Of a DNA stretch of 64,000 bases, positions 1 to 64,000 are shown one piece after another. Both the position numbers and the translations under genes were made by a program. Positions within the stretch are counted from its first letter, which is position 1. Each line of letters starts with the position of its first letter. Source of the DNA: Neptunicoccus cionae (GTDB lineage Bacteria; Pseudomonadota; Alphaproteobacteria; Rhodobacterales; Rhodobacteraceae); contig NZ_BMKA01000001.1 in assembly GCF_014643735.1 (NCBI RefSeq), positions 744,001-808,000 on the forward strand. Direction: 5' to 3'. The notes beneath the pieces were generated by a model. The model made no database searches. It saw only the letters and a list, made by a program, of their open reading frames with translations, and was not told the origin of the DNA.

Positions 1-1301
1 ATGTGTCCAAATACACCAAGGCCAAGATTTTCCAGCCCGGCGCAAGTTGCGATGTTGTGATGCGGTTTTCCACCGTTGCCGGAGAACGCGGCAGCCCTGA
101 CACATGGCGCGACCCGCGCGGCTTTTCGGTGAAAATGTATACCGAAGACGGTAACTTTGACATGGTCGGGAACAACACGCCGATCTTCTTTATTCGCGAT
201 CCCTTGAAATTCCAGCACTTTATCCGCAGTCAGAAACGCCGCGCGGACAACAATCTGCGCGATCACGATATGCAGTGGGATTTCTGGACACTGTCGCCCG
301 AAAGCGCCCATCAGGTGACTTACCTTATGGGGGACCGTGGCATCCCGCGCACCTGGCGCGAAATGAATGGCTATTCCAGCCACACCTATTCGCTGGTGAA
401 CGCGGATGGCGAACGGTTCTGGGTCAAGTTTCACTTCCATACGGATCAGGGCGACGGGAACGCCTACCTTAGTCAGGATGAAGCGGACAAGCTGGCGGGT
501 ACGGACGGGGACTATCACCGCGCCGACCTGTTCAACCACATCGCTGACGGGGACTTCCCAAGCTGGACGCTGAAGTGGCAAATCATGCCGTTCGATGACG
601 CTAAGACATATCGTTTTAATCCGTTCGATCTGACCAAAGTTTGGCCGCACGAGGATTATCCGCTGATGGATGTGGGCAAGCTGACCCTGAACCGGAACCC
701 GACGGATTTCCACACAGAGATCGAACAAGCCGCATTCGAGCCCAACAACATGGTGCCTGGCGTTGGGCTGTCGCCTGACAAAATGCTGCTCGCCCGCGGG
801 TTTTCCTATTCTGACGCCCACCGCGCGCGCCTTGGGGTGAATTACAAGCATATTCCGGTGAACAGTCCGAAAGCACCTGTTCACAGCTACTCCAAGGATG
901 GGGCGGGGCGGACTGTGAAAGTAGAAGATCCGGTCTATGCGCCGAACTCCTATGGCGGACCGTCTGCCCAACCCGAAGCGGGCGAGGAAGCAGGCATCTG
1001 GCACGCAGACGGAGAAATGGTCCGCGCCGCTTATACCCTGCGCAAGGATGACGATGACTGGTCGCAAGCCGGCACACTGGTCCGCGATGTCATGGATGAT
1101 GCCGCGCGGGACCGTCTGGTGCAGAACGTCACTGGCCACCTGACCGCAGGCGTCAGCGAAAAAGTCCTGCAACGCGCGTTCGAATACTGGCGTAACATTG
1201 ACGCTGACACTGGCGTGAGGATCGAAAAAGCCGTTCGCGACAAGTTGGGAGGCAAATCCAAAGCCCCCGGCATGGCCTCCGCCAAAAGCATTGGCGGCTA
1301 A
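1..1301 (+). CDS. catalase, 5' end outside window
   Basis: Haem catalase, which converts hydrogen peroxide to water and oxygen. The gene is cut by the window edge: the frame is open from base 1, and the first visible residues ([12 protein letters not shown]) match the internal catalase segment that normally follows about 70 N-terminal residues, so the GTG at position 3 is an internal valine. The catalytic histidine lies in the missing part. Visible are the [20 protein letters not shown] core and the proximal haem-ligand region [15 protein letters not shown] with its tyrosine. The 432 visible residues plus the missing part give about 500, the size of small-subunit catalases. The C-terminus ends in a lysine- and serine-rich tail. 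A strong terminator follows directly. Family call is firm; the clade is not resolved. Confidence 0.95.
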
Positions 1302-1315
1302 CGTAAATAGGCAAA

Positions 1316-1350
1316 CGTACGGGGCGGTTTGCGCCCCGTACGGAATTTTT
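1316..1350 (+). terminator. Rho-independent terminator after catalase
   Basis: Perfect 11-bp inverted repeat CGTACGGGGCG (1316-1326) and CGCCCCGTACG (1332-1342) with a 5-base loop, followed by GAATTTTT. It lies 15 bases after the catalase stop codon. Confidence 0.88.
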
Positions 1351-1434
1351 GTTGCTTTTAAAATTAAGCGGAGTCAAATTTAACCCAAGACAATTCCGAA
1401 TATTTTTTCAATTTTTTCAACGATGGGGAAGTCT

Positions 1435-2769
1435 ATGGTTACGATTAATTCACATTTCGATGGCAGCAGCGATATTGAGAATGAGCCGGTTGGCGAGAAT
1501 GACAGTGCGGACCTGACGTGGTCGGGGTACCTCCCATTCTACTCGGTCTATGACGACAGCGATGACCGGTTTTACAACGTCAATGCCAGTTTCAGCGGAT
1601 CAAACTGGACAGTCGCATATATGGCGTTTCATGCCAAAGGTGGCAGCAAAGCAACCATTTCCGATGGCGGGACCAATACCAATATCGGGGTTCTGGCGCT
1701 GGGCGAGAGTTCGAAAGTTGTGCTGGATGGCACGCAGGTCGACTACATTGAAGGCTGGGGCGGGGTGCATGACATCACGCTCGGGGATCAGCGCACCCGG
1801 TTAGTGAAGTTAGGGGGGGATGAGGTCAAAGTCACGCTCTCTGGCAGGATCGATACCCTTGATCTGGGAGGTGTTGATAACACCGTTACCATGAACGGTG
1901 ACTCAGATATAAATTTCGCAAGGGTCTACACAGAAACCGGATTATCCAAGTTTAACATAAATGACGGCGGCGACATGCGTGTTCTTACCGCCAACGGTGG
2001 CGATGTAGAAATCAATATGGAGGGATCAGGTCGTATTCGAACCATCGAAGCTTTTGAGGGCACATTGGATATGACAACGGACGAGCGTTATGTCGCAAAT
2101 CTGTTTGCATACGATTCTGTTTCCGTGATCCACATCGGCGCTGGTGGAATAGGGGCCGTGCAAATCGGCTCAGGCTCGGCCATGTCTCACGTCATTACCG
2201 CGCAAGGCCATATTAGCAATCTAGAATTCTTTGACGATGATGCGGTGAAAATGACCTTGGGTGACGGCGGCGCGGGAACCCTGCGGACAGCAAATGGCAA
2301 TGATAAAGTTGTCGGCGGCAGCGGGTATATCGAGTTGATAAACACGCGCGATGGGAATGACGTTGTTGTGACAGGTAGCGGATATGTGGAAACGATCCGC
2401 ACAGGCGAAGGCCGCGACAAGGTCAAACTGAACGGGGATACCGGTAGCATTAAACTTGGCGGTGGAAACGATAAGTTTTTCGGTGGATCCGGCGATGACT
2501 GGGTCATTGGTGGTGCTGGCAATGACCTGATGAAGGGCGGCGGCGGCGGAGATTACTTTGTATTTGGTGATGGCAGCGGCAACGACAAGCTGCGCGCGTT
2601 CAAAAGCGGCGATGATCTGATGTTAATCGCAGATCACGAAGGCGGGTTTGACACGCTTTCCATTGAGAAAGTCGGCAAACACAAAGTGATCGAGTATGAC
2701 GGCGGCACGATCAAATTGCTCAAGCTTGGGAAAGCCGACATAGACGTCGACGATTTTTCGTTTATTTAA
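1435..2769 (+). CDS. RTX-like calcium-binding repeat protein
   Basis: Predicted secreted protein of 444 residues. The C-terminal third carries hemolysin-type glycine/aspartate nonapeptides (GGGNDKFFGGSGDDWVIGGAGNDL), which in this family bind calcium in a parallel beta-roll. It ends in the hydrophobic/acidic tail DIDVDDFSFI, as expected for a C-terminal type I secretion signal, and has no N-terminal signal peptide. The first 300 residues are rich in Gly, Asp, Asn and Thr, show weak beta-solenoid-like repeats, and contain no enzyme motif I recognise. I chose the ATG at 1435 because GGGG (1425-1428) is six bases upstream; an in-frame ATG at 1423 has no such site. No secretion genes are nearby. 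Function unknown beyond the RTX class. Confidence 0.8.
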   Translation: MVTINSHFDGSSDIENEPVGENDSADLTWSGYLPFYSVYDDSDDRFYNVNASFSGSNWTVAYMAFHAKGGSKATISDGGTNTNIGVLALGESSKVVLDGTQVDYIEGWGGVHDITLGDQRTRLVKLGGDEVKVTLSGRIDTLDLGGVDNTVTMNGDSDINFARVYTETGLSKFNINDGGDMRVLTANGGDVEINMEGSGRIRTIEAFEGTLDMTTDERYVANLFAYDSVSVIHIGAGGIGAVQIGSGSAMSHVITAQGHISNLEFFDDDAVKMTLGDGGAGTLRTANGNDKVVGGSGYIELINTRDGNDVVVTGSGYVETIRTGEGRDKVKLNGDTGSIKLGGGNDKFFGGSGDDWVIGGAGNDLMKGGGGGDYFVFGDGSGNDKLRAFKSGDDLMLIADHEGGFDTLSIEKVGKHKVIEYDGGTIKLLKLGKADIDVDDFSFI

Positions 2770-3469
2770 AGCGGCAATCTGGCGGCTTAGTGCCCTCTCT
2801 GACGAACCTGTTCGGACCCTATTTGCGGTTTCAGTGCAGTCTTTGCCTGAGATCTTGAAGGGTCCGTTCCCGGACGATATCGAACTGTTTGGATGTTATC
2901 GCCTTAAACTACCTAGTAAGGTGTTTAGGAGTATAGGGGTTGTTCACAGCGCTGGGTTGAAGGCGATTGTGCAATCTCATGCGCCGCTACTGTTATTTTG
3001 AAATTCACTTTTAGTTTGTTGGATTCAAACACAGGACTATTGGGAAGTTATGAAAACAAACGAAGACGTGAGCGATATTTTAGTGGATAATGACCTTCGA
3101 ACCTTCAGAAGTGAACGTGGCTATGCGGCTTACCCCGGGTTTCGATAAGGACTATAATAGCTCCGGTGACGAGGCGGGCACCGTCACCATTGAACATGAT
3201 CGCCCATTCTTTAGAGGCAATTCGAATTATATCGCATGGAAGCCAAAGAGTTAGATGAATGCAAAAGCGTTCATTTGATGGGTTTGCACAAATGGTAGCA
3301 ATGTCCTAGGTATCTGACAATTGTTCAGACTAAAAAACCGTTCGCAAACTGACCGTGGAGTTATAGAAAAACTCGCAAATGAAGTGGTCACACTTAATCA
3401 GATAGTTTTTCGGCTTAGCTAAGCTGTACTAACTTTCAATCAACTCACTCAAAACGCATCGGATCGCTC
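2770..3469. other. 700-bp AT-rich region without a convincing gene
   Basis: This stretch is clearly more AT-rich than the flanking genes. It holds only short open frames: 3050-3148 (32 codons, starting MKTNEDVSD after GGGAAG) and an overlapping +1-frame ORF at 3090-3254. The two overlap in a way that could reflect one frameshifted small gene. I see no terminator, tRNA or clear repeat. It may be decayed accessory DNA. Confidence 0.4.
3090..3254 (+). CDS. possible small protein, 54 aa, or gene remnant
   Basis: An ATG-initiated frame of 54 codons (begins MTFEPSEVNVAMRLTPGFDK, ends YIAWKPKS) with balanced amino acid use, so it could be coding or the remnant of a longer gene. It overlaps in the +1 frame the end of a 32-codon ORF starting at 3050. 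Joining the two would need a single-base shift near 3090. The ribosome binding site is weak (AGTGGA close to the ATG). I recognise no family. Kept only because it is the most protein-like frame in the 700-bp gap. Confidence 0.2.
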   Translation: MTFEPSEVNVAMRLTPGFDKDYNSSGDEAGTVTIEHDRPFFRGNSNYIAWKPKS

Positions 3470-4123
3470 ATGAGAAAAGGCTACGAAGAAATCCTTCACA
3501 ACGCAGCGCAGGAAGTTGATTATGTCGCGGACTTTTTAGAGGAACTTACTTTGGTTGAAGAAACTCGGAAACTGTGGCGCGCTTGGTCAGGAATTCTTGA
3601 CCACTACGCGAAAGCGGTCTCTGCTATGCGGCGTGCGACCGACCAAGGCAAATCAAAAGGTTGGTCCGATAAATTTCTAGCCGATCAGAAAAACGATCCT
3701 GTTCTTCAATATGCGTTTCAGTCAAGGGATCATGCATCCCACGTTTTCGAAGGTAAAAGAGAAGCGAACCCACGGACGGTTTCTGTGGGGGGGCTAGTTT
3801 CCCTATCTGGGAATTCGAGCGTGACCCTTTCAAACAATGTTATGGTGGGGGCGGATGGGAGCACACGTAAGCTTCCCGATGGCACTCTGGACACGAAAGA
3901 CGGGCGGTATGTGGGAGGTTCTATCCCTAAATGGGCCGTAAATGAGCGAGAGCATTTTGTGATATTAAAAGATGTGAAGACGCGGAGTGGTGTTTGGTCC
4001 ATCCCAAATCCAAGCACGCATCCGTCAAAGCAGGCGATAGAAATTGCTGAACATATCAATGACTGGCTGAAAGCAAAGCTGAGTGAGGCCAACGAAATAG
4101 CGAAGTTGGAAAAACCAAGATAA
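3470..4123 (+). CDS. hypothetical protein, 217 aa
   Basis: No family recognised. The N-terminal 75 residues look alpha-helical (charged, leucine/alanine-rich, with LWRAWSGILDHYAKAVSAMRRA). The middle (about 95-135) is a Gly/Ser/Val-rich beta-like segment (VSVGGLVSLSGNSSVTLSNN), followed by a KLPDGTLDTKDGRYVGG loop and a helical, lysine-rich C-terminus. There is no signal peptide or membrane segment, so it is probably cytoplasmic. Base composition is more AT-rich than the surrounding chromosome and it sits in the gene-poor patch next to tRNA-Arg, which suggests acquired DNA. The ATG at 3470 has only a poor upstream ribosome binding site. Confidence 0.55.
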   Translation: MRKGYEEILHNAAQEVDYVADFLEELTLVEETRKLWRAWSGILDHYAKAVSAMRRATDQGKSKGWSDKFLADQKNDPVLQYAFQSRDHASHVFEGKREANPRTVSVGGLVSLSGNSSVTLSNNVMVGADGSTRKLPDGTLDTKDGRYVGGSIPKWAVNEREHFVILKDVKTRSGVWSIPNPSTHPSKQAIEIAEHINDWLKAKLSEANEIAKLEKPR

Positions 4124-4424
4124 CAAGAGATTGTTTTTCTGCTAAGCTTTCATTTTTCACTAATGGTTGTGAACGACCATTCTAGCTGAACCATCGCGTC
4201 TGCTTAGGGCTGCGAGCGGCCGTGATCGCGAATCCCTTTCGCCTAGGTTCAAGGGCTACCTTAAGGTCGCAGCGCTGAGTGCAATCAAAAAAAACTTCCC
4301 CATCCAATCCGAAGAAACTAGAAAATTTATTTCATGATACCAATCGCTGGTAACATTTGCCGAACTGGTGGTTAACCGGCCAAAATTCCCGCTCACTCGA
4401 AACCCACCAAGTCATTGATTTTAA
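4124..4424. other. 301-bp gap before tRNA-Arg
   Basis: No open frame of note. It contains A/T runs (for example AAAAAAAACTT near 4290) and no clear terminator. This is the 3' flank of the minus-strand tRNA-Arg, where an integrated element would be expected, but I could not find a second copy of the tRNA 3' end within the window. Confidence 0.4.
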
Positions 4425-4501
<77 letters not shown>

Positions 4502-4603
4502 CTGAGGTGGGGGTATAGGGGGTTCTGATCGCAGGTTCAATTGGGTTTTTCAGGGTTTGCCGGTTTTTTTGTTTGAGGCATATACACAGGCAAGGCAGGT
4601 GCC

Positions 4604-5200
4604 TCAAATGTCGATCAGACCTTCCCGCACAGCGCGGATTAGCAGGCTAGCGGTGGAGTTGACGCCGAGTTTTCGCATTAGAGCAGTTCGGTGGCTGTCC
4701 ACAGTTTTGGGGCTGATATTCAGACGTTCGGCGGATTTGGCGTTGGTCAGACCCATTGCGATGCACTTTAGGACCTCTGTTTCCCGATTGGAGAGTCCTT
4801 TCGAAACATACGCCTTGCCTAACTGAAGCTCGGTCACGGGGCATGCAGCGAACTCTCCAGCCAGAACGCGCTTGAAACCGGCGCAGAGCAGGGCCGGATC
4901 GGTGCTTTTTTGGAACAACCCGTGCACACCGGCATCGCGGAGCCGATGCAAAAGATCAACGCTAGGCGATCCCGTGACCAGCGCCGTTCGCGTGCCGGGC
5001 GACCAGCGGGACACCTCTAGAAAAACCTCTAGCCCGTTAGCGTCTGGCATTGCGTAATCCAGCACTAGAAGGTCAGGAGCCAGTTTTCGCGCCAATCCTA
5101 TCGCTTCAAGCCCACTTGTACTGGTGCCTACAACTTCAAAACTTTTATGATCATGCAACACTTGCACCAGACCACCCACAGTGATCGCATGATCGTCCAC
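4604..5200 (-). CDS. NarL/FixJ-type response regulator
   Basis: Two-component response regulator: a receiver domain with the phosphoacceptor Asp in LLVLDYAMPD, then a C-terminal LuxR-type helix-turn-helix (LSNRETEVLKCIAMGLTNAK through SPKTVDSHRTALMRKL). It probably controls transcription in response to the divergent histidine kinase that begins 52 bases away. The start is a problem: GTG at 5200 begins inside the conserved VDDH motif and would remove the first beta strand. The frame continues upstream as IIASRVLIVDDHA to a stop at 5237-5239 but has no ATG, GTG, TTG or CTG there; ATT at 5222-5224, after AGGG, is a possible non-canonical start. Family call is firm, true start uncertain. Confidence 0.85.
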   Translation of the reverse strand: MDDHAITVGGLVQVLHDHKSFEVVGTSTSGLEAIGLARKLAPDLLVLDYAMPDANGLEVFLEVSRWSPGTRTALVTGSPSVDLLHRLRDAGVHGLFQKSTDPALLCAGFKRVLAGEFAACPVTELQLGKAYVSKGLSNRETEVLKCIAMGLTNAKSAERLNISPKTVDSHRTALMRKLGVNSTASLLIRAVREGLIDI

Positions 5201-5252
5201 AATGAGAACTCTACTGGCTATAATCTTAAGGTTTCCCTAATCTGGGCCTATT

Positions 5253-7250
5253 ATGGCCGGAAAAAACTATCGATTTTTTAGTATTCTTTGCTTGATCTTA
5301 TCCTGCCTTTTTGCAGGTTCTATTGCTACAGCCGAGCCTAGCAAGCCTTTCCTGCTTTCAAAAGCCCCTTTGGAGGCGGCAATGGTAGGGCATGTCGATT
5401 ATTATCTGGACCACGCCAGGGTCTTAGGGATCGCCGAGGTGACAAGCGATCCTGTGCAAGGAGCATTTGAACCTTTAAAATCCAAAACGGCGGAGTTCGG
5501 TTACACAAAAGCTGCGATTTGGTTGCGATTCAGTGTTAAATCCTTGCCGGGTGCACCACAGGATTGGAGGTTGCATTTTCGAGAGAATTTTCTTCAAGTA
5601 TTGGAAATGTATCAACTTTCCCCCCAAGGAAAGCCCGTCGTGCTGGAGCGGCATCGACCGGATTCGCCATTCTCAGATCGCTCAATTCGATACCCGGAAC
5701 TGGTCGTCGCATTTGATATTCCACAAGGAGAAACCCATCAATTTTATCTAAAGTATCGCTCTGGCGGATCAAGTCAGCTTTCGTTCACAATTCGATCCCA
5801 GCAAGAATTCGATACTCTCGCAGCGCGAAAAACTGCCAAGAATTTTATCTATTATGGCATGCTGTTGTTGCTGATCCTGATCGCATTCGCGGCCTTTTTT
5901 GCCACGCATCAGGTGATTTTCGCTGCTTACAGCACCTTCGCGACGTTCGGGTTGCTATTCATCATGCACGCAGACGGGAATGCCTTTCAGTATCTTTGGC
6001 CGAGTTTACCTTTATTTAACGGGTACTCCTCTATCCTGCTTGGGACGGGCTTGATCGCTTCTGGTGCCAATTTCACGCGGCTTTTCCTGTCGACCCGTGA
6101 TCACCATCCGTGGTTGGACAAAGTTCTGCTTGCGTTAATTTTCGGCGTTCTGGCCCTCGTCGTGTCAACTGTCGTGGTGGATACACAGCCGGTGAAAAAG
6201 TTACTGGTGTTATTGGCGCTTTGCGCTGCAATCCTGTTCACCCTGTCCGGTGTGATAGCAGCGCGCAAACGGTTTAAGGAGGTCCGTTTTTTTGCAATAG
6301 CCTGGTTCGGGGCTGTTATTTCCAGCGGAATTATGACGTCTCGTCACTGGTTCGGGATAGAAATTTCGGAGGAAGTGCAATTCGATAGCATGCGCATCGT
6401 TTTTGTCATGGACGCGGCCCTGATGGGGGCGGCAATTCTGGACCGGTTTAATCAGTTGCGGCAAGCCCGTGCAGACGCGCTGCAGCTAAGCCTGAGCGAG
6501 GCTGAAAGGAACCTGAAAATTTCCCGTCGGTTGCGTGATCTTGAGACCCGTTACGCGATGGCGCTAAAATTCGCGGAAAGCTCTAACCAGCGGATCGCGG
6601 ACACGGTACATGACATAAGGCAACCACTCCACGCGCTGCGTTTGAACATTCAACAGATGGTGGACGGGCAGGGCCGGGGCGCGCGGCGTGATACAGCTGG
6701 CCAGATTGAAGAGACATTTACCTACCTAGAAGAACTTGTGTCACAAAAGTTGAACATTAGCGTTGAGGAATGGGAGTTGGATGCTTCCAAACCGAAGCAA
6801 GAAACTGTTGCAATAGGGGAGGTCCTACGCAATGTGCATGAAATGTTTGCGCCGGATGCGGCTGCCAAGGGCGTTTCTCTTCGCTCTGTGCCAAGCCAAG
6901 CCCAGGTCGTGCTGCCACCGCTTGATTTGATGCGCATTGTGACAAACCTCGTATCTAATGGTATAAAGTACACTCCGAAAGGTAAGGTGCTTTTCGGGGT
7001 GCGGCGGCACAAAAGTGCTTTGTGGTTGCACGTATACGACAGGGGCAGCGGCCTGTCGCCAGAGGCGTTGAACCACATGAGGCTGCGCGCGGTGCGTGGA
7101 GATACAGCCATGAGTACTGAAGGGCACGGATTGGGGCTGTCTATCGTGCAATCGCTGGTCGAAAAGCACGGTTTGCGCTTGCGGACACGCCTTTTGAAGG
7201 GTGGCGGAAGTTGCGTTTCGGTCCTGCTGGAGCTCGCGCACATGCAATAA
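5253..7250 (+). CDS. 7TMR-DISM sensor histidine kinase
   Basis: Membrane sensor kinase of 665 residues. Signal peptide (1-28, cut near ATAEP), an extracellular 7TMR-DISM-type sensing domain (about 35-185), a block of hydrophobic segments (about 197-398), a coiled-coil linker (400-445) and a kinase core. The phospho-accepting His is H453 in VHDIRQPLHAL. The ATP-binding boxes are NLVSNGIKY (565-573), DRGSGLS (596-602) and GHGLGLSIV (624-632). It is transcribed divergently from the LuxR-type response regulator, the likely partner. The next gene downstream encodes a giant RTX protein, a possible but unproven target. The DISM domain suggests a small extracellular ligand such as a carbohydrate; the ligand is unknown. 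Confidence 0.88.
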   Translation: MAGKNYRFFSILCLILSCLFAGSIATAEPSKPFLLSKAPLEAAMVGHVDYYLDHARVLGIAEVTSDPVQGAFEPLKSKTAEFGYTKAAIWLRFSVKSLPGAPQDWRLHFRENFLQVLEMYQLSPQGKPVVLERHRPDSPFSDRSIRYPELVVAFDIPQGETHQFYLKYRSGGSSQLSFTIRSQQEFDTLAARKTAKNFIYYGMLLLLILIAFAAFFATHQVIFAAYSTFATFGLLFIMHADGNAFQYLWPSLPLFNGYSSILLGTGLIASGANFTRLFLSTRDHHPWLDKVLLALIFGVLALVVSTVVVDTQPVKKLLVLLALCAAILFTLSGVIAARKRFKEVRFFAIAWFGAVISSGIMTSRHWFGIEISEEVQFDSMRIVFVMDAALMGAAILDRFNQLRQARADALQLSLSEAERNLKISRRLRDLETRYAMALKFAESSNQRIADTVHDIRQPLHALRLNIQQMVDGQGRGARRDTAGQIEETFTYLEELVSQKLNISVEEWELDASKPKQETVAIGEVLRNVHEMFAPDAAAKGVSLRSVPSQAQVVLPPLDLMRIVTNLVSNGIKYTPKGKVLFGVRRHKSALWLHVYDRGSGLSPEALNHMRLRAVRGDTAMSTEGHGLGLSIVQSLVEKHGLRLRTRLLKGGGSCVSVLLELAHMQ

Positions 7251-7385
7251 ACTGCGAAAAATGGGGTGATCACCTGATACACGCCGAACTCGTTTAAGGT
7301 TAACCTAAGGGAAGGTGCGAAATTTCTGTGCCGGATTTTAGCTATTTAAACGGGGCATTGGCCCAAACGTATTAGGAGATGACCG

Positions 7386-10300
7386 ATGGGTGCCGGAGCA
7401 GAGCTATTCGCCTTTGACGAAAATTTGGAAGAAACCCGGAAAAACGTGATCGAGGCCCGCTCTGAGGTGCGTGAAATCCGGAAGGATGTAAAACTCGCGC
7501 GGCAAGCGTTGGAATACGCGACTAAAATCGAAAAACAGGCGGATGATTTCGGCAAGCAAGTGGATGCCATGCTTTTGTCCGTCAAGATCATGGGTAATGC
7601 GGGGCCGCTGAAGTCGGTTGCCAAAGTCGCCAAAATTGTTTTGGAAAAAGTGAAATCGGTTTCAGACAAGCTGGAAGATAAAGCCCGTGATCTGCGGATC
7701 AAGATCGAAGACGGCGAGTATATCGAAAAACTCAAGAACGCGGAAAAGAAGCTCTCAGCACTTGAGACAAAGATGCTTAACGTGGCGATCAAAGTCTATG
7801 AGGTAGAGGCCTCCACAGCTGAGATGATCGACACCTTTGAAACAGTAGACGAGGTGGACGGGCCGGAATATGACACGCTCAAGCCGCTGTCGGACACTGC
7901 GGAGGTGTTTGTCGAACCGCTCAACGACGTGCTTGAGACGCTGAACGGAACTTATAACAGCTTGAAGGACGAATTGGACAATTTTACCACAGCGTTCAAG
8001 GTGGGGGGACTGAACGCATTGGTGGCTGTGGCAGGGAAGTTCCAGCAGGTTGCCGACAGCCTTTCGTTCCTAAAAAAACCGTTAGAGATCGTGTATTCCA
8101 AGTTGAAACCGATCGAACCTATCCTTGATGCAATAGGCTTTATTTTCAAGATCACGGTAGAGCCAGTGCTCAACTGGATTATGGACAAGACGGGCATTAA
8201 CACATTGCTGGAAAAACTGGCTGACAAGATCTCCTCGGCATTGCCGGACGCGGATGCCTTGAACGGGTTAGAAGCCAAGATTGACGCTGTTTTTGAAAAG
8301 TTCGGAGAGCTTGGTAATCTGGTCACGCTGGACGGTTGGGATCTGGATCTGGACGGTTTTCTGGATGATTTTATCTCTCGCGTATTTGACGAATTTGGCA
8401 ATGATCCGTCCGACCGCCTGATCCTTGGGACCGAAGGCGCGGATGATTTGCATGGCACGGACTCCGCGGATGTAATCAATGCGCGCGCTGGGAATGACAC
8501 GGTGACAGCGGGTGCCGGGAACGATCTGATATTCGCTACACAGGGCAACGATACAATTTATGGAGGCGCCGGAGACAAGGACAGCCTGCGCTTTTCCGGT
8601 GGGCTGTCTGAATATTCCTTTTTCAGCACCGAGGATGGTGCAGGCATCGTCTTTTTCCATCAAAACCCTGCGAACGCGTATCTGACGCATGGTTACGAAA
8701 CCGTTTATGGTGTGGAAGATTTTTATTTCGGGCTCGACCATTTCACCTTCACCGAGCTGATTGAGAACGTAAAAGTCGCAGAAAACGCGTTGTTGGAAGG
8801 TACTCCGGAGAACGATTTCCTGTACGGCGGCCGTTTTTCGACAACGATTTACGGATTTGAAAAGGACGACCGTATCACCGGTTCCGCCTTTGTTGATACG
8901 CTTTATGGTGGCCTTGGCGATGACGTTTTTGTTGCGAGCGGCGGGGCGGATCAGGTCTTTGGCGGCGCAGGCAATGATACATGGCTATTTGCTGTTGATC
9001 CAGATGGCAGTTCCACTGTTGTTGCCGATCTGGCCGAAGGCACCGCCTGGGACGGGCGCGCCCATGACACGTTAACTGGGATCGAAAACATCATTATGCG
9101 GGATTCTCGTACTGTCCGTCTGCGCGGCGACGAACTCGACAACCGTTTGGTTGGCAATGACGGTGATGACTACATTGATGGAAGAGAAGGGGATGACCGT
9201 ATTTTCGGCGGCGACGGTAAGGACGTGCTGGTCGGCGGTCTTGGCCAGGACAGCCTTTTCGGAGGGGAGCATTTTGACCAATTGGTGGGCGGTGGCACAC
9301 CGGTTGACGGACAGGGCGATTTCTTTGATGGCGGAGAAGGCAACGACTGGCTGACCTACACTCCAACGGCGATCCGGTATGGATCATTCGAGCGCGTGGA
9401 CCCCCAGCCTGATACCGGTAGCTTGCGGATATACGGGGGAGAAGGACGGGTGGAGCATCTGGACACAGATGGCAGCCTTCTGGCATTCGATACATTTGTA
9501 AGCATTTCCAAAGTGACCGGGGGCGCGCAGGCTGATACACTTTACGGAGCATCGAGCCCTGACAATATGAGCGTTCAAATCGACGGGGGCGGGGGCGACG
9601 ATGTTCTTTTCTCCAACGGTGCGCCGCTGGTTGCTGGCGGTGACGGGGATGATCTGATCCAGCTGACCATGCCTGATACCATCTATAACGGCACCAACTT
9701 TGATGGGGGCAGGGGATATGACACCCTGGACACCCGCATGTTGGACGAGGTGCGGTTTTACCTGCGCAAGGTCGGTTCTATCGGCTCTAGTTTCCGTGGT
9801 TTTGATGCCTCGGAAAGCAGTGAGTTGGGGGTAGAGGACGATCTGGCGGAAACCTATGCTTCCCAGTTGTTTAGTGGCACATTCAACGGGATTGAACGTC
9901 TGTACCTCGGCGATTTCGCGGATGAAGTGCAGCTGCTGGGCAACGAACGGATGACGATCTATGGCGGGGGTGGGAACGACATTTTAATCCGTGATCCTTC
10001 GACGGATGGATCAACCTTCGGCGTGCTTTATGGCGGCGCTGGCGACGATTACATGCGCCTTCGGGATTACGGCTACTTGTTTGGCGGCGGGGGTAAAGAC
10101 ACGATGGTGATTGCCTCCGGTGGCAGCGGCAATGACATGACGGTCGATGGCGGTGCGGATGATGACCTTATTCAGATCCAGCGCTTTCGGGGCGATATTC
10201 TGGGCGGCGACGGTTACGATCGCATGCACTTTGATCTGAGCAGCCATTCCACCGCGCCGCGTATCGTGAACGTCGATCTAGAAGCTGGAACGGTTCTCGC

Positions 10301-12077
10301 TGAAGGCGGAAGCAATGAGATCACGGCCACGGTTTCGGGCGTTGAGGAACTGATTGGGAATGATTTCGCCGACCGTTCCGACCGGTTTTATGGCACCTCC
10401 GGATCTGAACGGTTTGTCGGGCTTGACGGGAGCGACCTGCTCGACGGGCGTGGGGGTAACGACCAGCTTTTCGGCGGGTTAGGGATTGACCGGCTTTATG
10501 GCGGGGACGGGGATGACCTGCTGCACGGGGGCGGCGGGAATGATACGCTTTACGGCGGGGGCGGACGGGATACGGCGTCCTATGATACGGCCGTGCCGGA
10601 CACGACGTCGGGGGATGTGAAAGCAGCCAATTTCGGTGCAATTACCGCCAATTTGGTGGATGGCACTGTGTCCGGGGCCCACGGCACCGACAGGCTTTTC
10701 GAGATCGAAAACCTGATTGGCACCAACCTTGGGGATACGATCACCGGTTCAGAGGAAAGCAACGGCTTCACTGGCGGCAATGGCGATGATTTGCTCTATG
10801 GTGCCGGGGGCGATGATATACTGAACGTCGGGCTGGGCAATGACACTGCCTATGGTGGCGCGGGCGACGATGTCTTCACGCTTGATGGTGGGAATAACAG
10901 CTTTTACGGTGGCGCAGGGGAAGACACGCTTGAATTGGGTTCGAATTCCGGCAGCATCCGGCTGACATTTGCTAGCGAAACATACGAGGCGATCCTGCGC
11001 GCCGACGTTCCGGTCTGGCAGGATACTGGCAGTAGCGAGCCGCGGATTTATAACGGAGTATCCCTGACACCGCAGGACATTCTGGAAACCGGCCATCCCT
11101 TTGCGAATGAAGCCGGTGATCTGACACGGGTGTTGCCCGCGCTCGACGAAGCAGAATCCGGCGCCTTCCAGATCAGGTTGGACAATATGCTCGTCCCTGC
11201 GGTGGACGGCGTGTTCCAAAGTATCGAGGCTGTCACAGGTGGCACTGGCAGAATCATCCTGGACCTGTGGCGGGCGGAGAGTGTTCAGACCTATGACGGG
11301 AGCGCAGGGCGCAAAGATACTCTCGATTTTGGCGCGTTCGAGACGGGACTATCCTATGATATGCGCAGCGGCGAGTCCGATAGCGCCTATCTGGCGGGGG
11401 ATAAGCTGTCCGGCATCGACATAGTGAAGGGCAGCGGTTTTGCGGATCAATTCACCGGCGATCTCAGGGGGAATGAAATTTACGGGCGCGGTGGTGCGGA
11501 TGTGCTTTTGGGGCTGAACGGTAAGGACGCGCTGTTTGGCAATGGCGGTGATGACAATCTGAGCGCTGGAAAAGGCAACGATCTGCTGCGCGGTGGCGGT
11601 GGTCGAGATGAACTGTCGGGCGGGAAAGGCGCGGATGTTCTGCGCGGAGAGAAGGGCCGCGATATGCTATTGGGCAACGGTGGCGCTGATCTTCTTGTCG
11701 GTGGCACCGGGGGGGACAAACTGCAAGGTGGGCTTGGGAAAGATGTTCTGATCGGCGGACTGGGGCGCGATGTGATGAGCGGTGGCAAGGGTGCGGATAT
11801 ATTCGCGTTCAAAGATATCGCGGACACCACGACATCTGCTGTGGATAAAATCACCGACTTCGGGCGCGGTCAGGATAGGATTGACCTCTCCGGGCTCGAT
11901 GGCAGTTTTAACTTCCTTGGTAAGTCGGATTTTACCGGAAGGGCGCAAGAGGTGAATTTCTCAAGAAGCGACGGAGATTTGATTGTGAAGATCGACGCGG
12001 ACGGGGACGGGGCGGCGGATATGAAGCTTGTCCTTGCCGGTTTTTCTGGATTGAACGGCGGGGACTTCATCCTTTAG
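7386..12077 (+). CDS. very large RTX calcium-binding protein, 1563 aa
   Basis: Predicted type I-secreted protein. Residues 1-170 are highly charged and form long helices likely to be coiled coil; 170-340 continue as helical, lysine/leucine-rich sequence. From about 345 onward there are several separated blocks of RTX nonapeptides (near 350-395, 475-535, 590-640, 1025-1065, 1130-1190 and 1375-1475), with non-repeat spacer domains between them. The last 90 residues (ADIFAFKDIADTTTSAVDKI to the terminal LNGGDFIL) resemble the serralysin-type C-terminal domain that carries the secretion signal. No catalytic motif is visible; it may be an S-layer, adhesin or matrix component. Start ATG follows TAGGAGATGACCG. 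A terminator follows. No exporter genes are adjacent. Confidence 0.88.
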   Translation: MGAGAELFAFDENLEETRKNVIEARSEVREIRKDVKLARQALEYATKIEKQADDFGKQVDAMLLSVKIMGNAGPLKSVAKVAKIVLEKVKSVSDKLEDKARDLRIKIEDGEYIEKLKNAEKKLSALETKMLNVAIKVYEVEASTAEMIDTFETVDEVDGPEYDTLKPLSDTAEVFVEPLNDVLETLNGTYNSLKDELDNFTTAFKVGGLNALVAVAGKFQQVADSLSFLKKPLEIVYSKLKPIEPILDAIGFIFKITVEPVLNWIMDKTGINTLLEKLADKISSALPDADALNGLEAKIDAVFEKFGELGNLVTLDGWDLDLDGFLDDFISRVFDEFGNDPSDRLILGTEGADDLHGTDSADVINARAGNDTVTAGAGNDLIFATQGNDTIYGGAGDKDSLRFSGGLSEYSFFSTEDGAGIVFFHQNPANAYLTHGYETVYGVEDFYFGLDHFTFTELIENVKVAENALLEGTPENDFLYGGRFSTTIYGFEKDDRITGSAFVDTLYGGLGDDVFVASGGADQVFGGAGNDTWLFAVDPDGSSTVVADLAEGTAWDGRAHDTLTGIENIIMRDSRTVRLRGDELDNRLVGNDGDDYIDGREGDDRIFGGDGKDVLVGGLGQDSLFGGEHFDQLVGGGTPVDGQGDFFDGGEGNDWLTYTPTAIRYGSFERVDPQPDTGSLRIYGGEGRVEHLDTDGSLLAFDTFVSISKVTGGAQADTLYGASSPDNMSVQIDGGGGDDVLFSNGAPLVAGGDGDDLIQLTMPDTIYNGTNFDGGRGYDTLDTRMLDEVRFYLRKVGSIGSSFRGFDASESSELGVEDDLAETYASQLFSGTFNGIERLYLGDFADEVQLLGNERMTIYGGGGNDILIRDPSTDGSTFGVLYGGAGDDYMRLRDYGYLFGGGGKDTMVIASGGSGNDMTVDGGADDDLIQIQRFRGDILGGDGYDRMHFDLSSHSTAPRIVNVDLEAGTVLAEGGSNEITATVSGVEELIGNDFADRSDRFYGTSGSERFVGLDGSDLLDGRGGNDQLFGGLGIDRLYGGDGDDLLHGGGGNDTLYGGGGRDTASYDTAVPDTTSGDVKAANFGAITANLVDGTVSGAHGTDRLFEIENLIGTNLGDTITGSEESNGFTGGNGDDLLYGAGGDDILNVGLGNDTAYGGAGDDVFTLDGGNNSFYGGAGEDTLELGSNSGSIRLTFASETYEAILRADVPVWQDTGSSEPRIYNGVSLTPQDILETGHPFANEAGDLTRVLPALDEAESGAFQIRLDNMLVPAVDGVFQSIEAVTGGTGRIILDLWRAESVQTYDGSAGRKDTLDFGAFETGLSYDMRSGESDSAYLAGDKLSGIDIVKGSGFADQFTGDLRGNEIYGRGGADVLLGLNGKDALFGNGGDDNLSAGKGNDLLRGGGGRDELSGGKGADVLRGEKGRDMLLGNGGADLLVGGTGGDKLQGGLGKDVLIGGLGRDVMSGGKGADIFAFKDIADTTTSAVDKITDFGRGQDRIDLSGLDGSFNFLGKSDFTGRAQEVNFSRSDGDLIVKIDADGDGAADMKLVLAGFSGLNGGDFIL

Positions 12078-12113
12078 TCCCTGTTACTAAAATTTGTATC
12101 TAAGTTCATGTAC

Positions 12114-12143
12114 AGCCCTCTGATCGCTTGGTCAGGGGGCTTT
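12114..12143 (+). terminator. terminator after the large RTX gene
   Basis: Inverted repeat AGCCCTCTGA (12114-12123) and TCAGGGGGCT (12132-12141) with one G-U pair and an 8-base loop, followed by a short T run. It starts 37 bases after the stop codon. Confidence 0.75.
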
Positions 12144-12209
12144 GCTATGTCGGCATTCTGCCGCAGATGCGCTCTGACCCGGGGGGAAGTTACCAACTCC
12201 TTAATCCAG

Positions 12210-12262
12210 AAGCTTCATATTTGAAGCTTGATATAAGACGCATCTTATAAGACGCTTCATAT
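12210..12262. repeat. cluster of small inverted and direct repeats
   Basis: In 53 bases: a perfect hairpin AAGCTTCA/TGAAGCTT (12210-12217, 12222-12229), a second hairpin ATAAGA/TCTTAT (12233-12238, 12243-12248), ATAAGACGC as a direct repeat (12233-12241, 12247-12255) and GCTTCATAT as a direct repeat (12212-12220, 12254-12262). It lies between two converging transcription units. Confidence 0.6.
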
Positions 12263-12349
12263 ATGCAGGGTGATAATTTCCGAGCACCTGCAAACGCAGT
12301 GAAAAAATAGAAGATTTTATGAGCCGTCACCTAACTTGGCGTATATTCG

Positions 12350-13081
12350 TTAACCGGTCTTGCAGCGCATGCGCGCCACTTCGCGGGCCAGCTCCAACGT
12401 GTGATCGGCCAGCTGCTCCAGCACTGCTTGGGTTGTCGCGTCGTCCTGCGCCTCTAACGCATCGGCGATCCGCGTGTGCAGCTCGACAATCTTCTCCCGT
12501 TTGCGTGCTGTAAAGGTGATCATATTCATCAACGGTTCAATCGCCTCGACTGCGCCAGCCAGTTGATAGGACATCACCGGATTGCCCGCTGCATCCACCA
12601 ACGCGCGGTGAAAGGCCACGTCCGAGGCGCAAAAGCCCTCGTCGCTCAGACCAGGCTGGGATTGACGGTGGATTTCGGCCCGCATCGCTGCCAGTTGATC
12701 CGGTGTGCGGCGCTGGGCGGCAAGGGCAACACAGGCCTGCTCCATCGCAAACCGTGCTTCGCAAGCGGTTTCAAAGCTCACAGCGTTCATTGAAAGCAGC
12801 AGCGTAGAGGTCGTGATTTGCTGTCCATAGGCGTCTTCAAAGCTTAGCCGGTTCACAAAGGCCCCGCCGGATGCACCGCGCTGTGTGCGGATCAAGTTTT
12901 GTGCCGCCAACCGCTTCAAGGCTTCACGGACGGTCGGGCGCGAGACTTGAAATTGTTCGCATAAATCGCTCTCTGAAGGCAGGCGCTGGTCTACGATCAA
13001 GCTGCCCTCCATAATGCCATCCCGAATGGCCTGCGCAATCTGTGCTGAAAGTTCCTGTGCCTGGTCCAGTTCGTACTTCAT
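12350..13081 (-). CDS. GntR/FadR-family regulator next to dmdA
   Basis: Transcription factor of 243 residues. N-terminal winged helix (about 10-75, with LPSESDLCEQFQVSRPTVRE and a GGAFV wing) and a C-terminal all-helical FCD ligand-binding domain with its metal-binding Asp/His pattern (DVAFHRALVDAAGNPV, LHTRIADAL). It is divergent from the DinB-dmdA-acuI operon. In Ruegeria pomeroyi, as I recall, a GntR-family gene also sits beside dmdA, so control of DMSP/acrylate genes is the natural inference. Two near-identical 16-bp repeats lie 36-75 bases upstream of its start and could serve both directions. The ligand is not known; acryloyl-CoA or acrylate is a guess. Confidence 0.9.
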   Translation of the reverse strand: MKYELDQAQELSAQIAQAIRDGIMEGSLIVDQRLPSESDLCEQFQVSRPTVREALKRLAAQNLIRTQRGASGGAFVNRLSFEDAYGQQITTSTLLLSMNAVSFETACEARFAMEQACVALAAQRRTPDQLAAMRAEIHRQSQPGLSDEGFCASDVAFHRALVDAAGNPVMSYQLAGAVEAIEPLMNMITFTARKREKIVELHTRIADALEAQDDATTQAVLEQLADHTLELAREVARMRCKTG

Positions 13082-13116
13082 CGCTTGCCTGTTTTCGCCT
13101 TTGTCCGATTGTCGGA

Positions 13117-13156
13117 ATTAATTGTCTGACATATGGAGAAATTAATTGTCAGACAT
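13117..13156. promoter_or_regulatory. paired GntR-type operator, dmd control region
   Basis: Two 16-bp copies differing at one base: ATTAATTGTCTGACAT (13117-13132) and ATTAATTGTCAGACAT (13141-13156), repeated every 24 bp. Each has a TGTC-N-GACA palindromic core, close to the GT-N3-AC pattern bound by FadR-subfamily regulators. A looser match (TTGTCCGATTGTCGGAA, 13101-13117) lies next to them on the regulator side. Binding by the adjacent GntR protein is inferred from position and symmetry. Confidence 0.7.
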
Positions 13157-13377
13157 TTAAAACTCCCGTAGACGCAATGTACCCGAAAGCCGCGGTTTCA
13201 CAAGGGTGGAGCAGCCAAATCCAGTCAGCAGGTGCGATGTGTTCGATCTTTTCCATCATCTGATCCGTCCGATCCATCGGCTGTTATTAAACGCGGCGAA
13301 GCCGCTCGGCGGTGTTCCGGTCCGTACTTACAATCCATGCAACCTATGACAGGTTTTTTCGTTCGGGGAGGGACGAT

Positions 13378-13884
13378 ATGGTAATGACAGTAGACTGGCT
13401 GCGCATGATGGCGCGCTATAATGAATGGCAGAATGGCTGGATGGTTCCGGCTGCTGCCACGCTGACAGATGCGCAGCGGCTGCAGGATCGGGGTGCGTTC
13501 TTCGGCTCGATCAGCGCTACGCTTTGTCATATTCTTTGGGCGGATACCCTTTGGATGTCCCGCTTTGACGGCGGGGCAGGTCCCACAGTGCCGGGCGCGC
13601 AAAGCACCGAATACCACAAGGATTGGGACAGCTTTTGCACGCAACGCAAACTGACGGACCAACGTATCGTGGATTGGGTCGCGGGCCTTTCGGACGGCGA
13701 TATGTCTGGCTCCATCACGTGGTTCTCCGGTTTAAAGCAATCGGATATCTCGCAAGCTAAATCCCTGATTTACACCCATCTGTTCAACCACCAGACCCAC
13801 CACCGCGGACAGGTGCACGCCATGCTGACCCAAGCTGGTGTGAAAACCGCTGATACAGATCTCGTCTTTATGGAGTCCGCCTAA
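13378..13884 (+). CDS. DinB-family putative metalloenzyme in dmdA operon
   Basis: A 168-residue DinB/YfiT-like four-helix protein. The usual metal-binding histidines are present: H51 in CHILWAD, and H138 and H142 in FNHQTHHRGQ. DinB relatives include thiol-dependent S-transferases and isomerases; the substrate here is unknown. I chose the ATG at 13378 because GGGGAGGG (13365-13372) is 5 bases upstream; the frame is open further upstream without such a site. Its stop codon overlaps the dmdA start (TAATG), so the two are translationally coupled. This ties it to DMSP metabolism, but no role of this family in that pathway is known to me. Confidence 0.88.
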   Translation: MVMTVDWLRMMARYNEWQNGWMVPAAATLTDAQRLQDRGAFFGSISATLCHILWADTLWMSRFDGGAGPTVPGAQSTEYHKDWDSFCTQRKLTDQRIVDWVAGLSDGDMSGSITWFSGLKQSDISQAKSLIYTHLFNHQTHHRGQVHAMLTQAGVKTADTDLVFMESA

Positions 13885-14987
13885 TGGCCCTATTGTCCCA
13901 ATCCCGCCGCCTGCGTCGCACACCGTTTTCCGAAGGTGTCGAGGCCGCCGGTGTCAAAGCCTATACCATCTATAACCACATGCTGTTGCCCACGGTGTTC
14001 CGCTCGGTCACAGAAGATTACCACCACCTTAAGTCCGCCGTGCAAATCTGGGATGTGGCCTGTGAACGGCAGGTGGAACTGCGTGGTCCGGATGCGGCGC
14101 GGTTGATGCAGATGTTGACGCCCCGCGACCTGCGCACCATGAAGGAAGGCCAGTGTTTCTATGTGCCGATCGTGGATGAAACCGGCGGTATGCTGAACGA
14201 TCCGGTGGCGGTAAAACTGGCCGAGGACCGCTGGTGGATTTCCATTGCCGACAGCGATCTTCTTTACTGGGTTAAGGGAATTGCGAACGGCTGGCGGCTG
14301 GATGTTCTGGTGGATGAACCGGATGTATCACCACTCGCCGTTCAGGGGCCGAAGGCGGACGAATTGATGGCGCGGGTCTTTGGGGACAGCGTTAAAGATG
14401 TGCGCTTCTTCCGCTATGGATTGTTCGAGTTTCAGGGCCGCAAGTTGGTAGTGGCGCGGTCCGGTTATTCCAAACAGGGGGGCTATGAAATCTATGTTGA
14501 AGGCAGCGACATCGGCATGCCGTTGTGGAACGCGCTGATGGAAGCGGGGCGCGATCTTGACGTGCACGCCGGATGCCCCAACCTCATTGAACGGATCGAA
14601 AGCGGGCTTCTGTCCTATGGCAATGACATGACGGATGACAACACACCCCATGAATGCGGGCTGGGACGGTTCTGCGATACCCATGACGCCATCGGTTGCA
14701 TCGGGCGGGACGCGCTGCTGCGAGTGGCTAAAGAAGGGCCAGTGCAGCAGATACGCCCCATGGCGATAGAAGGCGCTGCGGTTCCAGGTTGTGATCGCTG
14801 GTGGCCGCTGCTGGCCGGAGAGAAAAGGGTCGGTCGGGTGTCCTCGGCTGCTTGGTCGCCGGATTTTGAGACGAACGTGGCCATTGCAATGGTGCGAATG
14901 ACCCATTGGGACGCGGGCACTGCGCTGCGCGTCCAGACACCGGACGGGATGCGCGATGCAACCGTTCTGGAAGGTTTCTGGAATTAA
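13884..14987 (+). CDS. dmdA: DMSP demethylase DmdA
   Basis: Tetrahydrofolate-dependent enzyme that takes a methyl group from dimethylsulfoniopropionate, giving methylmercaptopropionate and 5-methyl-THF; cytoplasmic. It has 367 residues, the usual DmdA length, in the GcvT/aminomethyltransferase fold. DmdA-like segments run the whole length: RRLRRTPFSEGVEAAGVKAY near the start, IWDVACERQVEL, GGMLNDPVAVKLA, PDVSPLAVQGP, VVARSGYSKQGGYEIYVEGS, HAGCPNLIERIESGLLSYGN and PHECGLGRFC. These distinguish it from GcvT. It begins at the ATG that overlaps the DinB stop codon and is followed 13 bases later by acuI, as in Roseobacter relatives. The adjacent GntR regulator and operator pair probably control it. 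Confidence 0.94.
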   Translation: MALLSQSRRLRRTPFSEGVEAAGVKAYTIYNHMLLPTVFRSVTEDYHHLKSAVQIWDVACERQVELRGPDAARLMQMLTPRDLRTMKEGQCFYVPIVDETGGMLNDPVAVKLAEDRWWISIADSDLLYWVKGIANGWRLDVLVDEPDVSPLAVQGPKADELMARVFGDSVKDVRFFRYGLFEFQGRKLVVARSGYSKQGGYEIYVEGSDIGMPLWNALMEAGRDLDVHAGCPNLIERIESGLLSYGNDMTDDNTPHECGLGRFCDTHDAIGCIGRDALLRVAKEGPVQQIRPMAIEGAAVPGCDRWWPLLAGEKRVGRVSSAAWSPDFETNVAIAMVRMTHWDAGTALRVQTPDGMRDATVLEGFWN

Positions 14988-15000
14988 AGAGGAGAATGAT

Positions 15001-15990
15001 ATGTTCAATGCACTGATCGTGGAAAAAGACGACGAGGGTAAAACCTCTGCCTCGGTACAACAAATCGGCGAAGACCGTCTGCCTGATGGCGAAGTCACCG
15101 TTGCGGTGGAATATTCCACTGTGAATTACAAGGATGGTTTGTGTCTTGGGCCGGGCGGGGGGCTGGTACGGAATTACCCGCATATTCCGGGCATCGACTT
15201 TGCCGGTACTGTCGAATCCTCGGATGATCCCCGCTACAAGGCTGGCGACAAGGTGGTTTTGACCGGTTGGCGCGTCGGTGAAGCTCATTGGGGCGGATAT
15301 TCCCAGAAGGCCCGCGTCAAGGCGGATTGGCTGGTGCCATTGCCTGACGGGTTGGATGCAAAACAGGCTATGGCCGTCGGGACTGCGGGTTTCACTGCTA
15401 TGCTGTCTGTTATGGCGCTGGAAGACCACGGTCTGACGCCGGGCAATGGTCCGGTTCTGGTAACGGGTGCTGCCGGTGGCGTGGGTTCTGTTGCGACAGC
15501 AATCCTTGCCAACCTCGGCTATGAGGTCGCGGCGGTTACGGGGCGTCCTGAAACCGAGGATTACCTTAAATCCCTTGGTGCGACCCAGATCGTCCCGCGT
15601 GCGGAATTGAACGAAACCACCAAACGCCCGCTTGAAGGCGAAACATGGTCCGGTTGTGTAGATGCGGTGGGCGGCGAAATGCTGGCGCGCGTACTGGGCC
15701 AGATGAAATACGGTGCGTCTGTTGCGGCGGTCGGTCTGGCGGGGGGCGCGAAACTGCCAGCCACGGTGATTCCGTTCCTGCTGCGCGGTGTGAACCTGCT
15801 TGGCATCGACAGCGTGATGCAGCCCTATGACAACCGCCTGCGCGCATGGGAGCGGGTGGCCAAAGACCTGCCGATGGACAAACTCGAAGCGATGATCCAG
15901 CCGGCAACTCTGTCCGATCTGCCCCAACTGGGCGAGGATATCCTCAAAGGTCAAGTTAAAGGCCGTGTTCTGGTTGACGTGAACGGCTGA
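15001..15990 (+). CDS. acuI: acryloyl-CoA reductase AcuI
   Basis: Zinc-independent MDR-family NADPH oxidoreductase of 329 residues that reduces toxic acryloyl-CoA to propionyl-CoA. N-terminal GroES-like domain (VNYKDGLCLGPGGG, PHIPGIDFAGTV) and a Rossmann NADPH site (VTGAAGGVGSVATAIL). The N-terminus MFNALIVEKDDEG is typical of the AcuI/YhdH subfamily. Start ATG follows AGAGGAGAATGAT. It is the last gene of the dmdA operon and is followed by a perfect terminator. Its product, propionyl-CoA, is the substrate of PccAB encoded 14 kb downstream. AcuI protects cells from acrylate in both DMSP cleavage and demethylation bacteria. Confidence 0.94.
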   Translation: MFNALIVEKDDEGKTSASVQQIGEDRLPDGEVTVAVEYSTVNYKDGLCLGPGGGLVRNYPHIPGIDFAGTVESSDDPRYKAGDKVVLTGWRVGEAHWGGYSQKARVKADWLVPLPDGLDAKQAMAVGTAGFTAMLSVMALEDHGLTPGNGPVLVTGAAGGVGSVATAILANLGYEVAAVTGRPETEDYLKSLGATQIVPRAELNETTKRPLEGETWSGCVDAVGGEMLARVLGQMKYGASVAAVGLAGGAKLPATVIPFLLRGVNLLGIDSVMQPYDNRLRAWERVAKDLPMDKLEAMIQPATLSDLPQLGEDILKGQVKGRVLVDVNG

Positions 15991-16020
15991 TCCGGAACAA
16001 CAGTTCCATGATCGCAAAGC

Positions 16021-16056
16021 AATGGCCCCGTCGCATCTGACGGGGCCATTGGCGTT
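16021..16056. terminator. bidirectional terminator after acuI
   Basis: Perfect 12-bp inverted repeat AATGGCCCCGTC (16021-16032) and GACGGGGCCATT (16039-16050) with a 6-base loop, then GGCGTTTT. It lies between the converging acuI and VOC genes and may serve both. Confidence 0.85.
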
Positions 16057-16434
16057 TTAGAGGCGCTCGAACATGCCGACAGAATTTCCGTCAGGGTCAA
16101 GCGTATAGGCAAAGCGGCCTGCGGGGATGGTGATCGGCTCTGACAGGACCTGACCGCCAGCCTCTGCCACGCGGCCCAGTGTTTGTTCCAGCCCGCCCTT
16201 CACAGCAAGATGGATCGTCGGGCCTGTGCCCCTTGGCGCTGGGGTTCCCGGATAAATGTGTCCGCTTGCCGCCGGTCCGTCGGCATCAACCGGAAAGGTG
16301 GCGGTGGGGTTTGGACCGGACTCGTCCAGCGTAAGATCGACCCCTGTGACGGCGCCGTAGTATTTTATCGCGCGGTCCATATCGGTGGTGGGAATTTCGG
16401 CCCAGACGAGCGCGTTTTCTGTAGTGGATGACAT
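16057..16434 (-). CDS. VOC/glyoxalase-family protein
   Basis: Small (125 aa) vicinal-oxygen-chelate fold protein with two beta-alpha-beta-beta-beta halves: the first starts ALVWAEIPTTDMDRAIKYYG, the second around TIHLAVKGGLEQTLGRVAEAG, ending with DPDGNSVGMFER, the metal-ligand region in this superfamily. The final glutamate is present; the first ligand position carries W-A-E rather than His. Such proteins are often putative dioxygenases, lyases or resistance proteins; the reaction cannot be told here. The start at 16434 is supported by AGGAG 8 bases upstream; the frame continues 23 codons further without one. It is convergent with acuI. Confidence 0.85.
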   Translation of the reverse strand: MSSTTENALVWAEIPTTDMDRAIKYYGAVTGVDLTLDESGPNPTATFPVDADGPAASGHIYPGTPAPRGTGPTIHLAVKGGLEQTLGRVAEAGGQVLSEPITIPAGRFAYTLDPDGNSVGMFERL

Positions 16435-16578
16435 GGCAATTTCTCCTGTGTTTAATTGCTGGGTTAAGCATAGACCCATGCTCCTGACAGCAAGCGGCAA
16501 CAACTTCGACGCGGTTCCAGCTTGACCCGCTGCACGGTCTACGGCACTGCTAAGGCTAAGGAATTTGGGAGCAAAAAT

Positions 16579-17802
16579 ATGACCTTGGACAATGATTTTA
16601 TCCGCAGCCAGTTTCCGGCTTTTTCACAAGCCGCACTGGACGGGCAGGCTTTTTTTGAGAACGCGGGCGGGTCTTATACTTGCGGTCAGGTGATCGACCG
16701 GCTGACCCGATTTTATACTGAACGCAAAGTCCAGCCTTACGGCCCATACGAGGCTTCTGAACTGGCCGGAGCCGAGATGGACGAGGCTCGAAAACGTCTT
16801 GCCGGTATACTCGGGGTGGCCACGCATGAGCTGTCTTTTGGTCCGTCCACCACGCAGAATACCTATGTGTTGGCGCAGGCCTTTGGTCAATGGCTGAAGG
16901 AAGGGGATGCGATCATCGTCACCAATCAGGACCACGAGGCCAACACTGGTCCTTGGCGCCGTCTGGCCGATCGCGGAATTGAGGTGCGCGAATGGTGCGT
17001 TGACAGCGAAACCGGATCTTTGTCGTTGGACGATCTGGGCGCGCTTCTTGATGATAAGGTCAAACTGCTGTGCTTTCCTCATTGTTCAAACGTGGTTGGG
17101 GAAATCAATCCGGTGCGCGAAATCTGCGCAATCGCACGGGATGCTGGGATTTACACCTGCGTGGACGGGGTCAGCTATGCGCCCCACGGCCTGCCTAATG
17201 TCGGGGCGCTCGGGCCGGATGTCTATCTGTTCTCCAGCTACAAAACCTACGGTCCCCATCAAGGGATTATGGTGATGCGCGAAGGTCTGGGAATGGAGCT
17301 GCCCAATCAGGCCCACTATTTCAACGCAGATGTGCTGTACAAACGGTTCACGCCATCAGGACCGGACCACGCCCAAGTGGCGGCCTGTGCAGGGATCGCG
17401 GATTACATTGATGCGGTCTACGCCCATCACGGCGGTGTTGATGCCCGCGCTGCGACACGGGGCGAAGCCGTGCATGATCTGATGCGCAATTACGAAAGCG
17501 AGTTGTTGCAACCGCTTCTGGATTATTTGGGCGACAAGAACTCTGTACGTCTGATTGGCCCGCGCAACGCCTCGGCCAAGGCGCCGACGGTGGCGATGCG
17601 TTCACACAAAAGCGGGCTGCAACTTGCTGAAGAACTCGCCCCGATGGGTATCAACGCAGGCGGCGGCGATTTCTACGGCGTGCGCTGTTTGAAGGGGCTT
17701 GGAATTGATCCCGAACACGGCGTTTTGCGGGTCAGTTTCGTCCATTACACCTCAAAAGCCGAAGTCGATAAATTGATTGACGCTTTGGACCGCGTTTTGT
17801 GA
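16579..17802 (+). CDS. class V aminotransferase, cysteine desulfurase-like
   Basis: PLP-dependent enzyme of fold type I, 407 residues. It has the FENAGGSYT N-terminal motif, a PLP-binding histidine/aspartate region (NQDHEAN, CVDGVSYAPH) and the Schiff-base lysine in SSYKTYGPHQG. It belongs to the cysteine desulfurase-like/isopenicillin epimerase-like branch of class V. No catalytic cysteine loop of the SufS/IscS kind is obvious in the C-terminal half (VRCLKG is the only nearby cysteine), so desulfurase activity is uncertain. Start ATG at 16579 follows GGGAGC with a 6-base spacer, better than the upstream in-frame codon at 16522. Followed 34 bases later by the photolyase gene in the same direction. 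Confidence 0.85.
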   Translation: MTLDNDFIRSQFPAFSQAALDGQAFFENAGGSYTCGQVIDRLTRFYTERKVQPYGPYEASELAGAEMDEARKRLAGILGVATHELSFGPSTTQNTYVLAQAFGQWLKEGDAIIVTNQDHEANTGPWRRLADRGIEVREWCVDSETGSLSLDDLGALLDDKVKLLCFPHCSNVVGEINPVREICAIARDAGIYTCVDGVSYAPHGLPNVGALGPDVYLFSSYKTYGPHQGIMVMREGLGMELPNQAHYFNADVLYKRFTPSGPDHAQVAACAGIADYIDAVYAHHGGVDARAATRGEAVHDLMRNYESELLQPLLDYLGDKNSVRLIGPRNASAKAPTVAMRSHKSGLQLAEELAPMGINAGGGDFYGVRCLKGLGIDPEHGVLRVSFVHYTSKAEVDKLIDALDRVL

Positions 17803-17836
17803 TCCATTTAGCAGGAATAAGCGTATTGTTTCTGCT

Positions 17837-19261
17837 ATGAAAAAACCTGCTCCTACTCTGTGGTGGGTCAGACGCGATTTCCGTCTGGCCGACAACCCTG
17901 CGCTGGCCCATGCGATTGCATCGGGCGGGCCGGTCGTGCCTGTGTTCATCCATGACGATAGCGTCGCCAATCTGGGGGCCGCGCCGAAATGGCGGCTCGG
18001 GCTTGGGTTGGAAGCGCTCGCCGCCTCGCTGGAGGATGCGGGCAGCCGTCTGATCCTGCGCAAAGGGGATGCGCTGGACGTGCTGCGAGACCTTATTGCC
18101 CAAACCGGTGCAAAGTCCGTCACATGGTCCCACGCCTATGTTCCTGATGCGATCGAGCGGGATACCAAGGTTAAGGCAGCTTTAACAGATGACGGGATCG
18201 CCGCAGAAAGCTGCGCGGGGCATTTGCTGTTTGAACCGTGGCAGGTCGAGACAAAAGCTGGCGGATTTTACAAGGTCTACACCCCATTCTGGCGCGCCGC
18301 GCGGGATATTCCAGTGGCGGCCTGTCTGCCAGCTCCAACAGAAATAGCTGCCCCGCAGGACTGGCCCCACAGCGATAACCTTGCAGATTGGAAGCTGGGG
18401 GAAGCAATGAGCCGCGGCGCTGATGTAGTTCGCGCTTACGCCTGCGTCGGCGAAGCCGCAGCCGAGCAGCGCTTGGCCGATTTCCTTGATGGTCCGATTG
18501 AGGATTACCGCGAAGGGCGGGATTTCCCGTCGCGAAACGTGACTTCCGGCCTGTCAGAAAACCTTACCTACGGGGAAATTGCCCCGCGCCGGTTGTGGCA
18601 TGCAGGACGGCAGGCGCTGGAACAGGGTGCAGCAGGGGCAGAACACTTTTTGAAAGAGGTTGTCTGGCGCGAGTTTGCCTATCACCTTGCCTACCACACC
18701 CCCCGTATGCTGACCCGAAGCTGGCGTGAGGAATGGGAGGATTTCAACTGGCGCGGCGACAATGACGACGCCGAAAAATGGCGGCGCGGCATGACCGGTG
18801 AACCGATGGTCGATGCCGCCATGCGCGAACTTTATACCACCGGCACCATGCACAACCGCTCACGGATGATTGCGGGGTCTTATCTGACGAAACACCTGCT
18901 GACGGATTGGCGTGTGGGGCAAGCGTGGTTTGAACAAACCCTGATCGACTGGGATCCGGCCTCTAACGCGATGGGCTGGCAATGGGTGGCGGGCAGCGGG
19001 CCGGATGCGTCACCGTTTTTCCGCGTCTTCAATCCCGAAACCCAAGCCGAAAAATTCGACGGGTCGCAGAACTACCGTGATCTCCACCTGAAAGGCGGGG
19101 AGGACGAGGAGGGGCGCAACCCTGCAGAGGATTTCTACCGTGCAATCCCGAAGTCGTGGAATATCACCGACAAAACCCCGCGACCGGATCGCATAATCTC
19201 TTTGAAAGAGGGCCGCGAGCGTGCGTTAGCCGCCTATAAAGGCGCAAAAGAACAAGGATAA
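17837..19261 (+). CDS. phrB: deoxyribodipyrimidine photolyase
   Basis: Light-driven repair of UV-induced cyclobutane pyrimidine dimers. It has 474 residues: an N-terminal antenna-binding Rossmann domain (LWWVRRDFRLADNPAL, start to about 130) and a C-terminal FAD domain (about 200-470). Diagnostic stretches are the WREFAYHLAYH helix, the TGTMHNRSRMIAGSYLTKHL segment and the WDPASNAMGWQWVAGSGPDA flavin-binding block, all typical of class I CPD photolyase. Cryptochrome-like variants cannot be fully excluded. Start at the ATG at 17837, giving the standard N-terminus. Downstream is a pair of AAACCTTGGTT repeats and then the cyclopropane synthase gene. Confidence 0.94.
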   Translation: MKKPAPTLWWVRRDFRLADNPALAHAIASGGPVVPVFIHDDSVANLGAAPKWRLGLGLEALAASLEDAGSRLILRKGDALDVLRDLIAQTGAKSVTWSHAYVPDAIERDTKVKAALTDDGIAAESCAGHLLFEPWQVETKAGGFYKVYTPFWRAARDIPVAACLPAPTEIAAPQDWPHSDNLADWKLGEAMSRGADVVRAYACVGEAAAEQRLADFLDGPIEDYREGRDFPSRNVTSGLSENLTYGEIAPRRLWHAGRQALEQGAAGAEHFLKEVVWREFAYHLAYHTPRMLTRSWREEWEDFNWRGDNDDAEKWRRGMTGEPMVDAAMRELYTTGTMHNRSRMIAGSYLTKHLLTDWRVGQAWFEQTLIDWDPASNAMGWQWVAGSGPDASPFFRVFNPETQAEKFDGSQNYRDLHLKGGEDEEGRNPAEDFYRAIPKSWNITDKTPRPDRIISLKEGRERALAAYKGAKEQG

Positions 19262-19304
19262 AACCTTGGTTAACAAGAGGCTTGGCAGACAAAAAACCTT
19301 GGTT
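19261..19304. repeat. AAACCTTGGTT direct repeat pair
   Basis: The 11-mer AAACCTTGGTT occurs at 19261-19271 and 19294-19304, 33 bp apart, each with a small AAACC/GGTT symmetry. The pair occupies the gap between the photolyase stop and the cyclopropane synthase start, where a promoter or operator would sit. Confidence 0.5.
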
Positions 19305-19334
19305 TAGGCTTTGTCTCAGAACAGGGAGAGTTGG

Positions 19335-20546
19335 ATGCAGGGATTTACATCCACAGACGGTCAAAAGGATCTGCCGCGCTATTTTAGTGCGGCGTTTTCC
19401 CAGTTGAAGAAAATTCGCAACGGCAGTCTGGACATGGTTCTGCCGGACGGGCGCCTGTTCCAGATCAAAGCGCCCAACCCCGGACCTTATGCGCGCGTGG
19501 AAATTCACAACGACGACGTGTTTACCCGACTGGCGCGTGAAGGGGATATGGGGTTTAGCGATGCCTACCTAGAGGGCTGGTGGTCGTCCCCCGATTTGCA
19601 GGCGTTTCTGGATCTGGTTTTTGCCAATAACGAAGAGGTCGGCCACGGTTTTCCTGGTGGATTTGTGGTGCAATACTATGAACGGTTGCGCCACTGGTTG
19701 CGGGGGAATTCCAAAACACAGGCCCGCAAGAATATCTCTTATCACTACGATCTGGGGAATGATTTCTATTCCAAATGGCTCGATGAAACCATGACCTATT
19801 CCTCGGCTCTGTTTCTGACCGGCCAAGAGGATATGGCCAAAGCGCAGATCCAGAAATATGCGTCACTTTGTGATGAAATGGGCATGAAGGAAGGCGATCA
19901 CCTGCTGGAAATCGGCTGTGGTTGGGGCGGTTTCGCTGAATATGCCGCGGGAACCCGTGGCGCGCGGATGACCTGTCTGACCATCTCGCAGGAGCAGCAC
20001 GACTTTGCCAAGAAACGCATGTTTGAGGCGGGTCTGGCGGATCGTGTGGATGTGGTGATGCGCGATTACCGCGATGAAACCGGCAGCTATGACGGTATCG
20101 CCTCTATCGAGATGTTCGAGGCCGTGGGCGAGAAATACTGGCCAACCTATTTTAACGCGGTGCACGATCGCCTGAAACCGGGTGCGAATGCCAGCCTGCA
20201 GATCATTACAATCGCCAACGAACTGTTTCCAAAGTATCGAAAGACCGTTGATTTCATACAGAAACACGTCTTTCCGGGCGGGATGCTGCCAAGCCCAAAC
20301 GCCCTGCGGACCGAGGTGGAGCGGGCAGGTCTGTCCTATCTGAAGTCAGTCGAATTCGGTGAGAGCTATTCCATTACCCTGCGCCGCTGGTATGAAACCT
20401 TTAACGCCGCTTGGCCCGACATCACGCAAATGGGGTTTGATCAACGGTTTAAGAATATGTGGGATTTCTATCTGACAAGTTGTGCATCCGGCTTTCACTA
20501 TGGCACAACAGACGTGACGCAAGTGACCATTCAACGGCCAAAATAA
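19335..20546 (+). CDS. cfa: cyclopropane-fatty-acyl-phospholipid synthase
   Basis: SAM-dependent enzyme that adds a methylene bridge to unsaturated acyl chains of membrane phospholipids (or a related methyl transfer). The protein has 403 residues: an N-terminal lipid-binding region (VEIHNDDVFTRLAREGDMGFSDAYLEGWW) and a C-terminal methyltransferase domain with NISYHYDLGNDFY, MTYSSALF, and the SAM motif LLEIGCGWGGFAEYAA at about 190-205. The end is RRWYETFNAAWPDI, then a conserved FDQRFKNMWDFYL block. Start ATG at 19335 has GGGAGAG just upstream; a TTG at 19311 is in frame but lacks one. In photosynthetic relatives cfa-like genes lie near photolyase genes and respond to singlet oxygen; here the adjacency is visible, regulation is inferred. 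Confidence 0.92.
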   Translation: MQGFTSTDGQKDLPRYFSAAFSQLKKIRNGSLDMVLPDGRLFQIKAPNPGPYARVEIHNDDVFTRLAREGDMGFSDAYLEGWWSSPDLQAFLDLVFANNEEVGHGFPGGFVVQYYERLRHWLRGNSKTQARKNISYHYDLGNDFYSKWLDETMTYSSALFLTGQEDMAKAQIQKYASLCDEMGMKEGDHLLEIGCGWGGFAEYAAGTRGARMTCLTISQEQHDFAKKRMFEAGLADRVDVVMRDYRDETGSYDGIASIEMFEAVGEKYWPTYFNAVHDRLKPGANASLQIITIANELFPKYRKTVDFIQKHVFPGGMLPSPNALRTEVERAGLSYLKSVEFGESYSITLRRWYETFNAAWPDITQMGFDQRFKNMWDFYLTSCASGFHYGTTDVTQVTIQRPK

Positions 20547-20564
20547 TAAAAAAAAGGGACTGAA

Positions 20565-21005
20565 ATGCCGACAGCAGCAAAACTGATTGCGGGATTGGCG
20601 ATGGCGATCACCGCAGCGGTGGCAGCCTATGTTTTCATACAAGAACACACCGAAATGCCAATCGGCTTGCGGTTCATGCTAGGCAACGGGCTGGTTGGCT
20701 TTTTTGCCGGCTGGTATGCGCTTGGCCGCAGCCCCGGCTACAGCAATCTGGCGGGCGCGATGAGCGGTCTACGCTCGTTGGTGTTACTGCTGGTGGGGGC
20801 GGGGATCGTCTTTGGCGGACGGTTTGTATTCTCCAATATCGGGCAGTTCCGGTCCCGCGATCCGGTGGAAATCCCACTCCTGTGGATAGAGACGACCTTT
20901 GAATATGTCGTGCTCGCCCTGACGCCCAGTGTCGGTATTACCTTGTTGATTGGCGGGTTAATCTCTGGCATTGCCACCTATCAGGCCAGCCAGCGCTGGC
21001 CGTAA
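20565..21005 (+). CDS. trgA: TrgA family membrane protein
   Basis: Integral membrane protein of 146 residues with four hydrophobic segments (about 5-25, 37-55, 68-86 and 117-138). It matches TrgA, linked with TrgB to tellurite resistance in Rhodobacter sphaeroides, in its MPTAAKLIAGLAMAI start and in gene order: trgA, trgB, then cysK, as reported there. How it confers resistance is unknown. It starts 18 bases after the cfa stop, after AAAAAGGGACTGAA, and may belong to the same transcript. Confidence 0.82.
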   Translation: MPTAAKLIAGLAMAITAAVAAYVFIQEHTEMPIGLRFMLGNGLVGFFAGWYALGRSPGYSNLAGAMSGLRSLVLLLVGAGIVFGGRFVFSNIGQFRSRDPVEIPLLWIETTFEYVVLALTPSVGITLLIGGLISGIATYQASQRWP

Positions 21006-21026
21006 CACAGAACGAAAATTATCAGA

Positions 21027-22088
21027 ATGCGTGTTTTCCTTTCCGACAGGGACGTTGCCCTTGCGTTGTGTCCCGATGCAGACTGGCAGGCGGATCGCTT
21101 GTCCGGCTACGATGTGGATGCCAGCGGTGCCTTGGTCGCCGGGGGTGGGACATGTGACGGGGTTTCTTCGCCATGCGCCGTCCCACTGGGCGAGCCATTC
21201 AAAAGCTATTTCAACGGCCTATCAGATGAAGTGAAACCCGCTGCGGGCGTCCACGGTCCGGTTTTGGCGGCTGTGTCCACTAGCACGCAACCAGCGGAAT
21301 TTACGCCTTATGCCCGCCGTGTAGAGGCTTGCGTCGCGGCGGATGCGGCGCAAATACTTGCCGCGCCAACAGCGCATAATACCCCTGTTAACCGTGCAGG
21401 ATTATTGATGCGGGCGCGTTCTTTTGTGCGGGCAGAGCGGTCGGACACGCGGGTGCCGGTCTCGCTGCGGCGTGGCTTTCGCCGCGACGCGGTGCAACAG
21501 GAAAGCCGCGCCTTGCCTTATGCGCGCTACTTTGATGTTGAAGACGTAAACCTGCGCCATCCCCGTTTTGACGGGGGCCTGTCGCCGGTGATCGAACGCA
21601 CTGTGCTGCGGGCGGCGGATGCCGTGACGGTGTTGCCCTATGATCCGGTGCGCGATCAGGTTGTGGTGATCGAACAGTTCCGCCCTGCGGCCTATGTGCG
21701 GGGGGACTGCCATCCTTGGGTGCTTGAACCTGTGGCGGGTCGGTGCGACGGCGATGAACCCGTCGAAGAAGTCGCCCGTCGCGAGTTGGTAGAAGAGGCG
21801 GGTTTGACCCTGCTGGGGTTAGAGAAAATCGCCAACTACTACCCGTCACCCGGATGCCTGTCGGAATATCTTTTTACATTTTTGGGTCTGGTAGATTTGT
21901 CTAAAGCGCAAAGCGGCGTACATGGAGTGGCGAGCGAGGATGAGGATATCCAAACCCACATCCTTACCTTCGACGATGCTATGGCGCTTGTGGCCAGTGG
22001 AGAGGCAGATAATGGACCTTTGTTGCTTTCGCTGTACTGGCTTGGGGCGAACCGTGAACGATTGCGCAGAGAAGCAAGCGCCGCTTGA
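21027..22088 (+). CDS. trgB: TrgB, Nudix hydrolase-type protein
   Basis: A 353-residue protein with a C-terminal Nudix hydrolase domain of the ADP-ribose pyrophosphatase type. The Nudix box (238-260) is complete: G-x5-E-x7-RELVEEAGL. The preceding VVVIEQFRPAAYVRG and the following YYPSPGCLSEYLFTFLG are typical of ADP-ribose pyrophosphatases. The first 150 residues are a separate domain, perhaps a diverged gamma-glutamylcyclotransferase-like fold (weak). The gene order trgA-trgB-cysK supports the TrgB name. Only 21 bases separate it from trgA. The substrate and the link to tellurite are not settled by the sequence. Confidence 0.85.
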   Translation: MRVFLSDRDVALALCPDADWQADRLSGYDVDASGALVAGGGTCDGVSSPCAVPLGEPFKSYFNGLSDEVKPAAGVHGPVLAAVSTSTQPAEFTPYARRVEACVAADAAQILAAPTAHNTPVNRAGLLMRARSFVRAERSDTRVPVSLRRGFRRDAVQQESRALPYARYFDVEDVNLRHPRFDGGLSPVIERTVLRAADAVTVLPYDPVRDQVVVIEQFRPAAYVRGDCHPWVLEPVAGRCDGDEPVEEVARRELVEEAGLTLLGLEKIANYYPSPGCLSEYLFTFLGLVDLSKAQSGVHGVASEDEDIQTHILTFDDAMALVASGEADNGPLLLSLYWLGANRERLRREASAA

Positions 22089-22142
22089 AACCGTTTGGGG
22101 CGGCGCGTATCAAGGAACGAAGCAGTCTTAAGGATACCTCTG

Positions 22143-23177
22143 ATGACAATTTACCAAGACCTTCCCCATGCCGTTGGCAACACGCCCCTGATCCGCCTGA
22201 ACAAAGCGTCGGAACTGACGGGCTGTGAGATACTGGGCAAAGCGGAGTTTATGAACCCGGGCCAGTCGGTGAAGGACCGTGCCGCGCTCAGCATCATCAA
22301 GGATGCGATGGCGCGGGGCGAATTGCGTCCGGGTGGCACCATCGTGGAAGGCACGGCCGGCAACACTGGCATCGGACTGGCGCTGGTGGGCGCTGCTCTC
22401 GGGTTTAAGACGGTGATCGTGATCCCCGAAACCCAAAGTCAGGAAAAGAAGGACATGATCCGTCTGGCTGGCGCTGAACTGGTGCAGGTTCCTGCAAAAC
22501 CTTACCGCGATCCGAATAACTTTGTGAAATATTCGGCCCGTCTGGCGGAAGAACTTGCAAAAACCGAACCCAACGGCGCGATTTGGGCGAACCAGTTTGA
22601 CAATGTGGCCAACAAACAGGCCCATATCGACACTACTGCGCCGGAAATCTGGGAGCAGACAAATGGCAAAGTCGACGGCTTTATCTGCGCCTGTGGTTCT
22701 GGCGGAACGCTAAGCGGTATGGCTGACGGTCTGCGTGCCCGAAGCAAGGACATCAAGATCGGTATCGCCGATCCGGACGGTGCGGCGCTGTATAACTATT
22801 TCGTAAATGGCGAACTGACTGCCGAGGGTGGGTCTATTGCTGAAGGCATCGGACAGGTGCGGATCACCAAGAACCTTGAAGGTTTGAAAGTGGATCACGC
22901 CTATAACATTCCGGACTCGGAAGGCATCGATATTGTCTTTGACCTGTTGCAGGAAGAGGGGCTGTGCATGGGGCTGTCCACCGGCATCAACATCGCGGGT
23001 GCGATCCGCATGGCCAAGGACATGGGGCCGGGGCACACAATCGTGACCGTGCTGTGTGATTACGGTACGCGCTATCAGGCTAAATTGTTCAATCCCGCTT
23101 TCCTGCGGGAAAAAGGCCTGCCAATTCCCCATTGGCTGGAGAAGAAACGAACCGACATCCCGACGGTATTCGAATAG
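22143..23177 (+). CDS. cysK: cysteine synthase A
   Basis: O-acetylserine sulfhydrylase: PLP enzyme making cysteine from O-acetylserine and sulfide. It has 344 residues. The PLP lysine is in NPGQSVKDRAAL, the substrate loop is EGTAGNTGIGLA, and the phosphate-cup glycines are in CGSGGTLSG; SEGIDIVFDLLQEEGLCMGLSTGINI is the C-terminal half. The variant TAGNTG (rather than TSGNTG) is common in this alphaproteobacterial group. Start ATG follows AAGGATACCTCTG. It is linked to trgAB, where CysK may help by supplying thiols that reduce tellurite. The MscS gene starts 7 bases after its stop, so they are probably cotranscribed. Confidence 0.94.
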   Translation: MTIYQDLPHAVGNTPLIRLNKASELTGCEILGKAEFMNPGQSVKDRAALSIIKDAMARGELRPGGTIVEGTAGNTGIGLALVGAALGFKTVIVIPETQSQEKKDMIRLAGAELVQVPAKPYRDPNNFVKYSARLAEELAKTEPNGAIWANQFDNVANKQAHIDTTAPEIWEQTNGKVDGFICACGSGGTLSGMADGLRARSKDIKIGIADPDGAALYNYFVNGELTAEGGSIAEGIGQVRITKNLEGLKVDHAYNIPDSEGIDIVFDLLQEEGLCMGLSTGINIAGAIRMAKDMGPGHTIVTVLCDYGTRYQAKLFNPAFLREKGLPIPHWLEKKRTDIPTVFE

Positions 23178-23184
23178 GACCAAA

Positions 23185-25674
23185 ATGAAGCGACTAATTT
23201 GGACTTTGATGCTGCTGGTGGCTTTGCCGCTGGCAGCTTTCGCACAATCTGTTGAAACTGCTTTTGACAAGGCTGCCTTTGAAAGCACGGTAGAGCGTGC
23301 GGAAGAAGTGTTGGAGAATGCAACCGCTTCGGACAAGGCACTAGAGGCGTTGCGCAAGCAGCTTGTGGACTTCCGCAGTGCCGCAACAGAGCTGAAAGAC
23401 CAAGCGCAAACCAAGACCGGCCCGATCCAGGACCGGATTGATGCCCTTGGCGCACCGCCCGCAGAAGGTGAGACCGAAGCCGAAGATGTCGCAGCACTGC
23501 GGGAAAAGCTGAACAAAGAGCTGGATAAAGCCAAAGCACCGGTCAAAGCTGCAGAAGACCTTTTCAAACAGGCGGATGGGCTGATTTCCCAGATCGACGA
23601 GCTGATGCGCCATCGCAGCACGGCCCGTCTGGTCGCCCAAAATGACTCCCCCCTTGATCCCCGCGAGATCAGCGCGGCAGTTTCGGCGCTGGTCGCGTTC
23701 AATGTTAATTTGTGGGCTGAAATATCGGGCAACCTGTCCAATGAAAGCCGTGCCTCTATGCGGCTTACCAATTTGTTAATGGTGGCGATGTTGCTGGCGG
23801 TTGCGCTGGTGCTGTTGCTACGCTCTCGGGTGTGGTCGCGCCGCGTGCAGGAATCCTTTAGCCGCAACGCATCCCCACGCACGGCAGCCCTTTACGGTTT
23901 TATCGGATCGCTGTTCCAATTGATCTTGCCCGCGCTCGGCCTGTTTGTGCTGGTGCAGGCTTTGCTGCTGCTCGACCTGTTCGATTTGCGCGGCTATTTC
24001 ATTTTGCGCAGTCTCGGATTTGCCGGTTTCTCGCTCTATTTTGCAAGTTGGCTGGCCCGCTCCCTGTTCGTCGCAACCTCCAATCAGGGGCCGTTGATCG
24101 AAATCGACGAGAGCCTGACTGGGCCTATGAAACGCTCTTTCCTTGCACTTGGCCTGATGTTCGCACTGCGGGCCATGCTGGATGCAGCGGCGGTTGGATC
24201 AGGACACAGCCCCGAATTTCTGGCCGCCATCCCAACGCTGACGTTTCCGCTGGTTATCGTGGGCGGGATCGCTCTGTTCCGCATCGGGCGGGTGCTGGCG
24301 AACGAGGCGCAGGTGGCTGGCAAACAGGAAGACGGCAATCCGTTTTTGGGCCGTGTCGCCACCATTATGGGCAATATCTGCGTGGCCGCAGGGGTGGCCG
24401 GGCCTGTCCTTGCCGCGTTCGGCTTTGACAGTGCGGGCAACCGCTTGGTGTTTTCCACTGCCGCATCGCTGCTGTTGATCACTGGCTTTTACATTTTCTT
24501 CCGCCTGATCGGATCGCTCACCGGATATACCGGCAACACGTCCACATCAGCAGGGGATGAGGAAGAAGCCCAACGATACGGCGCGCTGTTCCGTGTGGCT
24601 GTTGGCTTCATCATGATCTGTATCGCGCTGCCGTTGCTGGCCCTGATCTGGGGTGCACGATTGGTGGACCTGCAAGAGGTCTGGCTGATGGCGCGGGACG
24701 GGATTTCCTTTGGCGACAATCGGATTTCCCTGACCGATTTCCTAACGTTTGTGTTGGTGTTTTCCATCGGTTACACCATCACCCGCATCCTGCAATCCGC
24801 GCTGCGCACCACGGTTCTTCCCAACACGCGGCTTGATAGCGGCGGGCAGAATGCCATTGTCACTGGTACGGGCTATGTGGGTATATTTTTTGCGGCACTG
24901 GCCGCAATTACCGCCACGGGACTGGACCTGTCCAACCTTGCGATTGTCGCTGGTGCGCTTTCGGTTGGTATCGGTTTTGGCTTGCAAACCATCGTGTCGA
25001 ACTTTGTCTCCGGTATCATCCTTCTGATTGAACGCCCGATCAAGGCAGGCGACTGGATCGAGGTTGGCACCTATTCCGGTTACGTGCGCAAAATTTCTGT
25101 GCGTTCTACCGAAGTGGAAACCTTTGACCGCGCCTCCGTCGTTATCCCGAACGCCGATCTGATTGCCGGCACCGTGACGAACTGGACCCACTCCAGCATG
25201 GCAGGGCGCGTGCGCGTGCCTGTTGGTGTGGCCTATGACAGTGACCCGCGACACGTTGAGAAAATCCTTCTGGAGGTGGCAGAGTCCCACCCGATGGTGC
25301 TGCTTGATCCGGGTCCGGCGATTATGTTTATGGGCTTCGGGGCTGACAGTCTCGATTTTGAAATCCGTGCGATCTTGCGGGATGTGAACTGGATGCTTTC
25401 CGCGAAATCGGACATGAACTTTGAGATATTCAAACGGTTCTCCGAAGAAGGTATCGAAATTCCGTTCGCACAGCGCGATGTCTATATCAAAAACCTAGAC
25501 GAGCTGACCAAGGTCAAAAACTCTGCAAAGGACGATGATAAGACAGAGGAATCCAAAGAAGACACCAAGGCAGAGACCACGGACGCGCAGGAGCGAGAGC
25601 ATTCCTCAGCGGCGAAGGACAATGAAGACGACAGCGTCAGTGACGACGGCGGCGATGCGCCCGGTAAGGTCTAG
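23185..25674 (+). CDS. MscS-type mechanosensitive channel, DUF3772 type
   Basis: Inner membrane protein of 829 residues. Signal peptide (1-20, ending AAFAQS), a periplasmic coiled-coil region (25-160), about ten hydrophobic segments from residue 190 to 620, and then the MscS pore and beta domain (ALSVGIGFGLQTIVSNFVSG, then PIKAGDWIEVGTYSGYVRKISVRSTEVETFDRASVVIPNADL). The C-terminal 60 residues are acidic, lysine-rich and probably disordered. This is the architecture of DUF3772 large MscS proteins. It likely relieves osmotic pressure or releases small solutes. The stop codon overlaps that of the convergent pccR gene at CTAG (25671-25674). Confidence 0.9.
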   Translation: MKRLIWTLMLLVALPLAAFAQSVETAFDKAAFESTVERAEEVLENATASDKALEALRKQLVDFRSAATELKDQAQTKTGPIQDRIDALGAPPAEGETEAEDVAALREKLNKELDKAKAPVKAAEDLFKQADGLISQIDELMRHRSTARLVAQNDSPLDPREISAAVSALVAFNVNLWAEISGNLSNESRASMRLTNLLMVAMLLAVALVLLLRSRVWSRRVQESFSRNASPRTAALYGFIGSLFQLILPALGLFVLVQALLLLDLFDLRGYFILRSLGFAGFSLYFASWLARSLFVATSNQGPLIEIDESLTGPMKRSFLALGLMFALRAMLDAAAVGSGHSPEFLAAIPTLTFPLVIVGGIALFRIGRVLANEAQVAGKQEDGNPFLGRVATIMGNICVAAGVAGPVLAAFGFDSAGNRLVFSTAASLLLITGFYIFFRLIGSLTGYTGNTSTSAGDEEEAQRYGALFRVAVGFIMICIALPLLALIWGARLVDLQEVWLMARDGISFGDNRISLTDFLTFVLVFSIGYTITRILQSALRTTVLPNTRLDSGGQNAIVTGTGYVGIFFAALAAITATGLDLSNLAIVAGALSVGIGFGLQTIVSNFVSGIILLIERPIKAGDWIEVGTYSGYVRKISVRSTEVETFDRASVVIPNADLIAGTVTNWTHSSMAGRVRVPVGVAYDSDPRHVEKILLEVAESHPMVLLDPGPAIMFMGFGADSLDFEIRAILRDVNWMLSAKSDMNFEIFKRFSEEGIEIPFAQRDVYIKNLDELTKVKNSAKDDDKTEESKEDTKAETTDAQEREHSSAAKDNEDDSVSDDGGDAPGKV

Positions 25675-27083
25675 GTTTCACCGATGCTATAGGGCAAGGT
25701 AGCACGGCTGTTGGGGTCCACTTTCAAGTGGCGCTCCAACGGCGGAACAGAGCGCTGGTGGCAGTTGTGCCGCTCGCAGATCCGGCAGGAAATACCTATG
25801 GGTTCAAAGGCCTGCCGGTTGGTGACGTCCAGATCATCCGCGTAAACCATCGCGCCTGCGTGCCGGATTTCACAGCCCAAGCCAATGGCATAGCGCCGGA
25901 TTGGCGCGCGAAAGCTACCGCCGGTTTTGGACACATCCCGCGCAAGGCTCAGGTACTGTAACCCGTCCGGTGTTTCAGCAAGCTGGCGCAGGAACTGCCC
26001 CGGCGTTTCAAACGCGCGGTGCACGTTCCACAGCGGGCAGGCGCCACCGAAGCGGGCGAATTGCAGCCGCGTCGCGGAATGGCGCTTGGTGATGGTTCCC
26101 GCCTGATCGACCCTTACAAAGAAGAAGGGTATCCCCTTCACCCCCGGCCTTTGCATCGTGGACAGCCGGTGCGCCACCTGTTCAATACTGGCATCAAAGA
26201 AATTCGCCAGCAGTTCCAGATCGTGCCGCGTTTCCTGCGCCACTTGCAAGAACCGGCCATAGGGCAGGGTGGCGGCACCGGCGAAATAATTGGCCAGCCC
26301 GATTTTACAAATGGCACGAGCCTCTGGCGTGTTGAAATTGGCGAAATCAAGGGTGGCTTCCAGCAGGTCGTCGTGATCCAGCAACGCGGTTTGGTGGGCG
26401 ATCTGGAACAGTTTGGACGAGGTTTCCGCCTGTGCCGACAGGGTCAGCGTGCGGCTGGCCGGATCGTAATGGCGCAGCACGTCGGTATTCTTGGTGCGCA
26501 GGTGAATGTTGTGTTTTTCCGCCAGCCAGTCATGGGCCGCGCCAAGCGCGTTGGGGCCAGAAAGCTTCGCCTGTGTCGCATAGTTTTCCGCCACACGGTC
26601 GATGCTGTCGATGTAGTTGTCACAGTAATGGAAAAAGTCGCGGACTTGCTCCCACGGGGAGGGGGAAATGGCGCTGTCCTCGCGGCCCAGTGCCTCATCC
26701 AGCGAGGCAAGCCGTTCCTGCCCCTGACGATAGGCGCGGTGCAGGTCAAGGAAGGCGCGGGCAAGGGCGGGTGCATTAGAGGCGGTAAGCTGCATGTCCG
26801 CCAGCGGTGGCTGCGTGGTACTAAACACCGGATCGGCCAGCGCCTCGCGCATGTCGGCCACGATCCGTTCGGACTCCCCAACCGACAGCTGCGTGACATC
26901 AAACCCGAACTCTTGCGCAAGGGCCAGCACAACAGTGGTGCTGACGGGGCGGTGGTTGTTCTCCATCTGGTTCAGATAGGGCAGGGAAACGCCAAGTTTC
27001 GCGGCAAAATCCTTTTGGGTCAGCCCCTGTTTCTGGCGGGTCTCCCGCAAGGTCACACCTGCATAGAGTTTTTGCGCACGCAT
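25671..27083 (-). CDS. pccR: PccR-like short-chain fatty acyl-CoA regulator
   Basis: Transcription regulator of 470 residues: N-terminal XRE helix-turn-helix (GVTLRETRQKQGLTQKDFAA, LGVSLPYLNQMENNHRPVS), a long middle region with an IrrE/ImmA-like fold remnant (KLFQIAHQTALL) and a C-terminal cysteine-rich domain (GISCRICERHNCHQRSVPPL). This is the ScfR family, whose member PccR in Rhodobacter sphaeroides binds TTTGCAAA repeats to control propionyl-CoA carboxylase. Matching boxes lie upstream of this gene (27097-27133) and of pccB (29965-30015), which supports the assignment. Close relatives (RamB-like) control other short-chain acyl pathways, so identity rests on the boxes and on pccB 3 kb away. 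Confidence 0.85.
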   Translation of the reverse strand: MRAQKLYAGVTLRETRQKQGLTQKDFAAKLGVSLPYLNQMENNHRPVSTTVVLALAQEFGFDVTQLSVGESERIVADMREALADPVFSTTQPPLADMQLTASNAPALARAFLDLHRAYRQGQERLASLDEALGREDSAISPSPWEQVRDFFHYCDNYIDSIDRVAENYATQAKLSGPNALGAAHDWLAEKHNIHLRTKNTDVLRHYDPASRTLTLSAQAETSSKLFQIAHQTALLDHDDLLEATLDFANFNTPEARAICKIGLANYFAGAATLPYGRFLQVAQETRHDLELLANFFDASIEQVAHRLSTMQRPGVKGIPFFFVRVDQAGTITKRHSATRLQFARFGGACPLWNVHRAFETPGQFLRQLAETPDGLQYLSLARDVSKTGGSFRAPIRRYAIGLGCEIRHAGAMVYADDLDVTNRQAFEPIGISCRICERHNCHQRSVPPLERHLKVDPNSRATLPYSIGET

Positions 27084-27096
27084 TTCAGCCCCTCAC

Positions 27097-27133
27097 TTTG
27101 CTAATTAGCTGGGTGCAGCGTAATCTTTGCAAA
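27097..27133. promoter_or_regulatory. TTTGCAAA-type boxes upstream of pccR
   Basis: TTTGCTAA at 27097-27104 and the perfect palindrome TTTGCAAA at 27126-27133, within 50 bases of the pccR start. The motif matches the one described for PccR and suggests autoregulation. The two boxes are 21 bases apart, not in the 4-base-spaced arrangement I recall for R. sphaeroides. Confidence 0.6.
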
Positions 27134-27156
27134 CTTCTGGCGCAAGCGGCTTAAAC

Positions 27157-28377
27157 TCAGGCCGTTTTGCGGACCTGATATTCAACGCGGATCGAATAGA
27201 GCGCCGCCAGCAGGGCCAGCACGCCAGAGCCGAGGGTGAACAGGATAAGCGGCGTTGCGCCTGCTTCCTTGCTGAGGAAAGGCACAACAATCGCTGACAA
27301 TGCCCCCCCGCCCAGCGTCATCATCGCGCCGCCAAGCCCCGCAGCCGTACCTGCCAGCCGTGGGTTGACCGACATCATTCCGGCTGAGGCGCTGGGAAGC
27401 ACCATGCCGTTGCCGAGGCCGATAAAGATTGTGCAGCCAAAGAATGCCACCGGATGATCAAAGCCTGTGTTCACCAGCACCAGTGCCAGAAACATGCCGG
27501 CAACTGTGATGCCCGCCCCCAGAGTGATCATGCGGTAAAGCCCGACAAAGCTGGCAAAACGGCCCGAAATCAGACTGCCAGTGAAGTAACCTGCCGGTGC
27601 GAAGATGAAATAAAGACCCAACTCTCCGGGGCTAAGTCCGTAGACTACTGAGCCCACAAAGGGTGCGCCGCCGAGGAGGGCAAAGAAGCAGCCCGAAGCG
27701 AATGTGGTGGACAGGGAATACCCCCAGAACCGGCGCGAGGTCAGCAACTCTGGGTAGGTGCGCACCTGTGCGGCCATGCTGGTCGACGGCGTAAGGTTGG
27801 TTTCCCCCATATCGCGCCAGACCAGACCGAGCACGGCCAGCCCCAGAAATGTCAGCGTCCAGAAAGGCGCGCGCCAGCCGAACGCCTCCTGCAGGAAGCC
27901 GCCAATGGTCGGCCCCATCATGGGGGCAACAGACATCCCCATCGCGATATAGCCAAGGAGCGAGACCGCGTCCTTGCTGCCCGCAATGTCACGGGCAGCG
28001 GCGCGGGACAGCACGAAACTGGACACCACCAGCGCCTGAAAGGTGCGGGCCGTTAGCAGGATTGTCGTGTTTGGCGCATTGGCACAAACGACGGAGGCAA
28101 TCACAAAAGCGCCCAACGTCCAAAGCGCAACCGGACGCCGCCCGAACCTGTCAGAGATCGGGCCGATGAACAGTTGCAGGATGCCGTTCATCAGCAAGAA
28201 ACCCGACAACATGAACTGCACGGCCAGATAGCTGGCGTCGAAGTGCTCGGCTATTGCAGGCATGGAGGGGAGGAAAATGTTCATGGAAATCGCGCCGAGA
28301 GAGGCAAAAATGACCAGTGTGAACATCGTCGGTGGTGTCTTGGGGTCTAGAAAACGTGACTTGGGCAATACGGACAT
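27157..28377 (-). CDS. Bcr/CflA-family MFS multidrug exporter
   Basis: Proton-driven drug:H+ antiporter of the major facilitator superfamily, 406 residues, with about twelve transmembrane segments. The MFS loop motif is PISDRFGRRPVALWTLG (between TM2 and TM3). Motif C-like SVAPMMGPTIGGFLQE and the N-terminal SMNIFLPSMPAIAEHF pattern place it in the Bcr/CflA group. The substrate is unknown. Start at 28377 (MSVLPKSRF) is chosen as the ATG just before the conserved region; the frame continues 39 codons upstream. Same orientation as pccR, 73 bases downstream, but with PccR-type boxes in between. Confidence 0.9.
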   Translation of the reverse strand: MSVLPKSRFLDPKTPPTMFTLVIFASLGAISMNIFLPSMPAIAEHFDASYLAVQFMLSGFLLMNGILQLFIGPISDRFGRRPVALWTLGAFVIASVVCANAPNTTILLTARTFQALVVSSFVLSRAAARDIAGSKDAVSLLGYIAMGMSVAPMMGPTIGGFLQEAFGWRAPFWTLTFLGLAVLGLVWRDMGETNLTPSTSMAAQVRTYPELLTSRRFWGYSLSTTFASGCFFALLGGAPFVGSVVYGLSPGELGLYFIFAPAGYFTGSLISGRFASFVGLYRMITLGAGITVAGMFLALVLVNTGFDHPVAFFGCTIFIGLGNGMVLPSASAGMMSVNPRLAGTAAGLGGAMMTLGGGALSAIVVPFLSKEAGATPLILFTLGSGVLALLAALYSIRVEYQVRKTA

Positions 28378-28553
28378 GCAAAGGGGGTTTCCTTTGGAGA
28401 TACTGGAAAACACCGAGTCCGAGGACGCAAATACTGACCCGACACCGGCGGTTGATTCCTGACTATGCCGCTGGGTTGGAACTGTCCACGACAAATCCCC
28501 CGCAAGCTTACGCTACGGCGCGTCAGTTCGATTTTGCTGTCAGTCTGTGAAGG

Positions 28554-28579
28554 CCCCGCGCATGACTGCATGCGCGGGG
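28554..28579 (-). terminator. GC-rich hairpin after the protease gene
   Basis: Perfect 11-bp inverted repeat CCCCGCGCATG (28554-28564) and CATGCGCGGGG (28569-28579) with a 4-base loop, 8 bases past the stop of the minus-strand protease gene. There is no clear T run, so termination strength is uncertain. Confidence 0.6.
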
Positions 28580-28587
28580 TGAGGGGA

Positions 28588-29853
28588 TCAGGCGATAAGA
28601 ATGTCGTTGCTGAGTTCTGCGAGGGTTATGTCATCAACCCGCACGATCAATCCGTCAGAGAAGGTGAAGAAAGCGTTGCCGTTCTTTTCTGTGCCAAGTG
28701 CGAGCACATCATCCACGCTGGACACGTCTGCGTGATCAAACTTTAACTGGTCCACATCGTCTTTGAAGTCCAGCACTCTGTCCTTGCCGCCTTTGTTTTC
28801 AAACACGAAAGTATCAGCGCCGCCATTTCCTGTCAGCGTGTCCTTGCCTTTGTCACCGGAAATGCGGTCGTTGCCAGCGCCACCTGACAGGTCGTCCCGT
28901 CCTCGGCCGCCGTTGATTTTGTCCCGTCCAGCGCCACCGTCAATGTCGTCACCGCCACTGCCGCCTTTCAGTTTGTCCCTGCTCGCGCCGCCTAGAAGGT
29001 TATTCGCCGCGCTGTTGCCAACCAGCTTGTCCGTGCCATCGCCGCCAATCGCGTTTTCAATGACGGTATCATAAGCGATGACCACATCGTCAGTGGTTTC
29101 GAAACTGGAGAACCGGCCCTCTCGCAGGTCAAGTTTGACGCCACCGGACAGGGCGGAGCCGTCAAATGTGTCTATGCCACCCGCATCCCAAACCGCATCA
29201 ATCGTCTCGGTGCGCGATCCGGTGTAAGTGGTATCGCCAAGCGCGGTTTCATCATTTGCGCCCCAGAGGTCCTGAAGGGCGAGGATGTCAAACAACATCA
29301 TCGCATCACTGTCGAGACCGTTGTCGGGATTCTCGGTGTAGGACATCAGCGTGTATTTGTTGTTGTCGAACCCATCTGGCACTGTCGGTGAAGAAAACGA
29401 GTGTTTCAGTCCCATCGCGTGGCCAAGTTCATGCAGGATCAGATCCATCGTTGTGGAGATATCGATCGTGTTGTCATAAACAACATAGCTGTCATATCGG
29501 GTGATACTGTCCCCCGAACTTGACGCGGAATAGCCCCCCGTTCCAGCGGTTGAGCCGGGCAATGTGACAGAGCCGACATTCATATCAGGATCGTCTGACC
29601 CTGTGACTTCTACAAACTCCACGTTGATCAGGCTTTCCAGATGATCAAGTCCTTCGCGGAAGCTGGCTTCGGCGGCGGCGCTGAAATCTGACCATCCGTC
29701 ATATGTAGCTGAGGTTGGAAGATCGACAGGCGCTGAGGTGCCTGCATATTGATAAGTAAACGTGTGGGCGGCGGCGTCAGTTGTATTGATCGCGTCTTTG
29801 CCCTTAAGGAATGTGAATTGCATCCCGTCGATAATTTCGGTTCTTGTGACCAT
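28588..29853 (-). CDS. serralysin-type (M10) RTX metalloprotease
   Basis: Secreted zinc endopeptidase of 421 residues. The zinc site HELGHAMGLKH (141-151) fits HExxHxxGxxH with catalytic E142. The Met-turn is LMSYTE, with M170 and Y172. Residues 225-365 carry RTX calcium-binding nonapeptides (GGASRDKLKGGSGGDDIDGG and following), and the C-terminus (ADTFVFENKGGKDRVLDFKD onward) is the serralysin C-terminal domain with the secretion signal. There is no N-terminal signal peptide, consistent with type I secretion. No inhibitor or ABC exporter gene is adjacent. It is divergent from pccB across 236 bp that also hold PccR-type boxes. Confidence 0.93.
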   Translation of the reverse strand: MVTRTEIIDGMQFTFLKGKDAINTTDAAAHTFTYQYAGTSAPVDLPTSATYDGWSDFSAAAEASFREGLDHLESLINVEFVEVTGSDDPDMNVGSVTLPGSTAGTGGYSASSSGDSITRYDSYVVYDNTIDISTTMDLILHELGHAMGLKHSFSSPTVPDGFDNNKYTLMSYTENPDNGLDSDAMMLFDILALQDLWGANDETALGDTTYTGSRTETIDAVWDAGGIDTFDGSALSGGVKLDLREGRFSSFETTDDVVIAYDTVIENAIGGDGTDKLVGNSAANNLLGGASRDKLKGGSGGDDIDGGAGRDKINGGRGRDDLSGGAGNDRISGDKGKDTLTGNGGADTFVFENKGGKDRVLDFKDDVDQLKFDHADVSSVDDVLALGTEKNGNAFFTFSDGLIVRVDDITLAELSNDILIA

Positions 29854-29964
29854 GACATACCTGCGTGCTAAGGAGTTGTTTCTCTATAGCGTATTTTCGT
29901 ACATCAAACGCAAAAAAATTAGAGCAGCGATTTTCGGCGTAGCTTTGCCTGAAGTTGGGCAGAG

Positions 29965-29980
29965 TTTGCTAATTTGCAAT
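29965..29980. promoter_or_regulatory. tandem TTTGC box, upstream pair, pccB promoter
   Basis: TTTGCTAA (29965-29972) is directly followed by TTTGCAAT (29973-29980). Both match the PccR half-site with one or two changes. The pair lies about 110 bases before the pccB start codon. Confidence 0.5.
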
Positions 29981-29992
29981 TTGATAGATTGG

Positions 29993-30015
29993 CTCGCTAA
30001 TATATTTGCAAATAT
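29993..30015. promoter_or_regulatory. probable PccR binding site, pccB promoter
   Basis: The perfect 14-bp palindrome ATATTTGCAAATAT (30002-30015) has the core TTTGCAAA (30005-30012). A weaker half-site CTCGCTAA (29993-30000) precedes it by 4 bases, giving the 8-4-8 arrangement I recall for PccR targets in R. sphaeroides. It lies about 75 bases before the pccB GTG start. Confidence 0.7.
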
Positions 30016-30089
30016 GCGAGGTTTTTCTTTCAGAGCGTCCCGACTTCGCGTATTCCGGTGCAAATTGCGCACCATTCGGAGGAACTGCC

Positions 30090-31622
30090 GTGAACACGAT
30101 CCTGCAACAACTAGAAGACCGCCGCGAAGAAGCCCGCATGGGCGGAGGCCAGCGTCGCATTGATGCGCAACATGCCAAGGGCAAGCTGACTGCACGCGAA
30201 CGGGTCGAGGTTCTGCTGGACGAAGGATCGTTTGAAGAATTTGATATGTTCAAGGCTCACCGCTGCACTGAATTCGGAATGCAGGAAACAACCATTCCGG
30301 GCGATGGTGTCATCACCGGCTGGGGCACGATTAACGGCCGTATGGTCTATGTGTTCTCACAGGACTTCACCGTATTTGGCGGATCACTATCGGAAACCCA
30401 TGCGGAGAAAATCTGCAAAATTCAAGAGATGGCCGTGCGCAACGGTGCTCCGATCATTGGGTTGAACGATTCCGGCGGTGCGAGAATCCAAGAAGGCGTG
30501 GCTTCGCTGGCCGGTTATGCGGATGTGTTCCAGAACAACGTGCTGGCCTCCGGTGTGGTGCCACAGATCAGCGTAATCATGGGGCCATGCGCGGGTGGAG
30601 CGGTTTATTCCCCTGCGATGACCGACTTTATTTTCATGGTGCGCGACAGTTCCTACATGTTTGTCACGGGCCCTGATGTTGTGAAAACCGTTACCAATGA
30701 AGTCGTTACCGCAGAAGAGCTGGGCGGCGCGAAAACCCACACATCCAAATCGTCTGTCGCGGATGGCGCGTTTGAGGATGACATGGAGGCGCTGATGGAA
30801 GTGCGTCGCCTATTCGATTTTCTGCCGCTCAATAATCGCGAAAAGGCGCCGGTGCGTCCGTTCTTTGACGATGTGGCGCGGGATGAAATCTCGCTCGACA
30901 CGCTAATCCCTGACAATCCGAACAAGCCCTACGATATGAAGGAGCTGATCGCCAAGATCGCGGATGAGGGTGATTTCTACGAGATTCAGGAAGACTTCGC
31001 CAAAAACATACTGACCGGCTTTGTCCGTATGGAAGGGCAGACCGTCGGCGTTGTGGCCAACCAGCCGATGGTTCTAGCAGGGTGTCTTGATATTGACAGC
31101 TCTCGCAAGGCGGCGCGGTTTGTCCGGTTCTGCGATGCGTTTGAAATTCCAATCCTGACACTGGTGGATGTGCCCGGCTTTCTGCCCGGTACAGGTCAGG
31201 AATATGGCGGCGTGATCAAGCACGGTGCGAAACTGCTGTTTGCCTACGGCGAAGCGACAGTGCCAAAAGTGACGGTGATCACCCGCAAGGCTTACGGCGG
31301 GGCGTATGACGTGATGGCGTCCAAACACCTACGGGGCGATTATAACTACGCTTGGCCCACTGCAGAGATCGCGGTGATGGGTGCCAAAGGCGCGGTTGAG
31401 ATTCTGTATCGCTCTGAATTGGGCGATCCAGAGAAAATCGCCGCCCGTGTGGCTGATTATGAAGATCGTTTTGCCAACCCCTTTGTGGCAGCGGAAAAGG
31501 GGTTTATCGACGAAGTGATCAAACCACACAACACCCGCAAACGGGTTTGCCGTGCCTTTGCCTCCCTGCGGGGTAAAAAGCTGGAGAACCCTTGGAAGAA
31601 ACACGACAATATTCCGTTGTAA
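30090..31622 (+). CDS. pccB: propionyl-CoA carboxylase beta subunit
   Basis: Carboxyltransferase subunit of the biotin enzyme that converts propionyl-CoA to (S)-methylmalonyl-CoA. It has 510 residues and typical blocks throughout: [20 protein letters not shown] near the start, [34 protein letters not shown] (oxyanion-type glycines), [16 protein letters not shown] and [18 protein letters not shown] at 30090 is chosen: GGAGG is 7 bases upstream and the protein then begins at the usual point ([17 protein letters not shown]); the frame extends to 30006 without support. PccR-type boxes lie in its promoter. It is followed by three or four small genes and then pccA. Confidence 0.95.
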
Positions 31623-31634
31623 GGGACGGTTCCG

Positions 31635-32066
31635 GTGGTTGATCCTCGTATAACCCGGATTGGCGCAGGCGCGCTTGCGACGGGGCTTTTGATGGCAACG
31701 CTGCTGGGGGCTACGGCTTCTCAGCAGGATGTGACCGAAATCGCCGTGCCTTCGGGGCAGCCTCTTTCCCTTTATGAAAGTCGGATTGTGGCACCGGAAA
31801 ACAAGATCCTTTACCTCAGCTTTCTAGCCGAGGCCCTTGGCGGCGAATACGGGGTGACTTTTGATCGGGCCAGTATCGATATGGATACAGTCTGTGAAGA
31901 AATCGGCATTCCGATGGCTGGTAAGTTGATCGGCAACGGAACGCGGATCGACGAAATCGTGGTGCGCCTTATGGAACGGCCCATCGACTATGGCGCGGTA
32001 GACGAAACCGCAGCTCAATTTTTAAACGCTTACGACATAAGTGGTGGAACATGCGAATGGTTTTAA
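31635..32066 (+). CDS. small exported protein between pccB and pccA
   Basis: Protein of 143 residues starting at GTG with an N-terminal hydrophobic signal segment (about 8-28, ending LLGATASQQ). The rest is soluble (SLYESRIVAPENKILYLSFL, MDTVCEEIGIPMAG) with two cysteines, one next to the C-terminal end (GGTCEWF), which could form a periplasmic disulfide. It resembles a Rhodobacterales-restricted family (DUF6497, from memory). The position, 12 bases after pccB, suggests cotranscription and is commonly seen in this group. I know of no function, nor any link with propionyl-CoA carboxylase other than position. Confidence 0.78.
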   Translation: MVDPRITRIGAGALATGLLMATLLGATASQQDVTEIAVPSGQPLSLYESRIVAPENKILYLSFLAEALGGEYGVTFDRASIDMDTVCEEIGIPMAGKLIGNGTRIDEIVVRLMERPIDYGAVDETAAQFLNAYDISGGTCEWF

Positions 32067-32259
32067 CAGGCCCTACAGGGAACAGCGCGGCTATTGCGTC
32101 ACAAAATGGCAGAAAATTGCAGAATTTCTACATAAATTCACATATTTGGTATGCGCCGCTGCGAATCTTTGCTAGCGTGCTGACAGGCTGCGTTTACGTG
32201 GCCGCGGTCGCCTGTCGTGGCCGGTTTCGAATAAACTATGACTGTCACAGGAGGACACT

Positions 32260-32382
32260 ATGTCCACAAAACTTAAAATCGCATTGGTTGTCGTTGCAAT
32301 GGGCGTTGCTGCCTGCGCACAACAAGAAGAGCCAGTTGTTGTACTGGACGTACAACCAGAGCCGGTTTCTTCTAAGTACTAA
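32260..32382 (+). CDS. 40-aa lipoprotein, very small gene
   Basis: A strong ribosome binding site (ACAGGAGGACACT) precedes an ATG and 40 codons: MSTKLKIALVVVAMGVAACA, then an acidic tail ending PVSSKY. The n-region with two lysines, the hydrophobic core and the lipobox VAAC (Cys19) are a signal peptidase II signature, so a mature lipid-anchored peptide of about 22 residues is expected. The first residues after the Cys are AQQEE, which does not suggest Lol avoidance. It lies between pccB and pccA and is followed by a GC-rich hairpin. Such short genes are easily missed. Function unknown; it resembles entericidin-like small lipoproteins only in size. Confidence 0.75.
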   Translation: MSTKLKIALVVVAMGVAACAQQEEPVVVLDVQPEPVSSKY

Positions 32383-32391
32383 ACCACTCGC

Positions 32392-32415
32392 CGGGCGGCG
32401 GTCTGCCGCCGCCCG
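32392..32415 (+). terminator. GC-rich hairpin after the 40-aa lipoprotein gene
   Basis: Perfect 10-bp repeat CGGGCGGCGG (32392-32401) and CCGCCGCCCG (32406-32415) with a 4-base loop, 10 bases after the stop codon. No T run; may attenuate or stabilise the upstream transcript. Confidence 0.55.
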
Positions 32416-32454
32416 CGCACTGTTTCCCCTGAACCTGAACCAGTGGGGGACAGT

Positions 32455-32820
32455 ATGATTAAGCATCGTGGCTTCCCCAGCCGTTTGCCCGGGTCCGAAT
32501 TCCAGTTCACTATACGCCGTCCCAACAAAAAAGGGGCTACGCCGATTAAAGCGCGCGAACGCTATGCGGACCGCCGCTTTGCCGACAGGCGCGCCGATGA
32601 AGCTTTCCTTGAAGCATTGTGGGAGTTCTTTGGCGAAGAACCGTTTGAGCGGGGCAATCTTGATGCCGGACGCATCAACTGGTTGTTCGGCCGCGAGGTT
32701 GTGGCCGCAGAAGATCCTTTCGATCCTGAAAGCTACGAAGCACTGCTGCGGATCAACAAGGGAAAGGCGATGGCCAATTTTCCCGACATTTTTGAAGATG
32801 ATTACGGGGATTCGGCATGA
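32455..32820 (+). CDS. hypothetical protein between pccB and pccA
   Basis: Soluble acidic protein of 121 residues, with a basic N-terminus (MIKHRGFPSRLPGSEFQFTI, RRPNKKG) and an acidic C-terminus (NFPDIFEDDYGDSA). No domain recognised. The middle has DRRFADRRADEAFLEALWEF, which looks helical. The ATG at 32455 is preferred over the in-frame GTG at 32443, because GGGGGAC lies just before it. It sits in the set of small genes between pccB and pccA that seems to be kept together in Rhodobacterales; I infer it may have a role in the pathway or just be a genomic neighbour. Confidence 0.65.
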   Translation: MIKHRGFPSRLPGSEFQFTIRRPNKKGATPIKARERYADRRFADRRADEAFLEALWEFFGEEPFERGNLDAGRINWLFGREVVAAEDPFDPESYEALLRINKGKAMANFPDIFEDDYGDSA

Positions 32821-32971
32821 ATTTGCCTATAAAAACCGTGATTTGGCACCATTGCGCCGATGCAGCATCCCGTTTGAAAACAACAGTTTGTTTTGCCCGT
32901 TTACCGCGGTACCAATTCCCTGCACGAGACCTTTCGAGCAGGCTCGGGACGCAGATAAAAAGGGCAAAAAC

Positions 32972-33187
32972 ATGCGGAACCTTACAGTTTTTGCAGCACT
33001 CGCTGCGGTATTCGGATTGTCGGCCTGCAACAGCACGCTGGACCAACGCACCCAGAAACGCATCGGCACCGGTGCGGTTGTCGGGGCGGTTGGCACGGCT
33101 TTGCTGGACGGCAACCCGATCAAAGGCGCTATTGTCGGTGGCGTTGTTGGTGGCATCACCAGCAAAGACCGGCACGTTTGGGAATAA
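32972..33187 (+). CDS. glycine-zipper lipoprotein, 71 aa
   Basis: Small lipoprotein: MRNLTVFAALAAVFGLSACN with lipobox LSAC (Cys19), followed by a hydrophobic glycine-rich stretch (IGTGAVVGAVGTALLDG, KGAIVGGVVGGITS) of the glycine-zipper type found in outer-membrane lipoproteins such as OsmB-like proteins. It starts after AAGGGCAAAAAC and ends just before a strong terminator. The longer in-frame stretch that begins at 32468 overlaps the preceding gene in another frame and is not supported. Possible envelope stress protein; no direct link to propionate use. Confidence 0.75.
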   Translation: MRNLTVFAALAAVFGLSACNSTLDQRTQKRIGTGAVVGAVGTALLDGNPIKGAIVGGVVGGITSKDRHVWE

Positions 33188-33230
33188 CAGCTCTGTCGAG
33201 CGGTTAAACTCTTTCATTTCCCCTCTACTT

Positions 33231-33264
33231 GGCCCCCTCCGCATGTTCGGACGGGGCCTTTTTT
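33231..33264 (+). terminator. strong terminator before pccA
   Basis: Stem GGCCCC-C-TCCG (33231-33241) and CGGA-C-GGGGCC (33248-33258) with a 6-base loop and a TTTTTT run (33259-33264). It separates the pccB/small-gene unit from pccA, so pccA probably has its own promoter or depends on read-through. Confidence 0.88.
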
Positions 33265-33328
33265 CGTGCCTTGGCGGCACGGATACCCGCACGAAATTTC
33301 GCAACTGCCCAATCGAAGGTACAGCATA

Positions 33329-35329
33329 ATGTTTAAGAAAATCCTGATCGCCAACCGTGGCGAAATCGCCTGCCGTGTTATCAAGACGGCCCGCAAAATG
33401 GGCATACAGACAGTTGCGATCTATTCCGATGCTGATGCGCAGGCGCTGCATGTGCAGATGGCGGATGAAGCGGTGCATATCGGACCGTCACCGGCGAACC
33501 AGTCCTATATCGTGATCGAAAAAGTCATGGATGCGATTCGCAAGACGGGTGCCGAAGCGGTGCATCCGGGCTACGGGTTCTTAAGTGAAAACAAACTCTT
33601 CGCCGAGGCGCTTGAAGCGGAAGGTGTTGCCTTCATCGGCCCGCCAGCAGGCGCAATTGAATCGATGGGCGACAAGATTACGTCCAAGAAGCTGGCGCAG
33701 GAAGCTGGCGTTTCGACTGTTCCGGGCTACATGGGATTGATCGAGGACGCGGATGAAGCCGTCAAGATTTCCAACGAAGTCGGCTATCCTGTGATGCTCA
33801 AAGCCTCTGCCGGTGGTGGCGGCAAGGGCATGCGGATTGCGTGGAACGATCAAGAAGCGCGCGAAGGGTTCCAATCCTCCAAGAACGAAGCGGCCAATTC
33901 CTTTGGTGATGACCGGATCTTTATCGAGAAATTTGTCACCCAACCGCGCCACATCGAAATTCAGGTGCTTGGGGACAAACACGGCAACTGTATTTACCTG
34001 AACGAGCGGGAATGTTCGATCCAGCGCCGCCAGCAAAAGGTTGTAGAAGAAGCGCCAAGCCCGTTTCTCGATGAAGAAACTCGCAAAGCGATGGGCGCGC
34101 AATCTGTCGCGCTGGCAAAGGCGGTGGACTACAGCTCTGCCGGTACGGTGGAATTTATCGTCGATGGGGACCGTAACTTCTATTTCCTTGAAATGAATAC
34201 ACGGTTGCAGGTGGAACACCCCGTAACCGAACTGATCACCGGCATTGATCTGGTGGAGCAGATGATCCGCGTGGCGTGGGGCGAAAAGCTGTCCATGAAG
34301 CAGGAAGACATCGGCATCAACGGTTGGGCGATTGAAAACCGGCTTTATGCGGAAGATCCGTATCGCAACTTCCTGCCGTCCATCGGTCGTCTGACCCGCT
34401 ACCGCCCACCTGCTGAGAAATCCAAGTCCGATTACGTGGTGCGCAACGATACCGGCGTTTATGAGGGCGGCGAGATCAGCATGTATTACGATCCGATGAT
34501 CGCAAAACTTTGTACTTGGGCGCCAACACGGGAAGAGGCGATTGACCGGATGCGCGTTGCGCTCGACAGTTTTGAGGTAGAGGGCATTGGCCACAACCTG
34601 CCGTTCCTGTCTGCCGTGATGGATCACGAACGCTTTGTGTCTGGCAACATCACCACTGCGTTTATCGAAGAAGAATACCCCGAAGGGTTTGAGGGCGCGA
34701 CACTGAAACCTGCGGCCCTGCGCCAGATTGCGGCGGGCTGTGCGGCCATGTTCCGCGTTGCCGAAATCCGTCGCGCGCGGGTGTCTGGCCGGATCAGCAA
34801 CCACAAACGCAAGGTGGGTAAGAAATGGGTCGTGACCTTGCAAGGCGAAAGCTTCGCGGTGAAGGTTAAGGCCGACGACAAGGGCTCAACTGTCAAGTTT
34901 GAGGACGGTGAAAAGCTGCGCGTCACATCGGATTGGCTGCCGGGGCAGAGCCTCGCCAAGATGAAAATCAACGGGGAAACCGTCGTTCTGAAGGTCGATC
35001 AGATCTCTGCTGGTTATCGTATCCGGTCCCGTGGTGCGGAGCTCAAAGTGCGGGTGCGCAGCCCGCGTAACGCCGAGCTGGCGCAGCTGATGCCGGAAAA
35101 ACTGCCACCCGATACCTCTAAAATGCTGCTTTGCCCGATGCCGGGTCTGATCGTAGCGCTTGATGTGAAAGAGGGCGACGAAGTGCAGGAAGGCCAGCCG
35201 TTGTGTACGGTGGAAGCCATGAAAATGGAGAACGTGCTGCGGGCCGAAAAGAAAGGTGTCGTCAGCAAGGTTAACGCCGGAGTGGGTGAAAGCCTGATGG
35301 TGGACGACGTGATCATGGAATTCGAATAG
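33329..35329 (+). CDS. pccA: propionyl-CoA carboxylase alpha subunit
   Basis: Biotin carboxylase/biotin carrier subunit, 666 residues. N-terminal ATP-grasp biotin carboxylase domain (MFKKILIANRGEIACRVIKT, HPGYGFLSENKLFAEALE, the glycine-rich ATP loop ASAGGGGKGMRIAW, and EMNTRLQVEHPVTE), a linker (BT) domain, and a C-terminal biotinyl domain with the biotinylated Lys in VEAMKMENVL. It works with PccB, which it is separated from by four small genes. Start ATG at 33329 follows GAAGGTACAGCATA; the frame continues 21 codons upstream without support. A terminator just ahead of the gene suggests partly separate expression. Confidence 0.96.
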   Translation: MFKKILIANRGEIACRVIKTARKMGIQTVAIYSDADAQALHVQMADEAVHIGPSPANQSYIVIEKVMDAIRKTGAEAVHPGYGFLSENKLFAEALEAEGVAFIGPPAGAIESMGDKITSKKLAQEAGVSTVPGYMGLIEDADEAVKISNEVGYPVMLKASAGGGGKGMRIAWNDQEAREGFQSSKNEAANSFGDDRIFIEKFVTQPRHIEIQVLGDKHGNCIYLNERECSIQRRQQKVVEEAPSPFLDEETRKAMGAQSVALAKAVDYSSAGTVEFIVDGDRNFYFLEMNTRLQVEHPVTELITGIDLVEQMIRVAWGEKLSMKQEDIGINGWAIENRLYAEDPYRNFLPSIGRLTRYRPPAEKSKSDYVVRNDTGVYEGGEISMYYDPMIAKLCTWAPTREEAIDRMRVALDSFEVEGIGHNLPFLSAVMDHERFVSGNITTAFIEEEYPEGFEGATLKPAALRQIAAGCAAMFRVAEIRRARVSGRISNHKRKVGKKWVVTLQGESFAVKVKADDKGSTVKFEDGEKLRVTSDWLPGQSLAKMKINGETVVLKVDQISAGYRIRSRGAELKVRVRSPRNAELAQLMPEKLPPDTSKMLLCPMPGLIVALDVKEGDEVQEGQPLCTVEAMKMENVLRAEKKGVVSKVNAGVGESLMVDDVIMEFE

Positions 35330-35370
35330 GCGCTTTGCTGGGCCCTGCGATCATAGAACCGCACTTTGGT

Positions 35371-35390
35371 CCTGCCCATCACAGGGCAGG
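35371..35390. terminator. hairpin between pccA and the DUF4174 gene
   Basis: Perfect 7-bp repeat CCTGCCC (35371-35377) and GGGCAGG (35384-35390) between two converging genes. There is no T run; weak evidence for termination in either direction. Confidence 0.4.
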
Positions 35391-35429
35391 GCGCGGAGGT
35401 TCATGGGGTTCCCGCGTGGCGCAGGGGCG

Positions 35430-35834
35430 CTATCGTTCCCATCGTTGCCGGATTTCCTGCTGGCGCAGGGGCATTTTGTCGATGGAGCGGTTCAGCTCTC
35501 GCACGGTCCAGGGACGGGGCTTGCGCAGTTTGACCTGCCCGTCCTTGCCCACAATCGTCAGCTGGAACCCCTTTGGGCGCAACAGTTTGCGCAGTTCTGA
35601 TGGGGTGGCGGCGTCGGTGTCGATCAGGACCACCACATCCCGCTCCTCCATCGCCTCGGGGTTTTCTGCCAGAAGTTCCATCTGGCGCACAAAGCGGGGG
35701 TCTTCGGGTGTATCGGCAAAGATCACCAGTGGCCGTTTGACCCAGAGATATTCTTCCAGAGGATTGGCCGCAGCCGGAAGCGCGCTGGCGGCAATACTCA
35801 GGCACAGGGCCAACACAAGGCGGGTTTTGTTCAT
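35430..35834 (-). CDS. DUF4174-type exported protein
   Basis: Small secreted protein of 134 residues: signal peptide (1-24, ALPAAANPLEEYLW) and a compact domain that contains KRPLVIFADTPEDPRFVRQM, VVVLIDTDAA and FQLTIVGKDGQVKLRKPRPW. This is the DUF4174 family, which resembles thioredoxin-like folds without a redox cysteine pair; none is visible here. Start at 35834 is supported by AGGAG upstream. Conserved near pccA in this group as far as I recall. It overlaps no other gene and faces pccA tail to tail. Confidence 0.8.
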   Translation of the reverse strand: MNKTRLVLALCLSIAASALPAAANPLEEYLWVKRPLVIFADTPEDPRFVRQMELLAENPEAMEERDVVVLIDTDAATPSELRKLLRPKGFQLTIVGKDGQVKLRKPRPWTVRELNRSIDKMPLRQQEIRQRWER

Positions 35835-35912
35835 GGAGTCTCCTATCGGACTATTATGTAAGGGTATTCCTGCGAATTGCGAGAGCCAATCGCGCAACGT
35901 CAGGGGGGGCGC

Positions 35913-37490
35913 ATGACCCAAGCCCGCCGATTAACCGTTTTGGCCCTTCTCGGCGCGGTGCTGCCGGTGTGCCTGCTGGTGGCTTTGACCCTGATAAAGA
36001 CCGGCGGCGTATGGGAATATGCGCTTGATGACGTGTATATCCATCTTGCCATGTCCGAACAGGTGGCCAAGGGCGCTTATGGGGTGAATGCAGGGGAGTC
36101 CGCTTCTGCGTCTTCGTCTATTCTGTATTCCTATCTGCTGGCGCCCTTTGCGGGATTTGATTGGCACGTCTATGTACCGCTGGCGATTGGTCTGTTGGCG
36201 CTTATGTGGGCGGCGGTTCTTTGGGCACGGTTGCTGACGGTTTCAGAAATCTGGACCGATCCTGTCTGGGACAAGGCGCTGTTGGCTCTGGCGCTGTTGG
36301 GTCCGGTTTTTCTGCATTTCCCTGCCATGTCACTGATCGGGATGGAGCATATGCTCCACGTTTGTATCGCGTTACTGGTGGCGTTGGGGCTGGTGCGTTT
36401 TGCGCAGGACGGGCGAATGCGCTGGTATCTGCTGGCGGCGATCCTGCTGAACCCATTGCTGCGCTTTGAAGGCATGGCGCTGGCGCTGTTTGCCTGTGGC
36501 GTGCTTGCCATTGGGGGCAGGGGCCGCATCGCGGTGCTAACCATCGTGGTGACAGCCCTGCCACTGGCGGCGCATTTTGTGAATATGAACGCGCTCGGGC
36601 TGGATATGTTGCCCAACTCGGTCAATGCCAAGGCTGTTGTGGTCGGGGGCGGTGCCGATGTGGTGGAAGGCGCGGGAAGCGACCGTTTGCTTGCCTTCAA
36701 GAATGGCCTGAAACTGTCACTGATTTCTCCGTCGGGGCGGATGTTGGTCGGTCTGATACTGTGCCTGTTTTTCCTGCTGCTGGCACAGCGCAAGACCTTC
36801 TCTCGCCTTCAGATCGCAATTGGCGCTACCGCTGTTCTGGCGGCGCTGGCGCATCTAATGCTGGGCGCTGTCCTGCCGTTTTACCGTTACGAGATTTACA
36901 TCTGGGCCTATGGTGCAGCGGTCACGGTTTATCTGCTGGCGCAAATGCAGCCCGTAACGCCGACCGGACGACAGTTGCGCGCGGTTTTCCCCGTGGTCGC
37001 GCTGGTGATCGGTGGCTTGCACTACCCACTGACGACCCTTGAAAAGCTCCCCTCCGGCAGCGCTGCGATCCATGCGCAGCAGCGTCAGATGGGGCGGTTT
37101 GTGGATGATTACTGGCAGGCACCTGTGGCGGTGAACGACCTTGGCCATGTGGCCTATCGCAACCCCCATTACGTGCTGGACCTGTGGGGGCTGGCTTCGG
37201 CCCGCGCGCTAGAGGCACGTACCAGCCGGACAGATCCGCTCTGGGCGGACAAACTGGCGCAGGAATATGATGTGGGCGCGGCGATGATCTATCGTCACTG
37301 GCTGGCCGATCACCTCCCGCCAAACTGGGAGCCCGTCGCCCGCTTGAAACTGAACGTGCCGATTGGCACCTTGGGCGGCAATATCGTCACGATCTACGCC
37401 ACCCGACCCGAAAGCCTTGAACGACTGGTGGATGCTTTGCGGGCTTTTGCCCCCACGCTGCCCGCTTCCGCCACACTTGAATTCCTGTAA
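35913..37490 (+). CDS. polytopic membrane protein, GT-C-like
   Basis: A 525-residue inner membrane protein with roughly nine to eleven hydrophobic segments between residues 10 and 375, and a soluble C-terminus (about 385-525). The first loop has an acidic pair ([17 protein letters not shown]) like the DD/DE motif of lipid-linked GT-C glycosyltransferases, and a later [22 protein letters not shown] segment is typical of such proteins. No specific substrate can be given. ATG at 35913 is preferred (AGGGGGGGC upstream). It lies between the DUF4174 gene and the mutase gene; its stop is 60 bases before the mutase start, so the two may share a transcript. Confidence 0.7.
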
Positions 37491-37551
37491 CGCAGGATCA
37501 ACCGGATACACCGCGGTTCCGCCGCGACAGCAAAAAGAAGGAGCGCATAAC

Positions 37552-39681
37552 ATGAGCGCAGAGGACAAGAAGACTTGGGAAACGCTGGCAGAAAAAGAAC
37601 TGCGCGGCAGACCGCTCGACAGTCTGACATGGGAGACCCCTGAAGGCATCAAGGTTAAACCGGTCTATACCGAAGACGACCTTGAGGGTCTGGACCATCT
37701 GGGCGGTGTGCCAGGGGTGAACCCTTACACACGCGGTCCACGGGCGACGATGTACACAGGCCGCCCTTGGACGATCCGCCAGTATGCAGGGTTTTCTACG
37801 GCTGAGGAATCCAATGAATTTTACCGTCAGGCGCTGAAGGGCGGGCAGCAGGGGGTTTCTGTTGCGTTCGATCTGGCCACCCACCGTGGTTATGACAGTG
37901 ATCACGAACGGGTTGTGGGCGATGTGGGCAAAGCCGGTGTGGCGATTGATTCCGTTGAGGATATGAAAATCCTGTTCGACGGCATCCCGTTGGATCAGAT
38001 TTCCGTGTCGATGACCATGAACGGCGCGGTGATCCCTGTGCTGGCCTCATTCATCGTTGCAGGGGAAGAGCAGGGCCATGACCGCAAGGTTCTGTCCGGC
38101 ACGATCCAGAACGACATCCTGAAAGAATTCATGGTGCGCAACACCTATATCTATCCGCCAGAGCCTTCCATGCGGATCGTTGCGGATATTATCGAATTTA
38201 CGGCGACCGACATGCCGAAGTTCAACTCGATCTCGATTTCGGGCTATCACATGCAGGAAGCGGGCGCCAATCTGGTGCAGGAACTGGCGTTTACGCTAGC
38301 GGACGGTAAGGAATACGTGAAAACCGCGATTGCCAAGGGCATGGATGTAGACGCCTTCGCGGGCCGTTTGTCCTTCTTCTTTGCGATTGGCATGAACTTC
38401 TTCATGGAAATCGCCAAGCTGCGGGCTGCGCGTCTGCTTTGGGCGGAAATCATGGCAGAGTTTGAACCAAAGAAGCCCGGTTCCTCTATGCTGCGCACCC
38501 ACTGCCAGACCTCTGGCGTGTCCTTGCAGGAACAAGACCCCTACAACAACGTGGTGCGCACCGCCTATGAAGCGATGAGCGCGGTTCTGGGCGGCACTCA
38601 AAGCCTGCACACCAACTCTTTCGACGAGGCGATTGCCTTGCCGACCGAGGAATCCTCGCGGCTGGCACGCAACACGCAGCTAATCCTGCAAAACGAAACC
38701 GGCGTGACCAATGTGGTCGATCCGCTGGCGGGGTCGTACTACATTGAGAACCTCACCAACGAGCTGGCCAATGAGGCGCGCAAGATCATCCGCGAAGTGG
38801 ATGAAATGGGCGGCATGACCAAGGCTGTGGCCTCCGGTATGCCCAAGCTGCGGATCGAAGAAGCCGCCGCGCGGCGTCAGGCTGCGGTGGATAAGGGTGA
38901 CGAGGTTGTGGTCGGTCTGAACAAGTTCACCCTTGATAAACAGCCCGAAATCAACATCCGCGACATCGACAATTCCGCCGTGAGGGACAGCCAGATTGCA
39001 CGGCTTGAGAAAATCCGCGCCACGCGGGATGCAGATGCCTGCGCACAGGCGCTGATGCTGCTGGAGCAGGGCGCAAGCACGGGCGAGGGCAACTTACTGG
39101 CACTGGCGGTTGAAGCTGCCCGCGCACGCGCCACGGTGGGGGAAATTTCAGACGCAATGGAAGCCGCCTTCGGGCGCCATAGAGCAGAGGTAAAAACGTT
39201 GGCTGGGGTATACGGTGCCGCCTATGAAGGCGATGAAGGGTTCGCACAAATTCAGGCAGATGTGGATGCGTTTGCCAAGGAAGAGGGCCGCCGCCCGCGT
39301 ATGCTGGTGGTGAAAATGGGGCAGGACGGTCACGACCGCGGCGCCAAAGTGATCGCAACAGCCTTTGCTGACATCGGCTTTGACGTGGACGTAGGCCCGC
39401 TGTTCCAAACCCCCGCAGAGGCCGCGCGGGATGCAATCGACAACGATGTGCATGTGATCGGCATTTCTTCTCAGGCTGCGGGGCATAAAACGCTGGCACC
39501 CCAGTTGGTTCAGGCGCTAAAAGACCAGAAAGCAGAGGACATCATTGTGATTTGCGGCGGGGTTATCCCGCAGCAGGATTATGATTTCCTTTATAAATCA
39601 GGGGTGAAGGCGATCTTTGGACCAGGAACGAACATTCCCTCCGCAGCACGCGACATCCTTGAACTGATAAAATCCAGTTAA
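37552..39681 (+). CDS. mcm: methylmalonyl-CoA mutase, single-chain
   Basis: Adenosylcobalamin-dependent isomerase converting (R)-methylmalonyl-CoA to succinyl-CoA. It has 709 residues: N-terminal acyl-CoA-binding TIM barrel ([47 protein letters not shown]) and a C-terminal B12-binding domain (about 575-705) with the base-off motif DGHDRG in [16 protein letters not shown]. The length and complete domain order suggest a single-subunit enzyme, like the MCM/ScpA type. Start ATG follows AAGGAGCGCATAAC. It is followed 9 bases later by maeB. It takes the product of PccAB (after epimerase, not seen here). Confidence 0.95.
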
Positions 39682-39690
39682 GGAGCCCCC

Positions 39691-41958
39691 ATGGTCGATA
39701 CGCCCAAAACCCGCGCCCTGAATTATCACCAGCACCCCAAACCGGGCAAATTGGAGATCAGGGCCACCAAGCCTATGGGCAACCAGCGAGATCTATCGCT
39801 GGCCTATAGTCCGGGCGTGGCTGAGGCGTGTCTTGAGATCAAGGAAGACCGCAGTGCCGCCGAACTCTACACCACCCGTGGCAATCTTGTCGGGGTGGTC
39901 AGCAACGGTTCGGCTGTGCTGGGGCTGGGCAATATCGGGGCGCTGGCGTCTAAGCCTGTGATGGAAGGCAAGGCGGTTCTGTTCAAGAAATTCGCCAATA
40001 TTGATTGCTTTGACATCGAACTGGATGAAACCGACCCTGAAAAACTGGCGGAAATTGTCTGCGCGATGGAACCGACCTTCGGCGCGATCAATCTTGAAGA
40101 CATTAAGGCACCGGATTGTTTTATTGTCGAAAAAATCTGCCGTGAGCGGATGAATATCCCCGTTTTCCACGATGACCAGCACGGCACGGCCATTGTTGTG
40201 GGCGCAGCCGCGACCAACGCGATAGAGGTCGCCGGTAAGCGGTTTGAGGACATTAAGATCGTCTCGACTGGGGGCGGTGCAGCGGGGATTGCCTGTCTGA
40301 ACATGCTCGTCAAACTCGGGGTGAAGCGCGAGAATATCTGGCTCTGCGACATTCACGGGCTGGTTTATGAAGGCCGAGCCGAGGACATGAACCCGCAGAA
40401 AGCTGCCTTTGCCCAAGCCAGCGACTTGCGCACACTGGATGACGTGATCGAGGGTGCCGATATGTTCCTTGGTCTCTCTGGTCCGGGTGTGCTGAAGCCT
40501 GATATGGTCAAACGGATGACGGCGCAGCCGATCATCTTTGCGCTGGCCAATCCGACACCGGAGATCATGCCCGATGCGGCCAAAGCTGTGGCACCGGATG
40601 CGATTATTGCGACAGGGCGTTCGGATTATCCAAATCAGGTGAATAACGTCCTGTGCTTCCCGTTCATATTTCGCGGTGCATTGGACGTGGGCGCTACGGA
40701 AATCAACGACGCCATGCAAATCGGCTGTGTCAAAGGCATTGCAGAACTGGCCCGCGCCACCAGCAGTGCGGAGGCCGCTGCCGCCTATCAGGGCGAGAAA
40801 ATGACCTTCGGGCCGGATTACCTGATCCCCAAACCCTTTGATCCGCGTCTGATGGGCATCGTGGCCAGTGCCGTAGCCAAGGCCGCAATGGAAAGCGGTG
40901 TTGCCAAGCGTCCTGTGGCCGATATTGAGGATTATAAGGCTGATCTGGATCGCTCCGTCTTCAAATCCGCCTTCATTATGCGCCCTGTGTTCGAACTCGC
41001 CCGCAATACCGTGCGCCGTTTGATCTTTGCCGAAGGGGAAAGCGAACGGGTGCTGCGGGCGGTGGGCGCGATGATGGAGGAGGGCGTGGATCGTCCGATC
41101 CTGATCGGGCGTCCAGAAGTGATCAAGAAACGGATTGCCCGTTCTGGCCTGCGCATCCAACCTGATGTGGATTTTGACGTGGTAAACCCCGAAAGCGACA
41201 GCCGCTATCGCGATTACTGGAAAACCTATTACGATCTGATGAAACGGCGCGGGGTGACGCCGGATCTGGCCAAGGCGATCATGCGCACCAACACCACGGC
41301 CATTGGCGCGGTGGCTGTGCACCGTGGAGAGGCCGACAGCCTGATCTGCGGCACTTTCGGCCAGTATCTGTGGCATCTGAAATACGTCAGCGAAATTCTG
41401 GGACGGGGGGATTTGCACCCCGTCGGCGCGCTATCCCTGATGATCCAGCAAAGCGGTGCGTTGTTCGTGGCAGATACCCAAGTTAACCCAGAACCGACTG
41501 CGGATCAGATTGCCCAGACGGTGATATCTGCTGCGCGTCATGTAAAACGCTTCGGTGTCGAACCCAAAGTGGCGCTGCTGTCCCATTCCCAGTTCGGGAA
41601 TCTGGATACGCAAAGCGGACGCCGGATGCGCGGTGCGCTGGATATCCTCGACACGCTTGATCTTGATTTCCAGTACGAGGGCGAGATGCACGCGGACAGT
41701 GCGCTCGATCCCGAGGTGCGCGCACGCATCATGCCCGACAGCCGGATGGAGGGCGCGGCCAACACGCTGGTTTTCGCCAACACCGACGCCGCAAGTGCTG
41801 TGCGCAACGTGTTAAAGACCCGTGCAGGGGGGCTGGAGGTTGGCCCGATCCTGATGGGGATGGGCAATAAGGCCCATATCGTGACCCCGTCGATCACGCC
41901 GCGGGGCTTGTTGAATATTGCTGCACTGGCCGGAACGTCGGTGCATTCTTACGATTAA
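39691..41958 (+). CDS. maeB: NADP-malic enzyme with PTA-like domain
   Basis: Multidomain malic enzyme that oxidatively decarboxylates malate to pyruvate. It has 755 residues: the malic enzyme part (about 1-430) with [27 protein letters not shown] and a Rossmann loop [14 protein letters not shown], and the C-terminal phosphotransacetylase-like part (about 440-755), which in MaeB proteins is regulatory rather than catalytic. Starts 9 bases after the mutase stop, after AAGGAGCCCCC. In propionate metabolism it could convert C4 acids coming from succinyl-CoA to pyruvate. PrpE follows 24 bases later, so mutase-maeB-prpE may be one operon. Confidence 0.93.
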
Positions 41959-41982
41959 TAGGGACGAACGGGAGGAGTTATC

Positions 41983-43872
41983 ATGGGGTACAAAGAGGTC
42001 TACGCAGATTGGCAGGCCGATCCAGAGGCATTCTGGATGGAGGCTGCCAAATCTATTGACTGGATTGTAGAGCCGACAAAGGCGCTGCATGACGAAAATG
42101 CACCCCTGTACGAATGGTTCTCTGATGGTGTGGTCAACACCTGTTACAATGCGGTGGACCGGCACGTGGAAAACGGGCGCGGCGATCAGGACGCAATCAT
42201 CTATGACAGCCCGATCACTGGCGCGAAAAGCCGGATTTCCTATGCCGAGTTGCAGACCCGCGTTGCCCGCCTAGGTGGAGCCCTGCTGGAGCAAGGGATC
42301 ATTAAAGGTGATCGAGTGATCATCTATATGTCGATGACCCCCGAAGCGATTATCGCCATGCTGGCTTGTGCGCGGATTGGTGCGATCCATTCGGTGGTAT
42401 TTGGCGGATTTGCTGCCAGCGAACTTGCCACACGGATCAATGACGCCACCCCCAAAGCAGTCATTGCCAGCAGTTGCGGGATCGAACCGGGTCGGGTCAT
42501 CGCCTATAAACCGCTTCTGGACGAGGCGATTGAAATGGCCGACCACAAGCCCGAGACCTGCATCATCTTCCAGCGCGAACAGGCTGAGGCAACACTGGAA
42601 CCGGGCCGTGATCACGATTGGAATGATGTGCAGGCCGATGTCACACCCGCGCCCTGCGTTCCGGTAAAGGGCAATGATCCCGTCTATGTGCTTTATACCT
42701 CCGGCACCACGGGCCAGCCCAAGGGCGTTGTGCGTCACACCGGCGGGCATCTGGTGGCGTTGAACTGGACCATGAAAAACGTCTACGGCGTTGATCCGGG
42801 CGATGTGTTCTGGGCTGCATCGGATGTGGGCTGGGTCGTGGGGCATTCCTACATTTGTTACGCCCCGCTGATCCACGGCAACACGACAGTGGTGTTTGAA
42901 GGCAAGCCGGTGGGCACGCCTGATGCGGGCACATTCTGGCGGGTGATGCAGGATTACAAAGTGCGCGCCATGTTCACCGCACCGACTGCATTCCGTGCAA
43001 TAAAACGGGAAGACCCCAAGGGGGAGTATCGGAAGAAATATGACTTATCGAACCTAGACACCCTGTTTCTGGCCGGTGAACGTGCCGATCCTGACACTAT
43101 CCTGTGGGCGCAGGACCAACTGGGGATTCCGGTTATTGACCACTGGTGGCAGACTGAAACCGGTTATCCGATGGTGGGCAACCCGATGGGGATCGAAGCC
43201 CTGCCAGTCAAAGTGGGCTCTCCGACGGTTCCGATGCCGGGGTATGATGTGCGCATCCTAAGCGACGAGGGCGAAGAGATGCCCGCCGGAGAACTGGGCG
43301 CGATTGCCGTGAAACTGCCACTTCCCCCAGGGACATTGCCAACGTTGTGGAACGCCGAAGGGCGCTATCGCTCGGCCTATCTTCAGACGTTTGAGGGATA
43401 CTACGAAACCGGTGATGCGGGTATGAAGGACGAGGACGGATACCTTTATATCATGGCGCGCACGGATGATGTGATCAACGTGGCGGGGCATCGCCTGTCT
43501 ACCGGTGCAATGGAAGAAATCCTTGCCGGACATCCCGACGTAGCTGAATGCGCGGTGATCGGTGTAGCCGATCCGCTGAAGGGGCAATTGCCCCTTGGCA
43601 TCTTGTGCCTTACATCCGGCGTGGACCGCCCGCACGACGAAATTGTGAAGGAATGTATCCAACTGGTCCGCAACAAGATCGGTCCGGTTGCAGCCTTCAA
43701 GCTGGCCTGCGTGGTAGACCGCTTGCCTAAGACCCGTTCAGGAAAAATCCTGCGCGCCACGATGGCCAAGATCGCAGACGGCGAAGAATTCAAAACACCC
43801 GCAACGATCGACGATCCAGCCATTATTGACGAAATCGCAACGTCATTTAAAACGCTTGGCTACCCTGGGTAG
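41983..43872 (+). CDS. prpE: propionyl-CoA synthetase PrpE
   Basis: AMP-forming short-chain acyl-CoA ligase of 629 residues. The AMP-binding motif is YTSGTTGQPKGVVRHTGG, a core block is ETGYPMVGNPMG, and the A8/A10 motifs are YYETGDAGMKDEDGYLYIMA and LPKTRSGKIL, whose lysine is catalytic. The N-terminus MGYKEVYADWQADPEAFW resembles PrpE more than acetyl-CoA synthetase (no ACS-type start). In Ruegeria pomeroyi PrpE activates propionate and acrylate, as I recall. With acuI and pccAB in the same window this gives a route from acrylate to methylmalonyl-CoA. Likely cotranscribed with maeB. Confidence 0.93.
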   Translation: MGYKEVYADWQADPEAFWMEAAKSIDWIVEPTKALHDENAPLYEWFSDGVVNTCYNAVDRHVENGRGDQDAIIYDSPITGAKSRISYAELQTRVARLGGALLEQGIIKGDRVIIYMSMTPEAIIAMLACARIGAIHSVVFGGFAASELATRINDATPKAVIASSCGIEPGRVIAYKPLLDEAIEMADHKPETCIIFQREQAEATLEPGRDHDWNDVQADVTPAPCVPVKGNDPVYVLYTSGTTGQPKGVVRHTGGHLVALNWTMKNVYGVDPGDVFWAASDVGWVVGHSYICYAPLIHGNTTVVFEGKPVGTPDAGTFWRVMQDYKVRAMFTAPTAFRAIKREDPKGEYRKKYDLSNLDTLFLAGERADPDTILWAQDQLGIPVIDHWWQTETGYPMVGNPMGIEALPVKVGSPTVPMPGYDVRILSDEGEEMPAGELGAIAVKLPLPPGTLPTLWNAEGRYRSAYLQTFEGYYETGDAGMKDEDGYLYIMARTDDVINVAGHRLSTGAMEEILAGHPDVAECAVIGVADPLKGQLPLGILCLTSGVDRPHDEIVKECIQLVRNKIGPVAAFKLACVVDRLPKTRSGKILRATMAKIADGEEFKTPATIDDPAIIDEIATSFKTLGYPG

Positions 43873-44023
43873 CTTGAAGGCTGGTCTTAACAGGTTAATA
43901 TGATCTATACTTAGCGCGCATCCTTTTTGGTGTGCGGGCGCATCGCAAGATAAGAAGATTAACGTGTTTAAGCTCCGTTTCAGCCATATCCCAAAACCGC
44001 CCCAATCGGGGCCGGAATAACCT

Positions 44024-45370
44024 ATGGTGGGCCGGATTCTAATCGTCGAGGGTAGCGAGCAACTTCTCAGTTCTTGTGTCCGGCAGTTGGAACAGCGCGG
44101 CTATGCCGTCGATCTGGCCCACAGCTTGCCCAAGGCAGCGGCGCTTTTTGCGACCAGTGGCCATGCCATAGTGATCATCGATCTTTTGATGGCAGAGCAG
44201 GGCGTGAAGCCGGTGATCGGCGGTATGCTGGGCGCCAGACCGGATACGCGCATCATTGTCACCACCGCGAGCGGGTCGATGAAACAAGCGTCCGATGCGA
44301 TGAAGCTTGGCGCATTTGATTTCGTCGTGAAACCGTTCGATTGCCACCGTCTTGTGCATATCGTGGATAATGCCGCAAAGATGCCGGATGCCGGTCAGGT
44401 CAAGGAAGAAACCGCTGGATTAGCGCGGGGCTTTATGGCGATGGATGCCAGTGTCAAACGGGTCGTCGCCCAGATCGCACCGTCTTTGGCACCCGTGCTG
44501 ATTACGGGCCCTAAGGGTGTGATGAAAGAAGCCTGCGCCCGCCTGATCCACAATAGTTCCTTTTTACGGGACGGGGATTTTGTCGCGTTGGACTGCGAAA
44601 AGGGCAGGGCGGGTGACCTGCTTGACCGCCTGCCAAGTGACCTGATGCGGACAGGCGGGACGGTGTTTCTCAACGATATTTGCGATCTTCCCTTGAAAAT
44701 TCAGACCCAGCTTCTGTGGTATTTGCAAACCGGACTTATAAAGGATGCTGACGGTGCGGCCCACAGACCGGATATCCGGATCATTTGTGGCACGTCTCTG
44801 GAACCCGAAGCTGCAATGGCGGCGGGTCGTCTGCGCGAAGATTTGTACTACCGGCTTTCTGTGGCCTCCATCGCGTTGCCGGGCCTGAACGACGGGCGGT
44901 TTTCGATAAGCGTGCTGGCGAAAGAACTGTTTGGCGCCTACATCCGCGCCAGTGGACGCGACGATAGTGTTCTCGGTGCCGAGATTTGCGACATGTTCGA
45001 GCAATACAGTTGGCCGGGACAACATGCTGAGATGCTCAGGCTTTTACGCAGCGTTGCAGACACGGCTCCGGCAGGGGAGGTTACGCCGGACCATCTGCCC
45101 CGCAGCTTTGTCAAATCCTTCCGCGAAGATCAGGCCGCCACTGCCCGTAGTCAGCAAAAAGCAGGCGTTGGATCGCTAAACCAGACGGACATCTATGAGG
45201 CGGCACTGCGGGCGTTGATACGGGACGGGCTGACGCTCTCTGAGATTGAAAAAGCCGTGGTCGAAGTGACGATCCGCCATTATCAGGGGTCCATCCCGCG
45301 TGCGGCTGCCCATCTTGGGGTGTCACCCTCAACACTCTATCGCAAACTGGAAAATTGGGCCAGAACCTAG
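44024..45370 (+). CDS. degenerate NtrC-like response regulator
   Basis: 448 residues with the layout of sigma-54 activators: receiver (1-115, phosphoacceptor D53 in VIIDLLM, but the usual acidic pair is replaced by Glu-Gly in ILIVEGSE), AAA+ domain (130-345) and Fis-type helix-turn-helix (about 405-445, SIPRAAAHLGVSPSTLYRKL). The AAA+ domain is altered: the Walker A-like loop is GPKGVMKE (162-169) instead of GETGTGKE, Walker B reads GGTVFLND (211-218), and I find no GAFTGA loop. The arginine-containing REDLYYRL is kept. So it probably cannot act as a classic sigma-54 ATPase and may work by DNA binding alone. Confidence 0.85.
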   Translation: MVGRILIVEGSEQLLSSCVRQLEQRGYAVDLAHSLPKAAALFATSGHAIVIIDLLMAEQGVKPVIGGMLGARPDTRIIVTTASGSMKQASDAMKLGAFDFVVKPFDCHRLVHIVDNAAKMPDAGQVKEETAGLARGFMAMDASVKRVVAQIAPSLAPVLITGPKGVMKEACARLIHNSSFLRDGDFVALDCEKGRAGDLLDRLPSDLMRTGGTVFLNDICDLPLKIQTQLLWYLQTGLIKDADGAAHRPDIRIICGTSLEPEAAMAAGRLREDLYYRLSVASIALPGLNDGRFSISVLAKELFGAYIRASGRDDSVLGAEICDMFEQYSWPGQHAEMLRLLRSVADTAPAGEVTPDHLPRSFVKSFREDQAATARSQQKAGVGSLNQTDIYEAALRALIRDGLTLSEIEKAVVEVTIRHYQGSIPRAAAHLGVSPSTLYRKLENWART

Positions 45371-45599
45371 GCTCGGAGCGTTCGGATTTTCTACAATTTT
45401 CTGAGATCTGTGACCGGCCGATAAAAGGCAAGGGACAGAGGAGGTTGGGTAATTCTCTTCAAGTAAACGGTCCTAGTCGCGCGCCCCAAACTGTGGGGTC
45501 TGGCGCTGTATCACCACGAAATATAGCGACAATCGGCCTAAATTGCTTTACATTGTGTCCTAAAAAAGGCACGTTCAGTGCAAAAAAGGCAGGTAAAGA

Positions 45600-46883
45600 A
45601 TGTATCCAAAAGGGCTTGAGGTGCGTGATATAATCAAAATGGCGGCAGGCATGGCAACCGGATTCGCGGTTGTTTTCACACTATCCGATCCGGCAGAGGC
45701 ACAGTCCTTGCGCAAGATCACGGCACCCGCCGAAAATCCCCCGCAATCCTTCACCGGAAAACAATATGTAGACAGCCGCGGCTGCGTCTTTATCCGTGCC
45801 GGATTTGGCGGTCGGGTCACTTGGGTGCCCCGCGTCAACCGCAAGCGCAAGGTGTATTGTTCGTCGAACAACCGTCCTTCCTTGTCCGGCAGCCAACTTG
45901 CCGCGCTTGAACAGGCGAAACCTGTGCCAACTGGCAACAAGGTGGTTGATCTTTCCTTGCCCGAAACCGCAGCAGCCAAGCCGGTGCGCAAGGTTGTGAA
46001 AATCGCGCCGAAGAAGGTTGCAGTGGCCAAGCCAGCGCCCAAAGCTAAACCCAAATCCACGGCCAAGGTGGTTGTGAAGCCTCGTCCGGTGAAGGTTGCA
46101 GCGGTAACACCTGCGATGACCCGCACCAATTTGTCCCAACGGGGGCCGCAAACGGTTCACCCCGGCGATCTGGTTCGCTCCGCGCGGGATCGGGCTGAAA
46201 ACGCTGGCCTGAACACTCAGGCCGTGGCACGTCCGGTGCAGAAAACAGTTGTAAAGATAGCTCCCGCACAGCGCGTTGTGACCGTCTATAAAACAACCCC
46301 TGCCCAAAAAGTACATCCGGGTGATCTGGTGCGCCAGCAGAAGCAGCGCCGCCTGCAAGCCGCGGCGGCTGCCAATGCCAGTGTTTACGCCAAGCCAGCC
46401 GCGCCGGTGCGCAAAGTGACCAAAGCGCAGGTGGTCGATCAGGTCCACGGCCTGCAGACCGCCGGTGTTATCATCGACCCTGACGTGACCGCCAAGGGCG
46501 ATGCGCAGATGGAGATGGTCTGGACCAACACAGTGCCACGCCGTCTGATCCAGCGGAAGGTTCGGGTCCGTCAAGTTGCGGTTAAAACCTCTACGGTCAA
46601 GGCGATCAAATCTTCTAAATCCTACAGCCAGCCGCAAAAACAGGCGCGCAGCACCGGCAAACGGTACGTGCAGATCGGCACATTCGGAGATACAAAGAAT
46701 GCACGCCGCACGATTTCACGGTTTCAGGCGGGTGGATTGCCCGTTGGCAGCCGTACAATCGCGCGCAACGGCAAGAAATTGAAAGTTGTTCTGTTGGGGC
46801 CGTTCAACAGCACGGCGCAGATGCAATCTGCGCTGCGCTCTGCACGGGGTGCCGGATTTAGTGACGCGTTCTACGCGAATTAA
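45600..46883 (+). CDS. SPOR-domain envelope protein
   Basis: Exported, lysine/proline/valine-rich protein of 427 residues. An N-terminal hydrophobic segment (13-30) precedes AEAQS, a likely signal cleavage site. The middle (115-270) is repetitive and basic, with two copies of VHPGDLVR plus a charged tail (about 182-195 and 239-250). The C-terminal SPOR domain (about 355-427: KRYVQIGTFGDTKNARRTIS, VGSRTIARNGKKLKVVLLGP) binds peptidoglycan stripped of stem peptides, in this family at division sites. ATG at 45600 is taken as start (AGGTAAAG upstream); a shorter start at the methionine of MAAGMATGF is possible. Confidence 0.87.
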   Translation: MYPKGLEVRDIIKMAAGMATGFAVVFTLSDPAEAQSLRKITAPAENPPQSFTGKQYVDSRGCVFIRAGFGGRVTWVPRVNRKRKVYCSSNNRPSLSGSQLAALEQAKPVPTGNKVVDLSLPETAAAKPVRKVVKIAPKKVAVAKPAPKAKPKSTAKVVVKPRPVKVAAVTPAMTRTNLSQRGPQTVHPGDLVRSARDRAENAGLNTQAVARPVQKTVVKIAPAQRVVTVYKTTPAQKVHPGDLVRQQKQRRLQAAAAANASVYAKPAAPVRKVTKAQVVDQVHGLQTAGVIIDPDVTAKGDAQMEMVWTNTVPRRLIQRKVRVRQVAVKTSTVKAIKSSKSYSQPQKQARSTGKRYVQIGTFGDTKNARRTISRFQAGGLPVGSRTIARNGKKLKVVLLGPFNSTAQMQSALRSARGAGFSDAFYAN

Positions 46884-46972
46884 GCCCAAGCACTGCTCTC
46901 TCCAATTTCCCGACTTTTCAATCATATCAGCGGCACAAGCCGCTGATTTTACTTTAGATTGGAGAGTTAGAC

Positions 46973-48307
46973 ATGACACGTCTTGTAATCAAAAACATCG
47001 ACCATCTGGTCACTATGAACGCCAGCCGCGCCGAACTGGCTGGCGTTGATCTGGCGGTTGAAAACGGAGTGGTTGCTGAAATCGGCACCAACCTTACGGG
47101 CGGTAATACGCTCAATGCCAAGGGCTGCGTTGTGACGCCCGGACTGGTGAATACGCATCATCATCTGTTCCAGACATTAACGCGGGCTGTTCCGGGCGGG
47201 CAGGATGCGCTGCTGTTTGGCTGGCTGCAAACGCTCTACCCGATTTGGGCGCGGATGGGGCCGGAGGAGATGTTTACATCGGCACAAGTGGGGCTGGCGG
47301 AACTGGCGCTGTCGGGCTGCACGCTCAGCTCCGATCATCAGTATATCTTCCCTAATGGCTCCAAACTTGATGACGCAATAGAGGCCGCCCGCAGCATTGG
47401 CGTGCGCTTTCACGCGGCCCGTGGTTCCATGAGTATCGGGGAGAGTGACGGCGGCCTGCCACCGGATCATCTGGTGGAGCGTGAAGCCGATATTCTGAAC
47501 GACTGTATCCGCGTTGCCGACCGCTATCACGACGGTGCGGACGGGTCCATGTTGCGGGTGGTTATGGCGCCCTGTTCGCCGTTTTCGGTCAGTACGGGCC
47601 TGATGAAAGACAGCGCAGCGCTTGCGCGGGACAAAGGCGTCATGTTGCACACCCATCTGGCGGAAAACGACGAGGATATTGCCTATAGTCAGGAAAAATT
47701 CGGCTGCCGCCCCGGACAATATGCCGAGGATATGGGCTGGACCGGTGCGGATGTATGGCACGCCCATTGCGTGAAGTTGGATGCGCAAGAGATTGATTTA
47801 TTTGCAAGAACTGGAACTGGCGTTGCCCATTGTCCCTGCTCGAACTGCCGTCTTGGCTCTGGCATCGCGCCTGTGCGCCAGATGCGGGACGCGGGTGTGC
47901 GAGTCGGGCTGGGTGTGGACGGATCGGCGTCCAATGATGCAGGGCATCTACTGGATGAGGCGCGGCAGGCGATGTTGTTGCAGCGCGTGCAAAACGGTGC
48001 GGATGCAATGGCCGCGCGGGAGGCCTTGGAGATCGCCACACTCGGCGGGGCGCAGGTTTTGGGGCGGACCGATTGCGGGTCTTTGGAGGTTGGCAAAAGG
48101 GCCGATTTCGCGATCTGGGATATGTCCGGCCTTGCGGCTGCGGGCAACTGGGATCCGGTCGCGGCGCTGGTTCTGACCGGCCCCCACAATGTGCGTGACC
48201 TTTATGTTGAAGGGCGTGCGGTGGTGCAGGGCGGGCAGATGGTTAACCTGGACCTGCGCGAAGTTATCACCCGCCAGAACCGTCTGGCGGCGCGGTTGGC
48301 AGGTTAA
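46973..48307 (+). CDS. 8-oxoguanine deaminase-type amidohydrolase
   Basis: Metal-dependent amidohydrolase of 444 residues (TIM barrel, TrzN/AtzA/SsnA subgroup). The metal ligands are in TPGLVNTHHHLFQTLTR, LHTHLAEND, HAHCVKL and the distal Asp in GVDGSASND. The combination of an N-terminal IKNIDHLVTM and GVGHCPCSN-type block (VAHCPCSNCRLGSGIAPVRQ) is characteristic of 8-oxoguanine deaminase and close relatives, which release ammonia and make uric acid from 8-oxoguanine. The opposite-strand guanine deaminase gene fits a purine-salvage role. The ATG follows TTGGAGAGTTAGAC. A related substrate (for example isoxanthopterin) cannot be excluded. Confidence 0.82.
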   Translation: MTRLVIKNIDHLVTMNASRAELAGVDLAVENGVVAEIGTNLTGGNTLNAKGCVVTPGLVNTHHHLFQTLTRAVPGGQDALLFGWLQTLYPIWARMGPEEMFTSAQVGLAELALSGCTLSSDHQYIFPNGSKLDDAIEAARSIGVRFHAARGSMSIGESDGGLPPDHLVEREADILNDCIRVADRYHDGADGSMLRVVMAPCSPFSVSTGLMKDSAALARDKGVMLHTHLAENDEDIAYSQEKFGCRPGQYAEDMGWTGADVWHAHCVKLDAQEIDLFARTGTGVAHCPCSNCRLGSGIAPVRQMRDAGVRVGLGVDGSASNDAGHLLDEARQAMLLQRVQNGADAMAAREALEIATLGGAQVLGRTDCGSLEVGKRADFAIWDMSGLAAAGNWDPVAALVLTGPHNVRDLYVEGRAVVQGGQMVNLDLREVITRQNRLAARLAG

Positions 48308-49599
48308 CCCCCGCGCATATCCCTGCCGTTGACCCAGACGCCGGAAATAGCGCGGTCGTCGCCCATCATTATGGTAGGGAATACCGCTTCCCAGATGTCG
48401 TCCGCCCGTTTGCTACGCTGCGCGATCGCAGGGGTGGAGGACAGGTCCAGCGCGATCAGATCGGCCTCCATCCCTGTTGCGAGGTTTCCGATTTTATCTT
48501 GCAGGCCCAGTGCCTTGGATGATCCCACAGTCGCGAGATAAAGCAGTTGCGCGGGATGCAGCGGCGTGCCGCGTAACTGGCCAACCTCATAGGCGGAGGC
48601 CATGGTTCGCAGCATCGAGAAGGAAGAACCGCCCCCTGTGTCTGTCGCCAGCCCCACCGGAATGCCCCGCTGGTGCAGGCCGGTCACGTCACACAGGCCA
48701 GAGCCGATAAAGGTGTTGGATGTCGGGCAGTGGCCCACGCGTACGCCTGTATCTGACATGCGGTCAATCTCACGCGGGGTGAGGTGGATGGCATGCCCCA
48801 TAACCGCGCCTTCGCCGACCAGCCCGTGCTGTTCGTACACATCAAGATAATCGCGCGCGTGTGGGAACAAATCTTTGACCCATGCGATTTCTTCGTGCTG
48901 TTCGGACAGATGGGTTTGCATCAGGCAGTCTGGTCGCTCTGACCAGAGCGCACCGAGGGCCGAAAGTTGTTCGCCGCTTGATGTAGGCGCAAAGCGGGGC
49001 GTGATGATATAGCTCAGGCGGTCCACCCCGTGCCAGCGGTCAATCAGCGCCTTGCTGTCGTCATAGGCAGATCGGGCCGTGTCGCGCAGACCGTCCGGCG
49101 CATTGCGGTCCATGCAGGTCTTCCCGCCGAGCATCCGCATACCCCGTGCCTGTGCCGCCGTGAAATAGGCATCGACGCTTTCGGGGTGAATGGTGCAATA
49201 ACTCGCCGCTGTTGTGGTGCCATTGGTTAGTGCTAAATCGCAATAAACTTCAGCAATTTCAGTGGCGTAATCCACATCTTTGAAACGGGTTTCTTCCGGA
49301 AAAGTGTAGCTGTTCAACCAGTCGATCAGCCGCTTGCCCCAACTGGCGATTATACCGGTTTGGGGATAGTGGACGTGGCTGTCTACAAAGCCGGCCATTA
49401 GCAGCGCATCGCCTTGATCAGTCACCTTCGCTTGCGGGTGGCCATTACGCAGGGTGTCTGCATCGCCCACGTCGATGATTTTGCCATCCCGCACAGCCAC
49501 CGCCCCGTGGCGGTTATGGCTTGCGGCGTCGGGGCCGTCCTGAAACGGATCACCGGTGAAACAAAGTGTTTGACCGAGGATCAGTTCAGTAGTCGGCAT
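48304..49599 (-). CDS. guaD: guanine deaminase
   Basis: Zinc amidohydrolase of 431 residues that deaminates guanine to xanthine. Metal and substrate residues: GFVDSHVHYPQTGIIASWG, QTHLSEQHEEI, MGHAIHLT and GLATDTGGGSSFSMLRTM. The PTSNTFIGSGLCD block and GKTCMDRNAPDGLRDT segment are typical of GuaD. Start ATG at 49599 overlaps the stop of the upstream DUF6165 gene by 14 bases, implying translational coupling; a TTG at 49617 is also in frame. The stop overlaps the stop of the convergent 8-oxoguanine deaminase (TTAA at 48304-48307). The products of the two deaminases enter purine breakdown through xanthine and urate. Confidence 0.93.
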   Translation of the reverse strand: MPTTELILGQTLCFTGDPFQDGPDAASHNRHGAVAVRDGKIIDVGDADTLRNGHPQAKVTDQGDALLMAGFVDSHVHYPQTGIIASWGKRLIDWLNSYTFPEETRFKDVDYATEIAEVYCDLALTNGTTTAASYCTIHPESVDAYFTAAQARGMRMLGGKTCMDRNAPDGLRDTARSAYDDSKALIDRWHGVDRLSYIITPRFAPTSSGEQLSALGALWSERPDCLMQTHLSEQHEEIAWVKDLFPHARDYLDVYEQHGLVGEGAVMGHAIHLTPREIDRMSDTGVRVGHCPTSNTFIGSGLCDVTGLHQRGIPVGLATDTGGGSSFSMLRTMASAYEVGQLRGTPLHPAQLLYLATVGSSKALGLQDKIGNLATGMEADLIALDLSSTPAIAQRSKRADDIWEAVFPTIMMGDDRAISGVWVNGRDMRGG

Positions 49600-49975
49600 A
49601 GGATTTCTCTTCGACAATACGCGACCCGAGTACCTGATTTATCTGCTTTTTATAATCCGCCCGTTTGTCATTGGTGACATAGACTGCACGGGCGAGGCGG
49701 ATGAATTCCTCGCCAAAATCACCGGCACGTTCGCATTCGCGGATGTCGTCTTCGATGTCCCATAGCTCACGGTTCACGTTCAATAGCCGGATGTTAAGAA
49801 CGGTCACTTCCTCGGTTTTCGGGATGTGTTTGTCGGCAACTGCGAACAGGGCTTCGTGTTCGACCTTCACATTTGCCCGCTTCTCGGGGTCTTCGATTTT
49901 GTCCAGCTTGATCGCCAGAATGGTCAGTTTGTCCAGCAGTTCCCCCGGCGAGATCGGGGTCAGTATGTCATCCAT
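49586..49975 (-). CDS. DUF6165-type protein
   Basis: Helical cytoplasmic protein of 129 residues. The N-terminal ILTPISPGELLDKLTILAIK and the WDIEDDIRECERAGDF middle fit the DUF6165 family from memory; such genes often lie beside glycosyltransferase- or TPR-encoding genes. It starts with GTG or ATG at 49975 inside the end of the upstream TPR gene (overlap 8 bases) and ends inside the guaD start (overlap 14). So three unlike genes are physically coupled. Function unknown. Confidence 0.75.
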   Translation of the reverse strand: MDDILTPISPGELLDKLTILAIKLDKIEDPEKRANVKVEHEALFAVADKHIPKTEEVTVLNIRLLNVNRELWDIEDDIRECERAGDFGEEFIRLARAVYVTNDKRADYKKQINQVLGSRIVEEKSYADY

Positions 49976-51353
49976 GTCGGTTTACCAATTCTTCCAACTC
50001 CGTGTGGAGGTTTGCAAATACACTGTCCCAATCACCCGATTTTTTCTGCCGGATCAACCGCATAGAGGGATACCAAGGGGTGTGGTCTTCAAATGGTTCA
50101 TAAAGCCAGTAGGCTTCGGAATGCAACAGGTTCCAAACCTTTGCGCCAAGCGATCCGGCGACATGGGCAATGGCGCTGTCCATCGTGATGACAAGGTCCA
50201 ACTGCTGGATCAGCGCGGCGCTGTCGGCAAAGTCGCGGTCGCTTCCAGCCGCATCCAGTATCACACAAGATGTTCCATCCTCGTGATAAGCCTGCGTCAG
50301 TGACCCCTTGTAAAGCGAGAACATTTGCAGATTGGGAATATCCGCAAGTTGCAGGAACTGCTGGTGGCTGAAAGAGCGTTTGTGGTTAGCGCGGTAGGTC
50401 ACAGAACCGGACCAAAGCACACCAACCTTAAAATTGTCCTTAAACGGCGCAAGAAGGGCAGTTGCCCGTTCCTGCGAGTCCTTTGGAATGGTCAACGTCG
50501 TCGGGGCTGGGAGCGTGTCTAAGGTTGTGCCAAGATAACGGGGCAAATCCATCATCGGCGCCCAGTAATCACATCCTTCAAGGTCTGCTGTGCTTTGTGC
50601 GAAACGGGTAACACCGGCCAGCCCCTTAAACACGCGGTGCAGCGGTTGTTTGGCGGACAGACGCACATCTGCGCCCATGTCGGCTACACCTTTGAGAAAG
50701 CGCGCCATTAGAATTGTATCACCAAAGCCTTGTTCGGGTGTCACCAGAAGCGTTTTTCCGGCCAGATCCTGTCCTGTCCATTTTGGCATCGGCAAATCCG
50801 GCAGCGATATTTCATCCCCCTCCCAGCGCCAGTCAAATTCCGCAAATCCGGCAGGGTATTCCCCAAGTGCCAAAAGCGCGAAGGAAAGCTGTATATGCAG
50901 TTCCGGATCGTCAGGATGAACCCGTATCGCCTTTTGCAACTCAGCCTTTGCCTCTGCATAGCGGCCAAGAGCGCGCAGGTATTTGCCCAGCGATGACCAG
51001 TTCTCGGCGTTGGACGGCTTCATCGCCAGCGCCTTACGCCGCAATCCCAACGCTTTGTCCGGCTCACCCGCATCGAAATGGGCATTGGCGGCATTGTTTA
51101 CAACACTGTCGCTCTCGGGGTGTAATTGAAGTGCTTTTTGCTGGCAGACCACAGCCATCGTATAGTTCTTTTGACTGCGAAACAAAGCGCCGAGATTGGA
51201 CCAGATCGGACCGTCCTTGGGGTGGCGAGAAAGATAAGTGCGGTAAAGATCCCGCGCTGTGGCAAGATCGCCCTTCTGGTGATGGGTAATCGCACCATCC
51301 CGCAGATCGGACAGGGTTTTAAACTGGAGTTTTTGCGGTTTTTGTTCTGTCAT
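49968..51353 (-). CDS. TPR protein with glycosyltransferase-like C-terminus
   Basis: 461 residues. Residues 15-185 hold four to five TPR units (for example DGPIWSNLGALFRSQKNYTM and NAENWSSLGKYLRALGRYAE). The second half looks like a GT-B fold of the heptosyltransferase/GT41-like type: TLLVTPEQGFGDTILMARFL, KVGVLWSGSVTYRANHKRSF, then LDLVITMDSAIAHVAGSLGA and a C-terminal PWYPSMRLIRQ, the pattern found in TPR-linked glycosyltransferases that modify proteins or surface glycans. Donor and acceptor cannot be read from sequence. It is the first gene of a coupled trio with DUF6165 and guaD and is divergent from mgtE. Confidence 0.83.
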   Translation of the reverse strand: MTEQKPQKLQFKTLSDLRDGAITHHQKGDLATARDLYRTYLSRHPKDGPIWSNLGALFRSQKNYTMAVVCQQKALQLHPESDSVVNNAANAHFDAGEPDKALGLRRKALAMKPSNAENWSSLGKYLRALGRYAEAKAELQKAIRVHPDDPELHIQLSFALLALGEYPAGFAEFDWRWEGDEISLPDLPMPKWTGQDLAGKTLLVTPEQGFGDTILMARFLKGVADMGADVRLSAKQPLHRVFKGLAGVTRFAQSTADLEGCDYWAPMMDLPRYLGTTLDTLPAPTTLTIPKDSQERATALLAPFKDNFKVGVLWSGSVTYRANHKRSFSHQQFLQLADIPNLQMFSLYKGSLTQAYHEDGTSCVILDAAGSDRDFADSAALIQQLDLVITMDSAIAHVAGSLGAKVWNLLHSEAYWLYEPFEDHTPWYPSMRLIRQKKSGDWDSVFANLHTELEELVNRHG

Positions 51354-51501
51354 AATGTAGTGTTACGCCAATGGAATAGATCGGAAGCAAACTTTACAGT
51401 AGACGGGATTTTCCGATCAGGCAAACCACAGGATTAACCAGAATTGCGGTTGTTGCAAAACAGGCGAGCGGGTAGAAGAAAAACAAAAGCAGGGGGCTAA
51501 T

Positions 51502-52899
51502 ATGCAGGATCAAATCACACCGGATGACGCCTTTGGGGGCCCCGATGCCGGCGATGGGGCCTATGCGCTTGATACGGTTGCGATTGATGCCATTCTTGAA
51601 TCGGTGGAAGCGGGTGACCAGTCCCGACTGATAGAACTGCTCGCGCCGCTGCATTCTGCCGATATTGCTGACGTTCTGGAACAGATTTCCGGTGCCGAAC
51701 GGGAAGCTTTGCTAGGGCTTTGGGGAACAGAATTCGACGGTGATGTGCTGTCGGAACTGGACGAAAATCTGCGGGCCGATCTGATCGAAACCCTTCCGGC
51801 TGACGTGATGAGCTCGGCCTTGAAGGATCTGGAATCAGACGACGTGGTCGATCTGGTCGAAGATCTGGAACAGCTCCAGCAAACCCGCGTTCTGGATGCG
51901 CTGGAGCAGGCGGATCGTGTTGTCGTCGAACAATCCTTGCAATACCCCGAGGAAAGTGCCGGTCGCCTGATGCAACGGGAGCTGGTGATGGCACCGGCCC
52001 ACTGGACCGTGGGCGATGCGATTGACCATCTGCGCAGCGAAAACGATCTGCCGTACCGCTTTTATGTGGTGGTGATCGTCGATCCCAAAATGCAGCCCAT
52101 CGGCAAAGTGGCCCTGTCCGATCTGATGTCGAGCCCGCGGGACACCATGCTCGCCACCATCATGGACGAGCATTTTCACGTTATTCCCGTCACGCAGACG
52201 CAGGAAGATGTGGCCTATGCCTTTAATCAGTACCACATGGTTTCCGCCCCCGTGGTGGACGAAGAGGGGCGTCTGGTCGGGGTAATTACCATTGATGACG
52301 CGATGTTGGTGCTTGATGAAGAAGCCGAAGAAGACCTTCGGCTTTTGAACGGTGTCGGCGACGAGAGCCTGACCGACAGTGTTCTTGACACCACACGCCA
52401 GCGGTTCCCGTGGCTTGGGGTAAATCTGATCACAGCCGTGCTGGCGTCTGTGGTGATTTCACAGTTTTCCGACACGATCGAAGCCATCGTTGCCCTTGCT
52501 GTGCTGATGCCGATTGTGGCGTCGATGGGGGGGAATGCGGGCACGCAAACTCTGACGGTTGCCGTGCGCGCGCTGGCGACGAAGGATTTGACTGCGTCCA
52601 ACGCGATGCGGGTGATCCGGCGGGAGGTCATGGTTGGCCTGCTGAACGGTCTGGTGTTCGCGGTGATTATCGGTGTCGTCGGGGTGGTCTGGTTCGGTTC
52701 TGCTATGTTGGGCGTGGTGCTCGGGCTGGCCATGATCGCCAACCTGCTGATCGCGGGCATGGCGGGCATTTTGATCCCGATCACGCTGACCAAACTGAAA
52801 ATCGACCCCGCACTTGCATCGGGTGCATTCGTGACAACGGTCACGGATGTGGTCGGCTTTTTCGCCTTCCTTGGGTTGGCCGCCGTGATGTTGACCTGA
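51502..52899 (+). CDS. mgtE: magnesium transporter MgtE
   Basis: Mg2+-gated Mg2+ channel, 465 residues. The N domain has ADIADVLEQISGAEREALL, CBS domains (about 145-265, with PVVDEEGRLVGVITIDDAML) form the cytosolic magnesium sensor, a plug helix follows, and five transmembrane segments make the pore (VNLITAVLASVVISQFSDTI, then VLMPIVASMGGNAGTQTLT and the C-terminal helices). The GGNAGTQT motif in TM2 is the family signature. High intracellular Mg closes it. Start follows GCAGGGGGCTAAT. A bidirectional terminator follows. I do not see a Mg-sensing leader upstream (only 148 bases). Confidence 0.94.
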   Translation: MQDQITPDDAFGGPDAGDGAYALDTVAIDAILESVEAGDQSRLIELLAPLHSADIADVLEQISGAEREALLGLWGTEFDGDVLSELDENLRADLIETLPADVMSSALKDLESDDVVDLVEDLEQLQQTRVLDALEQADRVVVEQSLQYPEESAGRLMQRELVMAPAHWTVGDAIDHLRSENDLPYRFYVVVIVDPKMQPIGKVALSDLMSSPRDTMLATIMDEHFHVIPVTQTQEDVAYAFNQYHMVSAPVVDEEGRLVGVITIDDAMLVLDEEAEEDLRLLNGVGDESLTDSVLDTTRQRFPWLGVNLITAVLASVVISQFSDTIEAIVALAVLMPIVASMGGNAGTQTLTVAVRALATKDLTASNAMRVIRREVMVGLLNGLVFAVIIGVVGVVWFGSAMLGVVLGLAMIANLLIAGMAGILIPITLTKLKIDPALASGAFVTTVTDVVGFFAFLGLAAVMLT

Positions 52900-52925
52900 G
52901 CCTGCAAGGCCCTGATATCCCATTA

Positions 52926-52960
52926 AAAAGCCGCCGGAACTCTCGTTCTTGGCGGCTTTT
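52926..52960. terminator. bidirectional terminator mgtE / repeat protein
   Basis: AAAAGCCGCC (52926-52935) and GGCGGCTTTT (52951-52960) are a perfect 10-bp repeat, with an inner GAAC/GTTC pair (52937-52940, 52945-52948). It has A and T runs on both sides, so it can end both converging genes. Confidence 0.85.
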
Positions 52961-52985
52961 GCATTTTAAGATGTGCGGCGGGGTC

Positions 52986-55712
52986 CTATGGTATCTTCAA
53001 AACCTGATCGCGGCTGCCTTTTTTGATACGCAAACTGTCCGCGCCGATGGCAGAGACTCGCCAACCGCCGAGGCTGTCGCCTGCTTTCACTTTCACATAG
53101 CGCCCCGTTGAGGTCCGTACCAGAGCGCGCCGCGCACTCGGGGTGCCGAAGACGCCCACAAGGCTAAGACGGGAGCTGCGGAATTTAGACCGCTCTGTCG
53201 CGGCGTTTGCCACACTGGTGCGGGTCGGTGTCGGTGGGGCTTTCACGGTGCCAACAGCCGCTTTGGGCGTCTGCGCCGTGGTTTTGGTGTTGCCACCGGT
53301 GGCACGGGGTTCGGCTGCAGCGACACGTTTCACCACACGGTCCAGACGGGCAGGGCGCGCCTTGGGCTGGGGGCTTTGATCAATCGCAAAACGCGAAGCG
53401 CTGGCAATCGTGTTTTGTGGCTGGGTAGAGGCCACAAGTATTTCCGCCTCTGGTTCGGGCTCCGGCTCTGGCGCAATAACACGCAGGGCACTTGGCCGCG
53501 AACGGGACTTTTTGCCTGCAAGTGCAGGATCAGCCAAAGCCACAAGCCCATCCATTTCAAACGGTGTCAAAACGCGCAGGTTCGTCGGGCGGTTGCGTGC
53601 CTTCACGCCTGCTAAGGCCGGATCGGCCAAAGCGGTCAACGTCGGGGCTTCCGGCTGCTCCACTGTATCAACGACCGCGTCCTCAGTGGCTTCATCTGTG
53701 GCGGGGTTTTCGGGGGTTGCAACCTCAAGGTCTTCGGCCAGATCCGTCGGGCGGACCAGCGGGCGCAGGGCTGGATTGGCCAACGCCAGCGAGGTCGCAC
53801 TTTCGATCGCTTCTTGCGCTTCGGTCCGCGCAATAGCTGCTGTTTCAGCGTCTACATCTGCCTCATCGGCGATTTCTGCCACGGTGGTTTCCAGCGTTGG
53901 CGCGTCGCTTTCAGTTTCGGCAGCGGGCGTCGCAATCACTTCTGACACAGGCGCGGGTTCGGGCGATGTTACAGCGACTTGATCCGGCACATCCAAAGTT
54001 GCGGGACGCAGTTTGGCGCGCAACGGGCGCAGGGCCGGATCTGCCAGCTGCGCGATGGTTGGTGGACCGAATGCCGGACCCGGTTCTGGAACGTCCAGAT
54101 CGGACGGGCGCACCCGTGCGCGGTAGGGGCGGAGTGCGGGATCAGCCAGATCCAATATGGTCTGGGGGGTGGTCTCTTGCGGTGCTGTATTCTCGGCCAA
54201 CAGAGCCTCAGCCGCGGGTTCTTCTACGGCCGTTTCGGGAACATCCAGCGTGTCAGGGCGCAGACGCGGCGTAAAGCCGGTCAGTGGATCAGCAGGGATC
54301 GCCGAGCCCGGACGATCCGGCGGTGTCTGCGCCGGTTTTCCAGCGAAGATCATGATGTATTCCGGTCCGGGCGTGCCCTCTTTGGTGGGCGTCAGTGTGC
54401 CCGGTTCAGCCGTAATAGTTGACGGCGGGCGGACTGGACGGGCAGCCGGTTTTTGTGCGGCATCCGGTACAGGGGCGGCATCACGATCGACCGCGGGCAG
54501 GTTGCCCAGAAGGATCGGATCGAAAGACCGGCTTGGCAGGGTCAAAGCGGCGAGGCGGACCGGCGTTTCCGGTTCCGTTGGTGCATAAATCGCAAGCGCC
54601 ATATCGCTTTGAATGATCTCGACGATTTCATCGTTTACCGCAACTTCGGGCAAATCACGACGGGCTTCGGCAATTTGCAAGCTGCTGGTTTTGACAAGTT
54701 TCGAATCTCCGACCACCGCGGGGGAAACTGATTCTTCGGTTTGCAGGCGGATAATATAGGGACGGTCTGTCGCGGTATTGCGCGGCACGGCCTTAGTGGA
54801 AAGTTCAGGATAAGTCGTTTGGGCAGGCGCGTTCAGCGCAATCCGCACAAACGGCAGATTGGGCGCAATGTCTTGCAGGGCAAGCTGCTGTGTGGTGTCT
54901 GCAACTTCGGATTCATCTTCGACTTCGGGCTTATCTGCCACTGCTTCTTCCTGAGGCTCAGGAGTGGAGACAGCTTCGCTCGGGGCAGCGGTGTTAGCAT
55001 CTAAGGACAAAGCGGCGGTCTGTTGACCGGTGTCACCAGAGACTTCGGTGCCGGTGGATTGTTCCACTGCAGCCACAGCAGGAGGCGCATCATAGCCGCT
55101 GGCGTCCGAGGTAATCTGCGAATAGCCGAAATACCCGATTGCCAGCCCGACAGAGGCCGCTGCAACCCAAGGGGCAAACCACAGGGGTTTGGATGCAACT
55201 GTCTGATCTGTAAGGTAAAATCGTGGCTCTCGGTGAAATTCCCGCTCGCTGTATTCGGTCGTGAAGTAAAGCGTGTCAAAGCCGTGGGTTTTGGCGAAAT
55301 CCTCGGCCTCTTGCAGGGTTTGGCGGGCCACGATTCCGACGGGGGCCATGTTGCCAAAGCCCTTTTCGCCCATGTCAAAAACAATTTCATCCATCGGCAG
55401 CGGCGAGATTTTTTCAATCTGGCGCAGGCCATGCCGTTCTGCTGCCTCGTCCTCGAAAACGCCAAGACTAACCTTGGAGAGCATCACCTCGGAGCGGGGG
55501 ACCCGTACCACAGTGCGGCGTTGACGGGCATTGCCTGCACCATTGCTGAGTGCTTGATCCCGCAGCGCACGCACCTGCGCCGACAGGTCCGGCGCGTCCA
55601 GCGGGACATGACCAAGCACGGTCCAGCCGCCACCGCCAGCGCGATGCCACAGAGCAACGCCCTCGTTCGACAGATCGAGTGCGAAATTCGGTTTGGTTTC
55701 ACCCATCATCAT
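52986..55712 (-). CDS. large membrane protein with LADPALRP repeats
   Basis: 908 residues. N-terminal cytoplasmic domain (1-170) looks like a diverged actin-fold PilM/GspL-type domain (NFALDLSNEGVALWHRAGG, then RTVVRVPRSEVMLSKVSL, ending FAKTHGFDTLYFTTE). One transmembrane segment follows (about 178-197, LWFAPWVAAASVGLAIGYFG). Next is a very long acidic, Pro/Ala/Thr-rich periplasmic stretch (200-770) with at least five units of the kind LADPALRPYRARVRPSDLDV. The C-terminus (GVFGTPSARRALVRTSTGRY then KVKAGDSLGGWRVSAIGADS) resembles the PilP/GspC beta domain. Start at 55712 follows GAGAG; two more in-frame ATGs follow directly. Joining PilM-like and PilP-like ends is an inference; the machine is unknown. 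Confidence 0.7.
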   Translation of the reverse strand: MMMGETKPNFALDLSNEGVALWHRAGGGGWTVLGHVPLDAPDLSAQVRALRDQALSNGAGNARQRRTVVRVPRSEVMLSKVSLGVFEDEAAERHGLRQIEKISPLPMDEIVFDMGEKGFGNMAPVGIVARQTLQEAEDFAKTHGFDTLYFTTEYSEREFHREPRFYLTDQTVASKPLWFAPWVAAASVGLAIGYFGYSQITSDASGYDAPPAVAAVEQSTGTEVSGDTGQQTAALSLDANTAAPSEAVSTPEPQEEAVADKPEVEDESEVADTTQQLALQDIAPNLPFVRIALNAPAQTTYPELSTKAVPRNTATDRPYIIRLQTEESVSPAVVGDSKLVKTSSLQIAEARRDLPEVAVNDEIVEIIQSDMALAIYAPTEPETPVRLAALTLPSRSFDPILLGNLPAVDRDAAPVPDAAQKPAARPVRPPSTITAEPGTLTPTKEGTPGPEYIMIFAGKPAQTPPDRPGSAIPADPLTGFTPRLRPDTLDVPETAVEEPAAEALLAENTAPQETTPQTILDLADPALRPYRARVRPSDLDVPEPGPAFGPPTIAQLADPALRPLRAKLRPATLDVPDQVAVTSPEPAPVSEVIATPAAETESDAPTLETTVAEIADEADVDAETAAIARTEAQEAIESATSLALANPALRPLVRPTDLAEDLEVATPENPATDEATEDAVVDTVEQPEAPTLTALADPALAGVKARNRPTNLRVLTPFEMDGLVALADPALAGKKSRSRPSALRVIAPEPEPEPEAEILVASTQPQNTIASASRFAIDQSPQPKARPARLDRVVKRVAAAEPRATGGNTKTTAQTPKAAVGTVKAPPTPTRTSVANAATERSKFRSSRLSLVGVFGTPSARRALVRTSTGRYVKVKAGDSLGGWRVSAIGADSLRIKKGSRDQVLKIP

Positions 55713-56051
55713 AAAATTCTCTCTATCCACATCGCGGATATACCATCACCGGCGTTCATTGCTACAGTTTTGCTGGGCTAAGCCCTTAGTGTAGCAGATT
55801 TTTGCCGGAATTGGAACTATCTGCCGGATCAGGCGGCGGGATCCTGCGTTTTTAAGTTTCGCCTCCCATGAGCGTTAGGAAATTTCCCAAGCTTCGGGCG
55901 GCGGTGTCTAGGTCTTTAAATGTATTTCGTATCAAAAGGATTAAATTTCAAGCTGCGCTGCAGTTTAACTCCGCGATTCCATCGGAGATGACGGAATCGG
56001 CTCTTAAACTGAAGGTACTGGCGCCCGCATTATACGGACGCCAGAGTTTTA
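55713..56051. other. 339-bp gap, promoter region and metY tail
   Basis: It carries the promoter region of the repeat protein (minus strand, near 55730-55860) and the 3' end of metY. There is a short open frame at 55868-56074, but it runs into metY and has no ribosome binding site, so I do not call it. A hairpin is noted separately. Confidence 0.45.
56018..56044 (-). terminator. hairpin past metY stop
   Basis: CTGGCG (56018-56023) and CGCCAG (56039-56044) with additional CCG/CGG pairs inside, 8 bases after the metY stop. No strong T run on the minus strand; moderate terminator candidate. Confidence 0.55.
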
Positions 56052-57347
56052 TCAGGCTGCGGTCGCCTTGTTGAGCGCTTGATCCAGATCAGCGAGCAGA
56101 TCTTCCACTGTTTCAATCCCGATAGACAGGCGCACTGTGTCCGGTGCGGCACCAGCGGCTTCCTGCTGTTCCTCGGTCAACTGGCGGTGCGTGGTAGAGG
56201 CAGGGTGGATGATCAACGAACGTGTGTCGCCAAGGTTGGCCACGTGGCTGAAGATTTCCAGATTATCCACCAGCTTGATGCAGGCGTCATAACCGCCCTT
56301 CACCGCGCAAGTGAACAGGGCACCAGCGCCTTTAGGGTACAATTTGCCCGCACGCTCGGCATAGGGGGAAGACTCCAGACCAGCATAGGTGACTTTCTCG
56401 ATCCGGTCGTCTTTTTCCAGCCATGCAGCGATCTTTTTGGCGTTCGCGACGTGGCGGTCCATGCGCAGGGACAGGGTTTCAATCCCAAGCAACGTGTAAT
56501 GTGCCCCTTGCGGGTTCATCGTCATGCCCAGATCGCGCAGGCCGATGGCAATGCCGTGGAAAGTGAAGGCCAGCTCGCCAAATGTCTCATGGAATTTTAG
56601 CCCGTGATAGGCCGGTTCCGGCGCGCTCAGGGATGGGAACTTATCGCTTTGGGACCAGTCGAATTTGCCGCTGTCCACAACGCAACCACCTGTAACTGTT
56701 CCTGAACCTGTCAGGTATTTGGTAGTAGAGTGAACAACCAGCGTTGCGCCCATTTCAATCGGGCGGCACAGGTACGGCGTTGCTGAGGTGTTGTCCACGA
56801 TCAGGGGCAGGCCGGCTTTATCCGCAATCGCGGCAATCGCCGGAATATCGGTTACATAACCGCCCGGATTGGACACGCTTTCGCAGAACACCGCGCGGGT
56901 GTCGTCGTCAATTGCGGCTGCAACAGCATCCGTATCGTCGAAATCAACGAATGTCGCGGACCAGCCAAAACGCTTGATGGTCTGGCTGAACTGGGTGATC
57001 GACCCACCGTAAAGGCGTGTAGACACAACAACATTGCACCCCGGACCCATCAGCGGGAACAGGGACATGATTTGCGCCGCGTGACCCGAGGAACAGCAAA
57101 CAGCCCCGACACCGCCTTCAAGGGTGGCGATACGTTCTTGCAGAACTGCCACGGTCGGGTTGGTCAAACGGGAATAAATGTAGCCCACTTCTTGCAGGTT
57201 AAACAGGGCTGCGGCGTGGTCGGCATCGCGAAAGACATAAGAAGTACTTTGATAAATCGGAGTTTGCCGTGCGCCGGTTGCGGGATCAGGGCGCGCACCT
57301 GCGTGTACTTGTAGCGTGTCAAAGCCGTAGTTAGGTCCGTCTGTCAT
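56052..57347 (-). CDS. metY: O-acetylhomoserine sulfhydrylase
   Basis: PLP-dependent trans-sulfuration-family enzyme of 431 residues that makes homocysteine (or methionine with methanethiol) from O-acetylhomoserine. The N-terminal GFDTLQVHAGARPDPATGAR and YIYSRLTNPT are the family pattern; the PLP lysine lies in VVHSTTKYLTGSG, with VDNTSATPY before it. The methanethiol link matters because DmdA pathway products release methanethiol, which MetY can assimilate; this is inference. The gene is followed by a hairpin. It is downstream of a CoA-binding-protein gene in the same direction, 54 bases apart. I see no SAM riboswitch in the short leader. Confidence 0.93.
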   Translation of the reverse strand: MTDGPNYGFDTLQVHAGARPDPATGARQTPIYQSTSYVFRDADHAAALFNLQEVGYIYSRLTNPTVAVLQERIATLEGGVGAVCCSSGHAAQIMSLFPLMGPGCNVVVSTRLYGGSITQFSQTIKRFGWSATFVDFDDTDAVAAAIDDDTRAVFCESVSNPGGYVTDIPAIAAIADKAGLPLIVDNTSATPYLCRPIEMGATLVVHSTTKYLTGSGTVTGGCVVDSGKFDWSQSDKFPSLSAPEPAYHGLKFHETFGELAFTFHGIAIGLRDLGMTMNPQGAHYTLLGIETLSLRMDRHVANAKKIAAWLEKDDRIEKVTYAGLESSPYAERAGKLYPKGAGALFTCAVKGGYDACIKLVDNLEIFSHVANLGDTRSLIIHPASTTHRQLTEEQQEAAGAAPDTVRLSIGIETVEDLLADLDQALNKATAA

Positions 57348-57401
57348 TGTTTCCTCCGTAATCGAACAATTTGGCGCAGAGTATGCTTAATCCGCTGCTG
57401 T

Positions 57402-57878
57402 TCACAACCGTGAAGAAATGATTCCCGTGTTAAAACCGCCTTTGCGCAATTCACCGAAAAGCCGTTGGTATTCGATCTTGGGGCAGCGGTTCTGGATCAC
57501 AGTAACGCCAGCGGCTTCGGCCTCTGCTGCGGCCTCTGCGTGACATACGCCGATTTGCATCCAGATGGTTTGCAGCGCTGGCAGCAGGGACAGGCTTTGC
57601 GTGACAATGGGCGGCACAGCCTCGGAGCGGCGGAAGATATCCACCATATCGACAGTCTCATCCGTCAGTTCAGACAGATCGCCCCGCACAATTTCCCCAA
57701 GCAGTTCCTCACCGGCATAGACCGGATTGACCGGAATCACCCGATAGCCCCGCAGCCCCATGTAGCGCGCCACATAATGGGACGGGCGGATCGGATTGGT
57801 GGAAACACCAATGCAGGCAATGACTTTGGTGCGTTTCAGCACGGTGCGCAAAAGATCGTCGGAGTAGTTTTCATTCAT
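57402..57878 (-). CDS. CoA-binding domain protein
   Basis: Small cytoplasmic protein of 158 residues with a Rossmann-type CoA-binding fold: VIACIGVSTNPIRPSHYVAR (a dinucleotide-type loop), YRVIPVNPVYAGEELLGE, VDMVDIFRRSEAVPPI and a C-terminal IQNRCPKIEYQRL. It belongs to the CoA_binding_2 family (YccU-like), whose members are the ligand-binding modules of acyl-CoA synthetases standing alone. Lies upstream of metY, same strand, probably same operon, as in other Rhodobacterales. Physiological role unknown. The start ATG has a weak ribosome binding site. Confidence 0.88.
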   Translation of the reverse strand: MNENYSDDLLRTVLKRTKVIACIGVSTNPIRPSHYVARYMGLRGYRVIPVNPVYAGEELLGEIVRGDLSELTDETVDMVDIFRRSEAVPPIVTQSLSLLPALQTIWMQIGVCHAEAAAEAEAAGVTVIQNRCPKIEYQRLFGELRKGGFNTGIISSRL

Positions 57879-57968
57879 GGCAAGACCATAACGTCGGCGC
57901 GGTTGTGGCTCTACCTTAAAAACGACAGCGTTTAAAATGACAGGGTAGGGTCCGCCGCTGTTCCGCTC

Positions 57969-58062
57969 AAAAAAAGCGCCCGAAACAGAAATGCTTCAGG
58001 CGCAAGGTGTGGAACGAGGGACAGTAGTCAGAGACGGGGAGTTCCATTCTACCCGTCCAGTG
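57969..58062 (-). ncRNA. candidate small RNA ending in a T7 terminator
   Basis: On the minus strand a strong terminator, GCGCCTGAA (58003-57995) with GCGCC-type complement (57984-57976) and seven T (57975-57969), sits 190 bases beyond the YHS gene and before the CoA-binding gene. Upstream of it is an AT-rich promoter-like stretch (TTGAAC at 58089-58084, TATAAA near 58070-58065; the spacing is short), and the predicted RNA folds with GGAAC/GTTCC pairing at about 58045-58010. No ORF of note. Could instead be the YHS gene 3' UTR. Confidence 0.3.
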
Positions 58063-58133
58063 ATTTTATATTTAGGGCGGTTTGTTCAAGAGTTAAGGTT
58101 TTGTAATATAATTGTGATCACGTTGATGTTACA

Positions 58134-58187
58134 CGCCCCGTCACTTGACGGTTTAATGGTGGAAAAACCATTGTTGGGGACGGGGCG
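58134..58187. repeat. long inverted repeat after YHS gene
   Basis: Outer arms CGCCCCGTC (58134-58142) and GACGGGGCG (58179-58187), perfect 9 bp, enclosing a second perfect hairpin AATGGT/ACCATT (58155-58160, 58167-58172). Starts 8 bases after the YHS gene stop on the minus strand. It may be a terminator or 3' stabiliser without a T run. Confidence 0.6.
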
Positions 58188-58194
58188 CAGGGCG

Positions 58195-58653
58195 TCAGTT
58201 TTCCAACGGGGCGGGCCAGTGGCCATCGGCCTTTTTGATATAGCCCGGAATGTCCGCCTGCCACTTGGTCCGCACTTCAAGATTGAAGTTCAAGTACAGT
58301 TTGCCATCCACGATGGTCCAGGCCTCTGGCTCGGTGGGTGCAACATAACCGCGTGCCATCGCAAAGGCACAGTAACCGCCATATTGGGGGGCATATTTTT
58401 CAGGATCGGAGGAAAAGGTTGCGGCGTTTTCGGCGCTTGCAAACAGCCATGTAGAGCCGTTCCAATCAACCGAATGGGCGCGAGATCCTGCCACCGGCTT
58501 GCCTAGAGAAAAATACGCCACAGTATCTGTGCCATCAATCGCGATCGAATCTTCGGTGTATACTGGTGGACTCTTGGCGGCGGCCATTGGGGCGACCAGT
58601 GTCACAGCGCTTGCGCTGAAAAGCGCAAGGATCGCACGGCGGTTAAGTTTCAT
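58195..58653 (-). CDS. YHS-domain exported protein
   Basis: Periplasmic protein of 152 residues. The N-terminus MKLNRRAILALFSASAVTLV has a twin-arginine-like pair and a signal segment ending near AAAKS. The rest is a YHS-type metal-binding domain: VAYFSLGKPVAGSRAHSVDW, WLFASAENAATFSSDPEKYA and QYGGYCAFAMARGY, the pattern of periplasmic YHS proteins thought to bind metals. No partner genes are seen; a structured element follows its stop. Confidence 0.87.
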   Translation of the reverse strand: MKLNRRAILALFSASAVTLVAPMAAAKSPPVYTEDSIAIDGTDTVAYFSLGKPVAGSRAHSVDWNGSTWLFASAENAATFSSDPEKYAPQYGGYCAFAMARGYVAPTEPEAWTIVDGKLYLNFNLEVRTKWQADIPGYIKKADGHWPAPLEN

Positions 58654-58782
58654 GTGGGTCTCCTAAAGTTTGAACTCCAGAAGATGCTAGCGGTTAAATT
58701 CGGCCCGCTCTATAGCCGACACGGCGATTTGAGGGCGCGTTATCTTTCGTGGGGCATCCGTGATCGCCCCGTTACCGAACCG

Positions 58783-59574
58783 TTACCGCAAGCGCGCGGC
58801 TTCATAAAGACCGACTGCCGCTGCGTTTGACACGTTGAGCGAACCGAAACCGCCAGCAAAGCGGATTTTAGCAATGATGTCACAGCTTTCACGGGTCAGC
58901 TGCCGCAAGCCCGGACCTTCCGCCCCAAGCGCAAGAGCCACGGGCATCTGTGCGGATTTCGTCAGCTCTTCCGCCAGATCGGCATCCCCCAGTCCGTCCA
59001 GACCAATGATGAAGTACCCCATCTCTTTAAGCGCCTTCATCGAAGTCGCAAGGTTTTGCACCCGGAGGTAAGGCTGACGTTCCAGCGCACCTGAAGCCGT
59101 TTTTGCCAGCGCGCCGGTTTCAGGCGCAGAATGGCGATGGGGGGCTATTACCGCGCGGGCGCCAAAAACCTCGGCAGAGCGCAAAATTGCGCCGATGTTA
59201 TGGGGATCGCTTACGCGGTCGAGCAGCAAAACCACGGGGTTTTCGCCCCGTGGCGCACAGCGTTCAGACAGGCTGCCCCAGATCAGCGGGTCCACTTCAA
59301 GTGCGGCCCCCTGATGCACGGATTGCGCATCCAGCGGGGCCGAAAATTTGCGCGGGTCTTGCACGTCCGGTTCGATATTGCCTGCTGCAACAGCGTCTTC
59401 CAGTTTCGCCAGCGCATTCGGCGTCAAGATCAGCTTGTGCTTCACCCGCGCGGGGTTCATCAAAGCATCGCGCACCGCATGCAGACCGAACAGCCAGACC
59501 GTTGCCGGAGTTTCACCGCGTTTTTCCCGCTCTTTTTCAACAACCCATGTGGGTTTCTTGGGTTTTCTGGCCAT
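58783..59574 (-). CDS. rlmB: rRNA 2'-O-methyltransferase RlmB
   Basis: SpoU/TrmH-family SAM methyltransferase that 2'-O-methylates G2251 of 23S rRNA. It has 263 residues: an N-terminal L30e-like RNA-binding domain (LFGLHAVRDALMNPARVKHK) and the trefoil-knot domain with the three signature motifs: LDRVSDPHNIGAILRSAEVF (motif 1), ALALGAEGPGLRQL (motif 2) and FGSLNVSNAAAVGLYEAAR (motif 3). The lysine-rich start is usual. The tRNA-Tyr gene is divergent. The substrate base is inferred from the subfamily pattern. Confidence 0.92.
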   Translation of the reverse strand: MARKPKKPTWVVEKEREKRGETPATVWLFGLHAVRDALMNPARVKHKLILTPNALAKLEDAVAAGNIEPDVQDPRKFSAPLDAQSVHQGAALEVDPLIWGSLSERCAPRGENPVVLLLDRVSDPHNIGAILRSAEVFGARAVIAPHRHSAPETGALAKTASGALERQPYLRVQNLATSMKALKEMGYFIIGLDGLGDADLAEELTKSAQMPVALALGAEGPGLRQLTRESCDIIAKIRFAGGFGSLNVSNAAAVGLYEAARLR

Positions 59575-59717
59575 GATCCGCTGCCCTTGCTCTCGTGTTT
59601 ATCCCGTGTCGCAGATGCTTAAAGCCACTGCAAGAGCTACGGGATGAACAAGAAGAAAGATTGATGCAAGATTAGTGGTTGACGCCACCCAAGCGCATCG
59701 CTAAATCGGGCGGCGTT

Positions 59718-59801
59718 GGGCGACGTGCTGCAAGGTGCGGCAGCGGACTGTAACTCCGCCGAGGTGACTCATGCCTGGTTCGATTCCAGGGTCGCCCACC
59801 A
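59718..59801 (+). tRNA. tRNA-Tyr (anticodon GTA)
   Basis: 84 nt including encoded CCA. Acceptor arms GGGCGAC and GTCGCCC are perfect. Anticodon stem GCGGA/TCCGC surrounds loop CTGTAAC (GTA, tyrosine). It has a long variable arm as expected for a class II tRNA, and a CTGG-TTCGATT-CCAG T arm. A T run follows. Confidence 0.95.
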
Positions 59802-59817
59802 TTTTTCTGGTCCCCGT

Positions 59818-60288
59818 TTAACGGGCTTCCAGATCCGCGATGAGGGCTTTCATCTCTCCGATTTCACGACGTTGTGCTTCAATAATGGAGTTGGCCAGTT
59901 CCTGTACACGGGGATCGGTGATTTCCGCACGTTCACTGGTCAAAATCGCGATGGAGTGATGGGGAATCATCGCCTTCATCCAGCTAACGTCCTGCACCGT
60001 TTCTTGCGAGCGCACGAGCCAGAGCGCAACTGCGAAGACCAGTGCTGATCCGACGTAGATCGCTGTATTCACAGACTTATTGTTATACATGCCAAGCATG
60101 AACGTCAGCATGACAACGGCCATAACTGCGCCCATGACGAAGGTCATGTAGAATCGTGTTTCACTAAAAAACAGATGGTCCACGGCATAAGTGTTCAGGT
60201 ACATTAACCCGAACATGATCGCTGTAGATGTGCCAATCATGGCGAAGAAACGGCCATAGGCGCTGTTTTGGTTGTTATCGTTCATCAT
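59818..60288 (-). CDS. DUF305 membrane protein
   Basis: 156 residues with three to four hydrophobic segments (about 15-32, 45-65 and 75-92) and a C-terminal DUF305 domain. The domain motif is MKAMIPHHSIAILTSERAEI with the paired histidines, then VQELANSIIEAQRREIGEMK. DUF305 domains are four-helix ferritin-like folds and often act near copper or metal handling genes, with the His/Met residues proposed as ligands; here none are nearby. The gene is convergent with tRNA-Tyr. Confidence 0.88.
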   Translation of the reverse strand: MMNDNNQNSAYGRFFAMIGTSTAIMFGLMYLNTYAVDHLFFSETRFYMTFVMGAVMAVVMLTFMLGMYNNKSVNTAIYVGSALVFAVALWLVRSQETVQDVSWMKAMIPHHSIAILTSERAEITDPRVQELANSIIEAQRREIGEMKALIADLEAR

Positions 60289-60370
60289 TCCCTCCGTTGA
60301 AGTGATTATAAAGTCACAACAAGATTCCAGTGCGGGAGGGTTCCAAGATTTTTTAAAAAATTTGACAGCG

Positions 60371-61225
60371 TTATTCTTCGTCGATCACCGGATTGGCGCA
60401 GATGCCGATGCCTTCTATTTCCACCTCAATCACTTCGCCCGGTTTCAGAAAACGGGGCGGCGTGCGGGCATATCCAACGCCAGGTGGCGTGCCCATTGCA
60501 ATCATGTCGCCCGGATTCAATGTGGCAAATTCAGAAATGGTCGCGATGGCTTTGTTAACCGGCCACATCATTTCCGATGTATTGGCGCTTTGCAGGATTT
60601 CTGTGCCGACACGGGATTCGATTTTCAACCCGCTGGCGCCTGTCGGGAGATCATCTGCCGTAACCACATAGGGGCCAACCGCGCCGGTGTTGTCAAAGTT
60701 CTTGCCGGGCGTCCATTGCGGGGTCTTGCGCTGGAAATCCCGAACCGACCCATCGTTAAACACCGTATACCCGAACACATGATCAAGCGCGTCATCCGGC
60801 GAGATATGCCGCCCGCCTTTGCCAATAACCACCATCAGTTCCGCTTCGTAGTCAAGCTTGGTCGAGCTTTTAGGGCGTACCATCGGCGCGCCGGACGGCA
60901 TCAGGGACTCAAGTCCGCGCATGAACAGGGCAGGGTAGGTCGGCATATCATGTCCGCCTTCACTGGCGTGGTCGGCATAATTCAGCCCCAGACAAATCGT
61001 CTTACCCGGACGTTCAATAGGCAGTGCTGGAAGAATGTCTTCAATCGCAACCTTATCCGATCCGGCGATCCGCGCGGAAAGACTGGCGAGCAGTTCAGGA
61101 TTGGTCAGGAGTGATCTAAGATCAGAGCCGACCGCGCTGGATAAAAGGGAGAGATTGGTGGCTGCATCGTCATTGACCGCAAAGACGGAGTTCCGTCCAG
61201 CATGTTTCCCAACCAATAATTTCAC
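60371..61225 (-). CDS. fumarylacetoacetate hydrolase family protein
   Basis: FAH-superfamily enzyme of 284 residues. Family blocks: ICLGLNYADHASEGG, then LDYEAELMVVIGKGGRHI (metal-ligand glutamates), HVFGYTVFNDGSVRDFQRKT, GPYVVTADDLPTG and GDMIAMGTPPGVGYARTPPR. Members are hydrolases or decarboxylases such as oxaloacetate tautomerase or acylpyruvase; the substrate cannot be read. Start GTG at 61225 (AGGGATACACGC upstream) gives the natural N-terminus VKLLVGKHAG; TTG at 61288 would add 21 codons. It ends well before the DUF305 gene. Downstream neighbours give no clue. Confidence 0.88.
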   Translation of the reverse strand: MKLLVGKHAGRNSVFAVNDDAATNLSLLSSAVGSDLRSLLTNPELLASLSARIAGSDKVAIEDILPALPIERPGKTICLGLNYADHASEGGHDMPTYPALFMRGLESLMPSGAPMVRPKSSTKLDYEAELMVVIGKGGRHISPDDALDHVFGYTVFNDGSVRDFQRKTPQWTPGKNFDNTGAVGPYVVTADDLPTGASGLKIESRVGTEILQSANTSEMMWPVNKAIATISEFATLNPGDMIAMGTPPGVGYARTPPRFLKPGEVIEVEIEGIGICANPVIDEE

Positions 61226-61538
61226 GCGTGTATCCCTGTCGCCTGTCGTTGCGTTCCTGTCGTAAGGCGATACCCCACTCCGATGCAACTGTTTCCCAGT
61301 GCAGTGCGATGGAATGGCAAAATTCGTGCTAATACGTCCCTACTGGGAAGAGTTTAAGCGGGTTTTGCAGATCATGCGCTGTCGAATTTTGCAAAGGTGT
61401 TGTTGCGTTTTTGAAGATTCGTTGCGGGCGCGGCAGCATTAGTGCGGTCTGAGGGGCGCGGTTTCCCCCGGCTTTTACAGCAAAGAGGCGCAGACGGTCA
61501 GACCGCTGCGCCTCTTGTTCGATTGATAGAAGAAGGGA
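61226..61538. other. 313-bp gap with a strong hairpin
   Basis: No gene. Holds the FAH promoter region, a TTTGCAAA octamer at 61388-61395 and the terminator described separately. I found nothing else. Confidence 0.5.
61483..61516. terminator. long hairpin after the aminotransferase gene
   Basis: AAGAGGCGCAG (61483-61493) and CTGCGCCTCTT (61506-61516) are perfect, with a continuing inner stem CGGTC/GACCG (61495-61499, 61501-61505) and a single-base loop. Total stem is 16 bp with one bulge. It lies 22 bases past the stop of the minus-strand aminotransferase gene. Confidence 0.75.
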
Positions 61539-62909
61539 TTAACCCAGCACTTCCTTGACGGCTTCAACGGTTACGCCAACCACATGATCGACCTCGGCTT
61601 CGGTGATGCACAGGGGGGGCGCAAAGCCGATGATGTCCCCTTGGGGCATGGCGCGGGCGATGACATCGCGGCTGGCCATCGCAGCCGAGATCGACGGGCC
61701 AATCTTGCGAGAAGCGTCAAAAAAGCCGAGCGGTTCTGTCGTGTCGGCAAATTCCACAGCGCACATCAGGCCTTCGCCGCGCACTTCGGCCACATTTGGG
61801 TGATCCGCCAGCGCTTCGGTAAGGGCTTTCTGCAGGTAGGGACCGGTTTTGCCAGAGTTCTCTACCAGCCCCATTTCGTCGATTAGGTTCAGGTTGGCCA
61901 CACCCGCAGCGGCACCAATCGGGTGCGCGGAATAGGTCCAGCCGTGGCCGATAGGCCCGTTTTCATCGGTACCGTTTTCCAGCACTTTCCAAACCTTATC
62001 CGACACGATGGAACCGGACAGCGGCGCGTAGGCAGAGGTCAGGCCTTTCGCGATGGTGATGATGTCCGCCTCAATCCCGTAATGGTCCGAACCGAACATG
62101 CTGCCCAAACGGCCAAAGCCTGTAACCACTTCATCCGCGATCAGCAGGATGTCGTATTTCTTCAGAACCGCCTGAATCGCCTCCCAGTATCCTTCGGGCG
62201 GAGGCACAATGCCACCGGTGCCAAGAACGGGTTCACCGATAAAGGCGGCAACCGTGTCCGGTCCTTCGGCGAGGATCAACTCTTCCAGTTTGGCCGCACA
62301 ATCCGCCGCAAACTCAGCCGGGCTCATCGCAGTATCTTTGCGGCGCAGGTAATAGGGCGCTTCGGTGTGGATGACTTGGGACAGGGGCAGGTCGAACTTG
62401 TTGTGGAACAGTTCCAGACCGGTCAGCGAACCTGTCATCAGGCCGGACCCGTGATAGCCGCGCCAGCGCGAGATGATCTTTTTCTTTTCAGTGCGGCCAA
62501 GGATGTTGTTGTAATACCAAACCAGTTTGATGTTGGTTTCATTGGCGTCCGAACCGCTTTGCCCGAAATAGACTTTGGACATATTGTCCGGTGCGCGGTC
62601 CAAAATCATCTTGGACAGGGTGATCGAGGCTTCGGTGCCATGGCCTACATAGGAATGGTAATAGGCCAGTTCGTGGGCCTGCTTTGAGATCGCCTCAGCG
62701 ATTTCAGTGCGCCCGTAGCCTACGTTTACGCAATAAAGCCCCGCAAAAGCGTCCAGCATCCGGCGGCCGTCGCGATCCGTGATATGCACGCCGTCGCCGC
62801 TGCTGATCACCCGTGTCGGGGTTTCGCCCCGTGCGTGTTGCGCAAGATGGGTGGAGGGATGGAAGAAATTCTCGCGGTCCCATTCGGCCAGTTGGTCATT
62901 GTTCAGCAT
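61539..62909 (-). CDS. class III aminotransferase, omega type
   Basis: PLP-dependent aminotransferase of 456 residues. Typical blocks: ARGETPTRVISSGDGVHITD, VYFGQSGSDANETNIKLVWY, IADEVVTGFGRLGSMFGSDH (PLP Asp in DEV) and the Schiff-base lysine in ITIAKGLTSAYAPLSGSI. The group transfers amino groups from omega-amines or beta-alanine/taurine/putrescine to a keto acid; the exact substrate is unknown. Start ATG at 62909 follows AAAGGGCGTAGC. It is divergent from an Lrp-type regulator 103 bases away, which may control it in response to an amino acid. Confidence 0.9.
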   Translation of the reverse strand: MLNNDQLAEWDRENFFHPSTHLAQHARGETPTRVISSGDGVHITDRDGRRMLDAFAGLYCVNVGYGRTEIAEAISKQAHELAYYHSYVGHGTEASITLSKMILDRAPDNMSKVYFGQSGSDANETNIKLVWYYNNILGRTEKKKIISRWRGYHGSGLMTGSLTGLELFHNKFDLPLSQVIHTEAPYYLRRKDTAMSPAEFAADCAAKLEELILAEGPDTVAAFIGEPVLGTGGIVPPPEGYWEAIQAVLKKYDILLIADEVVTGFGRLGSMFGSDHYGIEADIITIAKGLTSAYAPLSGSIVSDKVWKVLENGTDENGPIGHGWTYSAHPIGAAAGVANLNLIDEMGLVENSGKTGPYLQKALTEALADHPNVAEVRGEGLMCAVEFADTTEPLGFFDASRKIGPSISAAMASRDVIARAMPQGDIIGFAPPLCITEAEVDHVVGVTVEAVKEVLG

Positions 62910-63012
62910 AGCTACGCCCTTTCTTTTGTGTTGCGCGCAGCATAGCAACGCTGCGTGACGAAACGATGCAAATCGGGTAGTATCGCGCCTAATTTATGCA
63001 AGGATTAACCAT

Positions 63013-63492
63013 ATGGCTGCCAAATCCCCCACATTGGACGATTTTGACCGCAAAATTCTGCATGAGGTTCAGCAGAACAATCAGTTGACCTCGACTCAAC
63101 TGGGGGAACGGATCGGCCTGTCGCCCACCTCTGCCCAGCGCAGGTTGAACCGGCTGCGCAAGGATAAGGTGATCAAGGGGGATATCTCGATCATCTCCGG
63201 TGCGGATGTGGGGCGCACGTTAACCATGATTGTGTCTGTTCAGCTTGAACGGGACCGCTCTGACATTATCGACCACTTCAAGAAAGACGTGCGCAACGAA
63301 CCCATCGTGATGAGCGCGTATTACGTCACGGGCGACAGTGACTTTGTGCTGATCATCAGCGCCCGTGATATTAAGGAATATGAAGGGTTTACCCGCAAAT
63401 TCCTCTATGACAATCCTGACATTAAAGGGTTCAAAACCACGGTGGTGATGGACCAGATCAAAACGTCCTTTTACGTCCCCCCATGGGAGTGA
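63013..63492 (+). CDS. Lrp/AsnC family transcriptional regulator
   Basis: 159 residues. An N-terminal helix-turn-helix (about 8-60: LDDFDRKILHEVQQNNQLTS, GERIGLSPTSAQRRLNRLRK) and a C-terminal RAM ligand-binding domain (VSVQLERDRSDIIDHFKKDV, SAYYVTGDSDFVLIISARDI). Lrp-type regulators sense amino acids and act as multimers. It is divergent from the class III aminotransferase, the likely target. Its N-terminus, MAAKSPTLDDFD, starts at the first ATG. A partial enolase-superfamily gene converges on its end, 6 bases away. Confidence 0.93.
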   Translation: MAAKSPTLDDFDRKILHEVQQNNQLTSTQLGERIGLSPTSAQRRLNRLRKDKVIKGDISIISGADVGRTLTMIVSVQLERDRSDIIDHFKKDVRNEPIVMSAYYVTGDSDFVLIISARDIKEYEGFTRKFLYDNPDIKGFKTTVVMDQIKTSFYVPPWE

Positions 63493-63498
63493 TCGGCC

Positions 63499-64000
63499 CT
63501 AGGCGTCCAGTTCGGATTTGCGATAGTCGGCCTTGTCGAGCCATTCGGGATTAACCTCTATCCCCCAGCCCGGTGCATCCGTGACGGTGGCCTTGCCATC
63601 GCGGATTTCATAGGGGTCGTGGGTGAACAGAATCTCCTGCCACGGGTAGTAATCCAGCCCCTCAATGGAAAACTCCAGATATTTGCCCGCATTGGGAATG
63701 GCCCGCAGCAGGTGCATCGTAAATAGCGTAACCAGCGACAGGTTGGCCGCATGAGGTGTGACCGGAATCCCCGCATCCGCAGCCATTTTCGCAACCCGCA
63801 TGGTGCGGGACATGCCGCCAAGGTACAGCACGTCGGGTTGCACAATATCCACGATCCGCCCGTCAATCATTTGCTGCCAGTTGGCCATCATACAGTCCTG
63901 CTCGCCCCCGGTAATATCCAGATCGAGCGCATCTGTGACCTCTTTCGTCTGCGCGAATTCCCAATAGGGGCAGGGCTCCTCGTAATGGGAAATTCCGTTG
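63499..64000 (-). CDS. enolase-superfamily (MR/MLE) enzyme, 5' part missing
   Basis: The C-terminal part of a mandelate racemase/muconate lactonizing enzyme-type protein; the gene runs off the window end, and the frame stays open to base 64000. Visible metal and catalytic parts: the EEPCPYWE and GGEQDC segments (metal-binding Asp/Glu strands), QPDVLYLGGMSRTMRV, and TPHAANLSLVTLF, where the His is a likely catalytic base. Sugar-acid dehydratases of this group share such motifs; substrate unknown. Methionine codons at 63891 are internal, not starts. Ends 6 bases from the Lrp gene stop. Confidence 0.87.
   Translation of the reverse strand, partial: NGISHYEEPCPYWEFAQTKEVTDALDLDITGGEQDCMMANWQQMIDGRIVDIVQPDVLYLGGMSRTMRVAKMAADAGIPVTPHAANLSLVTLFTMHLLRAIPNAGKYLEFSIEGLDYYPWQEILFTHDPYEIRDGKATVTDAPGWGIEVNPEWLDKADYRKSELDA

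Follow-up and report, generated by a model that had tools for sequence, protein, structure and literature searches.

We propose that the GntR-type protein encoded divergently from the dinB-dmdA-acuI operon of Neptunicoccus cionae acts as a local, acrylate-type repressor on the acuI operon, and that dmdA has been recruited into the acuI regulon, a reading to which we assign a probability of about 0.65. The operon was analyzed within a 64-kb stretch of DNA (hereafter the window), in which every element named by an earlier, sequence-only reading (a divergent gntR, a paired operator, a DinB-family gene, dmdA and acuI) was located, in the following order.

12350..13081, minus strand: gntR, FCD-type GntR regulator, 243 aa, divergent from the operon (Pfam GntR and FCD)
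13119..13135, no strand: operator half-site 1 (TAATTGTCTGACATATG), matrix score 25.2
13143..13159, no strand: operator half-site 2 (TAATTGTCAGACATTTA), matrix score 28.6, the best in the window
13239..13299, plus strand: remnant of a lost PpoB2 (DUF2182) gene, namely its 5' end, from alignment to locus L001
13378..13884, plus strand: dinB (Pfam DinB, 79 bits), ATG at 13378, alternative start at 13384
13884..14987, plus strand: dmdA, DMSP demethylase (NCBIfam equivalog NF009133, 697.8 bits, cut-off 410)
15001..15990, plus strand: acuI, acrylyl-CoA reductase (NF051456, TIGR02823, AcuI chains)
16020..16051, no strand: 13-bp hairpin, possible bidirectional terminator (RNA fold z -5.26)

Gene identities and operon layout

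DmdA starts the demethylation of DMSP, and AcuI detoxifies acryloyl-CoA. Judged by its NF009133 score, the dmdA product is a DMSP demethylase, with a predicted THF-dependent activity. The sequence-only reading had made this call and had named a GcvT identity of the same gene as a finding that would overturn it; three GcvT models scored 118–159 bits, each under its own cut-off, and such an identity is therefore excluded. The best PDB match, 3tfh (377 bits), is deposited as a “GcvT-like aminomethyltransferase,” which we take to be the Pelagibacter DmdA, and the best chain named plainly an aminomethyltransferase reached 116 bits. The AcuI call holds as well, with a narrow pass of the equivalog NF051456 (441.3 bits, cut-off 440), a score of 464.8 bits for TIGR02823 (cut-off 297), and chains 5gxe/5gxf, named AcuI, as the best solved relatives (620 bits).

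The two genes are co-oriented, as had been claimed, and separated by 13 bases, and dinB, whose histidine residues (in CHILW and NHQTHHRGQ) are invariant among 20 aligned sequences, overlaps dmdA by one base (TAATG). Of the terminator suggested downstream of acuI, the hairpin is present, located between convergent genes, but it lacks the T-run required by the terminator scan, which did not report it. A search of the gntR-dinB intergenic region for a sigma-70-type promoter gave none.

The regulator matches both Pfam domains well above the gathering thresholds (GntR, 66.2 bits versus 27; FCD, 70.7 bits versus 24.3), and its fold matches include FadR, NanR and VanR. The metal/carboxylate pocket of FCD domains typically consists of an Asp and three His. 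In an alignment of 40 rows, D154, H158 and H202 are invariant, and the expected fourth position is His in the window protein and Tyr in the consensus.

The paired operator

The half-sites are spaced by 24 bp, centre to centre, with palindromic cores TGTCTGACA (13123–13131) and TGTCAGACA (13147–13155). They are the top matrix sites of the entire window, the third best scoring 7.9 bits, and both belonged to the set on which the matrix was trained. Three or more occurrences of TGTCNGACA in the window are not rare as such (4 of 100 shuffles had as many); the real evidence is its conservation in relatives. A site of at least 16 bits is present in 71 of 71 gntR intergenic regions, 60 of which, the window included, made up the training set. 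The remaining 994 kb of the same loci contain no position of at least 14 bits, and none of 547 control upstream regions contains a site of at least 16 bits. These data bear out the tie between the paired operator and gntR that the sequence-only reading had suggested, and the GntR protein is the probable binder of the paired sites. That the sites serve some other regulator, the adjoining gntR being unrelated to them, is very improbable, given their universal presence in the gntR intergenic regions, their retention where the rest of the operon changes, and the lack of any A/T-centred core in the eight dmdA loci devoid of GntR.

AcuI as the constant partner of the regulator

Of 80 dmdA loci, 70 have an FCD-type GntR ortholog in divergent orientation, and acuI is present in 69 of these 70, the exception (L008) being a cut-off locus; by contrast, none of the eight intact dmdA loci without GntR contains acuI. 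Among 295 genomes of the family, 114 encode the GntR, 115 encode DmdA and 88 encode both (Fisher p 1.9e-27, with no correction for kinship), at thresholds (E <= 2e-70 for GntR, E <= 2e-140 for DmdA) set after the match lists had been viewed. In 86 of the 88, gntR and dmdA are divergent and within 8 kb of each other. The remaining 26 GntR genomes have no close DmdA, and in the 20 of them that were read the operator site is always present (20/20), acuI is present in 17 and dmdA in none. As to the three exceptions, acuI is missing from the 6.5 kb read in two loci (L267 and L273), and the third (L269) is cut short by a contig end. Some of these 26 GntR genomes possess a more distant DmdA-like gene elsewhere (G107, G129 and G145, for example).

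In terms of genomic linkage, it is thus acuI, rather than dmdA, that is the constant partner of this GntR, and, with acuI retained in the absence of dmdA in 17 of 20 loci, the protein looks like an acrylate/acryloyl-CoA (AcuI) regulator and not like a sensor of DMSP demethylation. The “dedicated switch” sensing DMSP products of the sequence-only reading accordingly survives in its tie to the operator and not in its dedication to demethylation. We consider it unlikely that the GntR is a dedicated sensor for this route, responding to DMSP or methylmercaptopropionate, with acuI carried along and the GntR-acuI units remaining after loss of dmdA. Such a sensor would agree with the frequent presence and tight linkage of dmdA in the GntR genomes, and the additional operators at a ligase gene and an SBP56 gene (below) would suit the demethylation route. 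However, it is at odds with the 26 genomes lacking a close DmdA, with the lack of acuI in all eight GntR-less dmdA loci, and with the induction of dmdA-acuI by acrylate in Ruegeria pomeroyi (PMC3338564).

A general propionate-type metabolite, originating from propionyl-CoA, methylmalonate, beta-alanine or 3-hydroxypropionate catabolism, could also be the signal, with DMSP incidental. AcuI-type enzymes have been proposed to remove endogenously formed acryloyl-CoA as well (PMC3338564), and an acyl-CoA dehydrogenase of one family is part of the GntR-acuI unit in three loci (L261, L268 and L275); in a fourth, L193, it follows paired sites. The strong association of GntR with DmdA across the family speaks against this possibility, which we judge quite unlikely.

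A deleted module and additional operator sites

The compactness of the operon, pointed out in the sequence-only reading, is real as a layout, but judging from the alignments it is a derived state, due to a recent deletion in this lineage of the PpoB2-DUF1326 gene pair that the nearest relatives carry. Positions 13061–13299 of the window align with positions 3810–4049 of L001 (76%), in which PpoB2 starts at 3989, and the similarity picks up again at 13366–13420 from L001 position 5484 (84%). The remnant is now either a leader or a 36-codon stub ending at 13349. We also considered delivery of copper to a methanethiol oxidase as the role of the pair (PpoB2 is a “copper chaperone” in Pfam), and this idea is unsupported: in a survey of 50 of the 70 GntR genomes, a full SBP56 gene is present in 23 of 41 genomes keeping the module (counting L075, which has DUF1326 alone and only a weak SBP56 match) versus two of nine that have lost it (Fisher p 0.14), with weak SBP56 matches in two further of the nine. 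A model of DUF1326 (pLDDT 78) matches only weakly the acetoacetate-decarboxylase-like folds (TM 0.35–0.45, rmsd 11–14, eleven matches at E <= 0.001).

The operator is also found before an acyl-CoA ligase gene in 10 of 50 genomes and before an SBP56 (methanethiol-oxidase-like) gene in nine of 27 full genes fetched. Most genomes lack these sites, and several of those that have them are closely related; in the three nearest relatives of the window, the ligase has no site and SBP56 is absent. In one locus (L018), SBP56 follows acuI. The only SBP56 target protein tested (L086) scores 586.8 bits with the SBP56 family PF05694 and 112.4 bits with the MtoX model NF052453 (cut-off 650). For the ligase, the DmdB model NF005426 (cut-off 822) gave 268.8 bits with the protein of L189, which is truncated where the locus ends, and 298.6 bits with the complete ligase of the Marinovum dmdA operon, both of which exceed the cut-off of the PRK08162 acyl-CoA synthetase model (677). 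With the MtoX and DmdB cut-offs failed, the target names are limited to SBP56-like and acyl-CoA ligase. In R. pomeroyi, the mtoX operon has an IclR gene of its own, according to the accessible part of that report (PMC5739008). The acyl-CoA dehydrogenase of the four loci mentioned above is not close to DmdC, at 23–27% identity to two proteins (L027 and L066) labeled DmdC-like by eye. A recurrent site within an acyl-CoA dehydrogenase-like coding region of L190 and L203 (15.8 bits each, proteins 87% alike) was read as shared coding sequence.

A model for the switch

In the regulation that we envisage, a GntR dimer, or a pair of dimers, would sit on the two TGTCWGACA palindromes between the divergent promoters and hold down the expression of gntR as well as of the operon. 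On accumulating, acrylate or a closely related product (acryloyl-CoA or 3-hydroxypropionate) would bind the FCD domain, the protein would come off the DNA, and dinB, dmdA and acuI would be made together, with AcuI clearing acryloyl-CoA and DmdA diverting DMSP from the acrylate-forming cleavage. This operator also precedes an acyl-CoA ligase, an acyl-CoA dehydrogenase and an SBP56 gene in certain other members of the Rhodobacteraceae. The sequences fit a repressor and an activator alike, as they fit dmdA either joining or leaving acuI. The ligands guessed at in the sequence-only reading, acryloyl-CoA or acrylate, agree with an acuI regulator.

It has long been asked what decides between demethylation of DMSP, with sulfur retained in the food web, and its cleavage, with DMS released to the atmosphere, and induction of the R. 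pomeroyi demethylase gene by acrylate, a product of cleavage, looks odd. Capture of dmdA under an acuI regulator would offer a simple explanation. With somewhat more confidence than doubt, we suggest that this GntR may be the missing transcriptional switch of DMSP use in Rhodobacteraceae: an ancestral acuI regulator of the acrylate type under which dmdA came to stand, joined in some lineages by the ligase, the dehydrogenase and the SBP56 oxidase, so that a product of DMSP cleavage turns on demethylation and one operator matrix predicts the regulon in each genome. The regulator candidate, together with its operator matrix and predicted regulon, opens the proposed switch to direct testing.

Comparison with known systems

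In R. pomeroyi, dmdA-acuI (SPO1913-SPO1914; Todd et al. 2012) is co-induced by DMSP and acrylate, approximately 10-fold and 14-fold, respectively, in lacZ fusions, and dmdA is directly upstream of acuI in most Roseobacters, as stated in the available portion of that work, which describes no regulator, divergent GntR, operator or regulon for these genes (PMC3338564). The window shares the gene order and adds dinB before dmdA. By analogy with the loci of Tritonibacter, Leisingera and Phaeobacter, the R. pomeroyi genes may be under the same GntR. The induction measured in R. pomeroyi may in turn apply to N. cionae. No GntR regulator of dmdA or acuI is described in the open-licence literature searched, as far as its accessible text goes.

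The acuR-acuI-dddL system of Rhodobacter sphaeroides, for which acrylate is the co-inducer, resembles the window in a regulator gene adjoining acuI and in a palindromic operator, but AcuR is a TetR protein, with the operator TAATAGAC-n6-GTCTATTA, and the linked gene is the lyase dddL instead of dmdA (PMC3017554, available part). The window regulator, matching only GntR and FCD in Pfam, with no TetR domain, does not belong with AcuR, even if it may work like it. In Halomonas sp. D47, control of acuI is likewise linked to DMSP/acrylate, but through TetR (AcuR, reported as an activator) and LysR (AcuZ) families, to judge from the portion available (PMC13104084). NanR, VanR (Atu1419) and DhdR share the fold class with the window GntR, at Foldseek identities of 21–26% and TM-scores of only 0.36–0.54, and differ from it in targets and ligands. 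Among 25 of the 30 named NCBIfam GntR families listed (NanR, PdhR, LldR, GlcC and others), none is over its cut-off, NanR being the best (106.4 bits, cut-off 260).

Plasmid pMaD9 of Marinovum algicola DG 898 (CP010864) carries, like the window, a divergent regulator and dmdA-acuI, along with the PpoB2 and DUF1326 genes that the window has lost, an acyl-CoA synthetase and SBP56, the latter adjoining acuI; its depositors labeled PpoB2 and DUF1326 as “involved in DMSP breakdown.” In conclusion, the operon itself is known biology (PMC3338564), and what is added here is the link to GntR, the partnership with acuI, the additional operators and the derived nature of the compact layout.

Gene Content and Gene Order

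The sequence-only reading had proposed, in order, a divergent gntR gene, a paired operator, dinB, dmdA and acuI, and this order holds in the window:

12350-13081, minus strand: gntR, divergent (Pfam GntR and FCD)
13123-13131 and 13147-13155, between gntR and dinB: cores of the palindromic operator half-sites
13378-13884, plus strand: dinB (Pfam DinB)
13884-14987, plus strand: dmdA (NCBIfam, 697.8 bits, cut-off 410)
15001-15990, plus strand: acuI (NCBIfam, 441.3 bits, cut-off 440)

Its DmdA and AcuI calls are borne out by these scores, with all the GcvT models of NCBIfam scoring under their own cut-offs against the window DmdA; the terminator it placed after acuI is present as a 13-bp hairpin, but lacks a T-run. 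The gene calls are ordinary and correct, and the dmdA-acuI operon is already known biology. What is new here, as no description of it turned up in a search of open-licence papers for the regulator, is the GntR regulator itself, its operator, its acuI-centred distribution and its wider regulon. We interpret GntR as an acrylate-type repressor of an acuI operon that captured dmdA (probability about 0.65), the direction of capture being hypothetical, and consider this a good testable prediction. On its other side gntR is flanked by a 1563-residue protein (7386-12077) with many GGxGxD repeats, RTX-like by eye, and a similar protein is found at 20-3001 of L001, one of the closest dmdA loci.

Linkage of GntR, dmdA and acuI

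The closest DmdA among the matches listed, 98% identical, are those of Amylibacter cionae, Neptunicoccus sediminis and a Rhodobacteraceae MAG (loci L001-L003); a joint DmdA and GntR tree of 71 rows places the window with L001 and L003, and L002 outside (99/82). Among the best 80 of at least 589 DmdA relatives (589 of the 595 stretches listed), a GntR ortholog is encoded upstream on the opposite strand in 70. Two of the other ten are cut off upstream (L055, L074), and eight are intact (L027, L031, L054, L060, L066, L070, L071, L077), four of which (L027, L066, L071, L077) have by eye an acyl-CoA ligase look-alike followed by dmdA. L027 and L066 (1737-7104) represent another dmdA cluster, of dmdC, dmdD and acyl-CoA ligase look-alikes and then dmdA, devoid of GntR, operator and acuI; Roseovarius mucosus possesses both kinds (L035 and L066).

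Across 295 sampled genomes of the family, with the stricter E cut-offs set after the lists were seen, GntR orthologs are encoded by 114 (E ≤ 2e-70; 121 at 1e-40) and DmdA by 115 (E ≤ 2e-140; 149 at 1e-80). Both are present in 88 (Fisher p 1.9e-27, uncorrected for kinship), and 86 of these pairs are divergent and at most 8 kb apart.

The constant partner of GntR is acuI. It is present in 69 of the 70 GntR-linked dmdA loci, the exception (L008) stopping after dmdA, and in none of the flanks read of the eight intact GntR-less loci. Another line of evidence is presented by the 26 of 114 GntR genomes without DmdA at the strict cut-off (E ≤ 2e-140), some encoding a more distant DmdA-like gene elsewhere (G107, G129, and G145, for example). 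In the 20 of these whose GntR neighborhood was read (all but G014, G169, G189, G203, G254, and G255), dmdA is never present at the locus, acuI is present in 17, and an operator site in all 20, which lie outside the matrix training set (scores of 16.9 bits or more, except for 13.5 in L279). The three in which acuI was not seen are L267, L273 and L269, the last a 1.2-kb stretch at a contig end. Arrangements include acuI alone, PpoB2-DUF1326 with or without dinB before acuI, and acyl-CoA dehydrogenase, with or without dinB, before acuI. Downstream of the window operon (16522-20546) are, by eye, look-alikes of an aminotransferase-V/cysteine desulfurase, a photolyase and a cyclopropane-fatty-acid synthase, and several GntR-only loci, among them L261, L262, L265, L266, L273 and L276, have look-alikes of at least one of these past acuI.

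The Operator

The pattern TGTCNGACA is present in 60 of 71 gntR intergenic regions, the window counted, and a 17-bp matrix built from these sites scores a site at 16 bits or more in every one of the 71, the 11 without a training site among them. Elsewhere in the 994 kb that the 80 loci span, no position reaches 14 bits, none of 547 control regions (the 250 bp ahead of further long ORFs from these loci) carries a site, and the eight GntR-less dmdA loci contain no A/T-centred core. The window half-sites score 28.6 and 25.2 bits, the next-best window site 7.9. A terminator scan also picked up TCCGATTGTCGGA (13104-13116), a third palindrome, this one imperfect, that lies between the half-sites and gntR.

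Loss of PpoB2 and DUF1326

Of the 70 GntR-linked loci, 60 encode PpoB2 (PF09948; DUF2182 in one deposited annotation) and DUF1326 between gntR and dmdA; nine encode neither, and L075 retains DUF1326 only. L001-L003 encode the pair and the window operon does not, nor did tblastn find a convincing copy elsewhere in the 64 kb: PpoB2 gave E 0.86 at best, and the best DUF1326 match, spanning 52 residues, had E 0.004. Window positions 13061-13299 align to L001 across the operators and 61 bases into its PpoB2 gene, and alignment resumes at 13366, just ahead of dinB. The operon is indeed compact, as had been claimed, a state that, judging from this alignment, arose through deletion of PpoB2-DUF1326. 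A 36-codon open stub in the dinB leader (13239-13349) is what the deleted PpoB2 gene left. Well-supported tree branches require this state to have changed seven times or more, making the pair repeatedly dispensable. Invariant cysteines (those of NC.C..FCPC and, after them, C57) mark DUF1326 (4777-5448 of L001, adjoining PpoB2), whose fold weakly resembles that of acetoacetate decarboxylases.

A Wider Predicted Regulon

Exact-pattern scans of 10 and 40 GntR/dmdA genomes recovered 39 (C/G-centred ones included) and at least 93 sites, versus 16 and 15 for a reversed control pattern. Among the sites listed, 84 stretches were fetched: 31 gntR intergenic regions, five at an SBP56 gene and 48 others. 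Only two families recur among the latter. One is an acyl-CoA ligase of the PRK08162 type, found in six genomes and accompanied in three of them by a sulfotransferase-like neighbor; the other is an acyl-CoA dehydrogenase-like gene (L190, L203), whose operator-like site (15.8 bits) lies within the coding region. In L093 and L096, C/G-centred TGTC[CG]GACA sites are found close to genes that resemble, by eye, a further gntR and a PLP enzyme; they may be the sister operator of a separate regulator.

A site of at least 14 bits lies at most about 110 bp upstream of 10 of 50 ligase orthologs (an eleventh scores 13.5). For SBP56, 30 of 31 matches were fetched and three weak ones set aside; nine of the 27 full genes are preceded, at a distance of 76-144 bp, by an exact core (15.9 to 27.1 bits), with no exact core in the other 109 kb of these stretches. 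As several of the genomes with ligase or SBP56 sites are close kin, independent gains must be fewer than these counts. The acyl-CoA dehydrogenase of L193, which has two sites (28.6 and 26.2 bits), is 80-82% identical to its counterparts in L261, L268 and L275, where they form part of the GntR-acuI unit. On plasmid pMaD9 of Marinovum algicola, the regulator, PpoB2, DUF1326, ligase, dmdA, acuI and SBP56 are all clustered. The three nearest relatives of the window have no ligase site and no SBP56, and thus only the acuI-dmdA operon is predicted as a target in this lineage.

Ligand and Comparison with Known Systems

The predicted GntR structure (pLDDT 78.7, pTM 0.63; residues 63-78 under 50) matches FadR, NanR and VanR (Foldseek E 4e-6 to 9e-4), with TM-scores of only 0.35-0.56. 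Three residues, Asp154, His158 and His202, do not vary across 40 aligned rows; they probably correspond to the positions that bind metal or carboxylate in FCD domains. The usual ligands of FCD domains are small carboxylates, which favors acrylate over a CoA ester as the candidate ligand of GntR.

In Ruegeria pomeroyi, dmdA-acuI lacZ fusions are induced about 10-fold by DMSP and 14-fold by acrylate (PMC3338564). Acrylate also serves as co-inducer of acuR-acuI-dddL in Rhodobacter sphaeroides, acting via a TetR repressor (PMC3017554). That repressor, AcuR, belongs to the TetR family, whereas the window regulator is a non-homologous GntR/FCD protein, which we propose as the counterpart of AcuR in the window's part of the family.
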